Part shown: piece by piece, positions 1-64,000 of the stretch
Layout: the number at the start of each line of letters is the position of its first letter
Numbering within the stretch: the stretch's first letter is position 1
From: Aestuariispira insulae
Lineage (GTDB): Bacteria; Pseudomonadota; Alphaproteobacteria; UBA8366; Aestuariispiraceae
Direction: 5' to 3'
Length of the DNA: 64,000 bases
Assembly: GCF_003385955.1 (NCBI RefSeq)
Contig: NZ_QRDW01000001.1
Location: 62,001 to 126,000, forward strand
The notes under the pieces: generated by a model
What the model was told of the DNA's origin: nothing
What the model saw: only the letters and a program-made list of their open reading frames with translations
Database searches by the model: none
Program-made: the position numbers and the translations under genes

Positions 1-8
1 GTTTCTAG

Positions 9-1229
9 ATGATCTCCGTCCAGGAAGCCCGCCAGCGCATTCTTTCTTCTCTGTCTGCCCTGCCGCCAGAGCAAATCTTTTTAAGCTCTGCCCTGGGCCG
101 CGTTCTGGCAGAGGATGTCTCCGCCCGATGCACTCAGCCCCCCGTAGCAGTTTCCGCTATGGATGGTTATGCAGTGCGTGCCGCGGACACGGCAACCGTA
201 CCGGCCGATCTGACAGTGATTGGCGAAGCTCCCGCCGGCGGTGGCTTTAACGGCGTGGTTAATCCTGGTGAAGCCGTTCGGATCTTCACGGGCGGGCCGG
301 TTCCCGAAGGGGCCGATGCGGTTGTGATGCAGGAAGATACCGAGCGTCCCGATAAAAAGTCTGTTCGCATCAAACTGGCCCCGCATGAAGGAAAATTCAT
401 CCGCCCGGCCGGCCTTGATTTCAGTGAAGGCGAGACTTTGCTCCGGGCGGGTAAGACCCTCAATGCGCGCGACATTGCCCTTCTGGCCGCGATGAATGTG
501 CCTTGGCTCATGGTGCGCCAACGTCCAACCGTGGCCATTCTGGCAACTGGCGATGAAGTGGTCATGCCGGGCGAACCACTTGGCCCCAGTCAGATCATCA
601 GTTCCAATAGCCTCGGCCTTGCCGCGACTGTTGAAGCCCTTGGATGCCGAGCACAGATATTGGGGATTGCACGCGACACGCCGGAAAGCCTTCGGCAAAT
701 GGCGACTGCTGCCGCATCCGCCGACTTCCTTGTGACCACGGGTGGCGCTTCGGTTGGCGATCATGATCTGATTCAGTTCGTCCTGGGAGACGAAGGTTTA
801 AAGGTCGATTTCTGGAAAATCGCCATGCGACCGGGAAAACCGCTCATTTTTGGCCAATTGGCTGGAACCCCTATGCTGGGGTTGCCAGGCAATCCTGTTT
901 CTTCAATGGTTTGCAGCCTGGTCTTCCTGGCACCGGCCCTGGCCGTGCTCGCCGGGAAATCCCCCGATGCTTTCGAACGTCGCGGACGTGCCAAACTTTC
1001 CGTCGATATTCCAGAAAATGACCACCGGGAAGAAATGTTGCGGGCCACCCTTCAAAAGGGCAGCAATGGCGATCTGCTGGTAACTCCTTATAAGAAACAA
1101 GACAGTTCCATGCTGTCCAAACTATCCAATGCGGATTGCCTGCTGGTCAGGCCGGCAAACGCACCTGCCAGCAGAGCGGGGGAAGAAGTTGAGATCGTCT
1201 TCTTCCCTTCCAGCGATCTAAGCTTGTAA
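9..1229 (+). CDS. moeA: Molybdopterin molybdenumtransferase MoeA
   Basis: Inserts molybdate into adenylylated molybdopterin in the last step of molybdenum cofactor synthesis, in the cytoplasm. The 406-residue protein has the normal length and domain order: MoeA N-terminal region (1 to about 165) with MDGYA at 51-55 and FTGGPVPEGAD at 93-103, the MoCF-binding domain with ATGDE near 179-183, TTGGASVGDHD at 243-253, PGKP at 275-278 and GLPGNPVSS at 291-299, then a C-terminal beta-barrel domain. A TAG at 6-8 directly before the ATG may be the stop of an upstream gene; in many alphaproteobacteria that is moaC, but only eight bases are visible, so this is inference. The ribosome site lies outside the window. 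lexA follows on the same strand after 135 bases with its own promoter. Confidence 0.95.
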   Translation: MISVQEARQRILSSLSALPPEQIFLSSALGRVLAEDVSARCTQPPVAVSAMDGYAVRAADTATVPADLTVIGEAPAGGGFNGVVNPGEAVRIFTGGPVPEGADAVVMQEDTERPDKKSVRIKLAPHEGKFIRPAGLDFSEGETLLRAGKTLNARDIALLAAMNVPWLMVRQRPTVAILATGDEVVMPGEPLGPSQIISSNSLGLAATVEALGCRAQILGIARDTPESLRQMATAAASADFLVTTGGASVGDHDLIQFVLGDEGLKVDFWKIAMRPGKPLIFGQLAGTPMLGLPGNPVSSMVCSLVFLAPALAVLAGKSPDAFERRGRAKLSVDIPENDHREEMLRATLQKGSNGDLLVTPYKKQDSSMLSKLSNADCLLVRPANAPASRAGEEVEIVFFPSSDLSL

Positions 1230-1268
1230 AAATGTTCCCCTTTTGGTCATTATTTAGCCTGATAGTGA

Positions 1269-1297
1269 TTGACAAATAAATCGAACACAAATAGAAC
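1269..1297 (+). promoter_or_regulatory. lexA promoter with overlapping SOS box
   Basis: TTGACA (1269-1274), a 17-base spacer and TAGAAC (1292-1297) form a sigma70-type promoter. GAAC-N7-GAAC at 1283-1297 is the reverse complement of the alphaproteobacterial LexA box GTTC-N7-GTTC, and its second half coincides with the -10 element. Bound LexA would therefore block polymerase, giving the usual autoregulation. The motif match is seen; the repression is inferred from the family. Confidence 0.8.
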
Positions 1298-1364
1298 ATA
1301 TCAAGTTGTCTTTTTGTTCTGTTTATTTTGAAGATAACATTGAAACACAAGTGGGAGAAAAAGA

Positions 1365-2060
1365 ATGCTGACCCGGAAGCAGTATGATTTGTTGATGTTT
1401 GTTCACGATCGACTGCAAAAATCAGGGGTTTCTCCCTCCTTCGATGAAATGAAGGAAGCATTGGACCTGAAATCCAAATCCGGCATTCACCGCCTGATCA
1501 CCAGCCTGGAAGAACGGGGTTTCATACGACGCCTGCCCCATCGCGCCCGCGCGCTGGAGGTTTTAAAACTGCCGAAAAACACCACGCCGGAAGAACTGCC
1601 GGTGCGGAACCGCAAGGTTGAAACCCTGATGAAGGATGATCTTGCCGGCATGCCGATCCCGCTTCACACTCCCGGCAGCCATATCCAATTGCCGCTCTAT
1701 GGCAGGATTGCCGCAGGCACCCCGATTGAGGCCCTGCGGGATCATTCCAACCAGGTTGATGTGCCTGCCTCGCTACTTGGACGCGGCGATCATTATGCAC
1801 TTGAGGTCGATGGCGATTCCATGGTCGAAGCCGGTATTTTGGATGGCGATACGATCATCGTGAAGAAAGCAGAAACCGCGCATAATGGCGATATTGTAGT
1901 TGCATTAGTCAATGGCGAAGAAGTCACGCTGAAAAAATTCCGTCGCAATGGCAAATCCATCGCACTGGAACCGGCCAACGAAAAATACCAAACTCAGGTT
2001 TATTCCGCTGACCAGGTGAATGTACAAGGTCATCTGGTTGGCTTGCTGCGGAAATACTGA
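1365..2060 (+). CDS. lexA: LexA repressor
   Basis: SOS regulator: a winged-helix DNA-binding N-terminus (about 1-70) joined to an S24-type self-cleaving protease domain. RecA filaments on single-stranded DNA trigger cleavage, here expected at Ala117-Gly118 in the sequence IAAGTP. The catalytic pair is Ser152 (in DGDSMV) and Lys190 (in EVTLKK). At 231 residues it is longer than the E. coli protein, with a proline-rich linker around 75-105, as is common in alphaproteobacteria. A GGGAG ribosome site lies ahead of the ATG. Its own SOS box sits about 70 bases upstream. The stop is only two bases from the stop of the convergent comEC gene, and no hairpin terminator is visible between them. Confidence 0.97.
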
Positions 2061-2062
2061 TT

Positions 2063-4270
2063 TCAATCATTCACGTCCCCCTTATCGGACCAGGGGTAAT
2101 TTCCTCTGGCCTGAGAGGTTGTGATGATCTTGACCCCCTGCTGCCAGGGATAGCGTCCATTGAGATAGATTGCATGGCCGCCATGGTCTTTTAACGTCCC
2201 GCGATCGATCAGTGTTTTCGGCCCTTTACAGTCCCTGCTTTCGAGAAAATGGAAAGGTGCTATCAAAAGCTCTGATGGCTCACAATCCTCGGCCAGAGCC
2301 GCCGGTTTCAAAACCAAGGCAATTGGCCCAGTTTCATCCGAATTCATCAAACAGCCAAGCCTGTCGCATGCCACTCCGGATTTGGATGATGTCTGGCGAA
2401 ACAATCTGTAATCACTGACGCCCAACAGACGCCCCCATTGCTCTGCCACGAATTTTTCGCGCCGCAGGTTATTGAGGTAGAGAATGCCCTCTTTTCCATT
2501 TATCCCGAGCAACCGGCCATTGCTGGATAGCAAAATATCCGGTGGCCTTACCAGGGGGATGCTCAGAAGACCTAGCGCTAGCAAGACAATGCCCCGCCAA
2601 CGGAAAGGCCCTCGCCACAGACAGATCCATAGACCACCCAGACTAATTAGAACAACTGAGATAATGTCCATCGGTGGAGAGAAAAACTGCGCACCTGGTA
2701 ATGCCGAAATCCAACTGGCGAATGAATAGGTCCAGAAGATTCCCGTTTCCATGAGCCAGAACCCCAAGGCTTCGCCGCCAATAGGCATCAACAGCAAAGC
2801 CAACACCGCTCCCGGCATGATCATCATGCCCATCAAGGGCACGCCAACTAGGTTCCCCAACAATCCATAGACAGCGACAGTACCAAAATGAAACTGGGCA
2901 AACGGCGTGGTCGCAATTGTAGCAATAAGAGTTGTCATCGACAGTACCAGGAAATAGCCGAAGATCCGCCGTGGCCAATTTTTGCGCCACTGCAACAGAA
3001 AGCCTTGCGCAAACTCACTTTCATAAAAGGCAACCAGGGCAATCACCGCCGCAAAAGACAGTTGGAAACTGGCCCCAAGAAAGGCTTCCGGCTGAAGAAG
3101 AAGTATGACAGTGGCCGCAAAAGCAACCATCCGCATGGAAATCGCATTTCTATCGATCAACACCGCCAGCAAGACCACCGATGTCATCAGGAATGCCCGC
3201 TGTGTCGGTAATGGCGCGCCCGCCACCAGCAAATAGGCAAAACTGCCCAATAACGCAAAGCAAGCCGCCCATTTCTTGATCGGATATTGCAGCGCAACCG
3301 GTTCCATCAGTGCCATGAATGTACGGCAGCCCGAGAATAACAGCATCACCAGCAGGCCCATGTGCAGGCCGGAGATTGCCAGCAGATGCGCCAATCCAGC
3401 GTCACGCATGGTATTGCGGAACTCCTGACTGATCGCGCTTCGATCACCGGTTATCAGCGCCGGGGCAATGGCTTTGGTTTCCGGATAATGCATCTGATCC
3501 CGAATGGCCGCCGTCAATAATTGGCGCTTTCTTTCAATGAAGGCAAAGAACGCATCCATCCAATGGGTTGAAATCTCCTTTTCCGGGAGGAGTTCCACTT
3601 TTCCCAATGCATAGCCCAGTCCTCCAAGTTGTTGAAACCAGGCCCGTCTTTGAAAATCATATACATTCGGGACAGAGGGATTGGGCGGCGGGTAAAGTCC
3701 GGCGCGAAGTCTGATACGATCGCCTGGCAGGAAATCTGTCGCCTGCCTGGTTGTCAGGCGTATTTTGACCGGCGTTTGATGGCTCGGAAGGCCATCCACA
3801 ATCAGATCTGTCAATGTAAGGCGATTGTTGCCGACGCGCTGCTCCAACAACAAAACACGACCTTCCACCATGGTTGCATGGATTCGTTTCGTCAAAACTG
3901 GGGCAGAGAGCTGATAGGTGCGCCCCATGGCAAGCAAATAGCCCGACAGCAGGACGAGTAAAAAGAGAGCGACCCAACCTTTGGGAATGATCCTTACTCC
4001 CGCGCCCTTTCTATCCATGCTCGCCATTATCAGGCACAATAAGCCGATCATGAGTATTTCGGCTCTGATCGGTTGAGAAAAAAATAGGCCGATGCCCCCT
4101 GCCAACACAGCGGGCACCCACAAGATCAGCCGATCTCTGTTAAACCGTTTCCCTTGGATAAAAACAGAGCCAATCTGGGGCGAAGACGCCCCCGGCAACA
4201 TGCCCCGGATCCTGTCTAGAACCGCTATCAATGAATTTACCCCTCCCCATGGGTTGTCAGGATACGCCAA
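2063..4270 (-). CDS. comEC: ComEC/Rec2 family DNA-uptake channel protein
   Basis: Inner-membrane channel family that moves single-stranded DNA into the cytoplasm during natural transformation. The 735-residue protein has an N-terminal soluble DUF4131-like part after two to three membrane segments, then the multi-pass Competence domain with the hallmark ISGLHMGLL near residue 300. The last ~190 residues do not show the HxHxDH motif of the metallo-beta-lactamase nuclease domain found in longer ComEC proteins; instead there are cysteines in CDRLGC, AEDC and DCKGP. The start is TTG, supported by an AGGGG five bases upstream; the first internal ATG lies 24 codons in. The gene is convergent with lexA and divergent from gltX. 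No other competence gene is in the window, so function in uptake is inferred from the family only. Confidence 0.9.
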   Translation of the reverse strand: MAYPDNPWGGVNSLIAVLDRIRGMLPGASSPQIGSVFIQGKRFNRDRLILWVPAVLAGGIGLFFSQPIRAEILMIGLLCLIMASMDRKGAGVRIIPKGWVALFLLVLLSGYLLAMGRTYQLSAPVLTKRIHATMVEGRVLLLEQRVGNNRLTLTDLIVDGLPSHQTPVKIRLTTRQATDFLPGDRIRLRAGLYPPPNPSVPNVYDFQRRAWFQQLGGLGYALGKVELLPEKEISTHWMDAFFAFIERKRQLLTAAIRDQMHYPETKAIAPALITGDRSAISQEFRNTMRDAGLAHLLAISGLHMGLLVMLLFSGCRTFMALMEPVALQYPIKKWAACFALLGSFAYLLVAGAPLPTQRAFLMTSVVLLAVLIDRNAISMRMVAFAATVILLLQPEAFLGASFQLSFAAVIALVAFYESEFAQGFLLQWRKNWPRRIFGYFLVLSMTTLIATIATTPFAQFHFGTVAVYGLLGNLVGVPLMGMMIMPGAVLALLLMPIGGEALGFWLMETGIFWTYSFASWISALPGAQFFSPPMDIISVVLISLGGLWICLWRGPFRWRGIVLLALGLLSIPLVRPPDILLSSNGRLLGINGKEGILYLNNLRREKFVAEQWGRLLGVSDYRLFRQTSSKSGVACDRLGCLMNSDETGPIALVLKPAALAEDCEPSELLIAPFHFLESRDCKGPKTLIDRGTLKDHGGHAIYLNGRYPWQQGVKIITTSQARGNYPWSDKGDVND

Positions 4271-4282
4271 ACTTTGCCCCTT

Positions 4283-4311
4283 TTGAATTGGTTTTGCCGA
4301 ACAGATAGATT
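4283..4311 (+). promoter_or_regulatory. Candidate gltX promoter
   Basis: TTGAAT (4283-4288), a 17-base spacer and TAGATT (4306-4311) lie about 60 bases before the gltX start, in the 100-base divergent gap with comEC. This is a moderate match to sigma70; TTGCCG with CTAAAC slightly downstream is an alternative pair. Confidence 0.35.
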
Positions 4312-4370
4312 TTGTGCTAAACCGCGCGCAGACATTCTCAACAACCCATGTAATTCATTAGGGAACAGGC

Positions 4371-5768
4371 ATGACTGTAGTAACCCGCTTTGCGCCCTCG
4401 CCGACCGGCTTTCTCCATATCGGCGGCGCAAGAACCGCGCTTTTCAACTGGCTTTATGCCCGCCATTACGGTGGCCAATACCGCCTCCGGATTGAGGATA
4501 CCGACCGGAAACGCTCCACCCCGGAAGCCATTGAGGCGATCAAAGATGGTCTGACCTGGCTTGGCCTGGAAGCGGATGGCGAGATCGTCTATCAGTCTGA
4601 AGGTGCCGACCGGCATGCCGCCGTTGCCCGCAAGCTTGTTGAAGAAGGCAAGGCCTATCATTGTTATTGCTCCCCCGAGGAACTGGAAGAGATGCGCAAC
4701 AGTGCTAAGGCAGAAGGTCGCCCGATGCGCTATGACGGCACCTGGCGTGACCGGGATGCATCCGAAGCACCGGACGGGATTGATCCTGTGGTGCGCATCA
4801 AGATGCCACAAACCGGTGAAACCACGATCGAGGACCAGGTTCAAGGCACAGTCACCATCCAGAATGAGCAGCTGGATGATTTCATCCTCCTGCGCGCGGA
4901 TGGCACACCAACCTATATGCTGTCCGTCGTGGTGGATGATCATGACATGGGCATCACACACGTCATCCGCGGCGATGACCACCTAACAAATGCCTTCCGC
5001 CAGTTTCAGCTCTACGCCGCCTGCGGATGGGATGTGCCGACCTTTGCCCATATTCCGCTGATTCATGGATCTGACGGTGCCAAACTGTCGAAACGCCACG
5101 GGGCGCTTGGCGTGGAGGCCTACCGGGATGAGATGGGTTACCTGCCGGAAGCAATCAATAACTATCTGCTGCGGCTCGGCTGGTCCCATGGTGACGAGGA
5201 AATCATTCCCCAGGAAAAGGCCATCGAATGGTTTGATCTCGATTCCTGCGGTCGATCCCCGTCACGATTCGATTTTGCCAAGCTGGAAAGCCTCAATTTC
5301 CATTACATGCAGGAAGCCGAGAATGCCCGCCTTGTGGACCTGATCCTTCCGCGCATGAATGGCACGGCAGATGAAACCGGGCGCGCGCGCCTATTGGCTG
5401 GCATGGATGGTTTGAAACAACGGGCCAAAACCCTGATTGAACTGGCAGAGAGCAGTGAGTTTTACCTGACTCCGCCAACCTTCCCTCTGGAAATCCCCAA
5501 AGCAGCTAAACTGCTGAAAGAGGATTCACCGGCCCTTCTCCGTGCCTTGGCCGATTCCCTGGAAAACCATGAGGATTGGACAGAGGAATCCCTTGAAAAT
5601 GCCATGCGCGCATTTGGGGAAGCGCGGGAACTGGGCTTTGGAAAGGTTGCCCAACCGGTCCGGGCTGCACTAACCGGTTCCAACATGTCGCCAGGCCTGT
5701 TCGAAGTCATGGTGGTTTTGGGCCGCGAAGAGACCGTTAAACGGCTCCGCGCCGTACCGGAAACATAA
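4371..5768 (+). CDS. gltX: Glutamyl-tRNA synthetase
   Basis: Class I aminoacyl-tRNA synthetase that charges tRNA-Glu, in the cytoplasm. The signature HIGH-type motif appears as HIGG at residues 16-19 (after APSPTGF) and the KMSKS-type loop as KLSKR near 238. The 465-residue length fits bacterial GluRS. In the insertion that binds zinc in E. coli, the first two cysteines are kept (CYC) but the later Cys and His are replaced (DGTWRD), so zinc is probably not bound. A GGGAAC ribosome site precedes the ATG. It is followed by a weak hairpin terminator and then gltA. Many alphaproteobacteria carry two GluRS-like genes and charge tRNA-Gln by the GatCAB route; whether that holds here cannot be seen. 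Confidence 0.96.
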
Positions 5769-5785
5769 GGTTTTTAGCCAAGTTG

Positions 5786-5819
5786 GGGGCATGATTTGCT
5801 TTCTGCTTCATGCCCCTTT
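5786..5819 (+). terminator. Hairpin after gltX
   Basis: GGGGCATGA (5786-5794) pairs perfectly with TCATGCCCC (5808-5816) around a 13-base loop and is followed by a short TTTA. The U-tract is weak, so termination may be partial. Confidence 0.5.
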
Positions 5820-5822
5820 ATA

Positions 5823-5900
5823 TTGCACCGCAATACAAGGGAAATTACCCACAAAAAAAGAATAAAAACATCTGGTCGGCGGAGGCACCTTGCACCGCAA
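5823..5900. repeat. Two copies of TTGCACCGCAA upstream of gltA
   Basis: The 11-base sequence TTGCACCGCAA, itself an inverted repeat (TTGC-ACC-GCAA), occurs at 5823-5833 and again at 5890-5900, 67 bases apart, both in the gltA upstream region. The placement suggests an operator pair, but I know of no regulator with this exact site. Confidence 0.5.
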
Positions 5901-5925
5901 CCAATTACTCAACGGAGGTGAAACA

Positions 5926-7239
5926 ATGGCCCAGGACAACCCCGGCACTGACAAAAACCATGTGACATTGGTCGATCATGCCACAGGTAAATCAGTCGAT
6001 CTGCCGGTTTTGAAGGGGACCGTCGGTCCCAAGGTCATTGATATTCGCAAACTGTATGCCGAAACCGGCTATTTCACCTATGACCCGGGCTATACGAGCA
6101 CCGGTTCCTGCGATTCGGCCATCACATATATTGATGGCGACAAAGGTGAACTGCAGCATCGCGGATATTCAATCGAAGATCTGGCGGGAAAAAGCGATTT
6201 CATGGAAGTAGCTTACCTGCTGCTCCACGGCGAACTGCCTAATAAGGAAGAAAAAGACACCTTCACGCAGACCATCACCAATCATACGATGCTGCATGAA
6301 CAAATGCTGTTCTTCTACCGCGGCTTCCGCCGGGATGCCCATCCCATGGCGATCATGGTCGGTGTCGTCGGTGCCTTGTCTTCTTTCTATCATGACTCCA
6401 CGGATATTAACGACCCACATCAGCGGATGGTCGCGTCAATCCGCATGATTGCAAAAATGCCGACCATTGCCGCAATGGCCTACAAATACTCCGTTGGTCA
6501 GCCTTTTGTTTATCCGCGTAATGATCTGTCTTATGCCGAAAACTTCCTGAACATGACGTTCAGCGTGCCGGCGGAAGATTATAAAATCAGTCCGGCCGTA
6601 GCCCGCGCCATGGATCGCATTTTTATCCTTCATGCCGATCATGAACAGAATGCGTCCACCTCCACCGTGCGTATTGCAGGTTCCTCCGGCGCAAATCCGT
6701 TTGCCTGCATCGCTGCCGGGATCTCGTCCCTGTGGGGGCCGGCACATGGTGGCGCGAACGAAGCCGTGCTGACCATGCTGGAACAAATCGGCGACAAGAA
6801 AAATATCCCTGAATTTATCGCACGGGCAAAAGACAAGAACGATCCGTTCCGTCTGATGGGCTTCGGCCACCGGGTATATAAGAACTTCGATCCACGCGCT
6901 GGTGTTCTAAAACAGTCCTGTCACGAAGTTCTGGAAGAACTGGGTGTTCAGGATCCGTTGCTGGACCTGGCGATGGAATTGGAGAAAATTGCGTTGGAAG
7001 ACGATTATTTCGTTCAACGCAAGCTTTTCCCGAATGTTGATTTCTATTCCGGCATCATCCTGAAGGCGATCGGCTTCCCGACCAGCATGTTTACAGTATT
7101 GTTCGCATTGGCAAGAACCGTCGGCTGGGTCGCGCAATGGAATGAGATGATCACGGACCCGAACCAGAAAATCGGGCGTCCGCGTCAGCTTTTCCTGGGT
7201 CATGCTCAGCGGGAATATGTAGAGCTTGAAGACCGGTAA
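5926..7239 (+). CDS. gltA: Citrate synthase
   Basis: Condenses acetyl-CoA and oxaloacetate to citrate, the entry step of the TCA cycle, in the cytoplasm. The catalytic residues are His274 (in WGPAHGGAN), His315 (in GFGHRVY) and Asp372 (in NVDFYSG), each exactly ten positions later than His264, His305 and Asp362 of E. coli GltA. The 437-residue length fits the type II, hexameric class. I chose the ATG at 5926 because GGAGGTG lies six bases before it; a frame extension to a TTG at 5890 has no ribosome site and falls in a repeated palindrome. The gene is alone on its strand, between the gltX hairpin and a strong terminator shared with gloA. Confidence 0.97.
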
Positions 7240-7251
7240 GAGAGCATAAGT

Positions 7252-7289
7252 AAAAAAAAGGGGCGGGAGAAATTCTCCCGCCCCTTTTT
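7252..7289. terminator. Bidirectional terminator between gltA and gloA
   Basis: GGGGCGGGAGA (7260-7270) and TCTCCCGCCCC (7274-7284) form an 11-bp GC-rich stem with a 3-base loop. Eight A residues precede it and five T residues follow it, so it can stop both gltA (plus) and the lipid A operon ending in gloA (minus). Confidence 0.92.
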
Positions 7290-7307
7290 CTTAATTCCAA
7301 TCTTATT

Positions 7308-7712
7308 TTAAGCCCGCTCAATCAATTCAATCTTATACCCGTCGGGATCCTCGATGAAAGCGATCACCGAACCGCCATGTTTCATGGGACCGGGGGCTCG
7401 GGGGATAGGAACCCCTTCCTTTTCAAGGTCTTCACAGGTTTTATAGATATCCGGCACACCGATCGCCAAATGCCCGAAACCGGATCCCAAGTCATAGGGT
7501 TCGTCCTGCCCCCAGTTATGGGTCAATTCAATAACCGTATCGGTTTCAGTTGGTCCATAGCCCATAAAAACCAATGTAAATTCACCAGACGGATAATCCT
7601 TGCGGGATAACACATCCATACCCAGGTGACGTTGATAAAAATCTATGGATTTTTCCAAGTCCTTCACGCGTATCATGGTGTGAAGAAAACGATAACCGTC
7701 AGTTCCACTCAT
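7308..7712 (-). CDS. gloA: Lactoylglutathione lyase (glyoxalase I)
   Basis: Isomerises the hemithioacetal of methylglyoxal and glutathione to S-lactoylglutathione, the first step of glyoxal detoxification in the cytoplasm. The 134-residue protein is a two-module VOC fold. The four expected metal ligands are visible: His in FLHTMIRV near residue 11, Glu in VIELTHNW, His in GHLAIGV and Glu in YKIELIER at the C-terminus. Length and spacing match the short nickel-dependent bacterial class. It lies 37 bases downstream of lpxB on the same strand and is probably the last gene of that transcript, ending at the shared terminator with gltA. Confidence 0.93.
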   Translation of the reverse strand: MSGTDGYRFLHTMIRVKDLEKSIDFYQRHLGMDVLSRKDYPSGEFTLVFMGYGPTETDTVIELTHNWGQDEPYDLGSGFGHLAIGVPDIYKTCEDLEKEGVPIPRAPGPMKHGGSVIAFIEDPDGYKIELIERA

Positions 7713-7749
7713 TTCTCTGTCCTTATTTTCTTTCCGTTAGCGGAAAGCT

Positions 7750-8919
7750 TCACATCTTTTCGATATGGTTATCCAATATGGAAAATACCACCGATGCTGC
7801 GCATTTACTGGGACTATTTCCCTCCGGAGCTTTCAGCATCTCCAAAGCTGGTTTCAAAGCCCTGGTCTGTTCCGCGCCCTTTTCCCCCAAAAGTTCCCGG
7901 AGATCCGCAATCAATTGTGCCGACTGGCAATCATCCTGAATTCTCTCCGGAACAATCTCCCGTTTCATCAGGATATTCAAAAGATGCGCATAATCGACCT
8001 TCACTAGCCGTCGGACAATGAAATGGGTTAATGGGGACAGTCGATAGGCAATCACAGTGGGCACATGGGCCAGGGTTAATTCAAGCGCCACCGTGCCTGA
8101 AGCCGCAAGCGCGACATTGCTTGCAGCCATAGCATCAAATTTCTCAGCAGCCCCTTCCACAATGATCGGCGGTTTTTCCCATTCCGCGGTCATTTCACGA
8201 ATCATCGAAAGCCGCGCTGGCAATGTTGGCAACACAACCTGCAGATCCGGGATGATCTTGTTCAGGCCCTCAATTGTCTTGGAGAATTCCGGCATCAGGC
8301 GGGTAATCTCACCACGGCGGCTTCCTGGCAACAAGCAAAGAACTGGCGCTTTTTCATCCAATCCCTGCCGGGCCCTAAATCCGGCACCGTCCCCTTTATC
8401 TGCACCTGATTCCAGGACCGAATGACCGACAAAATGGCAAGGCAGGCCAACCGCTTCAAAATAGGGGGGTTCAATCGGCAGCAGTGCTAGGAGATGATCA
8501 AAATGCTTTTTGAATTTATGCACCCGACCGGGTTTCCAAGCCCAGACACTGGGCGCGACATAATGAATCTTGGAAAAGGAGGTTCCGCCCAGCTTCTTTG
8601 CCAACTGGTGTGCGAACCCGGGCGAATCGATTGTGATTACAGCATCCGGCTCCAGTTTACGGATATAGTCAGCGGTCTCAGAAATACGTTTGAGAAGATG
8701 CCGGATGCGCGGCAAAATCTCTATCAGCCCCATTACAGACAATTCATCCATGGGGAACAGGCTGGTAACTCCCTGCTCTTCCATCAGACCGCCACCGATA
8801 CCGTGAAACTCAATTTCGCGCCCATCGAACGCCTTCATTGCGGACATCAAACGCGCCCCCAAAGCATCACCCGAGGCTTCACCGGCCGCAATAAAAATCG
8901 TGTAAGGCCTGTCTTTCAT
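7750..8919 (-). CDS. lpxB: Lipid-A-disaccharide synthase
   Basis: GT19 family glycosyltransferase that joins 2,3-diacylglucosamine-1-phosphate (lipid X) to UDP-2,3-diacylglucosamine to form the lipid A disaccharide at the inner face of the inner membrane. The N-terminal motif AAGEASGDALGARLM is the family signature; GIGGGLMEEQG, VAPSVWAWKPGR and LLPGSRRGEI are also in the expected order. The length of 389 residues is typical. It sits five bases after lpxI, its substrate-producing partner, and closes the lpxD-fabZ-lpxA-lpxI-lpxB series. Confidence 0.96.
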   Translation of the reverse strand: MKDRPYTIFIAAGEASGDALGARLMSAMKAFDGREIEFHGIGGGLMEEQGVTSLFPMDELSVMGLIEILPRIRHLLKRISETADYIRKLEPDAVITIDSPGFAHQLAKKLGGTSFSKIHYVAPSVWAWKPGRVHKFKKHFDHLLALLPIEPPYFEAVGLPCHFVGHSVLESGADKGDGAGFRARQGLDEKAPVLCLLPGSRRGEITRLMPEFSKTIEGLNKIIPDLQVVLPTLPARLSMIREMTAEWEKPPIIVEGAAEKFDAMAASNVALAASGTVALELTLAHVPTVIAYRLSPLTHFIVRRLVKVDYAHLLNILMKREIVPERIQDDCQSAQLIADLRELLGEKGAEQTRALKPALEMLKAPEGNSPSKCAASVVFSILDNHIEKM

Positions 8920-8924
8920 GGCAG

Positions 8925-9752
8925 CTAAGTTTCCAGCGGGGCTACCGCCTGGATGAACACACCAAGCTTGTCGGCCAAAGACAGCGTTTCTTCCCTATCC
9001 AGGATAATCATGCCACCGGCATCAATGGCTATTCCCCGGAAACCGTTCTTTGACAAATTCCGGATCGTACCTGGCCCAATGGTCGGCAAATCAACACGGG
9101 TTTCCTGGCCAGGCTTTCTCATTTTGACCAGAACAGCTCCCTTGCCCTTCCGGCTCAAGGCGGCACAACGTTCAATCAAGGCATCGGTGCCTTCGATCGC
9201 TTCCACACCGAGTACAATGCCGTCCTGCACCACAACCCCCTGCCCGACATCTGCAGGTCCGATGATGGTAAGCACCTCCAGCCCGCGCACAATATCTGCA
9301 TGGGCATCATCATCCACCCCATGCCGGCCCAGAGGCCCCAAGGGCAGGGTAACATTCGGTAGCAGACTGCTGGCGCCGACAATCCGGAAACCTTCCTCTT
9401 CTTCCAGATATCGGATGACGGCCGTAAGAAGCCCATCATCGCCCAAGGATTTGGCACCGGTCTTCAAAAAGAATTTCATGGTAACCTTGTCAGGGCGTAA
9501 GGCTGCCAGGGAAGGACGGCGAATATGGCCAGCCATGACGATTTCGGAAATATTCTCGGAACGCAATATTTCCATTGAGCGTCCGGCGGCGCCCAAGCGG
9601 ACGGCCCGAAACGGCACATCCTGATAATCGGCTGGATTTGCTTGCCCTTCAAATCCAAGCACGAAAAAAGGTCTGTTTTCACTTTGACATTGGGCGATGA
9701 TCTGCCGAGGCAAATCGCCGCCGCCCGCCAATATTCCTAACTTACTTGCCAT
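8925..9752 (-). CDS. lpxI: UDP-2,3-diacylglucosamine pyrophosphatase LpxI
   Basis: Hydrolyses UDP-2,3-diacylglucosamine to lipid X and UMP, the fourth step of lipid A synthesis. LpxI (former DUF1009) replaces the unrelated LpxH in alphaproteobacteria. The 275-residue protein starts with KLGILAGGGDLPR and has the conserved GHIRRPSLAALRPD, SLGDDGLL and C-terminal AIDAGGMIILDRE segments of that family. Its start overlaps the end of lpxA by 11 bases, which points to translational coupling, and lpxB follows closely. No lpxH is in the window. Confidence 0.93.
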   Translation of the reverse strand: MASKLGILAGGGDLPRQIIAQCQSENRPFFVLGFEGQANPADYQDVPFRAVRLGAAGRSMEILRSENISEIVMAGHIRRPSLAALRPDKVTMKFFLKTGAKSLGDDGLLTAVIRYLEEEEGFRIVGASSLLPNVTLPLGPLGRHGVDDDAHADIVRGLEVLTIIGPADVGQGVVVQDGIVLGVEAIEGTDALIERCAALSRKGKGAVLVKMRKPGQETRVDLPTIGPGTIRNLSKNGFRGIAIDAGGMIILDREETLSLADKLGVFIQAVAPLET

Positions 9753-10548
9753 GCCTTCCCGTATCCGGCTGGGTCAGCCCACGGGAGGAATCAGATTGCA
9801 TAAAGCCAACAATATCCATCACGGGCTCCACCGTTTTGAACATCTCAGCGACATCTGCTACCCGTTCAGACATTGCACCTTCATCCGCAAACAGCATGCG
9901 GTAGGCACTGCGGATAGAATGGATGTCATCTTTTGATACCCCGCGGCGTTTCATGCCGACAATATTCAAGCCTGACAGGTTGGCCCGTGGTCCCATGACG
10001 GAACCAAACGGGATGACGTCATTTTCAACGCCGGACATGCCGCCAATCATGGCATGAGCGCCGATCCTGACGAATTGATGCACAGCCGCCAGACCGCCGA
10101 CAACAACAAAATCGCCGACAACCACATGCCCGGCCAGAGTTGCGTTATTGGCCAGGATAACATTATCTCCGACAATGCAATCATGTGCTACATGCGCACC
10201 GACCATGAAGAGGCAGTTATCCCCGACCCGGGTCAGTAAACCGCCGCCTTCCGTGCCGGGATTCATGGTCACATATTCACGAATTTTGTTGTTCCGGCCA
10301 ATTTCCAGCCTGGAAACCTCACCCCGGAATTTCAGGTCTTGCGGCTCATGCCCAATCGAAGCAAAAGGGAAAATGACCGTCCCTTCACCAATCTTGGTAT
10401 GACCGCCCACGGTCACATGAGAACGCAAAGTCACCCCTGTGTCCAAGATGCAATCCGGCCCGACATTACAAAATGGGCCGATCGAAACACCTTCGGCGAT
10501 AACGGCTTTTGGATCGACTATTGCTGTGGGGTGAATATCAGCCATCAA
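9742..10548 (-). CDS. lpxA: UDP-N-acetylglucosamine acyltransferase LpxA
   Basis: Transfers a 3-hydroxyacyl chain from acyl carrier protein to the 3-OH of UDP-GlcNAc, the first step of lipid A synthesis. The 268-residue protein is a left-handed beta helix of hexapeptide repeats (for example VIAEGVSIGPFCNVG) with a helical C-terminal part. The catalytic His lies in VGAHVAHDCIVGD. It overlaps fabZ by four bases and lpxI by 11, so the three are almost certainly cotranscribed and coupled. Confidence 0.96.
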   Translation of the reverse strand: MMADIHPTAIVDPKAVIAEGVSIGPFCNVGPDCILDTGVTLRSHVTVGGHTKIGEGTVIFPFASIGHEPQDLKFRGEVSRLEIGRNNKIREYVTMNPGTEGGGLLTRVGDNCLFMVGAHVAHDCIVGDNVILANNATLAGHVVVGDFVVVGGLAAVHQFVRIGAHAMIGGMSGVENDVIPFGSVMGPRANLSGLNIVGMKRRGVSKDDIHSIRSAYRMLFADEGAMSERVADVAEMFKTVEPVMDIVGFMQSDSSRGLTQPDTGRHGK

Positions 10549-11009
10549 GCGTCTCGGATCATCGCTGCAAAAGTCGCCTCGGCGACAACAGCACCATCCA
10601 CACGCGCTTCACCGGTGAATTTCCAGACCGGTCCACGCTGTTGTTTTTTGGAAACATGGATCTTGAGCAAATCACCCGGCACAACCGGCTTACGGAATTT
10701 GCATTCCTCAATCGACATGAAATAGACCAGCTTGCCTTCCGCTTCTTTGCCAAGGCTGGACACAACCATCACACCGGCTGTCTGTGCCATGCTTTCCACG
10801 ATCAAAACACCAGGCATAATCGGCTTTTGTGGGAAATGTCCCTGGAAATGCGGCTCGCTTGCTGTCACCCCTTTAACACCAATGGCATATTCGAAGGGCA
10901 CGATCTCTTCAATCTTATCAACCAGCAAGAATGGATATCGATGCGGGATCCGATCCATAATCTTCAGAACATCAATATTTTCCAGATATTCGTTATCAGT
11001 ATCAGCCAT
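10545..11009 (-). CDS. fabZ: 3-hydroxyacyl-ACP dehydratase FabZ
   Basis: Hot-dog-fold dehydratase of type II fatty acid synthesis; it removes water from 3-hydroxyacyl-ACP and so competes with LpxA and LpxD for the same hydroxyacyl donors. The catalytic pair His58 and Glu72 lies in HFPQKPIMPGVLIVES. At 154 residues it has normal size. It overlaps lpxD by eight bases on one side and lpxA by four on the other; this lpxD-fabZ-lpxA order is widespread in Gram-negative bacteria and balances phospholipid and lipid A supply. Confidence 0.96.
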   Translation of the reverse strand: MADTDNEYLENIDVLKIMDRIPHRYPFLLVDKIEEIVPFEYAIGVKGVTASEPHFQGHFPQKPIMPGVLIVESMAQTAGVMVVSSLGKEAEGKLVYFMSIEECKFRKPVVPGDLLKIHVSKKQQRGPVWKFTGEARVDGAVVAEATFAAMIRDA

Positions 11010-12030
11010 CTTTTCTTTCTTTTTTTCGCATCAATTTATTAATGAATACATGTTCGCGCAGCCATTGGTTTAATGGCACTGCGGGTACACCACCGACTTT
11101 TTCTCCGGCGGCCAGGTTCTTCATAACCCCCGCCTTCGCTGCAATCTGCGCGCCTTTTCCAATTCTCAAATGCCCGGCAATACCCGATTGAGCAGCGCAA
11201 ACAACGTAATCTTCAAGGACCGTGCTGCCAGCAATCCCAGTCATTGCAACAATGACGCAGGCTTTGCCAATCTTAACATTATGCCCGATTTGCACCAGAT
11301 TATCGATCTTGGTGAAATCTCCAATTTCCGTGTCGGGCCCCATCCCCCTGTCAATTGTGGTATTGGCACCGATTTCAACACCGTCACCAATAACGACCCG
11401 GCCCAACTGCGGCACATCAATATGCCCCTTGCGGTCCATGGCAAAACCAAATCCACGGGTACCGATGCGAACACCTGGGTGAATATTCGCCCTATTACCG
11501 ACCAGACAAAAGCCTAGATATGCGCCCGCGCCCACATGGCTATCGGCACCAAGCTTGACCGCATTATCAATGACAGCATTCGGACCGATATAGCAGTTAT
11601 CCCCGATTTCTGCATTGGCCGAAACAACGGCACCGGCTTCAATTCTACATCCGGCGCCGATAGTCGCCGTCGGATCAATAGCGGCGTCGGGGCTGACATA
11701 GGGATCAACCGTCCCGGATGGATAAAAATACTGTGAGATAAGAGCAAATGTCCGGTATGGGGTCTCCGATACGATCGGTATCACATGTTCCGGAAGCCGT
11801 TCCACATATTGCTGTTCAAGAACAACCGCGCCAGCCTGGGTGTTCGCCAACGCAGGGAGATAGCGTTTATTGTCGAGAAAACTGATCTGATCAGCCCCGG
11901 CATCGTCAAGCCCTGCTACATCTGAGATCATTTTGTCAGGCAGGTTCTCTGTAGTCGGAACCCCTATCGCTCCTAACAGATCACGCAAATTGAGGGCTGG
12001 GGATTTTTGAAAAAAACGCGTATCAGGCAT
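11002..12030 (-). CDS. lpxD: UDP-3-O-acylglucosamine N-acyltransferase LpxD
   Basis: Adds the second 3-hydroxyacyl chain, to the 2-amino group, in lipid A synthesis. The 342-residue protein has an N-terminal uridine-binding domain (about 1-110) followed by hexapeptide repeats forming a left-handed beta helix (for example SPDAAIDPTATIGAG) and a short helical end. The catalytic His is in LVQIGHNVKIG. The gene starts 25 bases after skp and overlaps fabZ. The C-terminus is lysine- and arginine-rich. Confidence 0.95.
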   Translation of the reverse strand: MPDTRFFQKSPALNLRDLLGAIGVPTTENLPDKMISDVAGLDDAGADQISFLDNKRYLPALANTQAGAVVLEQQYVERLPEHVIPIVSETPYRTFALISQYFYPSGTVDPYVSPDAAIDPTATIGAGCRIEAGAVVSANAEIGDNCYIGPNAVIDNAVKLGADSHVGAGAYLGFCLVGNRANIHPGVRIGTRGFGFAMDRKGHIDVPQLGRVVIGDGVEIGANTTIDRGMGPDTEIGDFTKIDNLVQIGHNVKIGKACVIVAMTGIAGSTVLEDYVVCAAQSGIAGHLRIGKGAQIAAKAGVMKNLAAGEKVGGVPAVPLNQWLREHVFINKLMRKKERKDG

Positions 12031-12055
12031 CTGCCGATTTCTGCTTACTGGAATT

Positions 12056-12628
12056 TCATTCGACGGTCAGGATAACGGAATCCAGGGCCGCGTTGGTTTT
12101 TTGCAAAACCGCTTCGGAAACATTCATCTGCGGTTCATATAGAAAAACAGTTCCCTGATTCCCGATCTTCAGAATCATGTTCAGTTTATTTTCTTGCGCA
12201 ACCTCGGCTACAGAACGTGCGATCACAGTTTCAATCTCGTTTTTTGCCTTTTGGAAAGCACTGTCCAGCTTGGCCTTACGAAGATTGAAATACTGTTGCG
12301 CCTCTCCAGCTTCCTTTTTGAACTCCGCTTCCTTTTGTGCAAAAACCTCACTGTCCAAAATGGCCTGCTGACCAGCCAGAGCCTTGCCTTTTTCATTCAG
12401 CTCCTGTTCTTTTGCCCGCGCTTCATCCTGAATCTGCTTACGGGCATCTTCAGCCTGAATCGCCAGGCTCTTTTTCCAGGCATCGGAATTGTTCAATACC
12501 CAATTGAAGTCCACCACACCGATGACCGCCGGCGGTATATCTGTGTCCTGTGCTTGAACCACATTGCCGAAAGCCAGGATCGCCAGAGCAACAACAAGGC
12601 CTTTGGTAAAGAATTTCGTAACTTTCAT
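12056..12628 (-). CDS. skp: OmpH/Skp family periplasmic chaperone
   Basis: Periplasmic holdase that binds unfolded outer-membrane proteins on their way to the BAM complex. I start it at the ATG at 12628, one base after the bamA stop, which gives 190 residues and a clean signal peptide (MKVTKFFTKG, then a hydrophobic core, cleavage after VVQA). An upstream extension inside bamA has no signal-like start. The mature part has GVVDFNWVLNNSDAWK, followed by a long, charged, Ala/Lys/Glu-rich coiled coil, as expected for the tentacles of the trimer. bamA lies upstream and lpxD downstream, the usual alphaproteobacterial arrangement. Confidence 0.9.
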   Translation of the reverse strand: MKVTKFFTKGLVVALAILAFGNVVQAQDTDIPPAVIGVVDFNWVLNNSDAWKKSLAIQAEDARKQIQDEARAKEQELNEKGKALAGQQAILDSEVFAQKEAEFKKEAGEAQQYFNLRKAKLDSAFQKAKNEIETVIARSVAEVAQENKLNMILKIGNQGTVFLYEPQMNVSEAVLQKTNAALDSVILTVE

Positions 12629-12629
12629 G

Positions 12630-15041
12630 TTAGAATCTTGTCCCAAAATTGAAGCTGAAAAACTCTGTTTTATCATAGTCTTCTTTAAGAAGAGCCTGCG
12701 CCAGATCAACACGGATCGGACCAAATGGAGATTTCCAGTTCACACCAAAACCAATGGAGTTACGAATGCTGGCATCATCATCCACGGTGCTATCGGTTTG
12801 TTCAAAGTCATATACCGTACCAACATCGGTATAGACCGAGCCTGAAATCCCAAATTCGTCCGGCAGACCCAGCGGGAACCGCAGTTCCACCGTACCGACT
12901 GCCGTCGTGTTACCGCCAAGAAAGTCACTGGTGGATCTGTCTCTGGGGCCAACCCCATTGGTCTCAAAACCGCGCATAGTGATGCCAAGCCCCGGAACCA
13001 TATAGGGATCGTCGATATTCACCCGATAACCGGCGGTTGCACTGGTTTTCAGAACCCACTCCTTGGAGAAGGAATAATAATAGGAACCTGACAGAATGGT
13101 ATCCAACTTGTAGATATCACCACCAACACCGGCATAATCATTATCCATGGACACAATGAAACCGTCTGTCGGGTCAATTCGACTGTTCCGGGTATCATAG
13201 GCAATGGTCTGCCCAACGCTTGAGATAATGTCCTTCCGGTTTTCCGCCGCACGAATGAAGGTAGACGCATTGCTGTCAACGTCTTCAATCTCTTGCTCTT
13301 CCAGACGGTAACGAACGCTTTGGCGCCAGACCGGCGTGATATTGTAACCGAGCCGCAGTTCCATCCCGGTCTGTTTCAGATCGGACGAGGTGCTATCCTG
13401 ATTATCAATCTGCTTATGAAACGCCGCAACCGTTGCCGCCAACTGCTTGTCGAGGAAATAGGGCTCGGTAAAACGAACGTCAAAAGCGGTTTTCGATGTA
13501 CCGATAGACGTCGCCAAATACAAATCCTGCCCTTTACCAAGGAAGTTCCGCTCACGAAGGGAGATTTCCCCCAAAAGGCCCGCTGAAGAAGAAACACCCG
13601 CGCCAACAGACAATTCACCTGTGGATTGCTCTTCGATATCCACTTCAACAATGGTGCTGTCCGGCGCTGACCCAGGAAGATTGTTGACTTCAACCGCCTT
13701 AAAGAAACCCAGGTCCCGGATACGCTCTTTCGACCGACGAAGTTTGGCGGAGTTGAAGGCATCCCCTTCAACCAAAAGAAATTCCCGGCGGACCACCTTA
13801 TCAAGGGTGCGAACATTGCCGCGGATTTCAATCCGCTCAACATATACCTTTGGACCGTCATTCAGTTCAAAGGTCACATTGATGACTTTATTTTCCCGAT
13901 CACGATCAATGATCGGACGGACTTCAACAAAGGCATAACCTTGATCACCAGCTGCATCGGTCAGTTTCAGGACAGTATCGTCGATAAGATCGGCGTTGTA
14001 CCAATCCCCCTCTTCCAACTCGACAATCTCCCGAAGCGGTTCTGCTTCCACTCCTCGGATCTTGGAAACAACATCAAACTTTCCAAGTGAATAGCGTTCG
14101 CCTTCTTGCAGGGTATAGGTAATGAAAAAACCGGTCCGGTCTTCAGAAAGCTCCGCAACCGCCGAATCAACCCGGAAATCGGCAAAGCCAGAGGCAAGAT
14201 AATACCGACGCAGCAATTCACGGTCGAAAGTCAGTTTATCCGGATCATAGGTGTCGGAATTATCAAAGAAACGATACCAACGGCTTTCTTTAGTGATGAT
14301 TTCATCTTTGAGCGCGCTGTCGGAAGAGAATCGGTTTCCAATAAAACTGATCTTATGAACCCCTGTTGCAGGCCCCTCTTCGATCTCAAAAGCAAGATCC
14401 ACCCGGTTTTGCGGCAGCTGAATGATTTTCGGCTCTATCCGTGTGGCAAAACGACCGCTGCGACGATAAACCTCAAGCAGGCGCTTTACATCATTCTGAA
14501 CACGGGTGCGTGTATAGACCACACGGGGGCGCAACTGCACCTCAGTTTCAAGAATCTCATCCTTCAGGCGTTTATTTCCTTCAAAGGCGATACGGTTGAT
14601 TATCGGGTTTTCCACAACCTTCACAACCAGATCAAGCCCACGCTGTTCAATCGACACATCGGCAAACAGACCGGTGGAGAACAGTGTTTTCAACGCCTTA
14701 TTGACATTAGATGCAACCAACGGATCTCCAGGCTGCATGTTGATATAGGAAAGAACGGTACTTTGTTCGATCCGCTGCGTTCCCTCTACAAGAATTTCGC
14801 GAATCACCGGCGCACCTGGAGTCGGCTTAGAAGGTTGGCTGGATTCCCCCCCTCCAATGCCCTCAACCGGTTCCGGCGCCACAACAGGCGGGACGGACTG
14901 AGCAACAGCAGTCCCCGCAGCCATCATGCCGACAAAAGAAACAGATGCCGCTACCGTAACAACGGAGAGGATTTTTTGTCCCTTAACCAAACGCAACACC
15001 AAGCTCCCAAAAACGTTCCACTTCTTATCGCACGGAATCAT
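12630..15041 (-). CDS. bamA: Outer membrane protein assembly factor BamA
   Basis: Core of the BAM complex, which folds and inserts beta-barrel proteins into the outer membrane. After a signal peptide ending around GTAVAQS come five POTRA repeats (starting at IREILVEGTQRIEQSTV) and a C-terminal 16-strand barrel with MRGFETNGVG, the family's RGF motif, and a terminal aromatic residue (GTRF). The start is not certain: the ATG at 15041 has GGA six bases upstream but gives a long n-region; a TTG at 15089 overlapping the rseP stop, and internal TTG/GTG codons closer to the hydrophobic core, are alternatives. It lies between rseP and skp. Confidence 0.93.
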   Translation of the reverse strand: MIPCDKKWNVFGSLVLRLVKGQKILSVVTVAASVSFVGMMAAGTAVAQSVPPVVAPEPVEGIGGGESSQPSKPTPGAPVIREILVEGTQRIEQSTVLSYINMQPGDPLVASNVNKALKTLFSTGLFADVSIEQRGLDLVVKVVENPIINRIAFEGNKRLKDEILETEVQLRPRVVYTRTRVQNDVKRLLEVYRRSGRFATRIEPKIIQLPQNRVDLAFEIEEGPATGVHKISFIGNRFSSDSALKDEIITKESRWYRFFDNSDTYDPDKLTFDRELLRRYYLASGFADFRVDSAVAELSEDRTGFFITYTLQEGERYSLGKFDVVSKIRGVEAEPLREIVELEEGDWYNADLIDDTVLKLTDAAGDQGYAFVEVRPIIDRDRENKVINVTFELNDGPKVYVERIEIRGNVRTLDKVVRREFLLVEGDAFNSAKLRRSKERIRDLGFFKAVEVNNLPGSAPDSTIVEVDIEEQSTGELSVGAGVSSSAGLLGEISLRERNFLGKGQDLYLATSIGTSKTAFDVRFTEPYFLDKQLAATVAAFHKQIDNQDSTSSDLKQTGMELRLGYNITPVWRQSVRYRLEEQEIEDVDSNASTFIRAAENRKDIISSVGQTIAYDTRNSRIDPTDGFIVSMDNDYAGVGGDIYKLDTILSGSYYYSFSKEWVLKTSATAGYRVNIDDPYMVPGLGITMRGFETNGVGPRDRSTSDFLGGNTTAVGTVELRFPLGLPDEFGISGSVYTDVGTVYDFEQTDSTVDDDASIRNSIGFGVNWKSPFGPIRVDLAQALLKEDYDKTEFFSFNFGTRF

Positions 15042-15085
15042 GAATTCCGTGTGCACCGACAGACAGTAATAAAGAGATTTTTTTA

Positions 15086-16225
15086 TCAATCAATGCCAAA
15101 TGTACGCTTGCCCAAGTTTATTAGGTCGTTGATCGTGAAGAAAATCATCAACGTCAAAAGCAAACTGACACCGACACGTAAACCAATCTCCTGGATTTTG
15201 GCATTTACCGGTTTTCCAAGCACCATTTCAAAGAAATAGAACAATAAATGCCCGCCATCCAGCATCGGTATTGGAAACAGATTGAGCAATCCCAGATTAA
15301 CCGACAATGCGGCCATCAACGCAAGGACACTCAAAGCCCCCATCTTACCCACATCGCTCGAAACTTCGGCGATTTTCACCGGGCCGCCAATTTCGTCCAG
15401 ATTTCCCTGGCCGGAAATCAACTGTCCCACAGACACCAGTATATGAACCGATATTTCATAGGTCCTCGTCACGCCATGGACTATTGCTTCCCCAAGGCCA
15501 ACATCCACCTGGCTGATTGGCCGGTTCACGCCCAAGGTATAAAGCGGTTCTTCTTTACCTGTCTCCACGTTGATCCGGCTTTTGATCTCCGGAGCCGCAA
15601 AAAGCGTCAATTCCACGCCATCGCGATTAATAAGAAAACTTAAAGCGCGCCCTTCGCTGCCTCGCACAGCCTCCACCAGACCTGAAAAATCCTGCAGAGG
15701 CTTACCATCGATGGCAACAATCCGGTCTCCCTTTTGCATTCCGGCCTTTTCGGCCGCCGAATTGGCAACGACCTCACCAATGCCGTGGGTTTCCAGGCTT
15801 TCAGCTTTCTGGAAGCCAAGCGAATAGGCAGCGGCGGCATAGACTAAAAACGCAAAAAGGAAATTGGCAATAGGCCCCGCAGCAACGACGGCAGATCGCT
15901 GATAGACATTCTTATGGGCAAAGGAAACCGACCGTTCCTGCTCGGTCAGGCTCTTATTCTCCCGCTGTTCTTCTTCAACGGACGCATTGCCTTCACCAAA
16001 CATCTTGACGTAACCGCCAAGCGGCAGCAGGGAAACCTTCCATCGGGTGCCGCTGCGATCGGTCCAACCGAAAATTTCGCGGCCAAATCCAATCGAGAAG
16101 ACTTCAACACGTACGCCGCACCAGCGCGCAACCAGATAATGCCCCATTTCATGAACGAAGATGAGCACACCCAGAACTATGATGAAATTGCCCCATCCGA
16201 TCGTGGCAAAAAAACCGTCCATCAC
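15086..16225 (-). CDS. rseP: RIP metalloprotease RseP (site-2 protease)
   Basis: Inner-membrane zinc protease that cuts transmembrane segments, classically of anti-sigma factors after a first periplasmic cleavage. The zinc site HEMGH is at residues 25-29 in the first membrane helix and the third ligand lies in PMLDGGH near residue 325. A PDZ domain in between contains KAGMQKGDRIVAIDGKPL. The 379 residues hold one recognisable PDZ, as in many alphaproteobacterial homologues. The gene lies 18 bases after dxr and ends at the edge of bamA. No sigmaE/anti-sigma pair is in the window, so the substrate is not known. Confidence 0.94.
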   Translation of the reverse strand: MMDGFFATIGWGNFIIVLGVLIFVHEMGHYLVARWCGVRVEVFSIGFGREIFGWTDRSGTRWKVSLLPLGGYVKMFGEGNASVEEEQRENKSLTEQERSVSFAHKNVYQRSAVVAAGPIANFLFAFLVYAAAAYSLGFQKAESLETHGIGEVVANSAAEKAGMQKGDRIVAIDGKPLQDFSGLVEAVRGSEGRALSFLINRDGVELTLFAAPEIKSRINVETGKEEPLYTLGVNRPISQVDVGLGEAIVHGVTRTYEISVHILVSVGQLISGQGNLDEIGGPVKIAEVSSDVGKMGALSVLALMAALSVNLGLLNLFPIPMLDGGHLLFYFFEMVLGKPVNAKIQEIGLRVGVSLLLTLMIFFTINDLINLGKRTFGID

Positions 16226-16243
16226 TAAATTCCCTTTAGCAAA

Positions 16244-17410
16244 TCAGGCCGCGCGGGCCCTGATCAGTTCCGCGGCGGACAAACGCGCCGCTTGATCCAG
16301 AGCAACCACATCCCCTATGGATGAGATATCGCCCTGCCCGCAATTTTCCAGCCCCTTTTCAACCAGATAGGCAATATCCAGATAACCGATCCGGCCATCG
16401 AGGAAGGCCGCGACCGCCATTTCATTGACCGCATTCAAGGTGATCATCGCGCGATCCCCGGCAGCAAAAGACTCACGGGCCAGACGCAGGGCTGGAAAAC
16501 GTTCCTCATCGGGCGCCTCAAAATCCAAACGGGCCAATGCGGCAAAATCCAGACGCTCCACCGGCGCTTCGATACGCTTAGGCCAACCAAGGCAATAGGC
16601 AATCGGCGTCCTCATATCCGGACTGCCCAACTGGGCCAAAACCGATCCGTCCTGATATTCCACCATGGAATGGATCACTGATTGCGGATGAACCAGAATA
16701 TCCACCTGGCTTGCCGGCACATCAAACAGGAAGCACGCCTCAATAAATTCCAGGCCTTTATTCATCATGGTGGCTGAATCAATGGTGATCTTAGCGCCCA
16801 TTGTCCAATTGGGATGTTTCAAGGCTTGTTCAAGCGTGATCCTGGCCATTTCTTCCACAGACCAAGTCCGGAAAGGACCGCCGGACCCCGTCAGAATCAA
16901 CCGGCGTATTGAATTTTTCTGATCTTTTTCAAACACCTGAAAGATAGCGTTATGTTCTGAATCGACCGGCAGTAACGTTGTGTTGGCGCGTCGAACTTCT
17001 TCCAGCATCAGGCGCCCGGCACAAACCAGACATTCCTTATTCGCAAAAGCGACGGTTTTCCCCTGACGGATGGCCGCCAATGTTGGCTCCAAACCTGCCG
17101 CACCAACTATCGCCGCCATGGTCCAGTCGACAGGCCGCGCAGCGGCCTCAACAATTCCCTCGGGGCCACACAGGATCTCAACCTTCAGATCCTTTACAGC
17201 ATCCGCCAACGCCTTGCGTTTATCGGGGTTACCGATGGCAATAACTTCTGGCGCAAACTCATGCGCAAGGGCAGCCAGAGCGTCAACATTCTCGTTAGCA
17301 GTGAGCGCAACGACGTCGTACAGCGCTCTGTTGGCACGAACAAGATCAAGCGTATTCATGCCAACAGACCCTGTAGCGCCCAAGACTGTCAGAGTACGTT
17401 TTTCCATCAT
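16244..17410 (-). CDS. dxr: 1-deoxy-D-xylulose 5-phosphate reductoisomerase
   Basis: Converts DXP to 2-C-methyl-D-erythritol 4-phosphate with NADPH, the first committed step of the MEP isoprenoid pathway; the products feed UppS next door. The N-terminal Rossmann motif [13 protein letters not shown], the NKECLVCAG segment, the metal- and substrate-binding region around [11 protein letters not shown] and the GGPFRTW loop are all present. Length is 388 residues. Two adjacent ATG codons are possible starts; the first overlaps the cdsA stop (ATGA), a sign of coupling. Confidence 0.96.
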
Positions 17411-18231
17411 GAAAGACCGCCATCACGAATGAAGAGCAAATACAGCATGAAAGCCGGGGTCGCGGCCAAAAAGCCGTCTATTCTATCCAGAACACCGCCA
17501 TGGCCCGGAATAAGATTACTTGAATCCTTCAATCCAACACGGCGCTTCATCCAGGATTCCAGCAAATCGCCCAACTGGGCAATAACAGCAACAGTTAATC
17601 CAAGCCCGCAATATAGCAGAATTCCTGCGTCATACACATAACCGAACAAGGCTCCAATCGCTCCGGATGCAGCCATGCCGCCAACCAGCCCAGCCCATGT
17701 TTTGTTCGGGCTGATGGTTGGCGCGAGTTTCGGCCCGCCGATATTCTTTCCAGAGAAATATGCCCCCGTATCAGTGGCAATCACCATCGCGACCAAAAGA
17801 AAGAAATAGGACATGCCGGCTGGATGGTGGCGAATAGTGGCGGCAGAATAGAGGCCCAACGACAGATAACCCGCCCCGATCAGCACCAGAAGGCCGCCAG
17901 CGGATTTCTTGCGTGCCACCATAGTCGCTGCACAAAAGCAGGCAGCCAGAACAAGAAAGGCCAATGCCAGATATTCACCGTGGAACTGTGACAGGGAAAA
18001 AGCCCCGAGCACCGTAAATGCCAGAAGCGCCCCGCCCCATTTCTTGTCATCACCGGATATCCGGGCCCATTCCATGCCCGATAACAGCGCGATTGCCGCC
18101 AAAAACAGGTTAAAATATTGCGCCCCGAGATAAAGAGGCACAACAGCGATCACCAGAATCACCGCTGCGGACATGCTGCGCAGCGCCAATCCGTTCAATT
18201 TGGATTTAGCAGGAATGAGCGACGGCTCCAT
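17407..18231 (-). CDS. cdsA: Phosphatidate cytidylyltransferase
   Basis: Makes CDP-diacylglycerol from phosphatidic acid and CTP in the inner membrane, the branch point for all phospholipids. The C-terminal signature is complete: [11 protein letters not shown] followed by [14 protein letters not shown]. About seven hydrophobic segments precede it. I use the ATG at 18231, giving 274 residues, although no good ribosome site is seen; this start lies inside the end of uppS (26-base overlap). A later ATG at 18174 would begin directly at the first membrane helix. It overlaps dxr by four bases. Confidence 0.93.
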
Positions 18232-18937
18232 AACGACGATCACGCTTGTTGAAATCCTTGACCGCCTCAACAAGATCGCTCCCGTCGAAGGCCGGCCAGA
18301 ATTTGTCCGTGAAATAAAACTCGGTATAAGCGAGCTGCCACATGAGGAAATTGCTCACGCGATACTCACCGCTGGTTCTGATAAGAAGGTCCGGATCAGG
18401 AATGTCGGAGGTGTAGAGCGCCGCAGAAACGGTCTCTTCCGTAATATCATCGGCGGAAAGTTCTCCGGCAGCCACCATCTTTGAGATAGAGCGAACCGCG
18501 CCAGTGATCTCCGCACGGCTGCCATAGCTGAGCGCGAGCACCAGACAAAGCCCACCATTGCTGTCGGTCAACGCCTCTGCATCATCAATCAGCCGGACAA
18601 TATCCTTTGAAAGACGGCTCCGGTCGCCGATCACACGAAAGCGGATGTTTTTGGAATGCAATTCCGCGATTTCTGACTTGAGATAGCGCCGTAGCAATCC
18701 CATCAAGTCATTTACTTCCGTTTCCGGACGCTTCCAGTTTTCGGAAGAAAAACTGTAAAGGGTCAGATATCGGATGCCCAGACGGCTCGCCTCTTCCACC
18801 ACTTTACGCACAGAATCAGCACCGGCCTTGTGACCGGCAACGCGGGGCAAGCCACGGGATTTCGCCCACCGGCCGTTACCATCCATGATAACGGCCACAT
18901 GGGTCGGAACCGCCAATTGCTCTCGCATCTCAGACAT
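18206..18937 (-). CDS. uppS: Undecaprenyl diphosphate synthase
   Basis: cis-Prenyltransferase that extends farnesyl diphosphate with isopentenyl diphosphate to the C55 carrier lipid for peptidoglycan and O-antigen. The catalytic Asp lies in [16 protein letters not shown] near residue 19, followed by the conserved [18 protein letters not shown] and [15 protein letters not shown] motifs. 243 residues is typical. It lies 32 bases after frr and overlaps cdsA in this classical frr-uppS-cdsA-dxr order. Confidence 0.97.
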
Positions 18938-18969
18938 GGTTTCACCAATCCTATGGCGGAAAGCCGCAA

Positions 18970-19527
18970 TTATACCTGCATGATTTCCTGTTCTTTGGTC
19001 GCAAGCGCCTCATCAACCTTCTTAATATGGTCGTCAGTCGCTTTCTGAATTTCATCGGACATGCGATGCGCGTCATCCTTGCTGATCTCGCTGTCCTTTT
19101 CCGCCTTCTTCACGTGGTCCATACCATCACGGCGAACATTGCGGATCGCAACACGGGCCGCCTCGGCATATTTACCGGCGACTTTTTGCAGATCCTGGCG
19201 ACGCTCCTCATTCAATTCCGGCAACGGCACCCGAAGGACATTGCCTTCCGTCATCGGGTTAAGCCCCAGGTCCGATTCGCGAATGGCCTTTTCAACGGCC
19301 TTAGTCACCGTCGCATCCCATACAGTCACGGTCAGCATACGCGGTTCCGGAACACTAACACCGGCAACCTGGTTAATCGGAACCATGCTGCCATAGGCGT
19401 CAACCATGATGGGATCCAACAGATTGGGAGAAGCGCGACCGGTGCGCAGACCGGCAAATTCTTTCGCCAGCACATCCAGCGCCCCATTCATGCGTTTATC
19501 CAGATCTTTCATATCGAGTACGGCCAT
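18970..19527 (-). CDS. frr: Ribosome recycling factor
   Basis: Splits post-termination ribosomes together with EF-G. The 185-residue protein has the two-domain RRF layout: a long three-helix bundle, with [15 protein letters not shown] near the N-terminus, [13 protein letters not shown] in the middle, and [16 protein letters not shown] before the last helix. A strong ribosome site (GGAGGGAG) lies ahead of the ATG. The gap of 111 bases to pyrH holds a GC-rich imperfect hairpin but no clear terminator. Confidence 0.97.
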
Positions 19528-19638
19528 CTTAATGGACTCCCTCCAAAGGAATATTTTCTTCTTATCCGCCGGACGACCAATCCGCCCGGCTTCCCATTTC
19601 TCAATGCAACAGATCGGGCCGGAATGCCCCTGGATCTG

Positions 19639-20367
19639 TTAGTCCGTCACAATCGTGAACTTGCCTTCGCCCTTCATCACCTGGGCAAACGCGCCCTGCT
19701 CGTGAATGCTGAAGACCAGAATCGGAATATTGTTCTCACGGCTCAAAGTAATAGCCGAGGCATCCATGACACGCAAATCTTCCGTCAAAACATGTTTGTA
19801 GGTCAGCTGATCAAAGCGTTTGGCATCCGGATTTTTCACCGGGTCAGAATCGTAAACCCCATCCACCTTCGTCGCTTTGAGCATCGCATCGCAATCCATC
19901 TCAGACGCTCGCAAAGCCGCCGCGGTATCGGTGGTGAAGAACGGATTACCCGTACCAGCGGCAAAAATGACCACCCGGCCTTTTTCCATATGACGTACCG
20001 CGCGGCGGCGAATATAGGGTTCACAAACCGACTGCATCGGGATCGCGGAAAGCACACGGGTGTATACACCGATATCTTCCAAAGCGCTCTGCATGGCAAG
20101 TGCATTCATGATCGTCGCCAGCATGCCCATATAATCGGCCGTGGTACGTTCCATCCCCTGAGCTGCACCGGATACCCCGCGGAAGATATTCCCGCCACCA
20201 ATTACCAGGCAGACCTCAACGCCCATCTCACGGACGGAAGCCACTTCCTGGGCGACCCTGGATACAGTCTCCGGATCCAGACCAAAGTCCCGCGACCCCA
20301 TCAATGCTTCCCCTGAAATTTTCAGCAGCACACGTTTATATTTCAATTGATTGTTTTTATCGGACAT
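19639..20367 (-). CDS. pyrH: UMP kinase
   Basis: Phosphorylates UMP to UDP with ATP; a hexameric amino-acid-kinase-fold enzyme specific to bacteria and archaea. The 242-residue protein has [14 protein letters not shown] at the N-terminus, [10 protein letters not shown] for nucleotide binding, and [16 protein letters not shown] in the UMP site. GGAGA precedes the ATG. The tsf terminator lies 42-74 bases upstream, so pyrH needs either read-through or a promoter in that short gap; I see no convincing one. Confidence 0.97.
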
Positions 20368-20408
20368 AACGATGTCTCCAGAAGTCTCAGGGGGATTTTT
20401 GACAAAAT

Positions 20409-20441
20409 AAAGGCCGCTTCCAGAAATTGGAAGCGGCCTTT
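20409..20441 (-). terminator. Terminator after tsf
   Basis: AAAGGCCGCTTCCA and TGGAAGCGGCCTTT form a perfect 14-bp stem with a 5-base loop; on the minus strand it runs into TATTTTG. It separates rpsB-tsf from pyrH-frr. Confidence 0.9.
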
Positions 20442-20458
20442 AATCTCAGCACGAGGAA

Positions 20459-21385
20459 TTAACCTTGAACCGCGGCAGCAACCTCTGCAGCGAAGTCATC
20501 CTCTTTTTTCTCGATGCCTTCACCCAGCTTGAACATGGTGAAGCCAGCCAGCTTGATCGGAGCACCAGCGTCTTTGGCAGCGTTTTCAACAAACTTGCCG
20601 ACTTTGCTTTCGCCGTCGATAACGAAGGTCTGATCAACCAGGCAGATTTCTTCGTAGAATTTGCGGATACGGCCTTCGATCATTTTCTCAATGATATTGT
20701 CCGGCTTGCCGGATTCTTTCGCTTCCGCGGTCAGAACGGCGCGCTCACGGTCAACAACCGTCGGATCAACGGAATCGCGGTCCAGGAACATCGGGTTGGC
20801 AGCGGCAACATGCATGGCAACCTGCTTGCCCAGGCCTTCCAGAACAGCTTTATCACCTTCGGATTCCAGAGCAACCAGAACAGCAATTTTGCCAAGACCC
20901 GGCTTCAGCGCGGAATGAACGTAAGAAGCAACAACACCGTTAGCGACAGATAGGGTTGCAGCACGGCGGAAGCTCATATTCTCACCGATGGTCGCGATAT
21001 TGTCGGTCAGCTGATCAGCAACGGAGCGACCGGCGCCCGGATAATCGGCAGCCAGGATAGCGTCGGCATCACCGTCTTTTTCCAGAGCGATTTTGGCAAC
21101 TTCTTCAACAAAAGCCTGGAAAGTGTCGTTACGGGCAACGAAGTCGGTTTCCGCATTCACTTCAACCAATGCGCCTTTGGTGCCTGCAGCCACAACAGCA
21201 ACCAGACCTTCCGCAGCAACACGACCGGATTTTTTAGCAGCTTTCGCCAAGCCTTTGGTCCGCAGCCAATCAACAGCCGCGTCAACGTCACCGTTATTTT
21301 CAACCAGGGCTTTTTTACAATCCATCATGCCTGCACCGGATTTCTCACGCAGGTCTTTTACTGCGGCAGCGGTGATTTCAGCCAT
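20459..21385 (-). CDS. tsf: Translation elongation factor Ts
   Basis: Nucleotide exchange factor that releases GDP from EF-Tu. The 308-residue protein has the N-terminal UBA-like domain with [18 protein letters not shown], the core with [11 protein letters not shown] (the EF-Tu-contacting TDFV), and the C-terminal CLVDQTFV region. rpsB lies upstream with a GC-rich hairpin in the gap, and a strong terminator follows. The rpsB-tsf pair is near universal in bacteria. Confidence 0.97.
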
Positions 21386-21475
21386 TCCTCAGAACCTCTC
21401 ATAAATTTTCTTGCATTATCCGCCACCCCAAAACAAAGCGGGATCTGGCGGCCGAAATTCTCTGTAACATAAGAA

Positions 21476-21500
21476 GGGCGGCGTATTTATTACGCCGCCC
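21476..21500 (-). terminator. Hairpin between rpsB and tsf
   Basis: GGGCGGCGTA and TACGCCGCCC form a 10-bp stem around TTTAT. On the minus strand it is followed by TTCTTATG, a weak U-tract, so it may attenuate rather than stop transcription from rpsB into tsf. Confidence 0.6.
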
Positions 21501-21523
21501 CTCCCAATCCGTAAAAAACTGGA

Positions 21524-22324
21524 TTAGGAAGCAGCAGCTTCTTGAGCCACTTCTTCTGCCGGAGCTTCTTCAGCAGCCGGCAGCTCTTCAGCAACCGGGT
21601 CTGCGGATTCACCGACATCAACACCAGCGTCAGACATGGATTTCTGCAGGCCGTCCAGAACAGCACCAGAAACCAGGTCACAATACAGTTTGATAGCGCG
21701 CATGGCGTCATCGTTGCCCGGGATCGGGAAATCGATGCCGTCCGGATCGCTGTTGGAATCGAGGATAGCAACAACCGGGATGCCCAGTTTGTTGGCTTCC
21801 TGGATACCCAGGGATTCTTTGTTGGTGTCGATCACGACGATGATGTCGGGACGATCGCCCATTTCTTTGATGCCACCCAGGGCACGTTCCAGCTTCTCAC
21901 GCTCGCGCTCCAGGCCCAGACGCTCTTTCTTGGTCAGGCCGGAATTTTCGCCGGACATCTGCTCATCCAGGGTTTTCAGGCGGCGGATAGAGTTGGAAAC
22001 GGTTTTCCAGTTGGTCATCATGCCACCGAGCCAACGGTGGTTGACATAGTACTGACCGCAACGGCCAGCAGCTTCGGCCACAATACCCTGAGCCTGCCGC
22101 TTGGTACCAACGAACAGAACACGACCGCCACCAGCAGCAACATCACGAACAGCTTCCAATGCTTTATGCAGCATCGGAACAGTCTGCTCCAGATCGATGA
22201 TGTGGATACCGTTGCGCTTACCAAAGAGGAACGGTTTCATCTTCGGGTTCCAGCGACGGGTGGTGTGACCAAAATGTACGCCAGCCTCCAAGAGCTGCCG
22301 CATGCTAAAGCTCGGCATTGCCAT
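21524..22324 (-). CDS. rpsB: 30S ribosomal protein S2
   Basis: Small-subunit ribosomal protein needed for S1 binding to the ribosome. The 266-residue sequence carries the family signatures [13 protein letters not shown] at the start and [19 protein letters not shown] in the middle. After about residue 235 it has an acidic, alanine-rich tail (repeated EE/AA), longer than in E. coli, as in many alphaproteobacteria. AGGA lies 11 bases before the ATG; an in-frame ATG two codons later is possible. A promoter lies about 150 bases upstream, leaving a long leader. Confidence 0.97.
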
Positions 22325-22471
22325 TATGCATATTTCCTTTTGCTTTTCCGGTTATACGTCCGCGGGACGGGAGCCGTCAGGCACCGGACCGAGTATCGCT
22401 TCTCTTACACCAGTTTGAATTTGGCATGCAACAAAGCGCACCCGCTAATCCCGCGTGTGTTTTCGGGGCGG

Positions 22472-22500
22472 GTTATAGGCCTCCCTGCCCCTTATGGCAA
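22472..22500 (-). promoter_or_regulatory. rpsB promoter
   Basis: On the minus strand TTGCCA (22495-22500), a 17-base spacer and TATAAC (22472-22477) form a good sigma70-type promoter. Transcription would begin near 22465 and leave a leader of about 140 bases before rpsB, with short GC-rich inverted repeats (for example GACGG-CTC-CCGTC). Confidence 0.65.
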
Positions 22501-22548
22501 GCCCTTATTGACGTAAAAGCGAGCAATAGGGCAAAAGGATATCGATTC

Positions 22549-25500
22549 TCAGAGATCCTGCACATCCACGATGCCAGGCACCGCCTTGACCGCCTGTCGG
22601 AATTTTCCATCAATGGTCAGGGTTTGCTCCAGTTCCATTTCGATTTCACGATCCGGCAAAGCGTGCTGCAGAACCAACTCCACACGCCCCCTGCCCGGCC
22701 GACCATGTTCTTTAAAAATGGCGGATAAGGTCGAGAGCGGGGTATCATCCATAATGAATACCCGCATTCCGCGCGCGGCATTGGCCGCCGCATCTTCCAG
22801 CGAGGTCACTCCCTGGGCGGTCAGACGCAATTCTGCATCCTCTCCCTCACCCCGCTTCTGCACCTCCACATGAACAATCAAGGGCGCACCGGATTCAATC
22901 AGCTCACGGCTGGCGAACAACACCTCTTGGAACAGGGTCACCTCAAAGGAACCGGTCGCGTCAGACATGGAAACAAACGCCATCTTGGAACCACGCGAGG
23001 TTGTCATAATGCGCTTAGCCCCGACCAACCCAGCCAGCTTGATACCTTTTGAAAAGCGCACCTGCCCCGTCTGAACATCCGTCCAGTTGACCACCCCCAG
23101 CTTGCGGCAAAGATCCTTATAGGCATTCAACGGGTGATCAGAGAGGTAAAAGCCAATGGCCTCATGCTCCCGAGCAAGTTTCTCCTGCTGGCTCCAGTTC
23201 GGCACCTTAGCCAGGGCCGGCTTGGCGGTTTCTACGCCGGCATCGCCACCAAAAAGGCTTACCTGATTGCTGTTTTTCTCTTCCTGGGTGTTGGCGCCAT
23301 GGCGTGCCAGGATATCGATCGAATCAAACACCTGCCGCCTATTTTCATTGAGTGAATCGAAAGCCCCGGACTTGGTCAGGTTTTCTATCAGCCTTTTATT
23401 GATCGCTTTGGCATCCACGCGCTCAACGACATCATAGATATCCTTGAAAGGACCATTTTCCTCGCGCTCTTTAACAATCGCCTCAACAGCGGATTCACCC
23501 ACATTTTTGATCGCCGCCAAAGCATAACGGATCATGCGTTCTCCATCCTCCGCCAACTCGACGGAATAGGAGACATAAGACTTATTGATGTCAGGCGGTA
23601 ACATCTTAATGCCCTGGCGTTCCACCTCAGCTTTAAAAATCGCCAGCTTATCGGTGTTATGCATATCGAGCGTCATCGACGCCGCCAGGAACTCAACCTG
23701 GTAATTCGCCTTGAGCCAGGCCGTTTGATAGGCAACCAACGCATAAGCCGCCGCATGGGATTTGTTGAAACCGTATCCGGCGAAAGCGTTGATCTGGTCA
23801 AAGATCTGGTTCGCGAGCGGCGCTTCGACACCGTGATGTTCCTTGGCACCCTCACAGAAAATCTTGCGCTGCTGATCCATCTCCGATTGGATTTTCTTAC
23901 CCATGGCACGGCGCAGCAAATCCGCGCCGCCGAGGGTATAGCCCGCCAGGACCTGGGCCATCTGCATCACCTGTTCCTGATAGATCGGAATACCGAAGGT
24001 TTCCACCAGGACCGGCTCCAGGGCCGGATGCAAATATTGCGATTCTTCCTCACCGTGCTTTCGGCGGATATAGGTCGGGATATTTTCCATCGGCCCCGGA
24101 CGATAAAGCGCCACAACAGCGATCAGATCCTCCAGCCGGTCAGGCTTCAGGTCGCGCAGGACCGCACGCATACCCGAGGATTCTAGCTGGAAAACACCTG
24201 TCGCATCCGCCCGGCAGAGCATCTCGTAGGTTTTAGGATCATCCAGTGGGATCTTGGCAATATCCAGCGGCTCTTCCCGGTCAACACGCAAATCGATCAG
24301 ATCTTTTGCCCGCGCAATCACCGTCAGGGTTTTCAGTCCCAGGAAATCAAATTTCACCAGGCCGGCCTGCTCAACGAACTTCATGTTGAACTGTGTCACT
24401 GGCATATCGGATTTGGGATCAAGATACAGCGGCACCAGCTCATGCAGGGGCCGGTCACCAATCACCACACCAGCCGCATGGGTCGAGGCGTGCCTGAACA
24501 GGCCTTCCAGCTGCACGGCAAGCTCGATCAGCCGCCCGACGGCCGGATCCTCATCCCGTTCCTGACGGAGCAGCGGCTCCCCTTCCAGGGCCTCCGGCAG
24601 TGTGGTTGGATTGGCCGGGTTGTTGGGCACCAGCTTACAGATTCTGTCTACCTGGCCATAGGGCATCTGCAAGACCCTGCCGACATCGCGCAAAACCGCA
24701 CGCGCCTGCAGCTTTCCGAAGGTAATGATCTGCGCGACACGGTCCCTGCCATATTCATTCTGAACATATTTGATCACCTCTTCCCGCCTGTCCTGGCAGA
24801 AATCGATATCAAAGTCCGGCATGGACACGCGTTCCGGGTTCAAAAAACGTTCGAAAAGCAGACTATAGCGCAACGGATCCAAGTCCGTGATGGTCAGTGC
24901 CCAGGCCACCAGCGACCCCGCCCCCGAACCACGGCCTGGACCAACAGGGATATCATGATCCTTGGCCCATTGGATAAAGTCCGCAACGATCAGGAAATAA
25001 CCGGGAAACCCCATCTGTTCGATGATACCCAGCTCAAAATCCAGTCGCTCCCAATAGGATTTGGCCGTTTCCTCTTCCGGCACATCCCCTTCCACCAGGG
25101 GAAAGACCTCTTCCTTCAGGCGGATCTTCAGGCCTTCGACCGCCATGTCGCGCAAAGCCTCTGCCGAAGAACGCCCTTCCAGCCGATTATATTCCGGCAA
25201 CAGCGGCTTACGCCGATCATTCATATAGTGACAGCGCTGTGCGACCACCAGTGTGTTATTGACAGCCTCCGGCAGGTCGGCGAACAGCGCCTCCATTTCC
25301 TCAGCGGTCTTAAAATAATGCTCTGGCGTCAGCCGCCTACGGTCACTCTCAACGACGTAGGAACCGGCCGCGATACAGATCAGCGCATCATGGGCGTCAT
25401 ACATTTCCTTGTTTGGAAAGAAACACTCATTAGTTGCCACCAGCGGAATGTCATATTCATAAGCCAGTTCGATGAAGAGCGGCTCAATCTTATCCTCTTC

Positions 25501-26049
25501 AACCAGCCCGTGGCGTTGCAGCTCCATATAGAGCCGCCCGTCATAGGTTTCTTTCAGAAACGCAAGATGCTCACGCGCGGCAGACAATTGCTCCTCGGAC
25601 AGCAGACGGCCTAACCGTCCCTTCACCCCACCCGTGAGGCAAATCAGATCCTCGTTCAATTCTGCCAGGTCGTCGGTATTAACCTGTGCCTCTTCCGCTG
25701 GGTCCGACGTCAAATAGGCGCGACTGATCAGCGCCATCAGGTTTTCATACCCTTTTTCGCTTTGCGCCAGCAGGACGATCTGGTCAGGCGGCGGGGCGAT
25801 CTGGCTGCGCTGGTTCGGGTCCGCCTCACGCCGTACCCCCAACTGGGTCCCCATGATCGGCTGCACCCCTTTGTCTCGCGCAGTCAGGGACAGCTCCAAC
25901 GAACCAAACATATTGTTTGTATCCGTTACCGCAACAGCAGGCATCGCCTGGTCGGCACAGGTCGACACAAGATCTTTTACACGGATCGCGCCTTCAGAAA
26001 GGGAATAGGCGGAATGAACACGAAGATGAACAAAACGGGCATGAGTCAT
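22549..26049 (-). CDS. dnaE: DNA polymerase III alpha subunit
   Basis: Catalytic subunit of the replicative polymerase. The protein (about 1166 residues) starts with a PHP domain (FVHLRVHSAYSLSEG), then the C-family palm with the metal-binding PDFDIDFCQDRR, a third catalytic Asp in VKFDFLGLKTL, the fingers, a helix-hairpin-helix region and a C-terminal OB fold. I use the ATG at 26049 because family members begin just before FVHLRVHS; an ATG six codons upstream (26067) has a GGGG stretch six bases before it and cannot be excluded. It is divergent from the chemoreceptor gene. It contains no obvious separate exonuclease domain, so proofreading presumably comes from DnaQ. Confidence 0.96.
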   Translation of the reverse strand: MTHARFVHLRVHSAYSLSEGAIRVKDLVSTCADQAMPAVAVTDTNNMFGSLELSLTARDKGVQPIMGTQLGVRREADPNQRSQIAPPPDQIVLLAQSEKGYENLMALISRAYLTSDPAEEAQVNTDDLAELNEDLICLTGGVKGRLGRLLSEEQLSAAREHLAFLKETYDGRLYMELQRHGLVEEDKIEPLFIELAYEYDIPLVATNECFFPNKEMYDAHDALICIAAGSYVVESDRRRLTPEHYFKTAEEMEALFADLPEAVNNTLVVAQRCHYMNDRRKPLLPEYNRLEGRSSAEALRDMAVEGLKIRLKEEVFPLVEGDVPEEETAKSYWERLDFELGIIEQMGFPGYFLIVADFIQWAKDHDIPVGPGRGSGAGSLVAWALTITDLDPLRYSLLFERFLNPERVSMPDFDIDFCQDRREEVIKYVQNEYGRDRVAQIITFGKLQARAVLRDVGRVLQMPYGQVDRICKLVPNNPANPTTLPEALEGEPLLRQERDEDPAVGRLIELAVQLEGLFRHASTHAAGVVIGDRPLHELVPLYLDPKSDMPVTQFNMKFVEQAGLVKFDFLGLKTLTVIARAKDLIDLRVDREEPLDIAKIPLDDPKTYEMLCRADATGVFQLESSGMRAVLRDLKPDRLEDLIAVVALYRPGPMENIPTYIRRKHGEEESQYLHPALEPVLVETFGIPIYQEQVMQMAQVLAGYTLGGADLLRRAMGKKIQSEMDQQRKIFCEGAKEHHGVEAPLANQIFDQINAFAGYGFNKSHAAAYALVAYQTAWLKANYQVEFLAASMTLDMHNTDKLAIFKAEVERQGIKMLPPDINKSYVSYSVELAEDGERMIRYALAAIKNVGESAVEAIVKEREENGPFKDIYDVVERVDAKAINKRLIENLTKSGAFDSLNENRRQVFDSIDILARHGANTQEEKNSNQVSLFGGDAGVETAKPALAKVPNWSQQEKLAREHEAIGFYLSDHPLNAYKDLCRKLGVVNWTDVQTGQVRFSKGIKLAGLVGAKRIMTTSRGSKMAFVSMSDATGSFEVTLFQEVLFASRELIESGAPLIVHVEVQKRGEGEDAELRLTAQGVTSLEDAAANAARGMRVFIMDDTPLSTLSAIFKEHGRPGRGRVELVLQHALPDREIEMELEQTLTIDGKFRQAVKAVPGIVDVQDL

Positions 26050-26243
26050 AGCGCGCCAACTTCGCATGATAGCCCCATAAAGTCATGCTCTTTGTAACAG
26101 TTTTCTATCACCTGCTTGACAGTCCCATGCGTTAGCCTGAAACTTTTCGCCAAGCCACAGAAAAACAAGAAAAGGCATTTCCGGCCGGAACAAAAAAACG
26201 ATAACTCCCAGGGGGAGCCGGAGGCCGAAACGAGGGATAAAAC

Positions 26244-28376
26244 ATGAAGCTTCGACTGAAGCATAAGATACCGCTGCTTGTGGTGTCGGTGATCATCATT
26301 TCCAGTATCATTCTGGGTGGCGGCACATTCATCCTGGCGGGTAGCCAGCTAAAATCAGCAATCAACAGCCAACTTGCCGCCGTACTGGATGCAAGGCATC
26401 TTTCCATCACCTCCTACATTACAGAGATGAAAGCGGACCTGGAGCGCAACGCCAGAACCAACCAGAATTTACAAAATGGCTATCTTTCCATGCGCGACGG
26501 TTGGCAGGATGTAGAGAGTGACGCAAAGAACATCCTGCATAAGTCCTTCATCACGGAAAACCCCAACCCGGAAGCCCGGCATGAGCTCATCCGCGGCGGT
26601 GAAGGCAGCTATTATTCCATCACCCACGGCCAGGCCCATCGGATTTTCCTGGACATCTATAATACCGGCAATCTCTCGGATATCTTGCTGGTCGATCCGG
26701 ACGGCAATATCATTTATTCGACCGTCAAGAATACGGATTTTGCGACCAATATCTTAAATGAATCCCCCGACAGTCTTTCCGCCCAGGCCCATAAGGCCGT
26801 GAGTGAAAACCCCGAAGCCGTCTTTTTCAGTGGAATTGCAGATTATTCCTATGCACCCGGCGGCCGGGCAGCCATGCTGGCAACAGCCATCCTGGATATT
26901 GGCGGCGATCCGCAGGGTACAATGATCTATAGCCTCAATCTGGATATCATCGACAATATCCTGTCGCGCGAACAGGGGCTGGGTGAAACCGGAGAGATCC
27001 TGCTGGCGTCATCAGAAGGCGCCATCGTCAACAAGCCGCGCTTTCAGGCCGACAATGCCCCCCGCATCCTCTCCGATGATCTCCTTGGGAAACTGGCTTC
27101 CAGCGATGAAAGCATCACTTTCGCCGAAGGACTGAATGATCTCGGCCAGGAGGTTTTGGCCGGCGCACAACCGCTTGACCTGATGGGCAAACAACTGCTT
27201 CTGGTCAACACGGTGGGCGCCGACGAAGCCCTGGCCCCAACCATTGCCATGCGCAACACCCTTCTGGTGACAGGCCTGGTCCTGGTAGTTGTGCTCGGCG
27301 GTATTGGCCTTATCATCATCCTGGGTGATATCAAGCCCATGGTCGCCATGACCGAAGCCATGCGCGCCCTGTCCGGCGGCGATTTGGAAGCAAAACTGCC
27401 AAACGTCAAGCGCAAGGATGAGTTGGGCGAAATGGCCCAGGCTTTGACCGTCTTTCGCGACACGGCCCAACAGGCAAAAGACCTGCAAAATCAACAGGAA
27501 GAACAACGTGCCCGGGCGGAAAAACAGCGTCGCGAGATGCTGGGCAACCTAGCCAACAGTTTTGAAGAGCGTGTTCAGGCCGTGGTCGATACTGTCAGCG
27601 GCTCCGCCCAGCAGGCGGAGGGCACAGCGGGATCCATGTCCAAGACCTCCGAGACGGCGGAAAAACAGATTGTGGAGATGAAAAACGCCACAGAGGAAAC
27701 ATCCCACAAAACCCAGACGGTAGCCGCTGCCACGGAAGAGCTTTCCAGCTCCATCACCGAGATCAGCCGCCAGGTTTCCTATGCCGCAACGGTTGCCAGC
27801 GAGGCTTCAAGCGAAGCGGAGCGCACAACCGGCTCTGTGCAGAGCCTGGCCAAGGCAGCCGACAAAATCGGCCAGGTGATTGTCCTGATCAACGAGATTG
27901 CCGAACAGACAAATCTGCTGGCGTTGAACGCCACTATTGAGGCCGCCCGCGCAGGTGACGCCGGCAAGGGTTTTGCCGTAGTCGCCAATGAGGTCAAAAG
28001 CCTCGCCAACCAGACCGCCAAGGCAACGGACGGCATCAATGAACAGATCAATAATATCCAGACGGAAACCCGTTCTGCCGTGAAAGCGATTGAGGGAATC
28101 ACACAGACGATTTCCGAGATCAACTCAACGACCGCCTCCATCTCCGCTGCCATTGAGGAGCAAGGGGCCGCAACCCAGGAGATTGCCCGCAATGTCCAGG
28201 AGGCCTCTCATTACGCCGCGACGTTGCAAACCAATATCAGCGGGGTTAGCGGCGCGGTCAGCGAGACCAATACCGCGTCCGGCAACGTGCTGGATGCGGT
28301 TCGGCAGGTTATGGATCAGACCGGCATTCTGCAACAGGAAGTGAATGCATTTCTGGAATCGGTGCGCCGGGATTAA
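26244..28376 (+). CDS. Methyl-accepting chemotaxis protein
   Basis: Transmembrane chemoreceptor. Order: a membrane helix at about 10-32, a periplasmic sensor region of about 300 residues that looks Cache-like (with [14 protein letters not shown]), a second membrane helix at about 339-361, HAMP (to about 410), and a cytoplasmic coiled-coil signalling domain whose conserved hairpin tip reads [18 protein letters not shown] near 550-568. The C-terminus ends in SVRRD without the pentapeptide that tethers CheR in some receptors. GAGGG precedes the ATG. No other chemotaxis gene is near; the gene sits alone, on the opposite strand, between dnaE and lolD, which are often neighbours in related genomes. 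The ligand cannot be guessed. Confidence 0.93.
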
Positions 28377-28388
28377 AACCGGGAAAAA

Positions 28389-28418
28389 TTGTGGCCGCCT
28401 GGGATCAGGCGGCCACAA
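28389..28418 (-). terminator. Terminator of the proS-lolC-lolD operon
   Basis: TTGTGGCCGCCTG and CAGGCGGCCACAA form a perfect 13-bp stem with a 4-base loop. On the minus strand it is followed by TTTTTCCC, and it includes the lolD stop codon. On the plus strand it follows the chemoreceptor gene but has no good U-tract. Confidence 0.85.
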
Positions 28419-29085
28419 CCTTCCCGTCTTTCAGGGAAACCAACCGGTCCATCTTGCCCGCCAGATCAAGGTTATGAGTGGCAATCAAAGCCGCCATGCC
28501 ATTTTCCCGGACAAGCTTGATCAAAACCTCAAAGACCGCGTCAGATGTATTGGGATCCAGATTCCCGGTCGGTTCGTCCGCCAACAGCAGTTTTGGGCCA
28601 TTGGCCAGCGCACGGACAATCGCCACACGCTGTTGTTCGCCGCCGGACAGCTTGGCTGGCCGGTGGTGGATGCGGTCTTTCAAACCAACCGCCTCCAGCA
28701 GGCCTGACGCCCGCTCAGCCGCCTCGCGCTTTTTAACCCCTGCAATCATCTGCGGCAGCACGACATTTTCCAAGGCACTGAATTCGCCCTGCAAATGATG
28801 GAATTGATATACAAAGCCGACTTCGTGACGACGGATCAATGTGCGCTTGCGATCGCTGAGTTTTGTGCAATTTTGCCCGGCAATCTCGACATCGCCACTA
28901 TCCGGCCGCTCCAGCAGGCCTGCCAGATGCAGCATGGTGGATTTACCAGTGCCGCTGGGTGCGACCAGGGCAACAACCTCACCCGGACAAATCTCCAGGC
29001 CGGCCGATTTCAAAACCTCCAGCTTATCCGAACCGGATTGGTAGCTGCGGGAGATCCCCGAGAGTTTAAGAACAGCCTCACTCAT
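28405..29085 (-). CDS. lolD: Lipoprotein-releasing ABC transporter ATPase LolD
   Basis: ATPase of the LolCDE complex, which extracts outer-membrane lipoproteins from the inner membrane and passes them to LolA. The 226-residue protein has the Walker A motif APSGTGKST at 42-50, the signature LSGGEQQRV near 145, Walker B with [12 protein letters not shown], and the H-loop in IATHNLDLA. It overlaps the permease gene by eight bases. Its last codons form part of the operon terminator. Confidence 0.95.
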
Positions 29086-30325
29086 AGCGCAGCACCTCTA
29101 CCGGATCGAGCCTGGATGCCCGCCAGGCAGGGATGACCGCTGCCAGGAAAGACAGGACCAGGGCAACCACAATCGTCCAAAATACTTCTTCAATTTTCAC
29201 ACTGGCCGGCACCCGGGTCAGGAAATAAAATTCAGGCGGGAAAAGCGTGGTATCAAACACCGCTTCAATCCAGCGGCGGATATTTTCGATATTCAACGCC
29301 AGTGACACACCGGCTAACGTGCCTAGCACCGTGCCGACAATCCCGACCGAGCTTCCGGTGATCATGAAGATTTTCATGATCGACTTTCGAGAGGCCCCCA
29401 TGGTGCGCATGATGGCAATCCCTTTAGCCTTGTCATTGACCAGCATGATCTGACTGGAAATGATGTTAAACGCCGCCACCAGCACAACCATGGCCACGAT
29501 GATGAACATCATGTTGCGTTCGACCTGCAAAACGCCGATGAACTGGCTGTTCCGCGCCATCCAATCCTGCATCCAGATGGAAGAATCGGCATATTCGGCC
29601 CGGAATTCCTTCATCCGTTCCCGTGCCGTTTCCGGCTTCTCCAGGATCACTTCGATGTAATTGACCGTGCCTTTGCGCCGGAAATAAATCTGCGATTCCT
29701 TGAGCGGCATCAGGATCATGCCGTCATCGAACATGGCATTGCCTACATCAACGATCCCGGCAACCGAATAGGTTTTGGTCCGCGGCACGGAACCGAATGC
29801 CGTCACCTGGCCTTCGGGGGAAATCAGCTTGATCTTGCTCCCGGTATAGATCCCCAGCTTGCGGGCCATGCGGATCCCGATCAACACACCGGACCCTTCG
29901 TCAAATCCATCCAGGCTGCCCTGAACGACCGCATTGCGCATGAAATCCCGTTTCAGGATGTCTTCCCGCTTCATGCCGCGGACCAGCGCGCCAGTATTAT
30001 TGCCATTGGCCGTCGCGAGCACCTGCCCTTCGATATAAGCTGAAGCCGCCGTCACCCCGGATTTGCTTTCCAAGTTCACCACCATTTTTTCGTAATCGGG
30101 CAGTGATTTATCAAAGGAGCCGATCACCACATGCCCCTGCACTCCGGTGATGGTCGCCAACAGGTCATGCCGGAAACCGTTCATTACCGACATCACGACA
30201 ATGAGCGCGCCAACACCCAAGAGAATGCCGGCGACCGTGATCCATCCAATAACAGAAATCACGCCTTCCTGTTTCTTGGCACGCAGATAGCGAACCGCAA
30301 CAAGGCGTTCAAAGGCAGTGAACAT
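29078..30325 (-). CDS. lolC: Lipoprotein-releasing ABC transporter permease (LolC/LolE family)
   Basis: Membrane subunit of the lipoprotein release complex. The 415-residue protein has the family layout: one N-terminal helix (about 25-50, after [14 protein letters not shown]), a periplasmic MacB-like domain, and three C-terminal helices (the last before [20 protein letters not shown], the coupling end). Only one permease gene is present, as in many alphaproteobacteria, where it would act as a homodimer in place of LolC plus LolE. It lies 15 bases after proS and overlaps lolD. Confidence 0.94.
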
Positions 30326-30340
30326 GAAAATCCCTTCCCG

Positions 30341-31678
30341 TTAACCGGCCACCAGCTCCAGCGCCTTGTCCAGCGGCAGCTCCTGCTTTTCACCGCTCTT
30401 ACGGTTTTTCAGCTCAACCACACCATTGGCCAGGCCTTTGGGGCCAACGACCAGCTGCCAGGGCAGACCGATTAGATCCATATTGGCAAATTTAACGCCT
30501 GCGCGCTCGGATCGGTCATCATACATAACCTCGACACCCATCACCTGAAGCTTGGCAAAGATATCTTCACAAGCCTTGTCGCAGGCATCATCACCCGTGC
30601 GCAGATTGATCAGGCCGACTTTGAAGGGCGCGACAGCCTCCGGCCAGATAATGCCGTTTTCATCGTGACAGGCTTCGATAATCGCGCCAACCAGCCTGGA
30701 AACGCCGATGCCATAGGACCCCATCTGGACCGGCACCTGCTTATCATCACTGGTCTGCACGACGGCACCCAGCGGCGCAGAATATTTATCGCCGAAGAAG
30801 AAGATATGGCCAACCTCGATGCCACGAGCAGAAATACGTTTATCTTCAGGCACTTCCGACTCGAACCTCGCCTGATCATGCATCTCTTCTGTGGCGGCAT
30901 ACATGGCCGTCCACTTATCCACGATCGGCTGCAGATCGGCCTTGTAATCGGTTTTTTCCGCCAGCGGATCCAGCCCCAGGAAATCACTGTGGCAGAAAAC
31001 CTCGCTCTCACCGGTATCGGCGAGGATAATGAATTCATGGCTGTTTTCACCGCCGATCGGCCCGGTATCGGCACGCATCGGGATCACTTTCAGGCCCATT
31101 CGGGCATAGGTGCGCAGGTAAGAGGCAAACATTTTGTTATAGGATTTGATGCCGTCTTCCACGGTGAGATCGAAGGAATAGCCATCCTTCATGTAGAATT
31201 CACGGCCGCGCATCACACCAAAGCGCGGGCGGACCTCGTCACGGAATTTCCATTGGATATGGTAGAGCATCTGCGGCACATCCTTGTAGGAGCGCGCGCC
31301 ATCCCGAAAGATATCGGTGATCAGCTCTTCATTGGTAGGGCCATAAAGCATTTCGCGGTCATGGCGGTCGGTGATACGCAGCATCTCCTTGCCATAATCA
31401 TCATAGCGGCCGGATTTGCGCCACAGGTCAGCCGATTGAATGGTCGGCATCATCACTTCGTTGGCACCGGCCGCATCCTGTTCCTCACGGACGATCTGCT
31501 CGATCTTCTTCAAAACCCGGAAGCCCATGGGCAGCCAGCTGTAGATCCCGGCGGATGCTTGGCGGACCATACCCGCCCGCAGCATCAGGCGGTGCGACGC
31601 GATTTCTGCCTCACTCGGGTTTTCCTTCAAGGTGGGCATAAAATATTCCGACAGGCGAACGGCAGGTGACAGACGCAT
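30341..31678 (-). CDS. proS: Prolyl-tRNA synthetase, short alphaproteobacterial type
   Basis: Class II synthetase that charges tRNA-Pro. At 445 residues it lacks the about 180-residue editing (INS) insertion of the E. coli type, which is the usual alphaproteobacterial form; mischarged Ala-tRNA-Pro is then cleared by a free-standing ProXp-type deacylase, not seen here. Motif 2 lies around [17 protein letters not shown] and motif 3 in [15 protein letters not shown]; an anticodon-binding domain fills the last ~100 residues. It has its own promoter and leads the operon with lolC and lolD. Confidence 0.96.
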
Positions 31679-31760
31679 CTTCAGGCTCTTCTTTTTAAAG
31701 TTCAGATCGGTTTGATACTCTTGCAGGACCTAGGACAAATATCAAAGGCCTATCCCGGCT

Positions 31761-31788
31761 TTTTTAGACTCTTCTGCCAAGAGTGCAA
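31761..31788 (-). promoter_or_regulatory. Candidate proS promoter
   Basis: On the minus strand TTGCAC (31783-31788), a 16-base spacer and TAAAAA (31761-31766) lie about 80 bases before the proS start, within the 228-base divergent gap to the cobC-like gene. Confidence 0.45.
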
Positions 31789-31906
31789 GTGATAGACGCA
31801 GCCAAACCCACACCAATCCATCCCGCATTCAGCGATTTTTGCTTTGTCGACCCGGCTTTGATTTGCTAATGCGCCAATATGGCAAAAATAGGGAAAGCTT
31901 AAGAAC

Positions 31907-32917
31907 ATGCCGGCAAAAAAACTGCATCATGGCGGCAACCGTGATTGGGCGAAGGCCCAGTTCAGCTTTACAGGTGAGCAATGGCTGGATCTGTCCACCG
32001 GCATCAATGCCGCTCCCTACCCTGTGCCCCCGCTCTCTGATGACGGCTTTAACCGATTGCCGGACCCGAGCGACTCGGTGCGCTTGAAAAAAGCCGCAAG
32101 CGCCTATTACCAGGCACCGTCCCCAGCTCATCTGGCCATCGCCCCCGGATCACAGGCACTGATCCAATGGCTGCCGCGGCTGCGGCAAAAATCCAAAGTT
32201 GCCGTCATTGCGCCGACCTATCAGGAACATCATCACGCCTGGTCCCTGGCCGGCCACGAGGTCCGGGAATTCGAAAGCCTGGCTACGGCTAGGGAATCAT
32301 CTCCGGATGTGATTGTCATTGTGCATCCCAACAACCCAACCGGCACCCTTACCGAACGGAAGCTGCTTTTGGAAATCGCCGGCGAGTTGGCCGGTCGCGG
32401 CGGCTGGCTGGTGCTGGATGAAGCTTTTGGCGATGTCACACCCGACGATTGCCTTGATGATGCGGTGGATCATCCGGGCCTCGTGATCCTGCGATCGTTC
32501 GGGAAATTTTTCGGATTGGCCGGTGTCAGATTGGGCATTTGCATCACCAATACCACGCTGGCATCAATGCTCGAGACCGCCATGGGCCCCTGGATCGTGC
32601 CCGGCCCAACCCTGGAAATCGCTACAGCCGCCTATGGGGATACTGCCTGGATCGAAGCCACCCGACGACAAATCGCAAAGGATGCCATCCGCCTGGACAA
32701 TTTGCTGACCAAGGCCAGTTGTAAAATTGTCGGCGGAACAGACCTCTTCCGGCTGGCTGAAACCGATGATGCCTCAAAACTGCTCCGGCATCTGGGCGAT
32801 GACGGCATCATGATCCGCCCCTTCGAATATCGGCTGGACTGGCTGAGATTCGGCATACCATCAAACGAGTCTGACTGGTTGAGATTACAAAAGTCACTTC
32901 TGAGGTTCTACAAATAA
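31907..32917 (+). CDS. cobC: Threonine-phosphate decarboxylase-like PLP enzyme (CobC/CobD type)
   Basis: Fold-type I aminotransferase family. The best fit is L-threonine-O-3-phosphate decarboxylase, which supplies aminopropanol phosphate for the lower loop of cobalamin; the N-terminal HHGGNRDWA and LDLSTGINAAPYPVP match that group, and histidinol-phosphate aminotransferases are the near relatives to exclude. VHPNNPTG, LVLDEAFGD and the PLP lysine K200 (in RSFGKFFGLAG) are present; 336 residues is typical. The usual neighbour cobD/cbiB is absent, and no cobalamin riboswitch box is visible upstream. A small palindrome GCCAATATGGC (31873-31883) precedes it. It is divergent from proS. Confidence 0.8.
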   Translation: MPAKKLHHGGNRDWAKAQFSFTGEQWLDLSTGINAAPYPVPPLSDDGFNRLPDPSDSVRLKKAASAYYQAPSPAHLAIAPGSQALIQWLPRLRQKSKVAVIAPTYQEHHHAWSLAGHEVREFESLATARESSPDVIVIVHPNNPTGTLTERKLLLEIAGELAGRGGWLVLDEAFGDVTPDDCLDDAVDHPGLVILRSFGKFFGLAGVRLGICITNTTLASMLETAMGPWIVPGPTLEIATAAYGDTAWIEATRRQIAKDAIRLDNLLTKASCKIVGGTDLFRLAETDDASKLLRHLGDDGIMIRPFEYRLDWLRFGIPSNESDWLRLQKSLLRFYK

Positions 32918-32929
32918 GAAATTGTAATT

Positions 32930-33463
32930 TCAGTATTTATTCTTCTTGGCATATTCCCGGCATGCCGCGGCGATCGCCGCATGCTGATCATCATTCAATG
33001 GCTTACCATTATAGGTCAACCGGCCGCTGCTGATGGAATATTTGATCGTGCCCATGGACATGCTGGCGTCGGAAAATGTGTTCTCCAGGTTGGAATTGCC
33101 AGCATATTTCAGCGGGTTAAAACTGAGGTCGAAACTAACCTCGTCCGGGATATCCAGGGCAAAGTTACTGCCGGGCAGGTCGGCCGGTGTCACCGGATTG
33201 CCATAGGCATCCACGCCGGCCTGATAGGTGACATCATCCCGCGGCACATGGTTGACGGCCCTGCGGCAGATTTTGCCATTCACCTTCGGCCCCATATTAT
33301 CCGGCTTCGGCTTGGCCCTGGGGGCCTCTTGCTTCACGGCCAAACCGGATTCCCCTTGGCTGCCGGTAGTATTTTTAAACGGGTTTTCCTGCCCATGACT
33401 TGCCCTGCCGGCTACAGCCACCAGGAACACAACGGAAAGCGCAAATATTTTGTGTTTCATCAT
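32930..33463 (-). CDS. Hypothetical secreted protein
   Basis: I do not recognise a family. I start it at ATG 33463 (177 residues), where MMKHKIFALSVVFLVAVAG gives a clear signal peptide; a longer frame to a GTG at 33520 that overlaps the upstream stop lacks both a ribosome site and a signal-like start. The mature part is polar, with a Pro/Lys-rich stretch (APRAKPKPDNMG), two cysteines far apart (CRRAVNH and AACREYAKK) that could form a disulfide, and the segment SMGTIKYSISSGRLTYNGKPL. It ends in KKNKY. It lies 53 bases downstream of the LysR gene on the same strand and may share its transcript. Confidence 0.65.
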   Translation of the reverse strand: MMKHKIFALSVVFLVAVAGRASHGQENPFKNTTGSQGESGLAVKQEAPRAKPKPDNMGPKVNGKICRRAVNHVPRDDVTYQAGVDAYGNPVTPADLPGSNFALDIPDEVSFDLSFNPLKYAGNSNLENTFSDASMSMGTIKYSISSGRLTYNGKPLNDDQHAAIAAACREYAKKNKY

Positions 33464-33516
33464 GGTTTTAAAATAGCAAAATTCGCGCCAATCCAGAAGA
33501 TGCTTCTCACACTTCT

Positions 33517-34443
33517 TCACCCGGGATCATCGGCATCATCCACCATTTCATCCCGAATCCAGCCAACAAAGGCCTGTATCAATTCCAACCGCGGATTGGC
33601 CTCCAGATACAGGGCATAATCATTCATCCCGGGCAATGTGGTTTCGAACGGCGCCACCAACTGCCCCTGAGACAAGGCCTTATGCGCCAGCAAACCACTG
33701 GAAAGGGCAATTCCTTCTCCCGCAATGGCCGCTTCGATCGTGTGGGATCCTTCGGAAAAACGGATGAATTTCGCCTCCCCTAACACAGCCTTGGCCTTGT
33801 CCCGGTTGCCGGTCGCCGCCTCCAGCCATTTCTGCCAGGTCACATGATCCGCATGATTGGGCATTTTGGAACGGAAATCGATCAACGTGAACCGGTTGAT
33901 TTCTTCTGCCGCACATGCCTGGCCATTCAGCAGCGTTGGCGAAATCACCGGCAGGAAGTGATCTTCACATAATTTGACCACCTCAACTCCACCTGGCGGT
34001 CGCAACGCATAGCGAATAGCAACATCCACCTCGCCGTCATGCAGATCCACCGGCGTCTCACTGGCACGCACCTCCAGTTCCACATCGCTGATCTGCCGCC
34101 ACAGGCGAAGCCGCGGCATCAGCCAGTAAACCGCAAAAGCCGTTGTCGTTGCGATCACAAGGGGCCGATCCTTGTTCCCTTTCAACTTTTCCACAGCCGC
34201 CGCAAAGGAATCGAACCCCTGGCTCAATACCGGGAAAAGCCCGGCCCCCTCTCGGGTCAGTGTTATCGGACGGGGATGGCGCCGGAATAGCGGGCAACCG
34301 CAAATTTCTTCCAGCAAGCGGATTTGATGGCTGATTGCTGTCGGCGTCACCAGTAACTCTTCGGCGGCCTTCTTGAAACTCCTATGCCGGGCCGCTGCCT
34401 CAAAGGCCCTCAGCGCATTCAATGGCGGAAGCTGCCTCATCAT
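33517..34443 (-). CDS. LysR family regulator, GcvA type
   Basis: Transcription factor with a winged HTH (about 6-65, LNALRAFEAAARHRSFKKAA and TPTAISHQIRLLEE) and a periplasmic-binding-like effector domain (about 90-300). The start region RQLPPLNALRAFE and the segments VAIRYALRPPGG and LFRRHPRPITLT are typical of the GcvA subgroup, which regulates many different targets, so glycine cleavage control should not be assumed. It is divergent from the azoreductase gene, and the 106-base gap holds a palindrome directly before its start; it probably regulates that gene and itself. Confidence 0.88.
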   Translation of the reverse strand: MMRQLPPLNALRAFEAAARHRSFKKAAEELLVTPTAISHQIRLLEEICGCPLFRRHPRPITLTREGAGLFPVLSQGFDSFAAAVEKLKGNKDRPLVIATTTAFAVYWLMPRLRLWRQISDVELEVRASETPVDLHDGEVDVAIRYALRPPGGVEVVKLCEDHFLPVISPTLLNGQACAAEEINRFTLIDFRSKMPNHADHVTWQKWLEAATGNRDKAKAVLGEAKFIRFSEGSHTIEAAIAGEGIALSSGLLAHKALSQGQLVAPFETTLPGMNDYALYLEANPRLELIQAFVGWIRDEMVDDADDPG

Positions 34444-34450
34444 TCCTCCA

Positions 34451-34477
34451 GATGAATTAAACTCATCTTAAAGATGA
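34451..34477. promoter_or_regulatory. Candidate LysR operator between lysR and azoR
   Basis: A perfect inverted repeat TCATCTT-A-AAGATGA lies at 34463-34477 and overlaps a second one, GATGA-N7-TCATC, at 34451-34467. They lie 8-34 bases upstream of the regulator start, in the divergent gap, the standard position for LysR autoregulation. The centre does not read as a strict T-N11-A. Confidence 0.5.
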
Positions 34478-34549
34478 TCATTTCGCCTTTGAAATCAAGG
34501 TAATTCGGGCGCAAATCTAGGGCAGACAAGATGAATTGGAGCCGATAAA

Positions 34550-35212
34550 ATGGAAAATATTCTCCGCATTGAAGCCAGTGCCCGCCAGGAAGGTTCTCTG
34601 ACACGGATGTTATCCACTGCCTTTTTCGAGCAATGGAAACAGGACAACGCAAGCTTCCGGATCATGGTGCGCGATGTGGGGGCAAACCCGCCGCCCAGTC
34701 TGCACGCCTCCTGGATAGCAGCCGCCTTTACCCCTGAAACGGCGCGCAGCCGGGAAGATCAGGAAACACTGGCCCTCTCGGACCGTCTGATCGAAGAAGT
34801 CACCTGGGCCGATGTGATCGTGATGGCAACCCCCATGTATAACTACGGCATGCCGTCTAGCCTGAAAGCCTGGCTTGATCATGTGGTACGGATCGACAAG
34901 ACATTTTCATTTGATCTGGCACGCGGCGACCGCCCCCTAGAACCCACATTGCAGGGCAAACAACTGGTCTTGCTGACCGCATCGGGTGAATTCGGTTTTG
35001 AGCCGGGTGGCATCAATGACGGCGAGGATCACCTGACGCCCCATATTCAATCCGTTGCCAAATATCTCGGGGTCTCTGAGATCCAACATGTCGCGATCGA
35101 ATATCAGGAATTCAAAGATGATCGGTTTGAAAGATCAAAAAACCGGGCGCTCCAATCCGTGCGGGAGCTTGCTTCTCGCATGAGCTTACAAAAGAAGAAA
35201 ATGGCTGCCTGA
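34550..35212 (+). CDS. azoR: FMN-dependent NADH-azoreductase / quinone reductase
   Basis: Flavodoxin-like oxidoreductase that transfers two electrons from NADH to quinones or azo compounds, in the cytoplasm; a likely natural role is quinone or electrophile detoxification. The 220-residue protein has an N-terminal phosphate loop (LRIEASARQEGSLTR), the FMN-binding ATPMYNYGMPSSLKAWLDH near 93-111, and LTASGEFGFEPGG. GGAG precedes the ATG. Divergent from a LysR regulator, a common pairing for inducible quinone reductases. It ends five bases from the convergent DUF1467 gene. Confidence 0.9.
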   Translation: MENILRIEASARQEGSLTRMLSTAFFEQWKQDNASFRIMVRDVGANPPPSLHASWIAAAFTPETARSREDQETLALSDRLIEEVTWADVIVMATPMYNYGMPSSLKAWLDHVVRIDKTFSFDLARGDRPLEPTLQGKQLVLLTASGEFGFEPGGINDGEDHLTPHIQSVAKYLGVSEIQHVAIEYQEFKDDRFERSKNRALQSVRELASRMSLQKKKMAA

Positions 35213-35217
35213 TCGGA

Positions 35218-35460
35218 TTAACTGACCAGCGAGAACAACCCCGTATCCAGGAGATACCACCAGACCAGGAAAAGCAGGCCGGCGCCAATACTGGCAGCGC
35301 CGGCTTTCTTCCAAAGCAAAGGGCGGTCCGGCGCGCCGGGATCATTGCCGCCTTCCGCTTTTTCTTCATGGCGCACCCCGAAAGGCAGGAACATAAAAAA
35401 CAGCCCCCACCAGAGAAAGAGATAGACCATGATCGCTGTGGCTATATTCATCTGCCCCAT
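35218..35460 (-). CDS. DUF1467 family membrane protein
   Basis: Small inner-membrane protein of unknown function. The start at ATG 35460 has AGGTG seven bases upstream and gives 80 residues, slightly overlapping nothing; it begins five bases after the mce stop. Two membrane helices are visible: IMVYLFLWWGLFFMFLPFGV near 10-30 and the one in AASIGAGLLFLVWWYLL near 55-72, separated by a charged loop (RHEEKAEGGNDPG). In alphaproteobacteria this gene usually lies between mce and proS, which matches its place after mce here, although proS has been displaced by four inserted genes. Confidence 0.82.
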   Translation of the reverse strand: MGQMNIATAIMVYLFLWWGLFFMFLPFGVRHEEKAEGGNDPGAPDRPLLWKKAGAASIGAGLLFLVWWYLLDTGLFSLVS

Positions 35461-35464
35461 GCGT

Positions 35465-35869
35465 TTACACCTGCTCCAGTTCCACCAATGTGCCGCAAAA
35501 ATCCTTGGGATGCAGGAATAAGACCGGCTTGCCATGCGCCCCGATTTTCGGTTCGCCATCACCAAGAACCCGGGCCCCTCCGGCTTTCAAGTGATCCCGT
35601 GCCACCAGGATATCCGGAACCTCGTAACAGACATGATGCATGCCGCCCGACGGATTCTTCTCCAGGAATTTGCCTATGGGAGAATCCTCTCCTAAAGGGT
35701 GAAGAAGTTCTATTTTCGTATTGGGAAGATTAACAAATACCGTAGTGACACCATGCTCTGGAAGATCAATCGGATCAGACACCTGACCGCCCAATACATC
35801 CCGATAGGTGGCGGTCGCCGCCGCCAGGTCAGGGACCACAATTGCCACATGATTCAGATTGCCAATCAT
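35465..35869 (-). CDS. mce: Methylmalonyl-CoA epimerase
   Basis: Interconverts (2S)- and (2R)-methylmalonyl-CoA in the propionyl-CoA to succinyl-CoA route. VOC-fold protein with metal ligands in LNHVAIVV near residue 6, GGMHHVCYEV in the middle and GTLVELEQV at the end. I start it at ATG 35869, preceded by AGGAGAG, giving 134 residues, the normal size; a longer frame into the RNase J gene has no ribosome site. It lies 37 bases after the RNase J gene and five before the DUF1467 gene. Confidence 0.94.
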   Translation of the reverse strand: MIGNLNHVAIVVPDLAAATATYRDVLGGQVSDPIDLPEHGVTTVFVNLPNTKIELLHPLGEDSPIGKFLEKNPSGGMHHVCYEVPDILVARDHLKAGGARVLGDGEPKIGAHGKPVLFLHPKDFCGTLVELEQV

Positions 35870-35906
35870 TCCTGCTCTCCTGATTTTTCTTCTTATGTGA
35901 TGCTTA

Positions 35907-37577
35907 TCATACACGCACGAGATGGACACGGACCTGCGGTTTTTTGCCGCTGATTTCCTGCATCTTGCGGCGCAGCTTCACCCGGACGGCCTCGCAAACC
36001 TGCCCATCCTCGCGCAGTTGGGATTTATGCATTCCCCTGACCGCCCGTTCCGCCACCTCAACCAGATCATCCCATTCATCATCATCCGCTTCCAAAAGCC
36101 CTTCAACGGCGACCTGGGGTTCCGCCAGCAGACTGCGCTCATCCATAACCAGAGTGACCAGGACAAAGCCGTTATAGGCCATCTTGCGCCGGTCCCGGAT
36201 GGTGGTGCTGTCGATGGAAACGATCCGGTTGCCATCCAGGGCCAACCGCCCGGCAAAGACATCATCCAGAATCGCCGCCCCGCCTTCTTTCAACGACACC
36301 AGCATGCCGTTCCTGGGCACAATCCCGTGCGGCACCTGGCATTCCTGGGCCAGCTTTGCATGTCCCACCATATGGCGCATCTCGCCATGGACCGGCACAG
36401 CAATATGCGGACGTATCCACTGATACATCTGGATCAATTCATCACGATGCGGATGGCCTGACGTATGGATATCCCGGTCCCGTGCGGTGATCAGGGTCAC
36501 GCCTTGCTCCACCAACTGGTTTTGAAGCCTGGAAATGGAAATCTCGTTGCCGGGAATCTCCCGGCTGGAGAAAATCACCGTATCGCCCTTGCCGAATTTC
36601 ACATTGGGATGATCCCCCCGGGCTATCCTGGAAAGCGCTGCGCGCGGCTCACCCTGGCTGCCGGTGCAGATATAGAGCAGTTTTTCCGGCGGATATTTCT
36701 TGGCCTCCTCATCGGTCAGGAATGGTGGCAAGTCCTCAAGATAGCCGTTTTCCTTTGCTGATTCGGTCATCCGCCAAAGCGAGCGCCCGACCAAGGCCAC
36801 ACGGCGTCCATTATCAATTCCAGCCCGTGCCGCACTTTCCAGCCGGGCCACGTTGGAGGCAAAACAGGCCACGGCAACAATGCCATCCTCATGTTCGGCG
36901 ACAACTTCCGCCAGATTTTCCCGGACCTCGCCCTCTGACCCGGATTCACCGGGCGACAGCGCATTGGTGGAATCGCAAACCATGGCCAAAATGCCCTCTT
37001 CCCCGGCGCGAATCAGTGCCGCTTCATCCGTGGTCGGCCCCATGGCCGGATCCGGATCCAGCTTCCAGTCGCCGGTATGCAGGACATGCCCGACCGGCGT
37101 ACGGATCACCAGCGCATTCGGTTCCGGGATGGAATGGGTCAGCGTGATCAATTCCAGATCGAAGGGGCCTACCTCAAACCGGCCCGACAGCGGAATCTCG
37201 ATAATCTCTGCATCCGTGTCATATTCCGATTCGGATAATTTCCGGCGCAGGACGCTGGCGGTGAAGGGTGTTGCATAGATTGGGCAGTCATAGCCTTCCC
37301 ATAGATAGGGAATGGCGCCGAGATGATCTTCATGCGCATGGGTCAGCACCAGCCCCGCTAGTTTATCCGCACGATCCTCAATGAAGCCCGGATCCGGCAG
37401 GATCACATCGATACCCGGTGTCGAGGCATCGCCAAAGCTGATCCCAAAATCAACCATCAGCCATTTTCCGTCATGGCCATATAAGTTCAAATTCATGCCG
37501 ATTTCGCCCGAACCGCCCAATGGAAGGAACAATAACTCATCCGCACCCGGCACGCCCGTTTTCGAATATCCGCTCAT
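35907..37577 (-). CDS. rnj: Ribonuclease J
   Basis: Metallo-beta-lactamase/beta-CASP ribonuclease with 5'-exonuclease and endonuclease activity, acting on mRNA and 23S rRNA ends. The catalytic motif is HAHEDH at residues 80-85 (after GLVLT); further metal ligands lie in HTGDWKLDP, and the beta-CASP part carries SGHPHRDEL and PVHGEMRHM. 556 residues is normal for alphaproteobacteria, in which RNase J coexists with RNase E. It follows coaX by 35 bases. Confidence 0.95.
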   Translation of the reverse strand: MSGYSKTGVPGADELLFLPLGGSGEIGMNLNLYGHDGKWLMVDFGISFGDASTPGIDVILPDPGFIEDRADKLAGLVLTHAHEDHLGAIPYLWEGYDCPIYATPFTASVLRRKLSESEYDTDAEIIEIPLSGRFEVGPFDLELITLTHSIPEPNALVIRTPVGHVLHTGDWKLDPDPAMGPTTDEAALIRAGEEGILAMVCDSTNALSPGESGSEGEVRENLAEVVAEHEDGIVAVACFASNVARLESAARAGIDNGRRVALVGRSLWRMTESAKENGYLEDLPPFLTDEEAKKYPPEKLLYICTGSQGEPRAALSRIARGDHPNVKFGKGDTVIFSSREIPGNEISISRLQNQLVEQGVTLITARDRDIHTSGHPHRDELIQMYQWIRPHIAVPVHGEMRHMVGHAKLAQECQVPHGIVPRNGMLVSLKEGGAAILDDVFAGRLALDGNRIVSIDSTTIRDRRKMAYNGFVLVTLVMDERSLLAEPQVAVEGLLEADDDEWDDLVEVAERAVRGMHKSQLREDGQVCEAVRVKLRRKMQEISGKKPQVRVHLVRV

Positions 37578-37612
37578 GGTTAACTACCCAATTTCAATAT
37601 AATTTCAACTAA

Positions 37613-38386
37613 TTACCGAACTTTATTCCGGTAATAAATCTGTACCAAACCATCCAGGGTCAGCCCCCGGTCGGTTGCTTCAATCACCGGCGTATGCTCC
37701 GCAAACAAATCGGCAAAACCGCCCGTCGCAACGACTTTCATGGTTGCGCCAAATTCTTCTTCAACCCGCTTTACCATGCCTTCAATCATAGAGACATAGC
37801 CCCAAAAAATTCCCGACTGCATCGCCGTGATCGTGCCATTGCCGATCACATGATCGGTCGGTTTGATCTCGACCAACGGCAACTGGGCTGCAGCCTGATA
37901 AAGCGCCTCAACCGAGAGATTGATCCCCGGCGAAATGATGCCTCCGCAATAATTCCCATCGCCATCGACAATGTCAAAAGTGGTCGCCGTTCCAAAATCG
38001 ACCAGGATCAGCGGTCCACCATATTTCGAAAATCCGGCAACCGCGTTCACCAACCGGTCCGCACCGACCTGTTCGGGCTGGGCCAACAGGATCTCAAGCC
38101 CCAGGTCGACCGAGGGATCGCCAACAACCAAAGGCTCGCCACCGAAATAGCGGCGGCACAGGCTCACCAGGTTAAACCGGGTCTCCGGTACCACACTGGC
38201 CAGAGCCGACGCCGTGATATCCGTCAGCTTATACCCCTTATGCTCCAGCAGATGGGTCAGCCATACGGCATATTCATCCGCAGTGCGCTTGGGATCATTG
38301 GCACAACGCCAGACTCCAATACGGTCTTGCCCGTCATATATGGCGAAAACCACATTGGTATTGCCCGAATCAATCACCAAAAGCAT
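37613..38386 (-). CDS. coaX: Type III pantothenate kinase
   Basis: Phosphorylates pantothenate, the first step of coenzyme A synthesis; this ASKHA-fold type is not feedback inhibited by CoA and needs a monovalent cation. DSGNTNVVFAIYDG at the N-terminus, GADRLVNAVAG and LVDFGTATTFD are the conserved motifs. I prefer the ATG at 38386 (257 residues), where family members begin (MLLVIDSGNTN); an ATG at 38404 and a GTG at 38407 that overlaps the birA stop are alternatives. birA-coaX-rnj is a common order after nuoN in this class. Confidence 0.94.
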   Translation of the reverse strand: MLLVIDSGNTNVVFAIYDGQDRIGVWRCANDPKRTADEYAVWLTHLLEHKGYKLTDITASALASVVPETRFNLVSLCRRYFGGEPLVVGDPSVDLGLEILLAQPEQVGADRLVNAVAGFSKYGGPLILVDFGTATTFDIVDGDGNYCGGIISPGINLSVEALYQAAAQLPLVEIKPTDHVIGNGTITAMQSGIFWGYVSMIEGMVKRVEEEFGATMKVVATGGFADLFAEHTPVIEATDRGLTLDGLVQIYYRNKVR

Positions 38387-38403
38387 GCCCGAATCCACAT
38401 TCA

Positions 38404-39156
38404 TCACGGAAAGAAAACATCACCGGCGCTGATCACGCGAGTGCCTTTGCCGGGCACATCCAGGATCAACACGCCATGGGCATCCAGATCTCGGAACATG
38501 CCCTCAAGCACCTGGCCATCGGCCAGCCGTGCCTGGATCTTTTCGCCCAGGCCAACCGCCCGGCTCAGCCAGGCATCCCGGACCGCCGCAATACCGGATT
38601 GACGCCAGCGGCCGATCCAGTGATCCAGGCGTTCGACATAGGCCTGCAACAGAACTGCCGCACCGACATCCGCGCCAAGGGCTTTCAGGTTGGTTGCAGG
38701 ATAAGGTGTATCTTCCGGGTGGCGAACCAAATTAACGCCGCTGCCGATCATGACCCAGTTATTGCCCAAGGCTTGGCCGCTTTCCAAGAGAATGCCGCAA
38801 AACTTCGCCCGATCGAAAAGGAGGTCATTGGGCCATTTGTATCCAAGGCCGCCGCTATCCGGCAAGAACCGTGCAACCGCTTCCCCCATGGCAACAGCCG
38901 CAACTAGAGACAAAGAAGCCGCCTGGGCCAGTGCGCCCACATCCCGGATCAAAACCGTATTGTACAGGTTGCCCGCCGGTGAGGTCCAAACGCGCCCGCT
39001 GCGCCCCCTGCCCTCGCATTGGCTATCCGCCCAGACAACGATATTGCCGTAACTGGGATCCGAGCTCAGCTCCCGGGCCACATCATTTGTGGAGCCCACA
39101 GACTCGAATGCCCGCAGGGTGAAACCTGCGGGCATTTCAGGTGCATGATTATGCAT
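38404..39156 (-). CDS. birA: Biotin-[acetyl-CoA carboxylase] ligase
   Basis: Attaches biotin to the carrier protein of acetyl-CoA carboxylase through biotinyl-AMP. The 250-residue protein has only the catalytic and C-terminal SH3-like domains (STNDVAREL, GRGRSGRVWTSPAGN, KWPNDLLF), without the N-terminal HTH of E. coli BirA, so it should not act as a repressor. It starts eight bases after the nuoN stop and overlaps the beginning of the coaX frame. Confidence 0.94.
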   Translation of the reverse strand: MHNHAPEMPAGFTLRAFESVGSTNDVARELSSDPSYGNIVVWADSQCEGRGRSGRVWTSPAGNLYNTVLIRDVGALAQAASLSLVAAVAMGEAVARFLPDSGGLGYKWPNDLLFDRAKFCGILLESGQALGNNWVMIGSGVNLVRHPEDTPYPATNLKALGADVGAAVLLQAYVERLDHWIGRWRQSGIAAVRDAWLSRAVGLGEKIQARLADGQVLEGMFRDLDAHGVLILDVPGKGTRVISAGDVFFP

Positions 39157-39164
39157 CAGCCGTC

Positions 39165-40619
39165 TTATCCGGCAAACAGCGAAGCCGCTGCCTGGGCTGC
39201 CGGATTGGAAACGGCCGGGAACCAGCCGATCATGGTGGCGGTGACAACACCGGTCACGACCAGGATCAGGCCCATTCGTTTGGAACCAACTGGATCCATC
39301 ACTTCAACCGCGTCCTCGAAATACATCACCTTAATGATACGGATGTAATAGAAAGCGCTGATCACACTGGCAATCGCGCCGATCACGGCAAGCCAGATCA
39401 GACCGGCTTTCACAGCCGCGTCAAAGATGAAGAATTTGCCCAGGAAGCCCGCCAGCGGCGGAATGCCCGCCATGGAGAACATGAAGATCATCAGCAGAAT
39501 CGCCATAAAGGGGCGGTTTTTGTGAAGACCCGCAAGATCGGAGATATTCTCAACCATGCGGCCCTGGACCTTCATGGACAGGATGATCGCAAAGGTGCCC
39601 ACATTCATGAACAGATAGATCGCCAGATACATCAGAACAGCTTTCACACCGATCTCGGTACCGGTGGCAAGACCGATCAGCGCATAACCGATATGGCCGA
39701 TGGAGCTGTATGCCATCAGACGTTTGATATTGGTCTGGTTGATCGCGGCCAGCGCGCCAAGCGCCATGGAAGCCACCGAAATGAAGAAGATGATCTGTTG
39801 CCAATCGGCAATCACACCGCCAAACGGACCGATCATGGTGCGCAGGAACAATGCCATGGCCGCAATTTTCGGCGCGACGGCAAAGAATGCGGTCACCGGG
39901 GTCGGCGCACCTTCATAAACATCCGGGGTCCACATGTGGAACGGCACTGCGGACACCTTAAAGGCAAGGCCCGCCAGCAGGAAGACCAGTCCGATCACCA
40001 GGCCAACGGAGGCCGGTTCCGCACCGGTCAGGTAGCCTGCCAGCTCGGAATAGTTGGTGGTGCCGGTGAAGCCGTAAATCATCGAGCAGCCATAGAGCAG
40101 CATGCCTGAGGATACCGCCCCCAGAACGAAATATTTCAGGCCGGCTTCCGTGGAACGGATGCTGTCACGCTGCATCGCCGCCAGAACGTAGAGCGACAGG
40201 CTCTGCAGCTCCAGACCGATATAAAGAGACATCAGGTCATTGGCAGAGATCATCGCCAACATGCCCAGCGTCGCAAAGGTGATCAGGATCGGATATTCGA
40301 ACCGGGCCATATTTTCCCGGCGGATATATCCGTCACTCATCAGGATCGCCAGGAAGGATGCGACCAGCACCAGCAGCTTCATGAAAACGCCAAAGGAATC
40401 GACCACGAACAAACCGCTCATGGCAATTCGTGCTTCCGTGCCGCCACCGACGAACAAAACGCCGGCAATGGCCAGGATCGGCGTGATCAGGGCCAAACCG
40501 GTCACCCGGCCCAGCGCCTTATCCTTCGGGCTGTATGCGCCGACCATCATCATCACCATGGCGGCAATCGCCAGGATCAGTTCCGGCAGGACTGTGATGA
40601 AATCATGTGTTTCGATCAT
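39165..40619 (-). CDS. nuoN: NADH-quinone oxidoreductase subunit N
   Basis: Antiporter-like proton-channel subunit in the membrane arm of complex I. The 484-residue protein has about 14 membrane helices, with the Proton_antipo_M core containing GLELQSLSLYVLAAM (glutamate in the fifth helix) and MAYSSIGHIGYALIG. It is the last nuo gene, 20 bases after nuoM and eight before birA. Confidence 0.96.
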   Translation of the reverse strand: MIETHDFITVLPELILAIAAMVMMMVGAYSPKDKALGRVTGLALITPILAIAGVLFVGGGTEARIAMSGLFVVDSFGVFMKLLVLVASFLAILMSDGYIRRENMARFEYPILITFATLGMLAMISANDLMSLYIGLELQSLSLYVLAAMQRDSIRSTEAGLKYFVLGAVSSGMLLYGCSMIYGFTGTTNYSELAGYLTGAEPASVGLVIGLVFLLAGLAFKVSAVPFHMWTPDVYEGAPTPVTAFFAVAPKIAAMALFLRTMIGPFGGVIADWQQIIFFISVASMALGALAAINQTNIKRLMAYSSIGHIGYALIGLATGTEIGVKAVLMYLAIYLFMNVGTFAIILSMKVQGRMVENISDLAGLHKNRPFMAILLMIFMFSMAGIPPLAGFLGKFFIFDAAVKAGLIWLAVIGAIASVISAFYYIRIIKVMYFEDAVEVMDPVGSKRMGLILVVTGVVTATMIGWFPAVSNPAAQAAASLFAG

Positions 40620-40639
40620 TGGTTCAAGCCTCTTAAAAC

Positions 40640-42172
40640 TTACTGGCCGGCAGCGGCCATGGCCGCAGCACTGTTTTCAGCGGCGGCAATCGCCGTCTCA
40701 TACTGTTGGATCAGATGGTTAACGGAAACTTCGATCGGATCCAGGAAGCTGGCCGGATAGATACCCATCCAGAGCACGATCGCGACCAGCGGCACGAAGA
40801 TCGCCACTTCACGGGGGCTCAGATCCAGCATCTGCTTCAGATCATCCTTGGTCAGTTCACCAAATACCACCCGGCGATAAAGATAGAGCATGTAAGCCGC
40901 CCCAAGAACCATACCGGTGGCGAGGCCTGCAGCCAGCCAAGTGCTCATCTGGAAGGCACCGACCAGGATCAGGAACTCGCCAACGAAGCCACTGGTCCCC
41001 GGCAAACCAACCGACGCCATGGTGAAGACCATGAAGAAAAGCGCATATTTCGGCATGTTATGAACCAAGCCGCCATAACGCGCGACCTCACGGGTGTGCA
41101 GGCGATCATAAACCACACCAACACACAGGAAGAGCGCACCAGAAACCACACCATGGCTCAGCATCTGAATGATGGAACCGGCGATGGCCTGCTCGTTCAT
41201 GGAAAAGATCGCCGCAGTCACAAAACCCATATGGGCGATAGAAGAATAAGCGATCAGCTTCTTCATATCTTCCTGAACCAGCGCCACCAGGGATGTGTAA
41301 ACAACCGCAATGACAGAGAGCCAGAAGACCAGATCGGCAAACTGTTCAGATGCCAGCGGCATCATCGGGATCGAGAAGCGCAGGAAACCGTAGCCACCCA
41401 TTTTCAACAAAACGCCCGCCAGAATCACAGAGCCTGCGGTCGGTGCTTCAACATGGGCATCCGGCAGCCAGGTATGAACCGGCCACATCGGCACCTTCAC
41501 TGCAAAGGAGGCAAAGAAGGCAAACCACAGCCAGGTCTGGACGTTTTCCGCAAAGACCGTCTGCATCAGGGTCGGAATGTCGGTGGTGCCAGCAATCTGA
41601 TACATATAAATGATCGCCACCAGCATCAGAACAGAACCCAGCAGCGTGTAAAGGAAGAATTTGAACGCTGCGTAAATCCGGCGCTGTCCGCCCCAGACAC
41701 CGATGATGATATACATCGGGATCAGGACTGCTTCGAAGAAGATGTAGAACAGCAGGATATCAGTCGCCAGGAACATCCCCACCATCAGGGTTTCCAGGAT
41801 CAGGAAGGCGATCATGTATTCGCGCACATGCTTGGTGATCGCTTTCCAGGCCGACAGGATACAGATCGGCGTCAGGAAAGTGGACAACAGCACGAAGAAG
41901 AGTGAGATGCCGTCAACACCCAAGGAATAGGCGATGTTGAAGTCCGGCAGCCATTCCCAGCGCTCAGCCAGCTGGAATTCCGCCGAAGTCGTGTCGAAAT
42001 TCACCCAGATCAAAAGCGACAGGACGAATGTGATGATCGATGTCCAAAGGGCCACCCACCGTGAATTGCGTGCTACCTCCTCCTCGGTTCCGCGAACGAA
42101 AGACAGGATGAGAAGCGCGCCAATCGTCGGTAGAAAGGTCGTTAGCGACAATAAGGGCCAGTCGAGTGTCAT
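40640..42172 (-). CDS. nuoM: NADH-quinone oxidoreductase subunit M
   Basis: Second antiporter-like subunit of the complex I membrane arm. 510 residues with about 14 helices; key charged residues lie in [19 protein letters not shown] (glutamate of helix 5), [19 protein letters not shown] (lysine of helix 7) and [13 protein letters not shown]. An Ala-rich tail ends the protein. It follows nuoL by 33 bases. Confidence 0.97.
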
Positions 42173-42205
42173 AGTCTATATTTCCTCGTTCTCTTATCCC
42201 TAGCC

Positions 42206-44161
42206 TCAGGCGGCCCCGGAGAGGATGTACCAAGTAGCGAACAGAACCACGCCGATCAGCATCGCAAATGCATAGTGATAGACGTATCCGGACTGCATAA
42301 GGCTGGCCAGACGCGCGCCATCGCGGGTACGGGCGGCAACGCCATCCGGACCGAAATGGTCAATCGTGCCCTGGTCGCCCTTCTTCCAGAAGATGCGGCC
42401 GATGCAGAATGCCGGTTTAACAAACAGGAAGTCGAAAATTTCATCGAAATACCATTTGTTATAGGACATGGCGTAAAGCGGCTTGAAGGTCCGGGCAACG
42501 ATGCCGGGCAATGCCGGGTTCAGCACATAGAAGACGAATGACAGGGCAAAGCCGCTCAAGCCCGCTGCCAGCGGGGTGGCAATCACCCAGAATTCCGGAT
42601 GATGGGCTTTTTCAAAAATGTCATGCGCCGGCAGAACCAAGATCGCATCACCCCAGAATTCCGCCATATGATGACCGACGAAATACGGATAACCAACAAT
42701 ACCGGCCAGAACCGCACCGATCGCCAGGATCCACAATGGGCCGGTCATGATCAGCGGAGATTCATGCACATGTGCCAGCGTCTTTTCGTCACAGCGCGGT
42801 TTGCCATGGAATGTCATGAACAAGAGACGGCCGGAATAGAACGCAGTCATGAAGGCTGCAATGATACCCAGCCACAGCGCATAATCGCTGACCGCTGTAT
42901 CAGCCGCCCAGGCCGCTTCCAGGATGAAATCCTTGGAATAGAAACCTGCGAAACCGAACACACCCGGCACCCCAAAGCCCATCAGGGCGATGGATCCGAT
43001 CATCATGAAGGCATAGGTCAGTTTGATCTTGCCTGCCAGACCGCCCATGTTGCGCATATCCTGCTCATCGGACATGGCATGGATAACGGAACCGGCACCA
43101 AGGAACAACAAAGCCTTAAAGAATGCATGGGTCATCAGATGGAACATGGCAGCCTGATAGGCGGAAACACCTGCGGCAAAAAACATGTAACCCAGCTGAG
43201 AACAGGTTGAATAGGCGATCACCCGCTTGATGTCATTCTGCGTCAGGCCAACAGTCGCCGCAAAGAAAGCGGTCGAGGCACCAACGACAGTCACAACCAT
43301 CAATGCAAATTCGGAATATTCAAAGATCGGCGACAGACGGCAGACCATGAAGACACCGGCAGTCACCATGGTGGCCGCATGGATCAACGCGGATACCGGC
43401 GTAGGACCTTCCATCGCATCCGGCAGCCAGGTATGCAGACCCAGCTGGGCGGATTTACCCATGGCACCGATGAAAAGCAGGATGCACATGGTGGTGATCA
43501 TATCCAGTTCCAGCCCCAGGAAGCTGTAGCTCTCGCCCACCAGCCCCGGAATGGCCGGAAAGATGTCTTCAAACAACACAGAACCCGTCGCCACAAACAC
43601 CAGGAAGATCCCCAATGCAAAACCCAAATCACCAACACGGTTGACGATGAAGGCTTTGATTGCCGCCGCATTGGCAGACGGCTTGTGATACCAGAAACCG
43701 ATCAGCAGATAGGAAGCGACGCCAACGCCCTCCCAACCGAAGAACATCTGTACCAGGTTATCGGCCGTGACCAGCATCAGCATGGAAAAGCTGAAGAAGC
43801 TCAGATAGGCCATAAAGCGCGGCTGAGACTTATCATGATGCATATAGCCGACAGAGTAGATATGAACCACAGCGGAAACGGTGGTCACAACAATCAGCAT
43901 GGTCGCGGTAAGCGCATCCACGTTCAATGCCCAATTGAGACTGAACTCACCACTGGAAATCCAGGTGAAGACCGGGACAACCGCCGGCTCCAGGTCGCCC
44001 AGCGTCATGGACAGGAAGGTGTACCAGGACAGGACAGCCGCCACCACGATACTGCTGCAGGTCACCAGATGGGCGCCCCGGTCACCAAGCTGGCGACCGA
44101 AGAAACCCGCAATGATCGCGGCCAACAGAGGCAAAAAGACGATAAAATAGACTTGGGTCAT
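42206..44161 (-). CDS. nuoL: NADH-quinone oxidoreductase subunit L
   Basis: Distal antiporter-like subunit of complex I, with the long lateral helix that runs along the membrane arm. The 651-residue protein contains MFFGWEGVGVASYLLIGFWY (helix 5 glutamate), AQLGLHTWLPDAMEGPTPVSA and RVIAYSTCSQLGYMFFA, then a long C-terminal extension expected to form the lateral helix and an anchor. It starts six bases after nuoK. Confidence 0.97.
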   Translation of the reverse strand: MTQVYFIVFLPLLAAIIAGFFGRQLGDRGAHLVTCSSIVVAAVLSWYTFLSMTLGDLEPAVVPVFTWISSGEFSLNWALNVDALTATMLIVVTTVSAVVHIYSVGYMHHDKSQPRFMAYLSFFSFSMLMLVTADNLVQMFFGWEGVGVASYLLIGFWYHKPSANAAAIKAFIVNRVGDLGFALGIFLVFVATGSVLFEDIFPAIPGLVGESYSFLGLELDMITTMCILLFIGAMGKSAQLGLHTWLPDAMEGPTPVSALIHAATMVTAGVFMVCRLSPIFEYSEFALMVVTVVGASTAFFAATVGLTQNDIKRVIAYSTCSQLGYMFFAAGVSAYQAAMFHLMTHAFFKALLFLGAGSVIHAMSDEQDMRNMGGLAGKIKLTYAFMMIGSIALMGFGVPGVFGFAGFYSKDFILEAAWAADTAVSDYALWLGIIAAFMTAFYSGRLLFMTFHGKPRCDEKTLAHVHESPLIMTGPLWILAIGAVLAGIVGYPYFVGHHMAEFWGDAILVLPAHDIFEKAHHPEFWVIATPLAAGLSGFALSFVFYVLNPALPGIVARTFKPLYAMSYNKWYFDEIFDFLFVKPAFCIGRIFWKKGDQGTIDHFGPDGVAARTRDGARLASLMQSGYVYHYAFAMLIGVVLFATWYILSGAA

Positions 44162-44167
44162 CGTTTC

Positions 44168-44476
44168 TTAGCCCTTCATGGTGTGGATGTCGTCAACCGC
44201 GATTGAGGCACGGTTACGGTAATAAACAACGAGAATGGCGAGACCGATCGCGGCTTCCGCCGCGGCCACGGTAAGAACAAACATGGCGAAAACCTGTCCG
44301 ACCAGATCCTGAAGATGGGCCGAGAAGGTCACCAGGTTGATATTCACCGCCAGAAGCATCAGCTCGACAGACATCATGATGATGATGACGTTTTTCCGGT
44401 TCAGGAAGATCCCGGCCAGTCCCAGGGAAAACAGGGCTGCGGCAACCGTCAGGTAATGTGCGATACCGATTTCCAT
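44168..44476 (-). CDS. nuoK: NADH-quinone oxidoreductase subunit K
   Basis: Small three-helix membrane subunit of complex I (102 residues, MrpC-like). The two conserved glutamates needed for proton transfer are visible in [15 protein letters not shown] and [13 protein letters not shown]. It starts two bases after the nuoJ stop. Confidence 0.97.
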
Positions 44477-44478
44477 GA

Positions 44479-45099
44479 TTAGATGCCCCCTCCGGTCTGG
44501 ACCTTGACCACTTTGACTTCCTCAGCAGACGGCTGAGCAACCTGTTTGGCGATCCGCTGACGTTTCACACCTTCACGCTCACGCAGGGTCAGGACGATGG
44601 CACCCACCATCGCAACCAGCAGAACCATGCCTGCCCCTTGGAACAGATAGACATAATTGGTGTAGATCAGGTTGCCGAGCGCCTCGGTGTTATGTGCATC
44701 CGAAATGGCCGGCGTCGCACTGACCTTTTCCGGGATGCCCAGTTTCTCCGGCGTGAAATACCAGTAGCCGATGGCCACCACCATTTCAGCGAACAGCACA
44801 GCGCCAAGCGTCATGCCGATCCCCATATAGCGGACCACACCGGAGCGCAGTTTCTTCACATCCACATCCAGCATCATCACGACGAACAGGAAGAGGACGG
44901 CAACCGCGCCGACATAAACAATCACCAGCAGCATCGCCAAGAACTCGGCACCCTGCAGAACGAAAAGACCCGCCGCATTGAAGAAAGCGAGAATGAGATA
45001 CAACACCGAGTGGACGGGGTTGCGCGCAGAGATCACCATCACGCCACACAGGACGGCAATCGCTGCAAAAACATAAAAGACTAGGGCTTCTATCACCAT
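44479..45099 (-). CDS. nuoJ: NADH-quinone oxidoreductase subunit J
   Basis: Membrane subunit of complex I with five helices, next to the quinone entry region. [20 protein letters not shown] and [20 protein letters not shown], the latter with the pi-bulge region of helix 3, are conserved. I use the ATG at 45099, with GGAGG five bases upstream; the open frame continues 10 codons further without a ribosome site. The 206-residue product ends in a charged tail. Confidence 0.96.
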
Positions 45100-45157
45100 T
45101 TTGTCCTCCGGATTAAATACCGGTTCCAATTTACCCTTGAACTATCACCTACACGCC

Positions 45158-45646
45158 TTAGCGGTAGGGCGCATCCAACTCGATATTCTTCGCGATTTCC
45201 GCTTCCCAACGCTCGCCATTGGCCAGCAGCTTTTCCTTGTTGTAGTAAAGCTCTTCGCGGGTTTCGGTCGCAAACTCGTAGTTCGGCCCTTCGACAATCG
45301 CATCGACCGGACATGCTTCCTGGCAATAGCCGCAGTAGATGCATTTGGTCATGTCAATGTCATAACGCGTGGTGCGGCGGCTGCCATCTTCACGCGGTTC
45401 GGCCTCAATCGTGATGGCCTGCGCCGGGCAGATCGCTTCGCAAAGCTTACAGGCAATGCAGCGCTCTTCCCCATTGGCATAGCGGCGCAAGGCATGCTCA
45501 CCCCGGAAACGCGGGCTCAAGGGGCCCTTCTCATAGGGGTAGTTGATCGTGTATTTCGGGCGGAACATGCTGCGCAATGTCAACCACAACCCGGTCACCA
45601 ATTCCTTCAGCAGGAAGGAATAAGCCGTGCGTGTCAGGCTACCCAT
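45158..45646 (-). CDS. nuoI: NADH-quinone oxidoreductase subunit I
   Basis: Peripheral-arm subunit carrying clusters N6a and N6b that lead electrons to the quinone site. Two full 4Fe-4S motifs are present: [12 protein letters not shown] and [12 protein letters not shown]. The ATG at 45646, with GGGGAG eight bases upstream, gives 162 residues, the standard size; a TTG five codons earlier is less likely. It lies between nuoH and nuoJ, as usual. Confidence 0.97.
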
Positions 45647-45708
45647 GGGTTTTCTCCCCAACCGATTTATTTACTGTCTTTGTCATTTCCTGATCCCTCC
45701 CCTTTTCC

Positions 45709-46743
45709 TTAAGCCGGAACCTGGTTGGTCAAAACCAGGTAACCGGCGGAGATGATCACCCAGGCGAGTGAAAGCGGCAGGAACACTTTCCAACCCAGAC
45801 GCATCAGCTGGTCATAGCGATAGCGCGGGAAGGTGGCGCGCACCCACAGGAACCCGAAGAGAACCAAAGCGATCTTAAGCGCAAACCAGATCGGACCCGG
45901 GATGAAATCCAGGCCGAAAGGCGCCAACCAGCCGCCCAGGAACAGAACGGCGGTCATGCCGCTCATCAGGATCATGTTGGCATATTCACCCAGGAAGAAG
46001 AGCGCGAACGTCATCGCGGAATATTCAACGTTGTATCCGGACACCAGCTCGGCTTCCGCTTCCGGAAGGTCAAAGGGCGCACGGTTGGTCTCGGCCAAGG
46101 CCGAGATGAAGAAAACGATGAACATCGGGAAGAGCAGCGTGAAGGCAAACCAGTTGCCGCGCTGTGCTTCAACCACTTCCGTCAGGTTCAAAGAACCCGT
46201 CCAGACCAGGACCGACACGATCACCAGGCCGATGGAAACCTCATAGGAAACCATCTGGGCCGCCGAACGCAGCGCGCCCAAGAACGCATATTTGGAGTTG
46301 GACGCCCAACCGGCGATAACAATCCCGTATACGCCCAACGAGGAAATCGCAAAGAGATACAGCACCCCGACATTGATATCGGAAAGAACCATACCTTCCC
46401 CAAACGGGATCACCGCCCAGGCGATGATCGCGAGAATGAAGGTAAGCCCCGGCGCAATCAGGAACAGAGCCCGGTTGGAACCGGCTGGAATGATGGTCTC
46501 TTTCAGGAAGAGTTTCAAACCATCCGCCAGCGGCTGCAACAATCCGAAAGGCCCAACCACGTTCGGGCCGACACGGCGCATCATCCACCCCAGAACCTTA
46601 CGTTCCGCGAGCGTCAGATAGGCAACAGCGCCCAGGATGGGCAGAACGATCGCCAGGATCTTGACCAGGATGATCAGAACCGGACCGACATAGCCTGTCC
46701 AGAGGTCCCAGTCCGGGAACCAGTTAAGAATGAAATCAAGCAT
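45709..46743 (-). CDS. nuoH: NADH-quinone oxidoreductase subunit H
   Basis: Membrane subunit at the junction of the two arms that forms much of the quinone-binding chamber. 344 residues, eight helices; [18 protein letters not shown] with its invariant ERK and [22 protein letters not shown] (the conserved acidic loop) and [15 protein letters not shown] are all present. It starts inside the end of nuoG (8-base overlap). Confidence 0.97.
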
Positions 46744-48796
46744 TGGTTCCCGTTGCCTCCCTTACATTCAGGACGACTTCCTGCGTGCATTGAGCCATGG
46801 TTTCAGACGCCCGGCTGATCGGGCAGGTCATGTAGAAGTTTTCGATCGGGTTCTCAAACGCCCCCGGCGCCATATCACCGGCAACGCCGAAATCACCCCA
46901 GTTGCCAGCCGACACGCTGTCCACTTCCGCCAGATGCGGGAATTCGCCGCGCATCTTGTTGCGAAGATCGGTAAGCGAATCGAACGGCAGGGTTTTCTCC
47001 AGCTTTGCGGAAAGCGCCCGAAGGATCGCCCAGTCTTCTTTCGCCTCACCCGGCGGGAAGGCTGCCACGCGGCTTACCTGCACCCGGCCTTCGGTATTGA
47101 CATAGGTACCGGATTTTTCCGTGTAAGCCGCGCCCGGCAGGATCACATCCGCCGCATGCGCGCCCTTGTCACCATGATGGCCCTGGTAAACCACAAATGC
47201 GTTATTCAGCTTGGATGTGTCGATCTCATCTGCTTCCAGCAGATAAACCACCTTAACCTCGCCTTTCACGACGCCGTTCAGCATGCTGTCCACATCCTGG
47301 CCTTTTTCCGGCACGAAGCCGATATCAAGGCCACCGACACGGCTTGCCGCACGATGCAGGATGTTAAAGCCGTTCCAACCGTCACGAACCATGCCCGCCT
47401 TGTCAGCAACGGCCTTGGCCGCCGCCAGTACCTGGGCACCATCCGCCCGGGCGATCGCACCGGAACCGACAATGATCATCGGGTTCTTGGCACCTTTCAG
47501 CACTTTAAAGAAGTCGCCTTTGCCCGCGGCAAGTTCCTTCAGGCTGTCAGGACCGGCCCCCAGATAATCATAATCATAGGTCAGATCCAGATTGGAACCG
47601 ATCAGGCCGACCTTCAAACCACCGGTCAGCCATTGCTTGCGGATACGCGCATTGATGATCGGTGCTTCCCAACGCGGGTTGGTCCCCACGATCAGAAGTG
47701 CGTCCGCCTCTTCAATACCGGCAATCGAGCTGTTGAACAGGTAGGAACCGCGATGGGTGTTATCGATCTTGGCACCATCCTGGCGGCAATCGACATTGTT
47801 GCTGCCCAGCGACGCCAACAGCGCTTTGAGGGCATACATGCTCTCAACATCAACCTGATCGCCCGCAACAGCGGCAATCTCGGAACCGGACTTGCCCTTG
47901 ACCGCCTCGGCAATCGCGGCAAAAGCCTCATCCCAGCTTGCTGCGGTCAATTTGCCATCCTTGCGGATATAGGGGCGATCCAGGCGCTGGCGACGCAGGC
48001 CGTCAACAGCGAAACGGGTCTTATCCGAAATCCACTCTTCGTTCACATCTTCATTCAGGCGCGGCAGAACACGCAGAACTTCGTTGCCACGGGTGTCGAT
48101 CCGGATGTTGGAGCCAACGGCATCCATCACATCGACCGATTCGGTCTTCTTCAATTCCCAGGGACGGGCATTGAAGGCATAGGGCTTGGAAGTCAGCGCG
48201 CCAACCGGACACAGATCAATCACGTTGCCGGACAGTTCAGAGGAGACCGCTTTCTCCAAAGTGGAGATCTCGGCATGCTCGCCCCTGTTCAACAGCCCCA
48301 TGTCGGTGACACCGGCCACTTCTGTGGAGAAGCGCACACAGCGGGTGCAATGAATGCACCTGGTCATCACGGTCCCGATCAACGGGCCCATATATTTTTC
48401 CTTAACCGCACGTTTGTCTTCGTCAAAACGGCTGAAACCGCGGCCGAAGATCATCGCTTGGTCTTGCAGGTCGCATTCACCACCCTGGTCACAGACCGGA
48501 CAGTCGAGCGGATGGTTGATCAGCAGGAATTCCATCACGCCATTGCGCGCGGACCGTACCATCTCACTATCAGTGAAGATTTCCATGCCATCGCCTGCCG
48601 GAAGCGCACAACTGGCCGCCGGTTTCGGGGGGCCAGGCTTCACTTCCACCAGACACATGCGGCAGTTACCCGCAATCGACAAACGTTCATGATAACAGAA
48701 ACGCGGGATCTCGGCCCCGGCCTGTTCGCAAACCTGAAGAACGGTCATACCGTTTTCAAATTCGACTTCCTTGCCATCTACTTTACAAGTCGGCAT
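46736..48796 (-). CDS. nuoG: NADH-quinone oxidoreductase subunit G
   Basis: Large iron-sulfur subunit of the peripheral arm. N-terminal 2Fe-2S ferredoxin domain ([15 protein letters not shown]), then the His/Cys motif [17 protein letters not shown] and [10 protein letters not shown] for 4Fe-4S clusters N5 and N4, followed by a molybdopterin-oxidoreductase-like domain without cofactor. The 686 residues match the shorter alphaproteobacterial and mitochondrial form, not the ~900-residue E. coli form. It starts 18 bases after nuoF. Confidence 0.97.
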
Positions 48797-48813
48797 CGTA
48801 ACACCTTTCCCCT

Positions 48814-50091
48814 TTAAGCAGCGTTCTTACGCGCTTCGAGAATGCGCCGTTCCAATTCGGGACGGAAATTCCGGATCAGGCCCTGGATCGGCCAAGCAGC
48901 CGCATCACCCAGAGCACAGATGGTCTTACCTTCGATCTGCTTGGTCACTTCCCACAGCATGTCGATTTCCTCGACCGTGGCCTTGCCAACCACCATGCGC
49001 TGCATCATGCGCCACATCCAGCCGGTACCTTCACGGCACGGTGTGCACTGACCACAGCTTTCATGCTTGTAGAAGTAGCTAAGACGCGCGATCGCCGCGA
49101 CAATGTCGGTGGACTTGTCCATGACAATCACAGCCGCAGTACCAAGACCGGTGCCGTTTTCTTTCAGATCGTCATAATCCATCAGGACCGTGTCGCAGAC
49201 ATCCTTCGTGATCAGCGGAACAGAAGAACCGCCCGGGATCACCGCAAGCAGATTGTCCCAGCCGCCACGAACGCCGCCGCAATGTTTTTCCAACAGCTCT
49301 TTGAGCGGGATCGACATGGCTTCTTCTACGTTACAGGGCTTGTTCACATGGCCAGAGACACAGAAAAGTTTGGTCCCGTGGTTATTCTCACGGCCAAAGC
49401 CTTTAAACCAATCCGCGCCGCGGCGCAGAATGGCCGGCGCGCTGGCGATGGATTCCACGTTGTTCACCGTGGTCGGACAGCCATAAAGACCAGACATGGC
49501 CGGGAAAGGCGGTTTCAGGCGCGGTTGGCCCTTCTTGCCTTCCAGGCTCTCGATCAATGCGGTTTCCTCACCACAGATATAAGCCCCGGCCCCGCGATGC
49601 AGATAGATATCAAAATCATATCCGGATTTGCACGCGTTTTTGCCGACCAGGCCTGCTTCATAGGCTTCGGCAATCGCCGCTTCCAAAATCTGCGCCTCGT
49701 AGACAAATTCACCGCGGATATAGATGTAGCAGGCATGTGCGCCCATCCCGACAGAGGCCAGCAAGCAGCCTTCGATCAGGATATGCGGATCATTGCGCAT
49801 GATCTCGCGGTCTTTACAGGTGCCGGGTTCTGATTCGTCCGCATTCACCACCAGGTAGCTGGGGCGGCCGTCGGATTCTTTCGGCATGAAAGACCATTTC
49901 AGGCCGGTCGGGAAACCAGCACCGCCACGACCGCGCAGGCCGGACGATTTCACTTCTTCACAAATCCAGTCGCGCCCTTTTTCGATCAGCGCTTTTGTAT
50001 TGTCCCACGCACCACGCTTCATGGCATCCTTGAGCGACCAAGAATGATAGCCATAAAGGTTGGTGAACATGCGATCCTTATCCTGAAGCAT
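48814..50091 (-). CDS. nuoF: NADH-quinone oxidoreductase subunit F
   Basis: NADH dehydrogenase subunit with the NADH site, FMN and cluster N3. The Gly-rich [16 protein letters not shown] (about residues 54-69) binds FMN/NADH, and [14 protein letters not shown] holds three of the four N3 cysteines. 425 residues. I keep the first ATG because homologues begin with a similar MLxDKDR; an ATG seven codons in (50070) has a GGAT ribosome-like site. The start is three bases after the nuoE stop. Confidence 0.97.
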
Positions 50092-50094
50092 GTC

Positions 50095-50712
50095 TTACTT
50101 GCCCCCTTTTTCAGCATTCTGGGCGAATTCGCCTTCCTGCAGGGTGATGGGTCCGCCTTCCGGTTCGGAGCAGCGGCGGCCGATAGCCGAACCAGGTTCA
50201 ACCGTGCGACCCGCCTTCAATTCATCCAACAGCCACGTGGTTTTCTCGGGAGTCAGATCTTCGTAGAAATCATCATTCACCTGAATCATCGGGGCGTTGC
50301 TACATGCCCCCAGACATTCAACCTCGGTGAGGGTGAATTTCTTATCCGCCGTGGTCTCACCATTTTCAATATCAAGATGCTTTTCAATGGCGGCACGGAT
50401 GTCCTGTGCGCCACGCAGCATGCAGGGCGTGGTGCCACACAACTGAATATGAAATTCGCCGACCGGCTCCAGGTTGATCATGGTGAAGAAGGTCGCAACC
50501 TCCAGCACGCGGATCCGCGGCATGTCGAGCATGCGGCTAATCTCATCAATCGCCGCATCGGTTACATAATGACCACCGGCATGATTCTGGCGCTGGGCCT
50601 GATCCAGGGCGGTCAAAACGGCGCTCTGCTCACGCCCTTTGGGATATTTGGCAATGGCACGCTCCACCTCTGCCAGATATTCCCCTTCAAACTTAAACTG
50701 TGCTTCACTCAT
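50095..50712 (-). CDS. nuoE: NADH-quinone oxidoreductase subunit E
   Basis: Thioredoxin-fold subunit with the 2Fe-2S cluster N1a, partner of NuoF. Ligands: [10 protein letters not shown] and [11 protein letters not shown]. The 205-residue protein has a C-terminal extension beyond the cluster domain, as in other alphaproteobacteria. It overlaps nuoD by four bases. Confidence 0.96.
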
Positions 50713-51908
50713 CGGTCGATCTCACCAAACACGACGTCGAATGCGCCGAGAATTGCTACAGAATCCGCCAGCATGTGACCTTTACAGAAATGGTCCATGG
50801 ATTGCAGATGCGCGAAACCGGGCGCCCGGATCTTGCAGCGATAGGGTTTATTGGTTCCATCGGAAACCAGGAACACGCCAAACTCACCTTTCGGCGCTTC
50901 AACGGCGGTGTAGGTTTCACCAGCCGGAATATGATAGCCCTCGGTATAGAGCTTGAAATGGCTGATCAGGGCTTCCATGGATTGCTTCATATCCGCACGG
51001 CGCGGCGGCGCAACGCGGGCATCTTCTGTCATGACCGGGCCTTCCGGCATCTCAGCAATACACTGCTTGATGATTCGCAGCGACTGGCGCATCTCTTCAA
51101 CACGAACCAGGAAGCGGCTGTAGCAATCACCATTCTTGCCAACTGGAATATCGAAATCCATACGGTCATAGACATCATAAGGCTGGGATTTGCGAAGATC
51201 CCACGGCACGCCGGACGCACGCAGCACCGGACCGGTGCAGCCCCATGCCATCGCCTCTTCCGGGGAAATGATGCCGATATCGACAGAGCGCTGCTTGAAG
51301 ATACGGTTTTCCGTCAGCAGGGTTTCCATATCATCAATGGCTTTGGGGAAATCCTCGGCCCAAGCCAGGATCTGATCCGCCAGCCCTGCCGGCATATCCT
51401 GATGCACCCCACCCACACGGTAATAGTTCGCATGTAAACGCGCCCCACAAACCGCTTCATGGAATTCCATCAGCTTCTCACGTTCCTCAAAGGCCCAGAA
51501 CATCGGGGTCATCGCCCCAATATCCATGGCGTAAGCCGGCACGTTCAAGAGATGGTTCAGGACCCTGGAAATCTCGGCAAACAAAACACGGATATACTGA
51601 CCACGTTCCGGCACCTTGATGCCGCCCAGTTTTTCAGCGGCCAGAACAAAAGCATGTTCTTGGCACATGGGCGCCACATAATCGAGACGGTCGAAGTAAG
51701 GAACCGCCTGCATATAGGTCTTATTCTCGATCAGCTTTTCGGTGCCGCGATGCAACAGACCAATATGCGGATCAAGACGCTCAACAACCTCGCCATCCAT
51801 CTCCATCACCATCCGGAGCACGCCATGCGCCGCCGGATGCTGCGGACCGAAGTTCAGGGTCAACGGTTTGATTGTCGGATCGGAAATTTTTGTCACGGAA
51901 TCGGCCAT
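50709..51908 (-). CDS. nuoD: NADH-quinone oxidoreductase subunit D
   Basis: 49-kDa-type subunit related to NiFe hydrogenase large subunits; forms the quinone-binding site with NuoB and Nuo[16 protein letters not shown] near the N-terminus holds the conserved His, followed by [14 protein letters not shown] and the C-terminal [12 protein letters not shown]. The ATG at 51908 is chosen for the GGGGGAGGG nine bases upstream and gives 399 residues; a longer frame reaching into nuoC is not needed. nuoC and nuoD are separate, not fused. Confidence 0.97.
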
Positions 51909-51909
51909 T

Positions 51910-52545
51910 TTATTTGCCCTCCCCCTCAGCTGCCTGCTGGTCGGCTTTTTCATCGCCCGGCAGCGTCGGAGTCATACCATCCCAGGGGCTGAGGAAGTCG
52001 AAATTCCTGAAATCCTGGGTCAGCTTCACCGGTTCGTAAACGATTCGGCGCTGAACATCGTCGTAACGGATCTCAACATAACCGGTCAGCGGAAAATCCT
52101 TACGCAGCGGATGGCCGTCAAAGCCATAGTCGGTCAGCATGCGACGCAGATCCGGATGATCGGAAAAGAACACACCATACATGTCCCAGACTTCGCGCTC
52201 GAACCAATTGGCCGTCGGCCAGATTGAAGAAACGCTGGGAACCGGTGTATCCTCATCGGTCCGGACCTTCAGCCGCAGCCGGAGGTTATGCTTGAGACTG
52301 AGCAGGTTATAGACAACCTCAAAACGCTTTTCGCGTTCCGGATAGTCCACACCGCAAACATCAACACAAATCTTGAATAGAGAGTTTGCCTCGTCGCGGA
52401 CAAATTGCGCCACCTTCTGGATGGCCTGCGCCCCGACCACAACAGTCAGTTCGCCATTTGCCAATTCATGGCTTTCGACATCATCCGTGAATCTGGCCGC
52501 GATATGCGCGCCGACATCACTCAGCGCCTGCAGTTTTTCATCCAT
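51910..52545 (-). CDS. nuoC: NADH-quinone oxidoreductase subunit C
   Basis: 30-kDa-type subunit of the connecting module. [17 protein letters not shown]-like region reads [16 protein letters not shown], and the signature [20 protein letters not shown] is complete. The 211-residue protein has a charged, disordered-looking tail after [14 protein letters not shown]. Its stop is one base before the nuoD start, so the pair is likely coupled. Confidence 0.95.
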
Positions 52546-52570
52546 GATTACTTCCTAGCCCCTTCAGCCA

Positions 52571-53119
52571 TCAACGCAGAATGGTGCCGGTACGGCGGAT
52601 TTTTTTCTGAAGCTGCAAAATGCCATATACCAGGGCCTCAGCCGTCGGCGGGCAACCCGGCACATAGACATCCACAGGAACGATTCGGTCGCAGCCACGA
52701 ACCACAGAATATGAATAGTGGTAATAGCCGCCGCCATTGGCGCAAGACCCCATGGAAATGACCCAGCGCGGCTCTGCCATCTGGTCATAGACCTTCCGCA
52801 GCGCCGGCGCCATTTTATTGGTCAGGGTTCCCGCTACGATCATCACGTCTGACTGACGCGGGGAACCACGCGGCACAACGCCAAAACGGTCAAGGTCATA
52901 GCGCGGCATGTAGGCATGGATCATTTCCACGGCACAGCAAGCCAAACCGAAGGTCATCGGCCAAAGCGACCCGGTACGCGCCCAGTTGACCAGCTTATCG
53001 AGGTTCGCAACAACAAAACCCTTATCCTGAAGCTCGTCGGTCACTGCCTTAAGAACAGCGTTTTGAGCCTCTCCGGGCTGCAGCGGCGCACCGCCCTGCG
53101 GGGTAGTAATCACTCCCAT
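52571..53119 (-). CDS. nuoB: NADH-quinone oxidoreductase subunit B
   Basis: PSST-type subunit that carries cluster N2, the electron donor to quinone. The cysteines are in [10 protein letters not shown] (two adjacent), MGSCANGGG and [11 protein letters not shown]. The ATG at 53119, with AGGAGC six bases upstream, gives 182 residues; it overlaps the nuoA stop by ten bases. A GTG seven codons earlier is less likely. Confidence 0.97.
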
Positions 53120-53475
53120 TCCAGCGCTCCTTTCTTCCACTCATAAGCAAACCCGATGGTCAGGATGCCGAGGAAGACAACCATCGACCAGAAACCGAAC
53201 AGCCCGATATTGCCCAGGCTTACCGCCCAGGGGAACAGGAAGGCCACTTCCAGATCGAAGATGATAAACAAAAGAGTAACCAGGTAGAACCGGACATCAA
53301 ACCGGGTGCGGGCATCATCGAACGCTTCGAAACCGCACTCATAGGCTGATACTTTTTCGGAATCGGGTTTCTGCCGGGCTAACAGCATGCTGCCAAAAAT
53401 CATGACAACGGACAGGATAATGGCCAATCCCAGAAAAATCAGGATGGGCAAATATTCCCGTAAGAGCTCTTCCAT
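53110..53475 (-). CDS. nuoA: NADH-quinone oxidoreductase subunit A
   Basis: Three-helix membrane subunit next to the quinone entry site. [20 protein letters not shown], the cysteine-containing loop that switches between active and deactive states in mitochondria, is conserved, as is [15 protein letters not shown]. The ATG at 53475 with GGGGAG upstream gives 121 residues, the normal size; the frame runs on for 35 codons with no homology-like sequence. First gene of the 14-gene nuo operon. Confidence 0.96.
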
Positions 53476-53717
53476 ATTAATGCGCTCCCCTCGAGGATAT
53501 GAACAGGACCATGCAGACGCATAATAGCCTACATCCTGCATATCCCAATCGAAATGCGGCGCACCAGATGCCCCAAGCACCAGGCAACACCGTCTCTACC
53601 TGTGATCCAACTACAACGTTATTAACAGCAGCGATCTATCCTGACCAGACGCGCATGGACGACTTGATGTCGCTAACAGGTGGGTCTGGCGCGAATAGCC
53701 GCTCCCATTGACCGCAT

Positions 53718-53745
53718 GTATTAGAGCAATAGCCCTTAAAAGCAA
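53718..53745 (-). promoter_or_regulatory. Candidate nuo operon promoter
   Basis: On the minus strand TTGCTT (53740-53745), a 16-base spacer and TAATAC (53718-53723) form a fair sigma70 match, about 240 bases before nuoA. Confidence 0.45.
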
Positions 53746-53811
53746 AGGGATAAGTTTGTAAAAATATAGGGAAACCGGCGGTTCTTTGACAGAAAAAAAG
53801 CCAAAACGAGA

Positions 53812-53861
53812 AAAAGCGCCAACAGCATCGGAAGACTTAACCTTCCTTGCCAGGCGCTTTT
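53812..53861 (-). terminator. Terminator after the tRNA-Asp pair
   Basis: AAAAGCGCC and GGCGCTTTT form the outer stem; inside it GGAAG and CTTCC form a second one. On the minus strand it runs into TTTTTCTCGTTTT. Confidence 0.7.
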
Positions 53862-53877
53862 CTAAAAGCCACTAAAG

Positions 53878-53954
<77 letters not shown>

Positions 53955-53986
53955 ACAAAGATCAACAAAAAGCAAACCGGATAGAC

Positions 53987-54063
<77 letters not shown>

Positions 54064-54492
54064 ATCTTCGCAGTCTGCTTTCGAAACCCGGAACCCAGTC
54101 TCCACCTTTGTTTCGGCTGTGTCCGGTCCTCGTTGACGGAGGGATTTCTACTGCCCAGCCCCCGCCCTGTCAACAACTTCCCGATAGGAATTTTGCGTTT
54201 TTATGAAAAAAAAGTCATTTTCCCTTAAAAACAATACCTTAACCAAAATACACAGGCCAACAGCAGTCTTTTCACCCGCTACACTCCCCTCACCTAACAA
54301 CAACGCCACACCCCGAGAAATTCGCCCGCACCCAACACCAAACCGACACCCAAACCAATCACATCTTCTGCAAAGCATTTGATTCGCACGCCACCCCATA
54401 ACGAACCGACCACACCAACCAAAAAGTTCCCCCAAGCCTATCAATCCGGACATCTGACAAGATCACAGATCAAAACATCGACCCAAAACAAA
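54064..54492. other. Gene-free spacer between tRNA-Asp and tRNA-Val
   Basis: About 430 bases. The right-hand part (about 54230-54480) is very rich in A and C on the plus strand, unlike the neighbours. An open frame of about 100 codons on the minus strand is rich in Trp, Cys and Gly because of this bias and looks non-coding. The tRNA-Asp promoter lies at the left end. Confidence 0.6.
54145..54173 (-). promoter_or_regulatory. tRNA-Asp promoter
   Basis: On the minus strand TTGACA (54168-54173), a 17-base spacer and TAGAAA (54145-54150), about 80 bases before tRNA-Asp copy 2. The -35 is a perfect consensus. Confidence 0.7.
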
Positions 54493-54522
54493 AAAAGGCC
54501 GGAGAAAACTCTCCGGCCTTTT
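54493..54522 (-). terminator. Terminator of tRNA-Val copy 1
   Basis: AAAAGGCCGGAG and CTCCGGCCTTTT form a perfect 12-bp stem with a 6-base loop; on the minus strand a run of seven T follows. Confidence 0.92.
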
Positions 54523-54539
54523 GCCCCATTCGGGGATGC

Positions 54540-54615
54540 TGGTGGGCGGTGACGGGCTCGAACCGCCGACCCTCTCGGTGTAAACGAGATGCTCTCCCAG
54601 CTGAGCTAACCGCCC
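54540..54615 (-). tRNA. tRNA-Val(TAC), copy 1
   Basis: 76 bases with encoded CCA. Acceptor stem GGGCGGT/ACCGCCC is fully paired, A73; anticodon loop TTTACAC gives TAC. Confidence 0.97.
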
Positions 54616-54627
54616 GTTGCGACGCAG

Positions 54628-54656
54628 TGTATAGGCCAGTCCTTCCAACCGATCAA
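54628..54656 (-). promoter_or_regulatory. Promoter of tRNA-Val copy 1
   Basis: On the minus strand TTGATC (54651-54656), a 17-base spacer and TATACA (54628-54633). The -10 is inside the perfect repeat; the -35 is outside it but identical in copy 2. Confidence 0.75.
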
Positions 54657-54787
54657 TAGGAAAAAGACAAACCGGCCAACTTATTTTCTGATCGGTCCGG
54701 GCACACGGGGCGCCTCGAATCGGGACGTCAGGCGAATCACCTCCACCCGCTGACCTCCCCGAACAGACTGACCTGAACAGAACACAA

Positions 54788-54817
54788 AAAAGGCCGGAGA
54801 AAACTCTCCGGCCTTTT
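54788..54817 (-). terminator. Terminator of tRNA-Val copy 2
   Basis: Same 12-bp stem and loop as in copy 1, followed on the minus strand by a T run of about six. Confidence 0.9.
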
Positions 54818-54834
54818 GCCCCATTCGGGGATGC

Positions 54835-54910
54835 TGGTGGGCGGTGACGGGCTCGAACCGCCGACCCTCTCGGTGTAAACGAGATGCTCTCCCAGCTGAG
54901 CTAACCGCCC
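54835..54910 (-). tRNA. tRNA-Val(TAC), copy 2
   Basis: 76 bases with encoded CCA, identical to copy 1, anticodon TAC. Confidence 0.97.
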
Positions 54911-54922
54911 GTTGCGACGCAG

Positions 54923-54951
54923 TGTATAGGCCAGCCGATCCATTGGATCAA
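54923..54951 (-). promoter_or_regulatory. Promoter of tRNA-Val copy 2
   Basis: On the minus strand TTGATC (54946-54951), a 17-base spacer and TATACA (54923-54928). The spacer sequence differs from copy 1, and the -35 is part of a small palindrome GATCC-ATT-GGATC (54937-54949). Confidence 0.75.
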
Positions 54952-54972
54952 CCTGTAAATTCACAAATCGGC

Positions 54973-55014
54973 AAAAAAAGTGCAAAAAAGAAAACGGCCG
55001 CCAAAAGGCGGCCG
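54973..55014 (-). terminator. hupB terminator
   Basis: CGGCCGCC (54995-55002) and GGCGGCCG (55007-55014) form an 8-bp stem with a 4-base loop; on the minus strand TTTTCTTTTTTG follows. Confidence 0.9.
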
Positions 55015-55040
55015 CTTCCTTCGAAAGAAATGTAAGCGGC

Positions 55041-55316
55041 TTAACCGTTTACAGCGTCTTTCAGGCCTTTACCAGCCTTGAATTTCGGCTGTTTGGAAGC
55101 CGGAATCTGGATTTTCTCGCCGGTACGCGGGTTGCGGCCTTCAGAAGCAGCACGGCTGGCTACGGAGAAGGTACCAAAGCCAACGAGACGAACTTCGTCC
55201 CCGCCTTTCAGAGCACCGGTAACGGCGTCAAAAACGGCGTCAACAGCACTGGTAGCGTCTGCTTTGGACAGACCGGATTTGGAAGCAACAGAAGCGACGA
55301 GATCATTCTTATTCAC
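55041..55316 (-). CDS. hupB: DNA-binding protein HU
   Basis: Small nucleoid protein that bends DNA as a dimer. The 91-residue sequence has MNKNDLVASVASKSGLSKAD, the core GFGTFSVASRAASEGRNP and the DNA-contacting beta arm RNPRTGEKIQIPASKQPKF. The start codon is GTG, supported by GAGGGGGG seven bases upstream. It stands alone between its own promoter and terminator, downstream of lon, as in most alphaproteobacteria. Confidence 0.97.
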   Translation of the reverse strand: MNKNDLVASVASKSGLSKADATSAVDAVFDAVTGALKGGDEVRLVGFGTFSVASRAASEGRNPRTGEKIQIPASKQPKFKAGKGLKDAVNG

Positions 55317-55389
55317 GGTAAGACCCCCCTCATAGGATGCGGGTTATGGTTTATGTAACGACAGCGGACGATCCGCTGTATGGCCCGAA

Positions 55390-55418
55390 GTTTAAGAGCA
55401 TCCTGAACGGGTCGTCAA
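55390..55418 (-). promoter_or_regulatory. Candidate hupB promoter
   Basis: On the minus strand TTGACG (55413-55418), a 17-base spacer and TTAAAC (55390-55395), about 75 bases before hupB and after the lon terminator. Confidence 0.55.
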
Positions 55419-55494
55419 TTGAAAAACCGCAGTTTTCTGCGCTTTTCCACAGTTTTTTTTATCTTTCTATGATTGACAAAGGCCCCAAACAAGA

Positions 55495-55520
55495 AACAGA
55501 CCCCAAAATTGGGGTCTGTT
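55495..55520 (-). terminator. lon terminator
   Basis: AACAGACCCC and GGGGTCTGTT form a perfect 10-bp stem around a 6-base loop; on the minus strand it continues TTCTTGTTTGG, a moderate U-tract. Confidence 0.8.
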
Positions 55521-55547
55521 CGAAAGATAATTACAAGGCGTTTGATT

Positions 55548-57953
55548 TTAATGCGTTGTAACGCCGTTATGCGAATCTGCTTCGTCGCCCTTGGCCGAGA
55601 CCGCCTCAACCGCTTCCGGATTCCACTCGATCGCTTTCAGTTCCGAAACTAAAGCATGCTTCAAGACTTCCTCCACATTCGCCACCGGAATGATCTCAAG
55701 CCCCTGCTTCACATTATCAGGGATATCTTCCAGATCCTTCTCGTTGTCACGCGGAATAAGAACCGTCTTAATTCCGCCGCGCAGCGCCGCAAGAAGCTTT
55801 TCCTTCAGACCACCGATCGGCAACACACGGCCACGCAATGTGATCTCGCCGGTCATGGCAACATCCTTGCGAACCTTCACACCAGCCAGGACAGAGACCA
55901 TGGAGGTGATCATGGCAACACCGGCACTGGGACCATCTTTCGGGGTCGCACCTTCCGGCACATGCACATGGATATCGGTCTTGTCGAAAGCGGTTGGCTC
56001 AATACCAAACGACACCGAACGGCTTTTAACAAAGCTTTCCGCCGCAGCAATGGATTCCTGCATCACATCGCCCAGCTTACCAGTCTTGATCACCTTGCCC
56101 TTACCCGGCACCAGAACAGATTCGATGGAGAGCAGTTCACCACCAACTTCCGTCCAGGCCAGTCCGGTAACAACGCCTAGCTGGTCCTCTTCATCAATTT
56201 CACCGAAGCGGAATTTCCGTACCCCGGCAAATTCATTGAGATTTTCAGGCTTGATCTCGATCTTTTCGCGCCCCTCAACCATAATCTCCTTGATGCCCTT
56301 GCGGCAGAGATTGGCAATCTCTCGCTCCAGGCTACGAACACCGGCTTCACGGGTATAATAGCGAATGAGATCCCGAACAGCCTCATCGGAGATAGACCAT
56401 TCAGTCTCTATAAGGCCGTTTTCCTTCATCTGCTTGCCAATCAAATGGCGCTTGGCAATCTCAACTTTTTCATCCTCGGTGTAACCGGGGATTCGGATGA
56501 TTTCCATGCGGTCACGCAACGGGCCCGGCATATCAAGCGTATTGGCCGTGGTCACGAACATCACATCAGAGAGGTCATAATCAACCTCGAGATAATGGTC
56601 CGCGAAGGTGCTGTTCTGCTCCGGATCCAAAACCTCGAGCAGTGCCGAGGACGGATCACCGCGCCAGTCGGCCCCCAGCTTGTCAATTTCATCCAGCAGG
56701 AACATCGGGTTCGAGCTTTTGGCCTTCTTCATGCCCTGGATGACTTTACCCGGCATGGACCCGATATAGGTTCTGCGATGGCCGCGCACTTCCGATTCAT
56801 CCCGAACACCGCCCAGCGACATCCGGACAAAGTTACGATTGGTGGCCTTGGCGATGGAGCGACCAAGAGAGGTCTTACCAACACCCGGCGGACCAACGAG
56901 GCACAGAATCGGCCCCTTCACTTTGCGCATACGCGCCTGCACCGCCAAATATTCGAGAATGCGGTCCTTGACCTTCTCAAGACCATAATGGTCCTGATCC
57001 AGGATTTCCTTCGCGATTTTCAGGTCTTTCTTGACCTTGGTGCGCTTTTTCCACGGGATGGATAACATCCAGTCGAGATAGTTGCGTACCACCGTTGCCT
57101 CGGCGGACATCGGACTCATCGCCCGCAGCTTTTTCATTTCAGCGGCGACTTTTTCCTTGGCTTCTTTGGAAAGCTTGGTCTTGGCGATCTTCTCTTCGAG
57201 CTCCGCCAGTTCGTCCTTGCCTTCTTCGCCCTCGCCCAGCTCCTTCTGAATAGCCTTCATCTGCTCATTCAGATAGTATTCCCGCTGGGTTTTCTCCATC
57301 TGGCGCTTGACCCGGCTGCGGATGCGTTTCTCAACCTGCATCACGCTGATCTCACCTTCCATGAAGCTGTAAATCTTCTCCAGCCGGTCCGCGACGGATT
57401 CAAGCTCCAGAAGCTCCTGCTTTTCAGCAATCTTCAAGGTGAGATGCTGGGCGATGGTATCGGCCAGTTTCGCCGGATCATCAATCTGATTGATCGAACC
57501 CAGGATCTCGGAAGGCACTTTTTTGTTCAGCTTGATATATTGCTCAAACTGGGCAACAGCCGCACGGCTGATCGCTTTGACCTCCGCCTCGCTCTCCACC
57601 TGTTCGGGGATCGGCGTTGCATAGGCCTGAAAGAAATCTTCATTACCGGTATATTGTTCGATCAACGCGCGCTGCTGCCCCTCCACCAGCACCTTGACCG
57701 TGCCATCGGGCAGCTTCAGCAGTTGCAGAACCGTGCCAATGGTGCCGACGGTATAGATATCCTCTTTGTCCGGATCATCTTCACCGGCATTTTTCTGGGT
57801 CACCAACAGGATCTGCTTGTCATCTTTCATGACATCTTCAAGCGCCCGGACCGATTTGTCACGGCCGACAAACAGCGGCACGATCATATGCGGGAAAACC
57901 ACAATATCCCGAAGCGGCAGGATCGGATAAAGGACACTCTGTGACATATCCAT
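55548..57953 (-). CDS. lon: ATP-dependent protease Lon
   Basis: Hexameric AAA+ serine protease that degrades misfolded and regulatory proteins, in the cytoplasm. The 801-residue protein has the N-terminal substrate domain (LPLRDIVVFPHMIVPLFVGR), a coiled-coil region, the AAA+ module with GPPGVGKTSLG and the C-terminal protease domain with catalytic Ser676 (in DGPSAGVAM) and Lys719 (second lysine of GGLKEK). The spacing of 43 residues equals that of E. coli. In alphaproteobacteria Lon degrades CcrM, DnaA and SciP; such roles here are inference. It follows clpX across a 120-base gap with two hairpins. Confidence 0.97.
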   Translation of the reverse strand: MDMSQSVLYPILPLRDIVVFPHMIVPLFVGRDKSVRALEDVMKDDKQILLVTQKNAGEDDPDKEDIYTVGTIGTVLQLLKLPDGTVKVLVEGQQRALIEQYTGNEDFFQAYATPIPEQVESEAEVKAISRAAVAQFEQYIKLNKKVPSEILGSINQIDDPAKLADTIAQHLTLKIAEKQELLELESVADRLEKIYSFMEGEISVMQVEKRIRSRVKRQMEKTQREYYLNEQMKAIQKELGEGEEGKDELAELEEKIAKTKLSKEAKEKVAAEMKKLRAMSPMSAEATVVRNYLDWMLSIPWKKRTKVKKDLKIAKEILDQDHYGLEKVKDRILEYLAVQARMRKVKGPILCLVGPPGVGKTSLGRSIAKATNRNFVRMSLGGVRDESEVRGHRRTYIGSMPGKVIQGMKKAKSSNPMFLLDEIDKLGADWRGDPSSALLEVLDPEQNSTFADHYLEVDYDLSDVMFVTTANTLDMPGPLRDRMEIIRIPGYTEDEKVEIAKRHLIGKQMKENGLIETEWSISDEAVRDLIRYYTREAGVRSLEREIANLCRKGIKEIMVEGREKIEIKPENLNEFAGVRKFRFGEIDEEDQLGVVTGLAWTEVGGELLSIESVLVPGKGKVIKTGKLGDVMQESIAAAESFVKSRSVSFGIEPTAFDKTDIHVHVPEGATPKDGPSAGVAMITSMVSVLAGVKVRKDVAMTGEITLRGRVLPIGGLKEKLLAALRGGIKTVLIPRDNEKDLEDIPDNVKQGLEIIPVANVEEVLKHALVSELKAIEWNPEAVEAVSAKGDEADSHNGVTTH

Positions 57954-57977
57954 GGTTAGCCTTTCAATTCTTGGGGT

Positions 57978-58047
57978 CTGGCCGGAAAACTGACGGCCAG
58001 CTTCGTCTCTGGTTACGCCTTCCTATATGGGGAGGCATACCAGAGAC
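57978..58047 (-). other. Two hairpins between clpX and lon
   Basis: CTGGCCG-N9-CGGCCAG (57978-58000) and a larger hairpin, GTCTCTGGT (58005-58013) with ACCAGAGAC (58039-58047), extended inside by GCCTTCC/GGGAGGC. Neither is followed by a U-tract on the minus strand. The larger one contains CCCCATAT, which resembles a sigma32 -10 element. Confidence 0.55.
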
Positions 58048-58073
58048 AAAAAGGGGAATAGGTTACTTATTTT

Positions 58074-59339
58074 TTACGCGCTGGTCTCGACTTCTTCGCG
58101 CCGCTCGGCATAGATATGCAACGGATCGGCACGGCCTTCGACAACCTCACGGTTGATGACGATTTCCTCGACACCCTCAAGGCTCGGCAGTTCATACATG
58201 GAATCCAACAGGATTGATTCCATGATGGACCGCAGACCACGAGCACCGGTCTTACGTTCAATGGCTTTGGACGCAACAGACCGCAAAGCATCTTCAGTGA
58301 ATTCCAACTTCACGTCTTCCATACTGAACAGGCGCTGATACTGTTTCACCAACGCATTGCGCGGTGAGGTCAGAATATCAACCAATGCATCCTCATCCAG
58401 ATCAGAAAGCGTTGCCAAAACAGGAACACGACCGACAAATTCAGGAATGAGACCAAACTTCAAAAGATCTTCCGGCTCGACATCGCGCAAGATCTCACCA
58501 ACCTTGCGATCATCCTCCGCCTTCACGTCGGCGCCAAAACCGATGGAGGACCCTTTACCCCGCGAAGCGATGATCTTGTCCAGGCCGGCAAAGGCACCGC
58601 CGCAAATGAACAGGATGTTCGTGGTATCCACCTGCAGGAATTCCTGCTGCGGGTGCTTTCGGCCACCTTGCGGCGGAACAGAGGCCACAGTGCCTTCCAT
58701 GATTTTCAGCAAAGCCTGCTGAACCCCTTCACCGGACACGTCGCGGGTTATAGACGGGTTGTCCGATTTTCGGCTGATCTTGTCCACCTCATCGATATAA
58801 ACGATCCCGCGCTGCGCACGCTCGACATTATAGTCTGCCGACTGCAGCAGCTTCAGGATGATGTTTTCCACATCCTCACCCACATAACCGGCCTCGGTCA
58901 GGGTGGTGGCATCCGCCATGGTGAAGGGCACATCCAAGATGCGCGCCAGGGTCTGCGCCAGGAGGGTCTTGCCGCAACCGGTTGGCCCAACCAGCAGGAT
59001 ATTGGATTTTGCCAGTTCCACGTCATTGCCGCTGCCCTGATGGGCCAGGCGTTTGTAATGGTTGTGGACCGCTACTGCGAGAACGCGCTTGGCGTAATCC
59101 TGCCCAATCACATAGTCATCCAGGACTTCCCGGATTTCCTGCGGGCTCGGGACCCCTTCGCTGCTCTTGGAAATGGCTGACTTGCTGTCTTCACGGATAA
59201 TATCCATACACAATTCAACACATTCATCGCAGATAAATACCGTGGGGCCGGCAATCAGTTTGCGCACTTCATGCTGGCTCTTGCCACAGAAAGAGCAGTA
59301 GAGGGTATTTTTACTGTCGCCGCCGCTCGACTTGGTCAT
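58074..59339 (-). CDS. clpX: ClpX ATPase subunit of ClpXP
   Basis: AAA+ unfoldase that feeds tagged proteins to ClpP. The N-terminal zinc-binding domain has Cys15, Cys18, Cys37 and Cys40 (CSFC and CDEC); Walker A GPTGCGKT is at 118-125, Walker B contains VYIDEVDKI near 185, and the pore and sensor regions ([22 protein letters not shown]-like [12 protein letters not shown]) are conserved. The IGF-type ClpP-docking loop region is present around residue 270. 421 residues is normal. It has its own promoter downstream of clpP. Confidence 0.97.
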
Positions 59340-59371
59340 GCTGTGCTCTCTCCGAAATTAACTACAGTTTT

Positions 59372-59394
59372 GCCCCGGTTAACGCATCCGGGGC
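59372..59394 (-). other. Hairpin in the clpX leader
   Basis: GCCCCGG and CCGGGGC form a 7-bp GC-rich stem about 20 bases before the GGAGAGAG ribosome site of clpX, downstream of the promoter. It may stabilise the 5' end of the mRNA; no function can be shown. Confidence 0.5.
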
Positions 59395-59409
59395 CTTGTC
59401 TGACTTCCG

Positions 59410-59437
59410 ATTATACGGGCCTAGACCGGTCCTACAA
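59410..59437 (-). promoter_or_regulatory. clpX promoter
   Basis: On the minus strand TTGTAG (59432-59437), a 16-base spacer and a perfect TATAAT (59410-59415), leaving a leader of about 65 bases. The spacer contains the palindrome GACCGGTC. Confidence 0.7.
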
Positions 59438-59534
59438 TCCGAAAAACAACTTCTTTTGCCCTATCTGGGGCGCGATTGGGGAAATACTAGTTCCTAACAC
59501 CCGATTCTCCCATAAACAGGTAAAGAACACGTAA

Positions 59535-59566
59535 ATCGGCCCCCAGGCTTTCACCCAGGGGCCGAT
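59535..59566 (-). terminator. Hairpin after clpP
   Basis: ATCGGCCCC and GGGGCCGAT form a 9-bp stem; on the minus strand only TTTACG follows, so termination may be incomplete. Confidence 0.55.
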
Positions 59567-59596
59567 CAACTCAGGTCTCTAGCCGTCTGGGCCGGA

Positions 59597-60229
59597 TCAG
59601 GAAGCGCCCTCTTCCGCCAACGGGCGCTTTTCGACAACCTCATCGATCAGGCCAAACTTCTTGGCTTCTTCGGCATCCATGAAGTTATCGCGCTCCATAG
59701 CCTCTTCAATGGCTTTGAGCTTTTGACCTGTATGCTCGACATACACCTCATTCAAGCGCGCCCGCATACGAAGAATTTCGCGCGCCTGGATTTCAATATC
59801 CGTCGCCTGCCCCTGTGCTCCGCCGGACGGCTGATGGATCATGATTCGGCTGTTCGGCAGCGCAAAGCGCTTGCCCTTGGCACCGGCCGTCAACAGCAAG
59901 GACCCCATAGAGGCCGCCTGACCAAGACAAACCGTGGACACTTCCGGACGGATATATTGCATCGTGTCATAGATGGACATCCCCGACGTCACCACCCCAC
60001 CCGGGGAGTTGATATAAAAAGCGATATCCTTGGACGGATTTTCTGATTCAAGATGCAGCAGCTGGGCACAGATCAGGCTGGCCACATGGTCATCCACACC
60101 ACCGGTCAGGAACACAATCCGTTCCTTCAGCAGTCGGGAATAGATATCGTAAGAGCGCTCACCGCGGTTGGTCTGTTCCACAACCATGGGAACCAAAGTA
60201 TTCATATAAAGATCGATCGGATCACGCAT
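59597..60229 (-). CDS. clpP: ClpP protease subunit
   Basis: Serine peptidase that forms the double-ring chamber of ClpXP and ClpAP. The catalytic triad is Ser107 (in GQAASMGS), His132 (in MIHQPSGG) and Asp181 (in ERDNFM). The 210-residue protein has a short N-terminal part before [18 protein letters not shown] lies 11 bases and GGGG two bases before the ATG. It is preceded by the tig terminator and followed by a hairpin and the clpX promoter. Confidence 0.97.
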
Positions 60230-60275
60230 CGCCCCAAGGCTCTCCTGTCATTCTGTCTTGGATACTCAAAAAGAA

Positions 60276-60324
60276 AGTCCCGCACCCGCCACAGCCAGGA
60301 CGGCCATCAGCACGGTGCGGGACT
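60276..60324 (-). terminator. tig terminator
   Basis: AGTCCCGCACC and GGTGCGGGACT form an 11-bp stem with a 27-base loop; on the minus strand TTCTTTTTG follows. Confidence 0.8.
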
Positions 60325-60377
60325 CAGCATATATGTTTTCCCCCGGAAAAAGCCAGACGGCAAAGGGGAAAAAATAA

Positions 60378-61796
60378 TTAGTCTGCCTTTTTAGCAGCCG
60401 TTTTTTTCGCTGCTGCCTTCTTCGAAGCAGCCTTCTTCGCCTTGGTTTTCTTTGCCTTCGGCGCCGGCGCATCTTCCTCGTCCGGGTCCTTCATCAGCTC
60501 TTCAACGCTGACTTCGGTATCGGAAATTTTTGCCATTTCCAGCAGGAAGTCGACTACCTTCTCTTCGAAGATCGGCGCCTGCAGGTTAGCGAGAGCTTCC
60601 GGATTCTTCTGATAGAATTCAAAGACCTGCGCTTCCTGGCCCGGATATTTCTGGGCTTCCTGAACCATCGCGCGGTTCAGATCGTCCTGGGTGACCTGGA
60701 TGTTGTTTTTGGTGCCCAGCTCAGAGAGCAACAAGCCCAGAGCAACACGACGTTCCGCGATCTCACGGTATTCCGCTTTCAACTCATCTTCGCCCTTACT
60801 GGTTTCCGATTCGTCCAGCTGACCGGCATCACGGGCCTGTTCGAACTGTTTCCAGATCTGTTCAAATTCCTGCTCAACCATGCCGGCAGGAACATCAAAT
60901 TCATGACCTTCATGCAGAGCGTCGAGCAATTCGCGCTTCAAGCGGGTGCGGCTGACCTGGTTATAGTCGTTTTCCATGCGCTCGCGAACCTGGCCCTTCA
61001 ACTGGTCCAGATCTTCCAGGCCCAGGCTTTTGGCGAATTCGTCATTGATTTCCTGGTCAACATATTCACGGGTTTCCTTAACGGAAACAGCAAAAACAGC
61101 GTCTTTGCCAGCCAGGTCTTCGGAATGATATTCCGCCGGGAAGGTCACTTTCACATCGAGATCGTCACCGGCTTTGGCACCGACCAACTGCTCTTCGAAA
61201 CCAGGGATGAAGCTGTTGGAACCCAGCTCCAGATGGTGGCCTTCGCCAGCACCGCCCGGGAATTCAACGCCGTCGACACTACCTTTAAAATCGATCACGG
61301 CAACGTCACCGGACTTCATCTTGCGGGCCTTGGCAATCGGCTCGGATTTACGGAAATCTTTGGCGATCCGCTCAACGGCTTCCTCGATTTCCTTGTCGTC
61401 GACTTTCGCCTTCAAGCGGGTCAGTTCGATTTTGCCGAAATCCATTTCCTTGATTTCCGGCATGCATTCAACACCCATTTTGTAAATGAGGTCTTTGCCT
61501 TCATCAAAGCTATCAATTTCGATCTTCGGCTGCATGGCCGGACGCAGTTCGTTCTGGCGCAGAACTTCCTGGCTGGATTCGTTCACGGCAGCTTCCAGCA
61601 CCTCGCCCATGACGGACTTGCTGAAGCGCTGACGCAGGATGGCCATCGGCACTTTGCCCGGACGGAAACCGGGGATCTTGATGGTGGAGCCGACTTCTTG
61701 CAAACGCCCGTCGATCCGCTTGTCAATGTCCGCAGCGGAGATGGTAACGGAATACTCGCGGCTCAGGCCTTCGTTTTTAATTTCGCTAATCTGCAT
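60378..61796 (-). CDS. tig: Trigger factor with lysine-rich tail
   Basis: Ribosome-bound chaperone and peptidyl-prolyl isomerase that receives nascent chains. Order: ribosome-binding domain with the signature GFRPGKVPMA near 44-53, FKBP domain (about 150-250, VIDFKGSVDGVEFPGG), and the helical C-terminal chaperone arms. The 472 residues exceed the E. coli length of about 432 because of a final extension (437-472): a short acidic stretch (DPDEED) and then Lys/Ala repeats with 12 lysines in the last 26 residues. First gene of the tig-clpP-clpX-lon block. Confidence 0.96.
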   Translation of the reverse strand: MQISEIKNEGLSREYSVTISAADIDKRIDGRLQEVGSTIKIPGFRPGKVPMAILRQRFSKSVMGEVLEAAVNESSQEVLRQNELRPAMQPKIEIDSFDEGKDLIYKMGVECMPEIKEMDFGKIELTRLKAKVDDKEIEEAVERIAKDFRKSEPIAKARKMKSGDVAVIDFKGSVDGVEFPGGAGEGHHLELGSNSFIPGFEEQLVGAKAGDDLDVKVTFPAEYHSEDLAGKDAVFAVSVKETREYVDQEINDEFAKSLGLEDLDQLKGQVRERMENDYNQVSRTRLKRELLDALHEGHEFDVPAGMVEQEFEQIWKQFEQARDAGQLDESETSKGEDELKAEYREIAERRVALGLLLSELGTKNNIQVTQDDLNRAMVQEAQKYPGQEAQVFEFYQKNPEALANLQAPIFEEKVVDFLLEMAKISDTEVSVEELMKDPDEEDAPAPKAKKTKAKKAASKKAAAKKTAAKKAD

Positions 61797-61873
61797 AAGA
61801 AAACCTTCGAAAAGGGCTAGTTCATAAACCTGTTACCGGTACAACCTGCGCTATAGAAGCCAAGGGAGTTGAT

Positions 61874-61958
<85 letters not shown>

Positions 61959-62127
61959 GCATCAAAGCCCTCGCCAAGCCGCGCAAGATCGACCGGAGCG
62001 GCGGTTCTATAACACAGGCGACAGGCCAGTCAAAGGTTACATGTGAGATTCAGGCAAAGAAGAGGACGTTTTTGCCGCCCAAAGCGGCAATCCGGGTGGT
62101 ATATCGGGGCCTGAGACGAAGAATCGT

Positions 62128-62466
62128 TCAGGACGCCACGCGTTCCTCATACATATCAGCAAAAGTATTCAGCGCCAGGACTCTTGGGCCGTCCACCACA
62201 CGCGACGCCATGCAGGGTTTTTCAAAAACCACCTCAAAACGCACATGCGGAATACCAAAGGAATCGGAGGCAACAGAAAGAACACGGGCCGTCTCTATGG
62301 TCGCATCCGTCCGCTTCCGGCGGAAGGAGGATCCGGCCTTGATATACTCGACAGACTTTCCACGTTTAAAGAACATACCGGGCCGTTCCTGACCTTTATT
62401 CTTCAGATGGTCTGCTTGGGTCTTGCCCGACAACGGTACTGAAATATTTGACGTGTAGCCGAACAT
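62128..62466 (-). CDS. Conserved-looking hypothetical protein
   Basis: 112 residues, no signal peptide or membrane helix. I do not recognise a named family. The N-terminal 30 residues are polar; the core reads GMFFKRGKSVEYIKAGSSF, then ETARVLSVASDSFGIPHVRF (alternating pattern that suggests beta strands), and the C-terminus VLALNTFADMYEERVAS. A strong ribosome site, AAGGAG seven bases before the ATG, supports expression. A promoter with TAGAAT and a CtrA-like site lies about 70-105 bases upstream. It lies downstream of nnr and upstream of tRNA-Leu, on the same strand. Confidence 0.75.
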   Translation of the reverse strand: MFGYTSNISVPLSGKTQADHLKNKGQERPGMFFKRGKSVEYIKAGSSFRRKRTDATIETARVLSVASDSFGIPHVRFEVVFEKPCMASRVVDGPRVLALNTFADMYEERVAS

Positions 62467-62534
62467 AACCCACTCCTTAGAGTACTACTGCTTATTGCAG
62501 ATCGTCAACTTTGGCTCATTAACTTTTAGTCTCA

Positions 62535-62575
62535 ATTCTACACAATAACCGATGGAATCTTAAGCAATACTTAAC
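62535..62575 (-). promoter_or_regulatory. CtrA-like promoter of the 112-residue gene
   Basis: TTAA-N7-TTAAC at 62560-62575 (plus-strand reading) matches the full CtrA box. On the minus strand its distal TTAA lies in the -35 region, and TAGAAT (62535-62540) follows at an 18-base spacing from CTTAAG. A further TTAAC half-site lies at 62519-62523. Motif seen; CtrA control inferred. Confidence 0.5.
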
Positions 62576-62596
62576 ATAATCTTGAAATAAAACTCG

Positions 62597-64000
62597 CTAC
62601 CTATTGATTTCATTCAATATTTTCGGGATCAATGGAGATAGATCTTCAGCGATTAGGCCCGGCCCAGCCAGCTTCCCTGCTCTGCTATGCATCCAGGCGC
62701 CGATACTTGCCGACAGCAATGGTTCCCCCGTTTGAGCCAAAATTCCGGCAATGAGCCCCGCCAAAACATCCCCTGTCCCGGCCGTTGCCAAATCCGCCGA
62801 AGCCCCCGTATTGACAATGATTTCACCCTCCGGCGAGGCAATAAATGTATTCGCACCTTTCAAGAGGATAACAGCACCGGTTTTTTTTGCTGCAGCCAAG
62901 GCCAGCGCCAAATAGTCTTCGCCCCCAAACTCCGGGAACAGACGTTTGAATTCGCCAGCATGAGGGGTGAGCACACAGCCCCCATGAAGATTCTCAAATA
63001 AAAGTTCTGAATTTCCTTCAAAAAGACTGAGCGCGTCGGCATCCAAAACTGTTGGCACCTCCCGGCGCAAGGTCGCCAATACCTTTTCCATGCCGCCAAA
63101 ATCCGTGCCCAGTCCAGGCCCTATCAAACAAGCATTCACCCGTTCATCGGAAATGATTTCGCTGTAACCAAGCGTATCGCGATAGCCCTTGACCACGACA
63201 CTTTCCAGCGACACCCGATACAATGTGGAGGCTTTTTCGGGGCTGGCCAACAAGACATAGCCCGCACCGGCCCGTTGCGCAGCGCGCGCCGCCAGCCGGG
63301 CTGCGCCGGTCATTTCGACACCGGCCGCCATGGCCAGCATCCCACGGGAAAACTTATTGTCCCGCCATCCAGGCCGCGGTAACCGATCCCGCCAAAGCTC
63401 CAGATCATTTTCCCACAAGGTCGGGGCGATCTGATCCAGCACCTCCGCTGGAATACCGATATCAGCAACGACGACCTCACCACAGTGCAACGCCCCCGGA
63501 TAGGTCCGATGCGCTCGCTTTGGCCGAAAAAAAGTCACGGTAAGGTCCGCTGGCCGGGCGGTCCCCAGGATTTCTGTGCTATCACCATGCAAACCACTGG
63601 GAACATCAACCGCAACCACCGGCACCTGTCCGATGGCTTCAAGCGTCTCCGCCGCAATCCCCTCAACCGGTTTGGAAAGCCCCGCACCAAAAAGCGCATC
63701 CACAACCAACGTTGCCCCATCAAGGATCTCAACCGTCAGAGGGCGCACATCCTCGCCCCACCGCTGTGCCATGGTTGATGCGTCACCACGCAATTGCGAC
63801 CATTCCCCCAGCAGCCCCACCACCACTTGCCAACCCGCCTCCTTGAGCAGCCTGGCCACCACAAAACCATCCCCACCATTGTTGCCGGGGCCACATAAGA
63901 TGGCAGCTTTTCCGGACGGCCAGCGCGCCAGGATCTCCCGCGCAATGGCAGCGCCGGCGGCTTCCATCAAGGTCTCTCCGGTAATGCCCCGCGCCATAGC
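62597..64000 (-). CDS. nnr: Bifunctional NAD(P)H-hydrate repair enzyme Nnr (5' end outside window)
   Basis: Repairs damaged NAD(P)HX: the N-terminal YjeF_N epimerase interconverts R and S forms, and the C-terminal ribokinase-like domain dehydrates the S form with ADP. Seen are ILCGPGNNGGDGFVVARLL and VDALFGAGLSKPVEG for the epimerase, and KFSRGMLAMAAG, VLTPHAGEFKRLFPE, ILLKGANTFIASPEG and NTGASADLATAGTGDVLAGL for the dehydratase. The frame is still open at the last base; the first Met (63997) corresponds to an internal position (family: about 20 residues earlier), so the start lies beyond the window. Confidence 0.93.
   Translation of the reverse strand, partial: AMARGITGETLMEAAGAAIAREILARWPSGKAAILCGPGNNGGDGFVVARLLKEAGWQVVVGLLGEWSQLRGDASTMAQRWGEDVRPLTVEILDGATLVVDALFGAGLSKPVEGIAAETLEAIGQVPVVAVDVPSGLHGDSTEILGTARPADLTVTFFRPKRAHRTYPGALHCGEVVVADIGIPAEVLDQIAPTLWENDLELWRDRLPRPGWRDNKFSRGMLAMAAGVEMTGAARLAARAAQRAGAGYVLLASPEKASTLYRVSLESVVVKGYRDTLGYSEIISDERVNACLIGPGLGTDFGGMEKVLATLRREVPTVLDADALSLFEGNSELLFENLHGGCVLTPHAGEFKRLFPEFGGEDYLALALAAAKKTGAVILLKGANTFIASPEGEIIVNTGASADLATAGTGDVLAGLIAGILAQTGEPLLSASIGAWMHSRAGKLAGPGLIAEDLSPLIPKILNEINR

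Follow-up and report, generated by a model that had tools for sequence, protein, structure and literature searches.

The window analysed in this study, a stretch of 64,000 nt from the Aestuariispira insulae genome, carries a small gene separated by a gap of 130 nt from the co-directional nnr gene (Table 1). On its other side, a tRNA-Leu gene separates it from tig. Pfam was used to check the identities of nnr and clpP; tig, clpX, lon, MCD-like and aceE-like are names presumed from the sequences.

Table 1. Genes and sequence elements at the locus (positions within the window).
Feature	Position	Strand	Basis or remarks
Gene of 112 codons (112-aa ORF)	62128..62466	-	Conserved G, E, D, GIPHV[RK][YF], L and F; uncharacterised domain family
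CtrA-type full site TTAA-N7-TTAA	62560..62574	-	Spacing in excess in the genome and before homologues
Likely -10 (TATTGT), beginning 12 nt past the box	62542..62547	-	Distance repeated in homologues
-10 of the original prediction, TAGAAT, 19 nt from the box; less likely	62535..62540	-	Inspection, promoter scan, offset scan
AAGGAG, ribosome-binding site; the ATG (62466) follows after 6 nt	62473..62478	-	By inspection
Imperfect TCAA, perhaps a third half-site, 11 nt upstream of the first TTAA	62582..62585	-	Site with one mismatch, overlapping the exact site
GAATC, a GANTC sequence directly adjacent to the box	62555..62559	.	Inspection
nnr (NAD(P)HX epimerase/dehydratase), upstream, co-directional	62597..63997	-	Carb_kinase and YjeF_N (Pfam)
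tRNA-Leu (tag), downstream of the gene, before tig and clpP	61874..61958	-	
tig, downstream of tRNA-Leu	61796-60378		Name presumed from the sequence; clpP by Pfam

The elements listed in the original prediction are all present in the gap. The TTAA-N7-TTAAC motif claimed at 62560-62575 was found as TTAAGCAATACTTAAC on the plus strand; the gene strand reads the site as GTTAAGTATTGCTTAAG, the TTAA-N7-TTAA core being palindromic, and the terminal C of TTAAC (62575) lies on the plus strand, i.e. opposite the gene. TAGAAT occurs on the minus strand as claimed (plus-strand ATTCTA), the additional TTAAC half-site was located at 62519-62523 (+), and the proposed ribosome site was also identified.

Within the window, TTAA-N7-TTAAC occurs once (0.08 expected), with at least one match in 8 of 100 shuffled windows, and TTAA-N7-TTAA occurs twice (0.29 expected). 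The motif taken alone is only marginally above chance, and it is the comparative tests, i.e. those of spacing across the genome and of the upstream regions of homologues, that raise the case for a CtrA box above this level. The shuffling result would fit the view that the site is a chance match in an AT-rich region, and that the gene is driven by an ordinary sigma-70 promoter, TTAAGA-17-TAGAAT, without any part for CtrA, even if its relatives use CtrA. The TTAAGA/TAGAAT pair scores 9/12 (shuffles of the region yield 1.1 such sites on average), and the exact site is absent from the other 11 members of the family examined. Against this, the site has both the spacing that is in excess across the genome and the box-to--10 distance that is repeated before homologues (see below), and we judge a chance match to be unlikely.

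A raw count of sites was rejected as evidence, since the 49 TTAA-N7-TTAA sites of the genome are outnumbered by 93 copies of the reversed pattern; for this reason other spacings were taken as the control. In 800 kb of contig C1, spacing 7 was the commonest, with 12 sites, all 12 of them intergenic, compared with a mean of 4.0 sites (2.7 intergenic) for the 24 other spacings between 0 and 24; the intergenic share of the 800 kb is 11.8%. Genome-wide, 48 of the 49 sites were placed between genes by a cruder gene finder (all intergenic calls come from home-made gene finders). The pattern TAnnnT begins 11 nt past the site in 8 of 98 orientations genome-wide, the highest value among offsets 3-44, and 12 nt past it in 4 of 98, with 0-4 at the other offsets. 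The corresponding values for intergenic sites of wrong spacing were 2/74 and 4/74, and therefore only offset 11 exceeds the control.

Further support for a CtrA-type box comes from the gene content of the genome. It contains ctrA (C1:370288-370965), whose product shares 71% identity with Caulobacter CtrA. We identified 56 genes located at most 300 bp downstream of a site, including the gene of the window, and scanned the other 55 with Pfam. Signalling domains over the cut-off were detected in 16 of them: one ChpT-type histidine phosphotransferase, three PAS_5 proteins, five histidine-kinase-type proteins, four GGDEF/EAL proteins, one chemotaxis receptor, one STAS protein and one HAMP protein. 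Among 20 random C1 genes only one encodes a signalling domain, and that gene itself lies beside a site (3 of the 20 adjoin a site, and only this one of the three carries such a domain). In a study of predicted CtrA regulons, signal transduction is the category enriched in most organisms (PMC2877005). The genome encodes flagellins, but none of the 55 site neighbours was recognised as a flagellar structural gene. The suggestion that the protein may be tied to motility or to gene transfer agents was not borne out, as nothing linking them was found.

One of the TTAA-N7-TTAA sites (C1:377400-377414; locus L114) lies approximately 7 kb from ctrA; the two genes that flank it are divergent and encode a ChpT-type phosphotransferase and a DUF3553 protein. 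An input from GANTC methylation by CcrM was also considered. The genome encodes a RAMA-domain protein, which points to a CcrM-like enzyme (among 14 control genomes, a RAMA match was obtained only in Caulobacter). The GANTC sequence next to the box has no counterpart at this place in homologues, and this candidate was set aside.

Homologues of the gene were detected in 33 of 59 relatives, in 30 of 43 genomes of the order (19 of the 21 good ones) and in 73 of 385 genomes sampled from the class, the window's genome being counted in each case. Named carriers include Curvivirga, Marivibrio, Hwanghaeella and Pacificispira. A scan of contigs with the single window protein gave 78 candidate stretches, none of which was confirmed; a profile search of contigs yielded 30 loci. 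Of these loci (of up to approximately 8 kb) and the window, 31 in all, 24 contain a relative of the nnr of the window, 28 one of tig, 20 one of clpP and 17 one of clpX, many of the loci ending before clpX. In most loci examined the family sits between nnr and the protein-quality-control genes tig-clpP-clpX, some of them with an inserted MCD-like or aceE-like gene. Four loci (L044, L045, L053, L082) carry two members of the family near each other. The order nnr - gene - tig - clpP - clpX was also observed in a record titled Mesoflavibacter sp. (L058), presumably a name from the Bacteroidota; the title is probably wrong.

The upstream regions of 70 non-identical homologues were analysed, taken as up to 400 nt before the start of the domain because the start codons of homologues are uncertain. 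Five of the 70 have less than 150 nt upstream; these were kept in the counts based on 70 regions and in those for GANTC, and dropped from the counts based on 65 regions and on clusters. An exact TTAA-N7-TTAA is present in 14 of the 70 regions, compared with 0-4 for any other spacing from 0 to 20, and with at most one mismatch spacing 7 was found in 42 of 70 regions, compared with 9-23 at other spacings. In the same loci, the exact box was absent before tig (0/56), clpP (0/20), nnr (0/26), the MCD-like gene (0/5) and the aceE-like gene (0/1), and it preceded 3 of 164 other ORFs (4 of 164 for spacing 10).

The box is accompanied by a -10-like element at a preferred distance, TAnnnT beginning 11 or 12 nt past it at 9 of the 14 exact sites. 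The combination of a box with at most one mismatch and TAnnnT at 11-12 nt occurs in 23 of 65 regions, compared with 0-7 at spacings 2-6 and 8-15. When offsets from 3 to 31 were scanned in the 65 regions, 17 cases fell at 11 and 6 at 12, with 0-4 elsewhere. After the homologues had been collapsed into 38 clusters (60% identity), the exact box was still seen in 11 (0-3 for the controls) and the box with a -10 in 14 (0-5 for the controls), so that both the spacing and the distance to the -10 recur in many distinct lineages. Several homologues have a box that overlaps an upstream MCD-like gene at its 3' end, where codons constrain the sequence; 8 of the 14 exact boxes belong to loci in which an MCD-like gene was not detected (L009, L065, L066, L067, L207, L212, L217, L223). 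In two loci of the same genus (g3; L040 and L042), a conserved block before the gene includes a match to the DnaA box (TGTGGATAA).

The conserved distance between box and -10 indicates that TATTGT (62547-62542), and not TAGAAT, is the likely -10. The offset of TAGAAT shows no excess in homologues (1 region). Assuming that the first base of the -10 is at -12, we place the start of the transcript near 62535 with TATTGT as the -10, and the 5' base of the box would then lie at about -39 (about -46 with TAGAAT). No copy of a good -35 hexamer was found 16-18 nt before TATTGT. The promoter claimed in the original prediction is therefore to be modified: the CtrA-type box appears to be in an activator position, but its partner is more likely TATTGT than TAGAAT. 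Full CtrA motifs of Caulobacter are situated near -35, that of ctrA P2 at -39 (PMC4287350). Given the start proposed here, the candidate promoter would resemble P2 in the position of TTAA-N7-TTAA, whose 5' base would also be near -39. It differs from the CtrA-activated promoters of Caulobacter in that its target belongs to an uncharacterised family.

Since a CtrA-type site recurs before the gene, this gene is probably an unrecognised target of CtrA, the main regulator of the cell cycle in the Alphaproteobacteria, and we consider it likely that a CtrA-dependent promoter is located in the gap preceding it. The TTAA-N7-TTAA site, with its centre near -32, would be bound by phosphorylated CtrA and would stand in for a -35 hexamer, and housekeeping RNA polymerase would be helped onto TATTGT, so that the gene would be switched on at high CtrA~P. 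The binding of CtrA, activation and its timing are what we infer from this arrangement, as is any part that the protein may have in regulation.

The extra TTAAC half-site, which lies downstream of the box, could instead point to repression of the gene by CtrA, or the box could serve mainly for read-through into tRNA-Leu, tig and clpP, as these downstream genes are co-directional and one weak terminator-like site was found between. However, the box is at the distance typical for activation, whereas repressor half-sites of CtrA are placed over the -10 (PMC4287350), and we regard both possibilities as very improbable.

The comparison of orthologue upstream regions proposed in the original prediction gave a divided answer: the site recurs at the level of the order and the class, but not within the window's own family. 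There the exact site is present in 1 of 12 genomes (that of the window only) and a site with at most one mismatch in 5 of 12, which is near background; the 12 leave out Curvivirga (213 nt upstream, with no exact site) and G012. Four genomes of one genus of this family (G004, G009, G011 and G013; loci L030, L031, L033 and L035) share another conserved block of promoter-like character, TTAC-N6-TAAAGGATTGACC.

We also compared the presence of the site with that of ctrA, which was found in 48 of the 65 genomes searched. With regions of at least 300 nt, one entry per genome and near-duplicates left out, and with loci assigned to genomes in part by the length of the contig, the exact site was present in 10 of 44 genomes with ctrA, in 4 of 15 without a ctrA hit and in 1 of 8 good genomes without a hit; the values for at most one mismatch were 29/44, 11/15 and 6/8, respectively. 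Thus, no correlation of the site with the presence of ctrA was observed among the genomes compared (44 with ctrA and 15 without a hit), perhaps because some of these are draft genomes, or because another regulator is able to use the site. The conserved box might indeed be used by a regulator other than CtrA with a similar direct-repeat site, since the box and -10 also occur before homologues in genomes without a ctrA hit at 1e-50 (for example G154, G251, G340, G413 and G336). On the other hand, both the spacing and the position are those of CtrA (PMC4287350), ctrA was found in most of the genomes searched, and several of those lacking a hit are drafts; a different regulator therefore seems to us quite improbable. 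Three genomes of one family (f108; G340, G251 and G417) carry a near-match box with a -10 before the gene. No close ctrA was found in G340 (a single contig) and G251, in which the best hits show 39-40% identity, and the ctrA hit of G417 covers only residues 1-165 of 226.

The protein was originally described as unknown, which agrees with our searches: nothing exceeded the cut-off in Pfam, in a scan that included 32 members, NCBIfam and PHROGs gave no match at all, and a profile search of the PDB produced no matches up to E 10. AlphaFold modelled the core confidently (86-94 pLDDT for 10-residue blocks from 41 to 110), as beta strands with one short helix. The protein is predicted to be a small one-domain protein with an SH3/BAH-like beta-barrel of about 75 residues. 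The first model, that of the window protein, was nearest to BAH domains (best Foldseek E 0.015; Z up to 7.8, with an rmsd of 3.4 over 84 residues), scores that are within the range common for models without a clear match. With the second model, that of a minimal member, Sm, Tudor, BAH and unrelated proteins ranked together, none of them significantly. The best match in a viral library had an E of 0.0011. BAH was absent from the Pfam matches of the 32 members at E up to 1, a search in which the filters of HMMER drop weak matches. A BAH fold was suggested by the first model but not by the second; the likeness to the BAH domain is a tentative one of fold only, without a significant match. Among the matches listed in a literature search on bacterial BAH domains, none was relevant by title.

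ClpXP degrades CtrA in Caulobacter. It could be imagined that the family is an unrecognised, lineage-wide CtrA target and that its beta-barrel serves the machinery encoded next to it (trigger factor, ClpXP or Lon) as an adaptor timed by the cell cycle, feeding back on proteolysis, an idea that we put forward as highly speculative and improbable. Among the matches listed in a literature search on CtrA with clpP, trigger factor and conserved hypothetical proteins, none was relevant by title, and titles and the beginnings of abstracts revealed no report that CtrA regulates this gene, a survey short of a full literature check.

The promoter type is already known; for the gene family, no characterisation was found in the libraries searched. 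What the analysis points to is a recurring CtrA-type promoter, present in many alphaproteobacterial lineages before a family that matched no Pfam, NCBIfam or PHROGs model, and the distance from box to -10 supplies an easy criterion by which CtrA-activated promoters of this group can be searched for. If control by CtrA is true, a widely kept protein of an uncharacterised family would join the cell-cycle programme.
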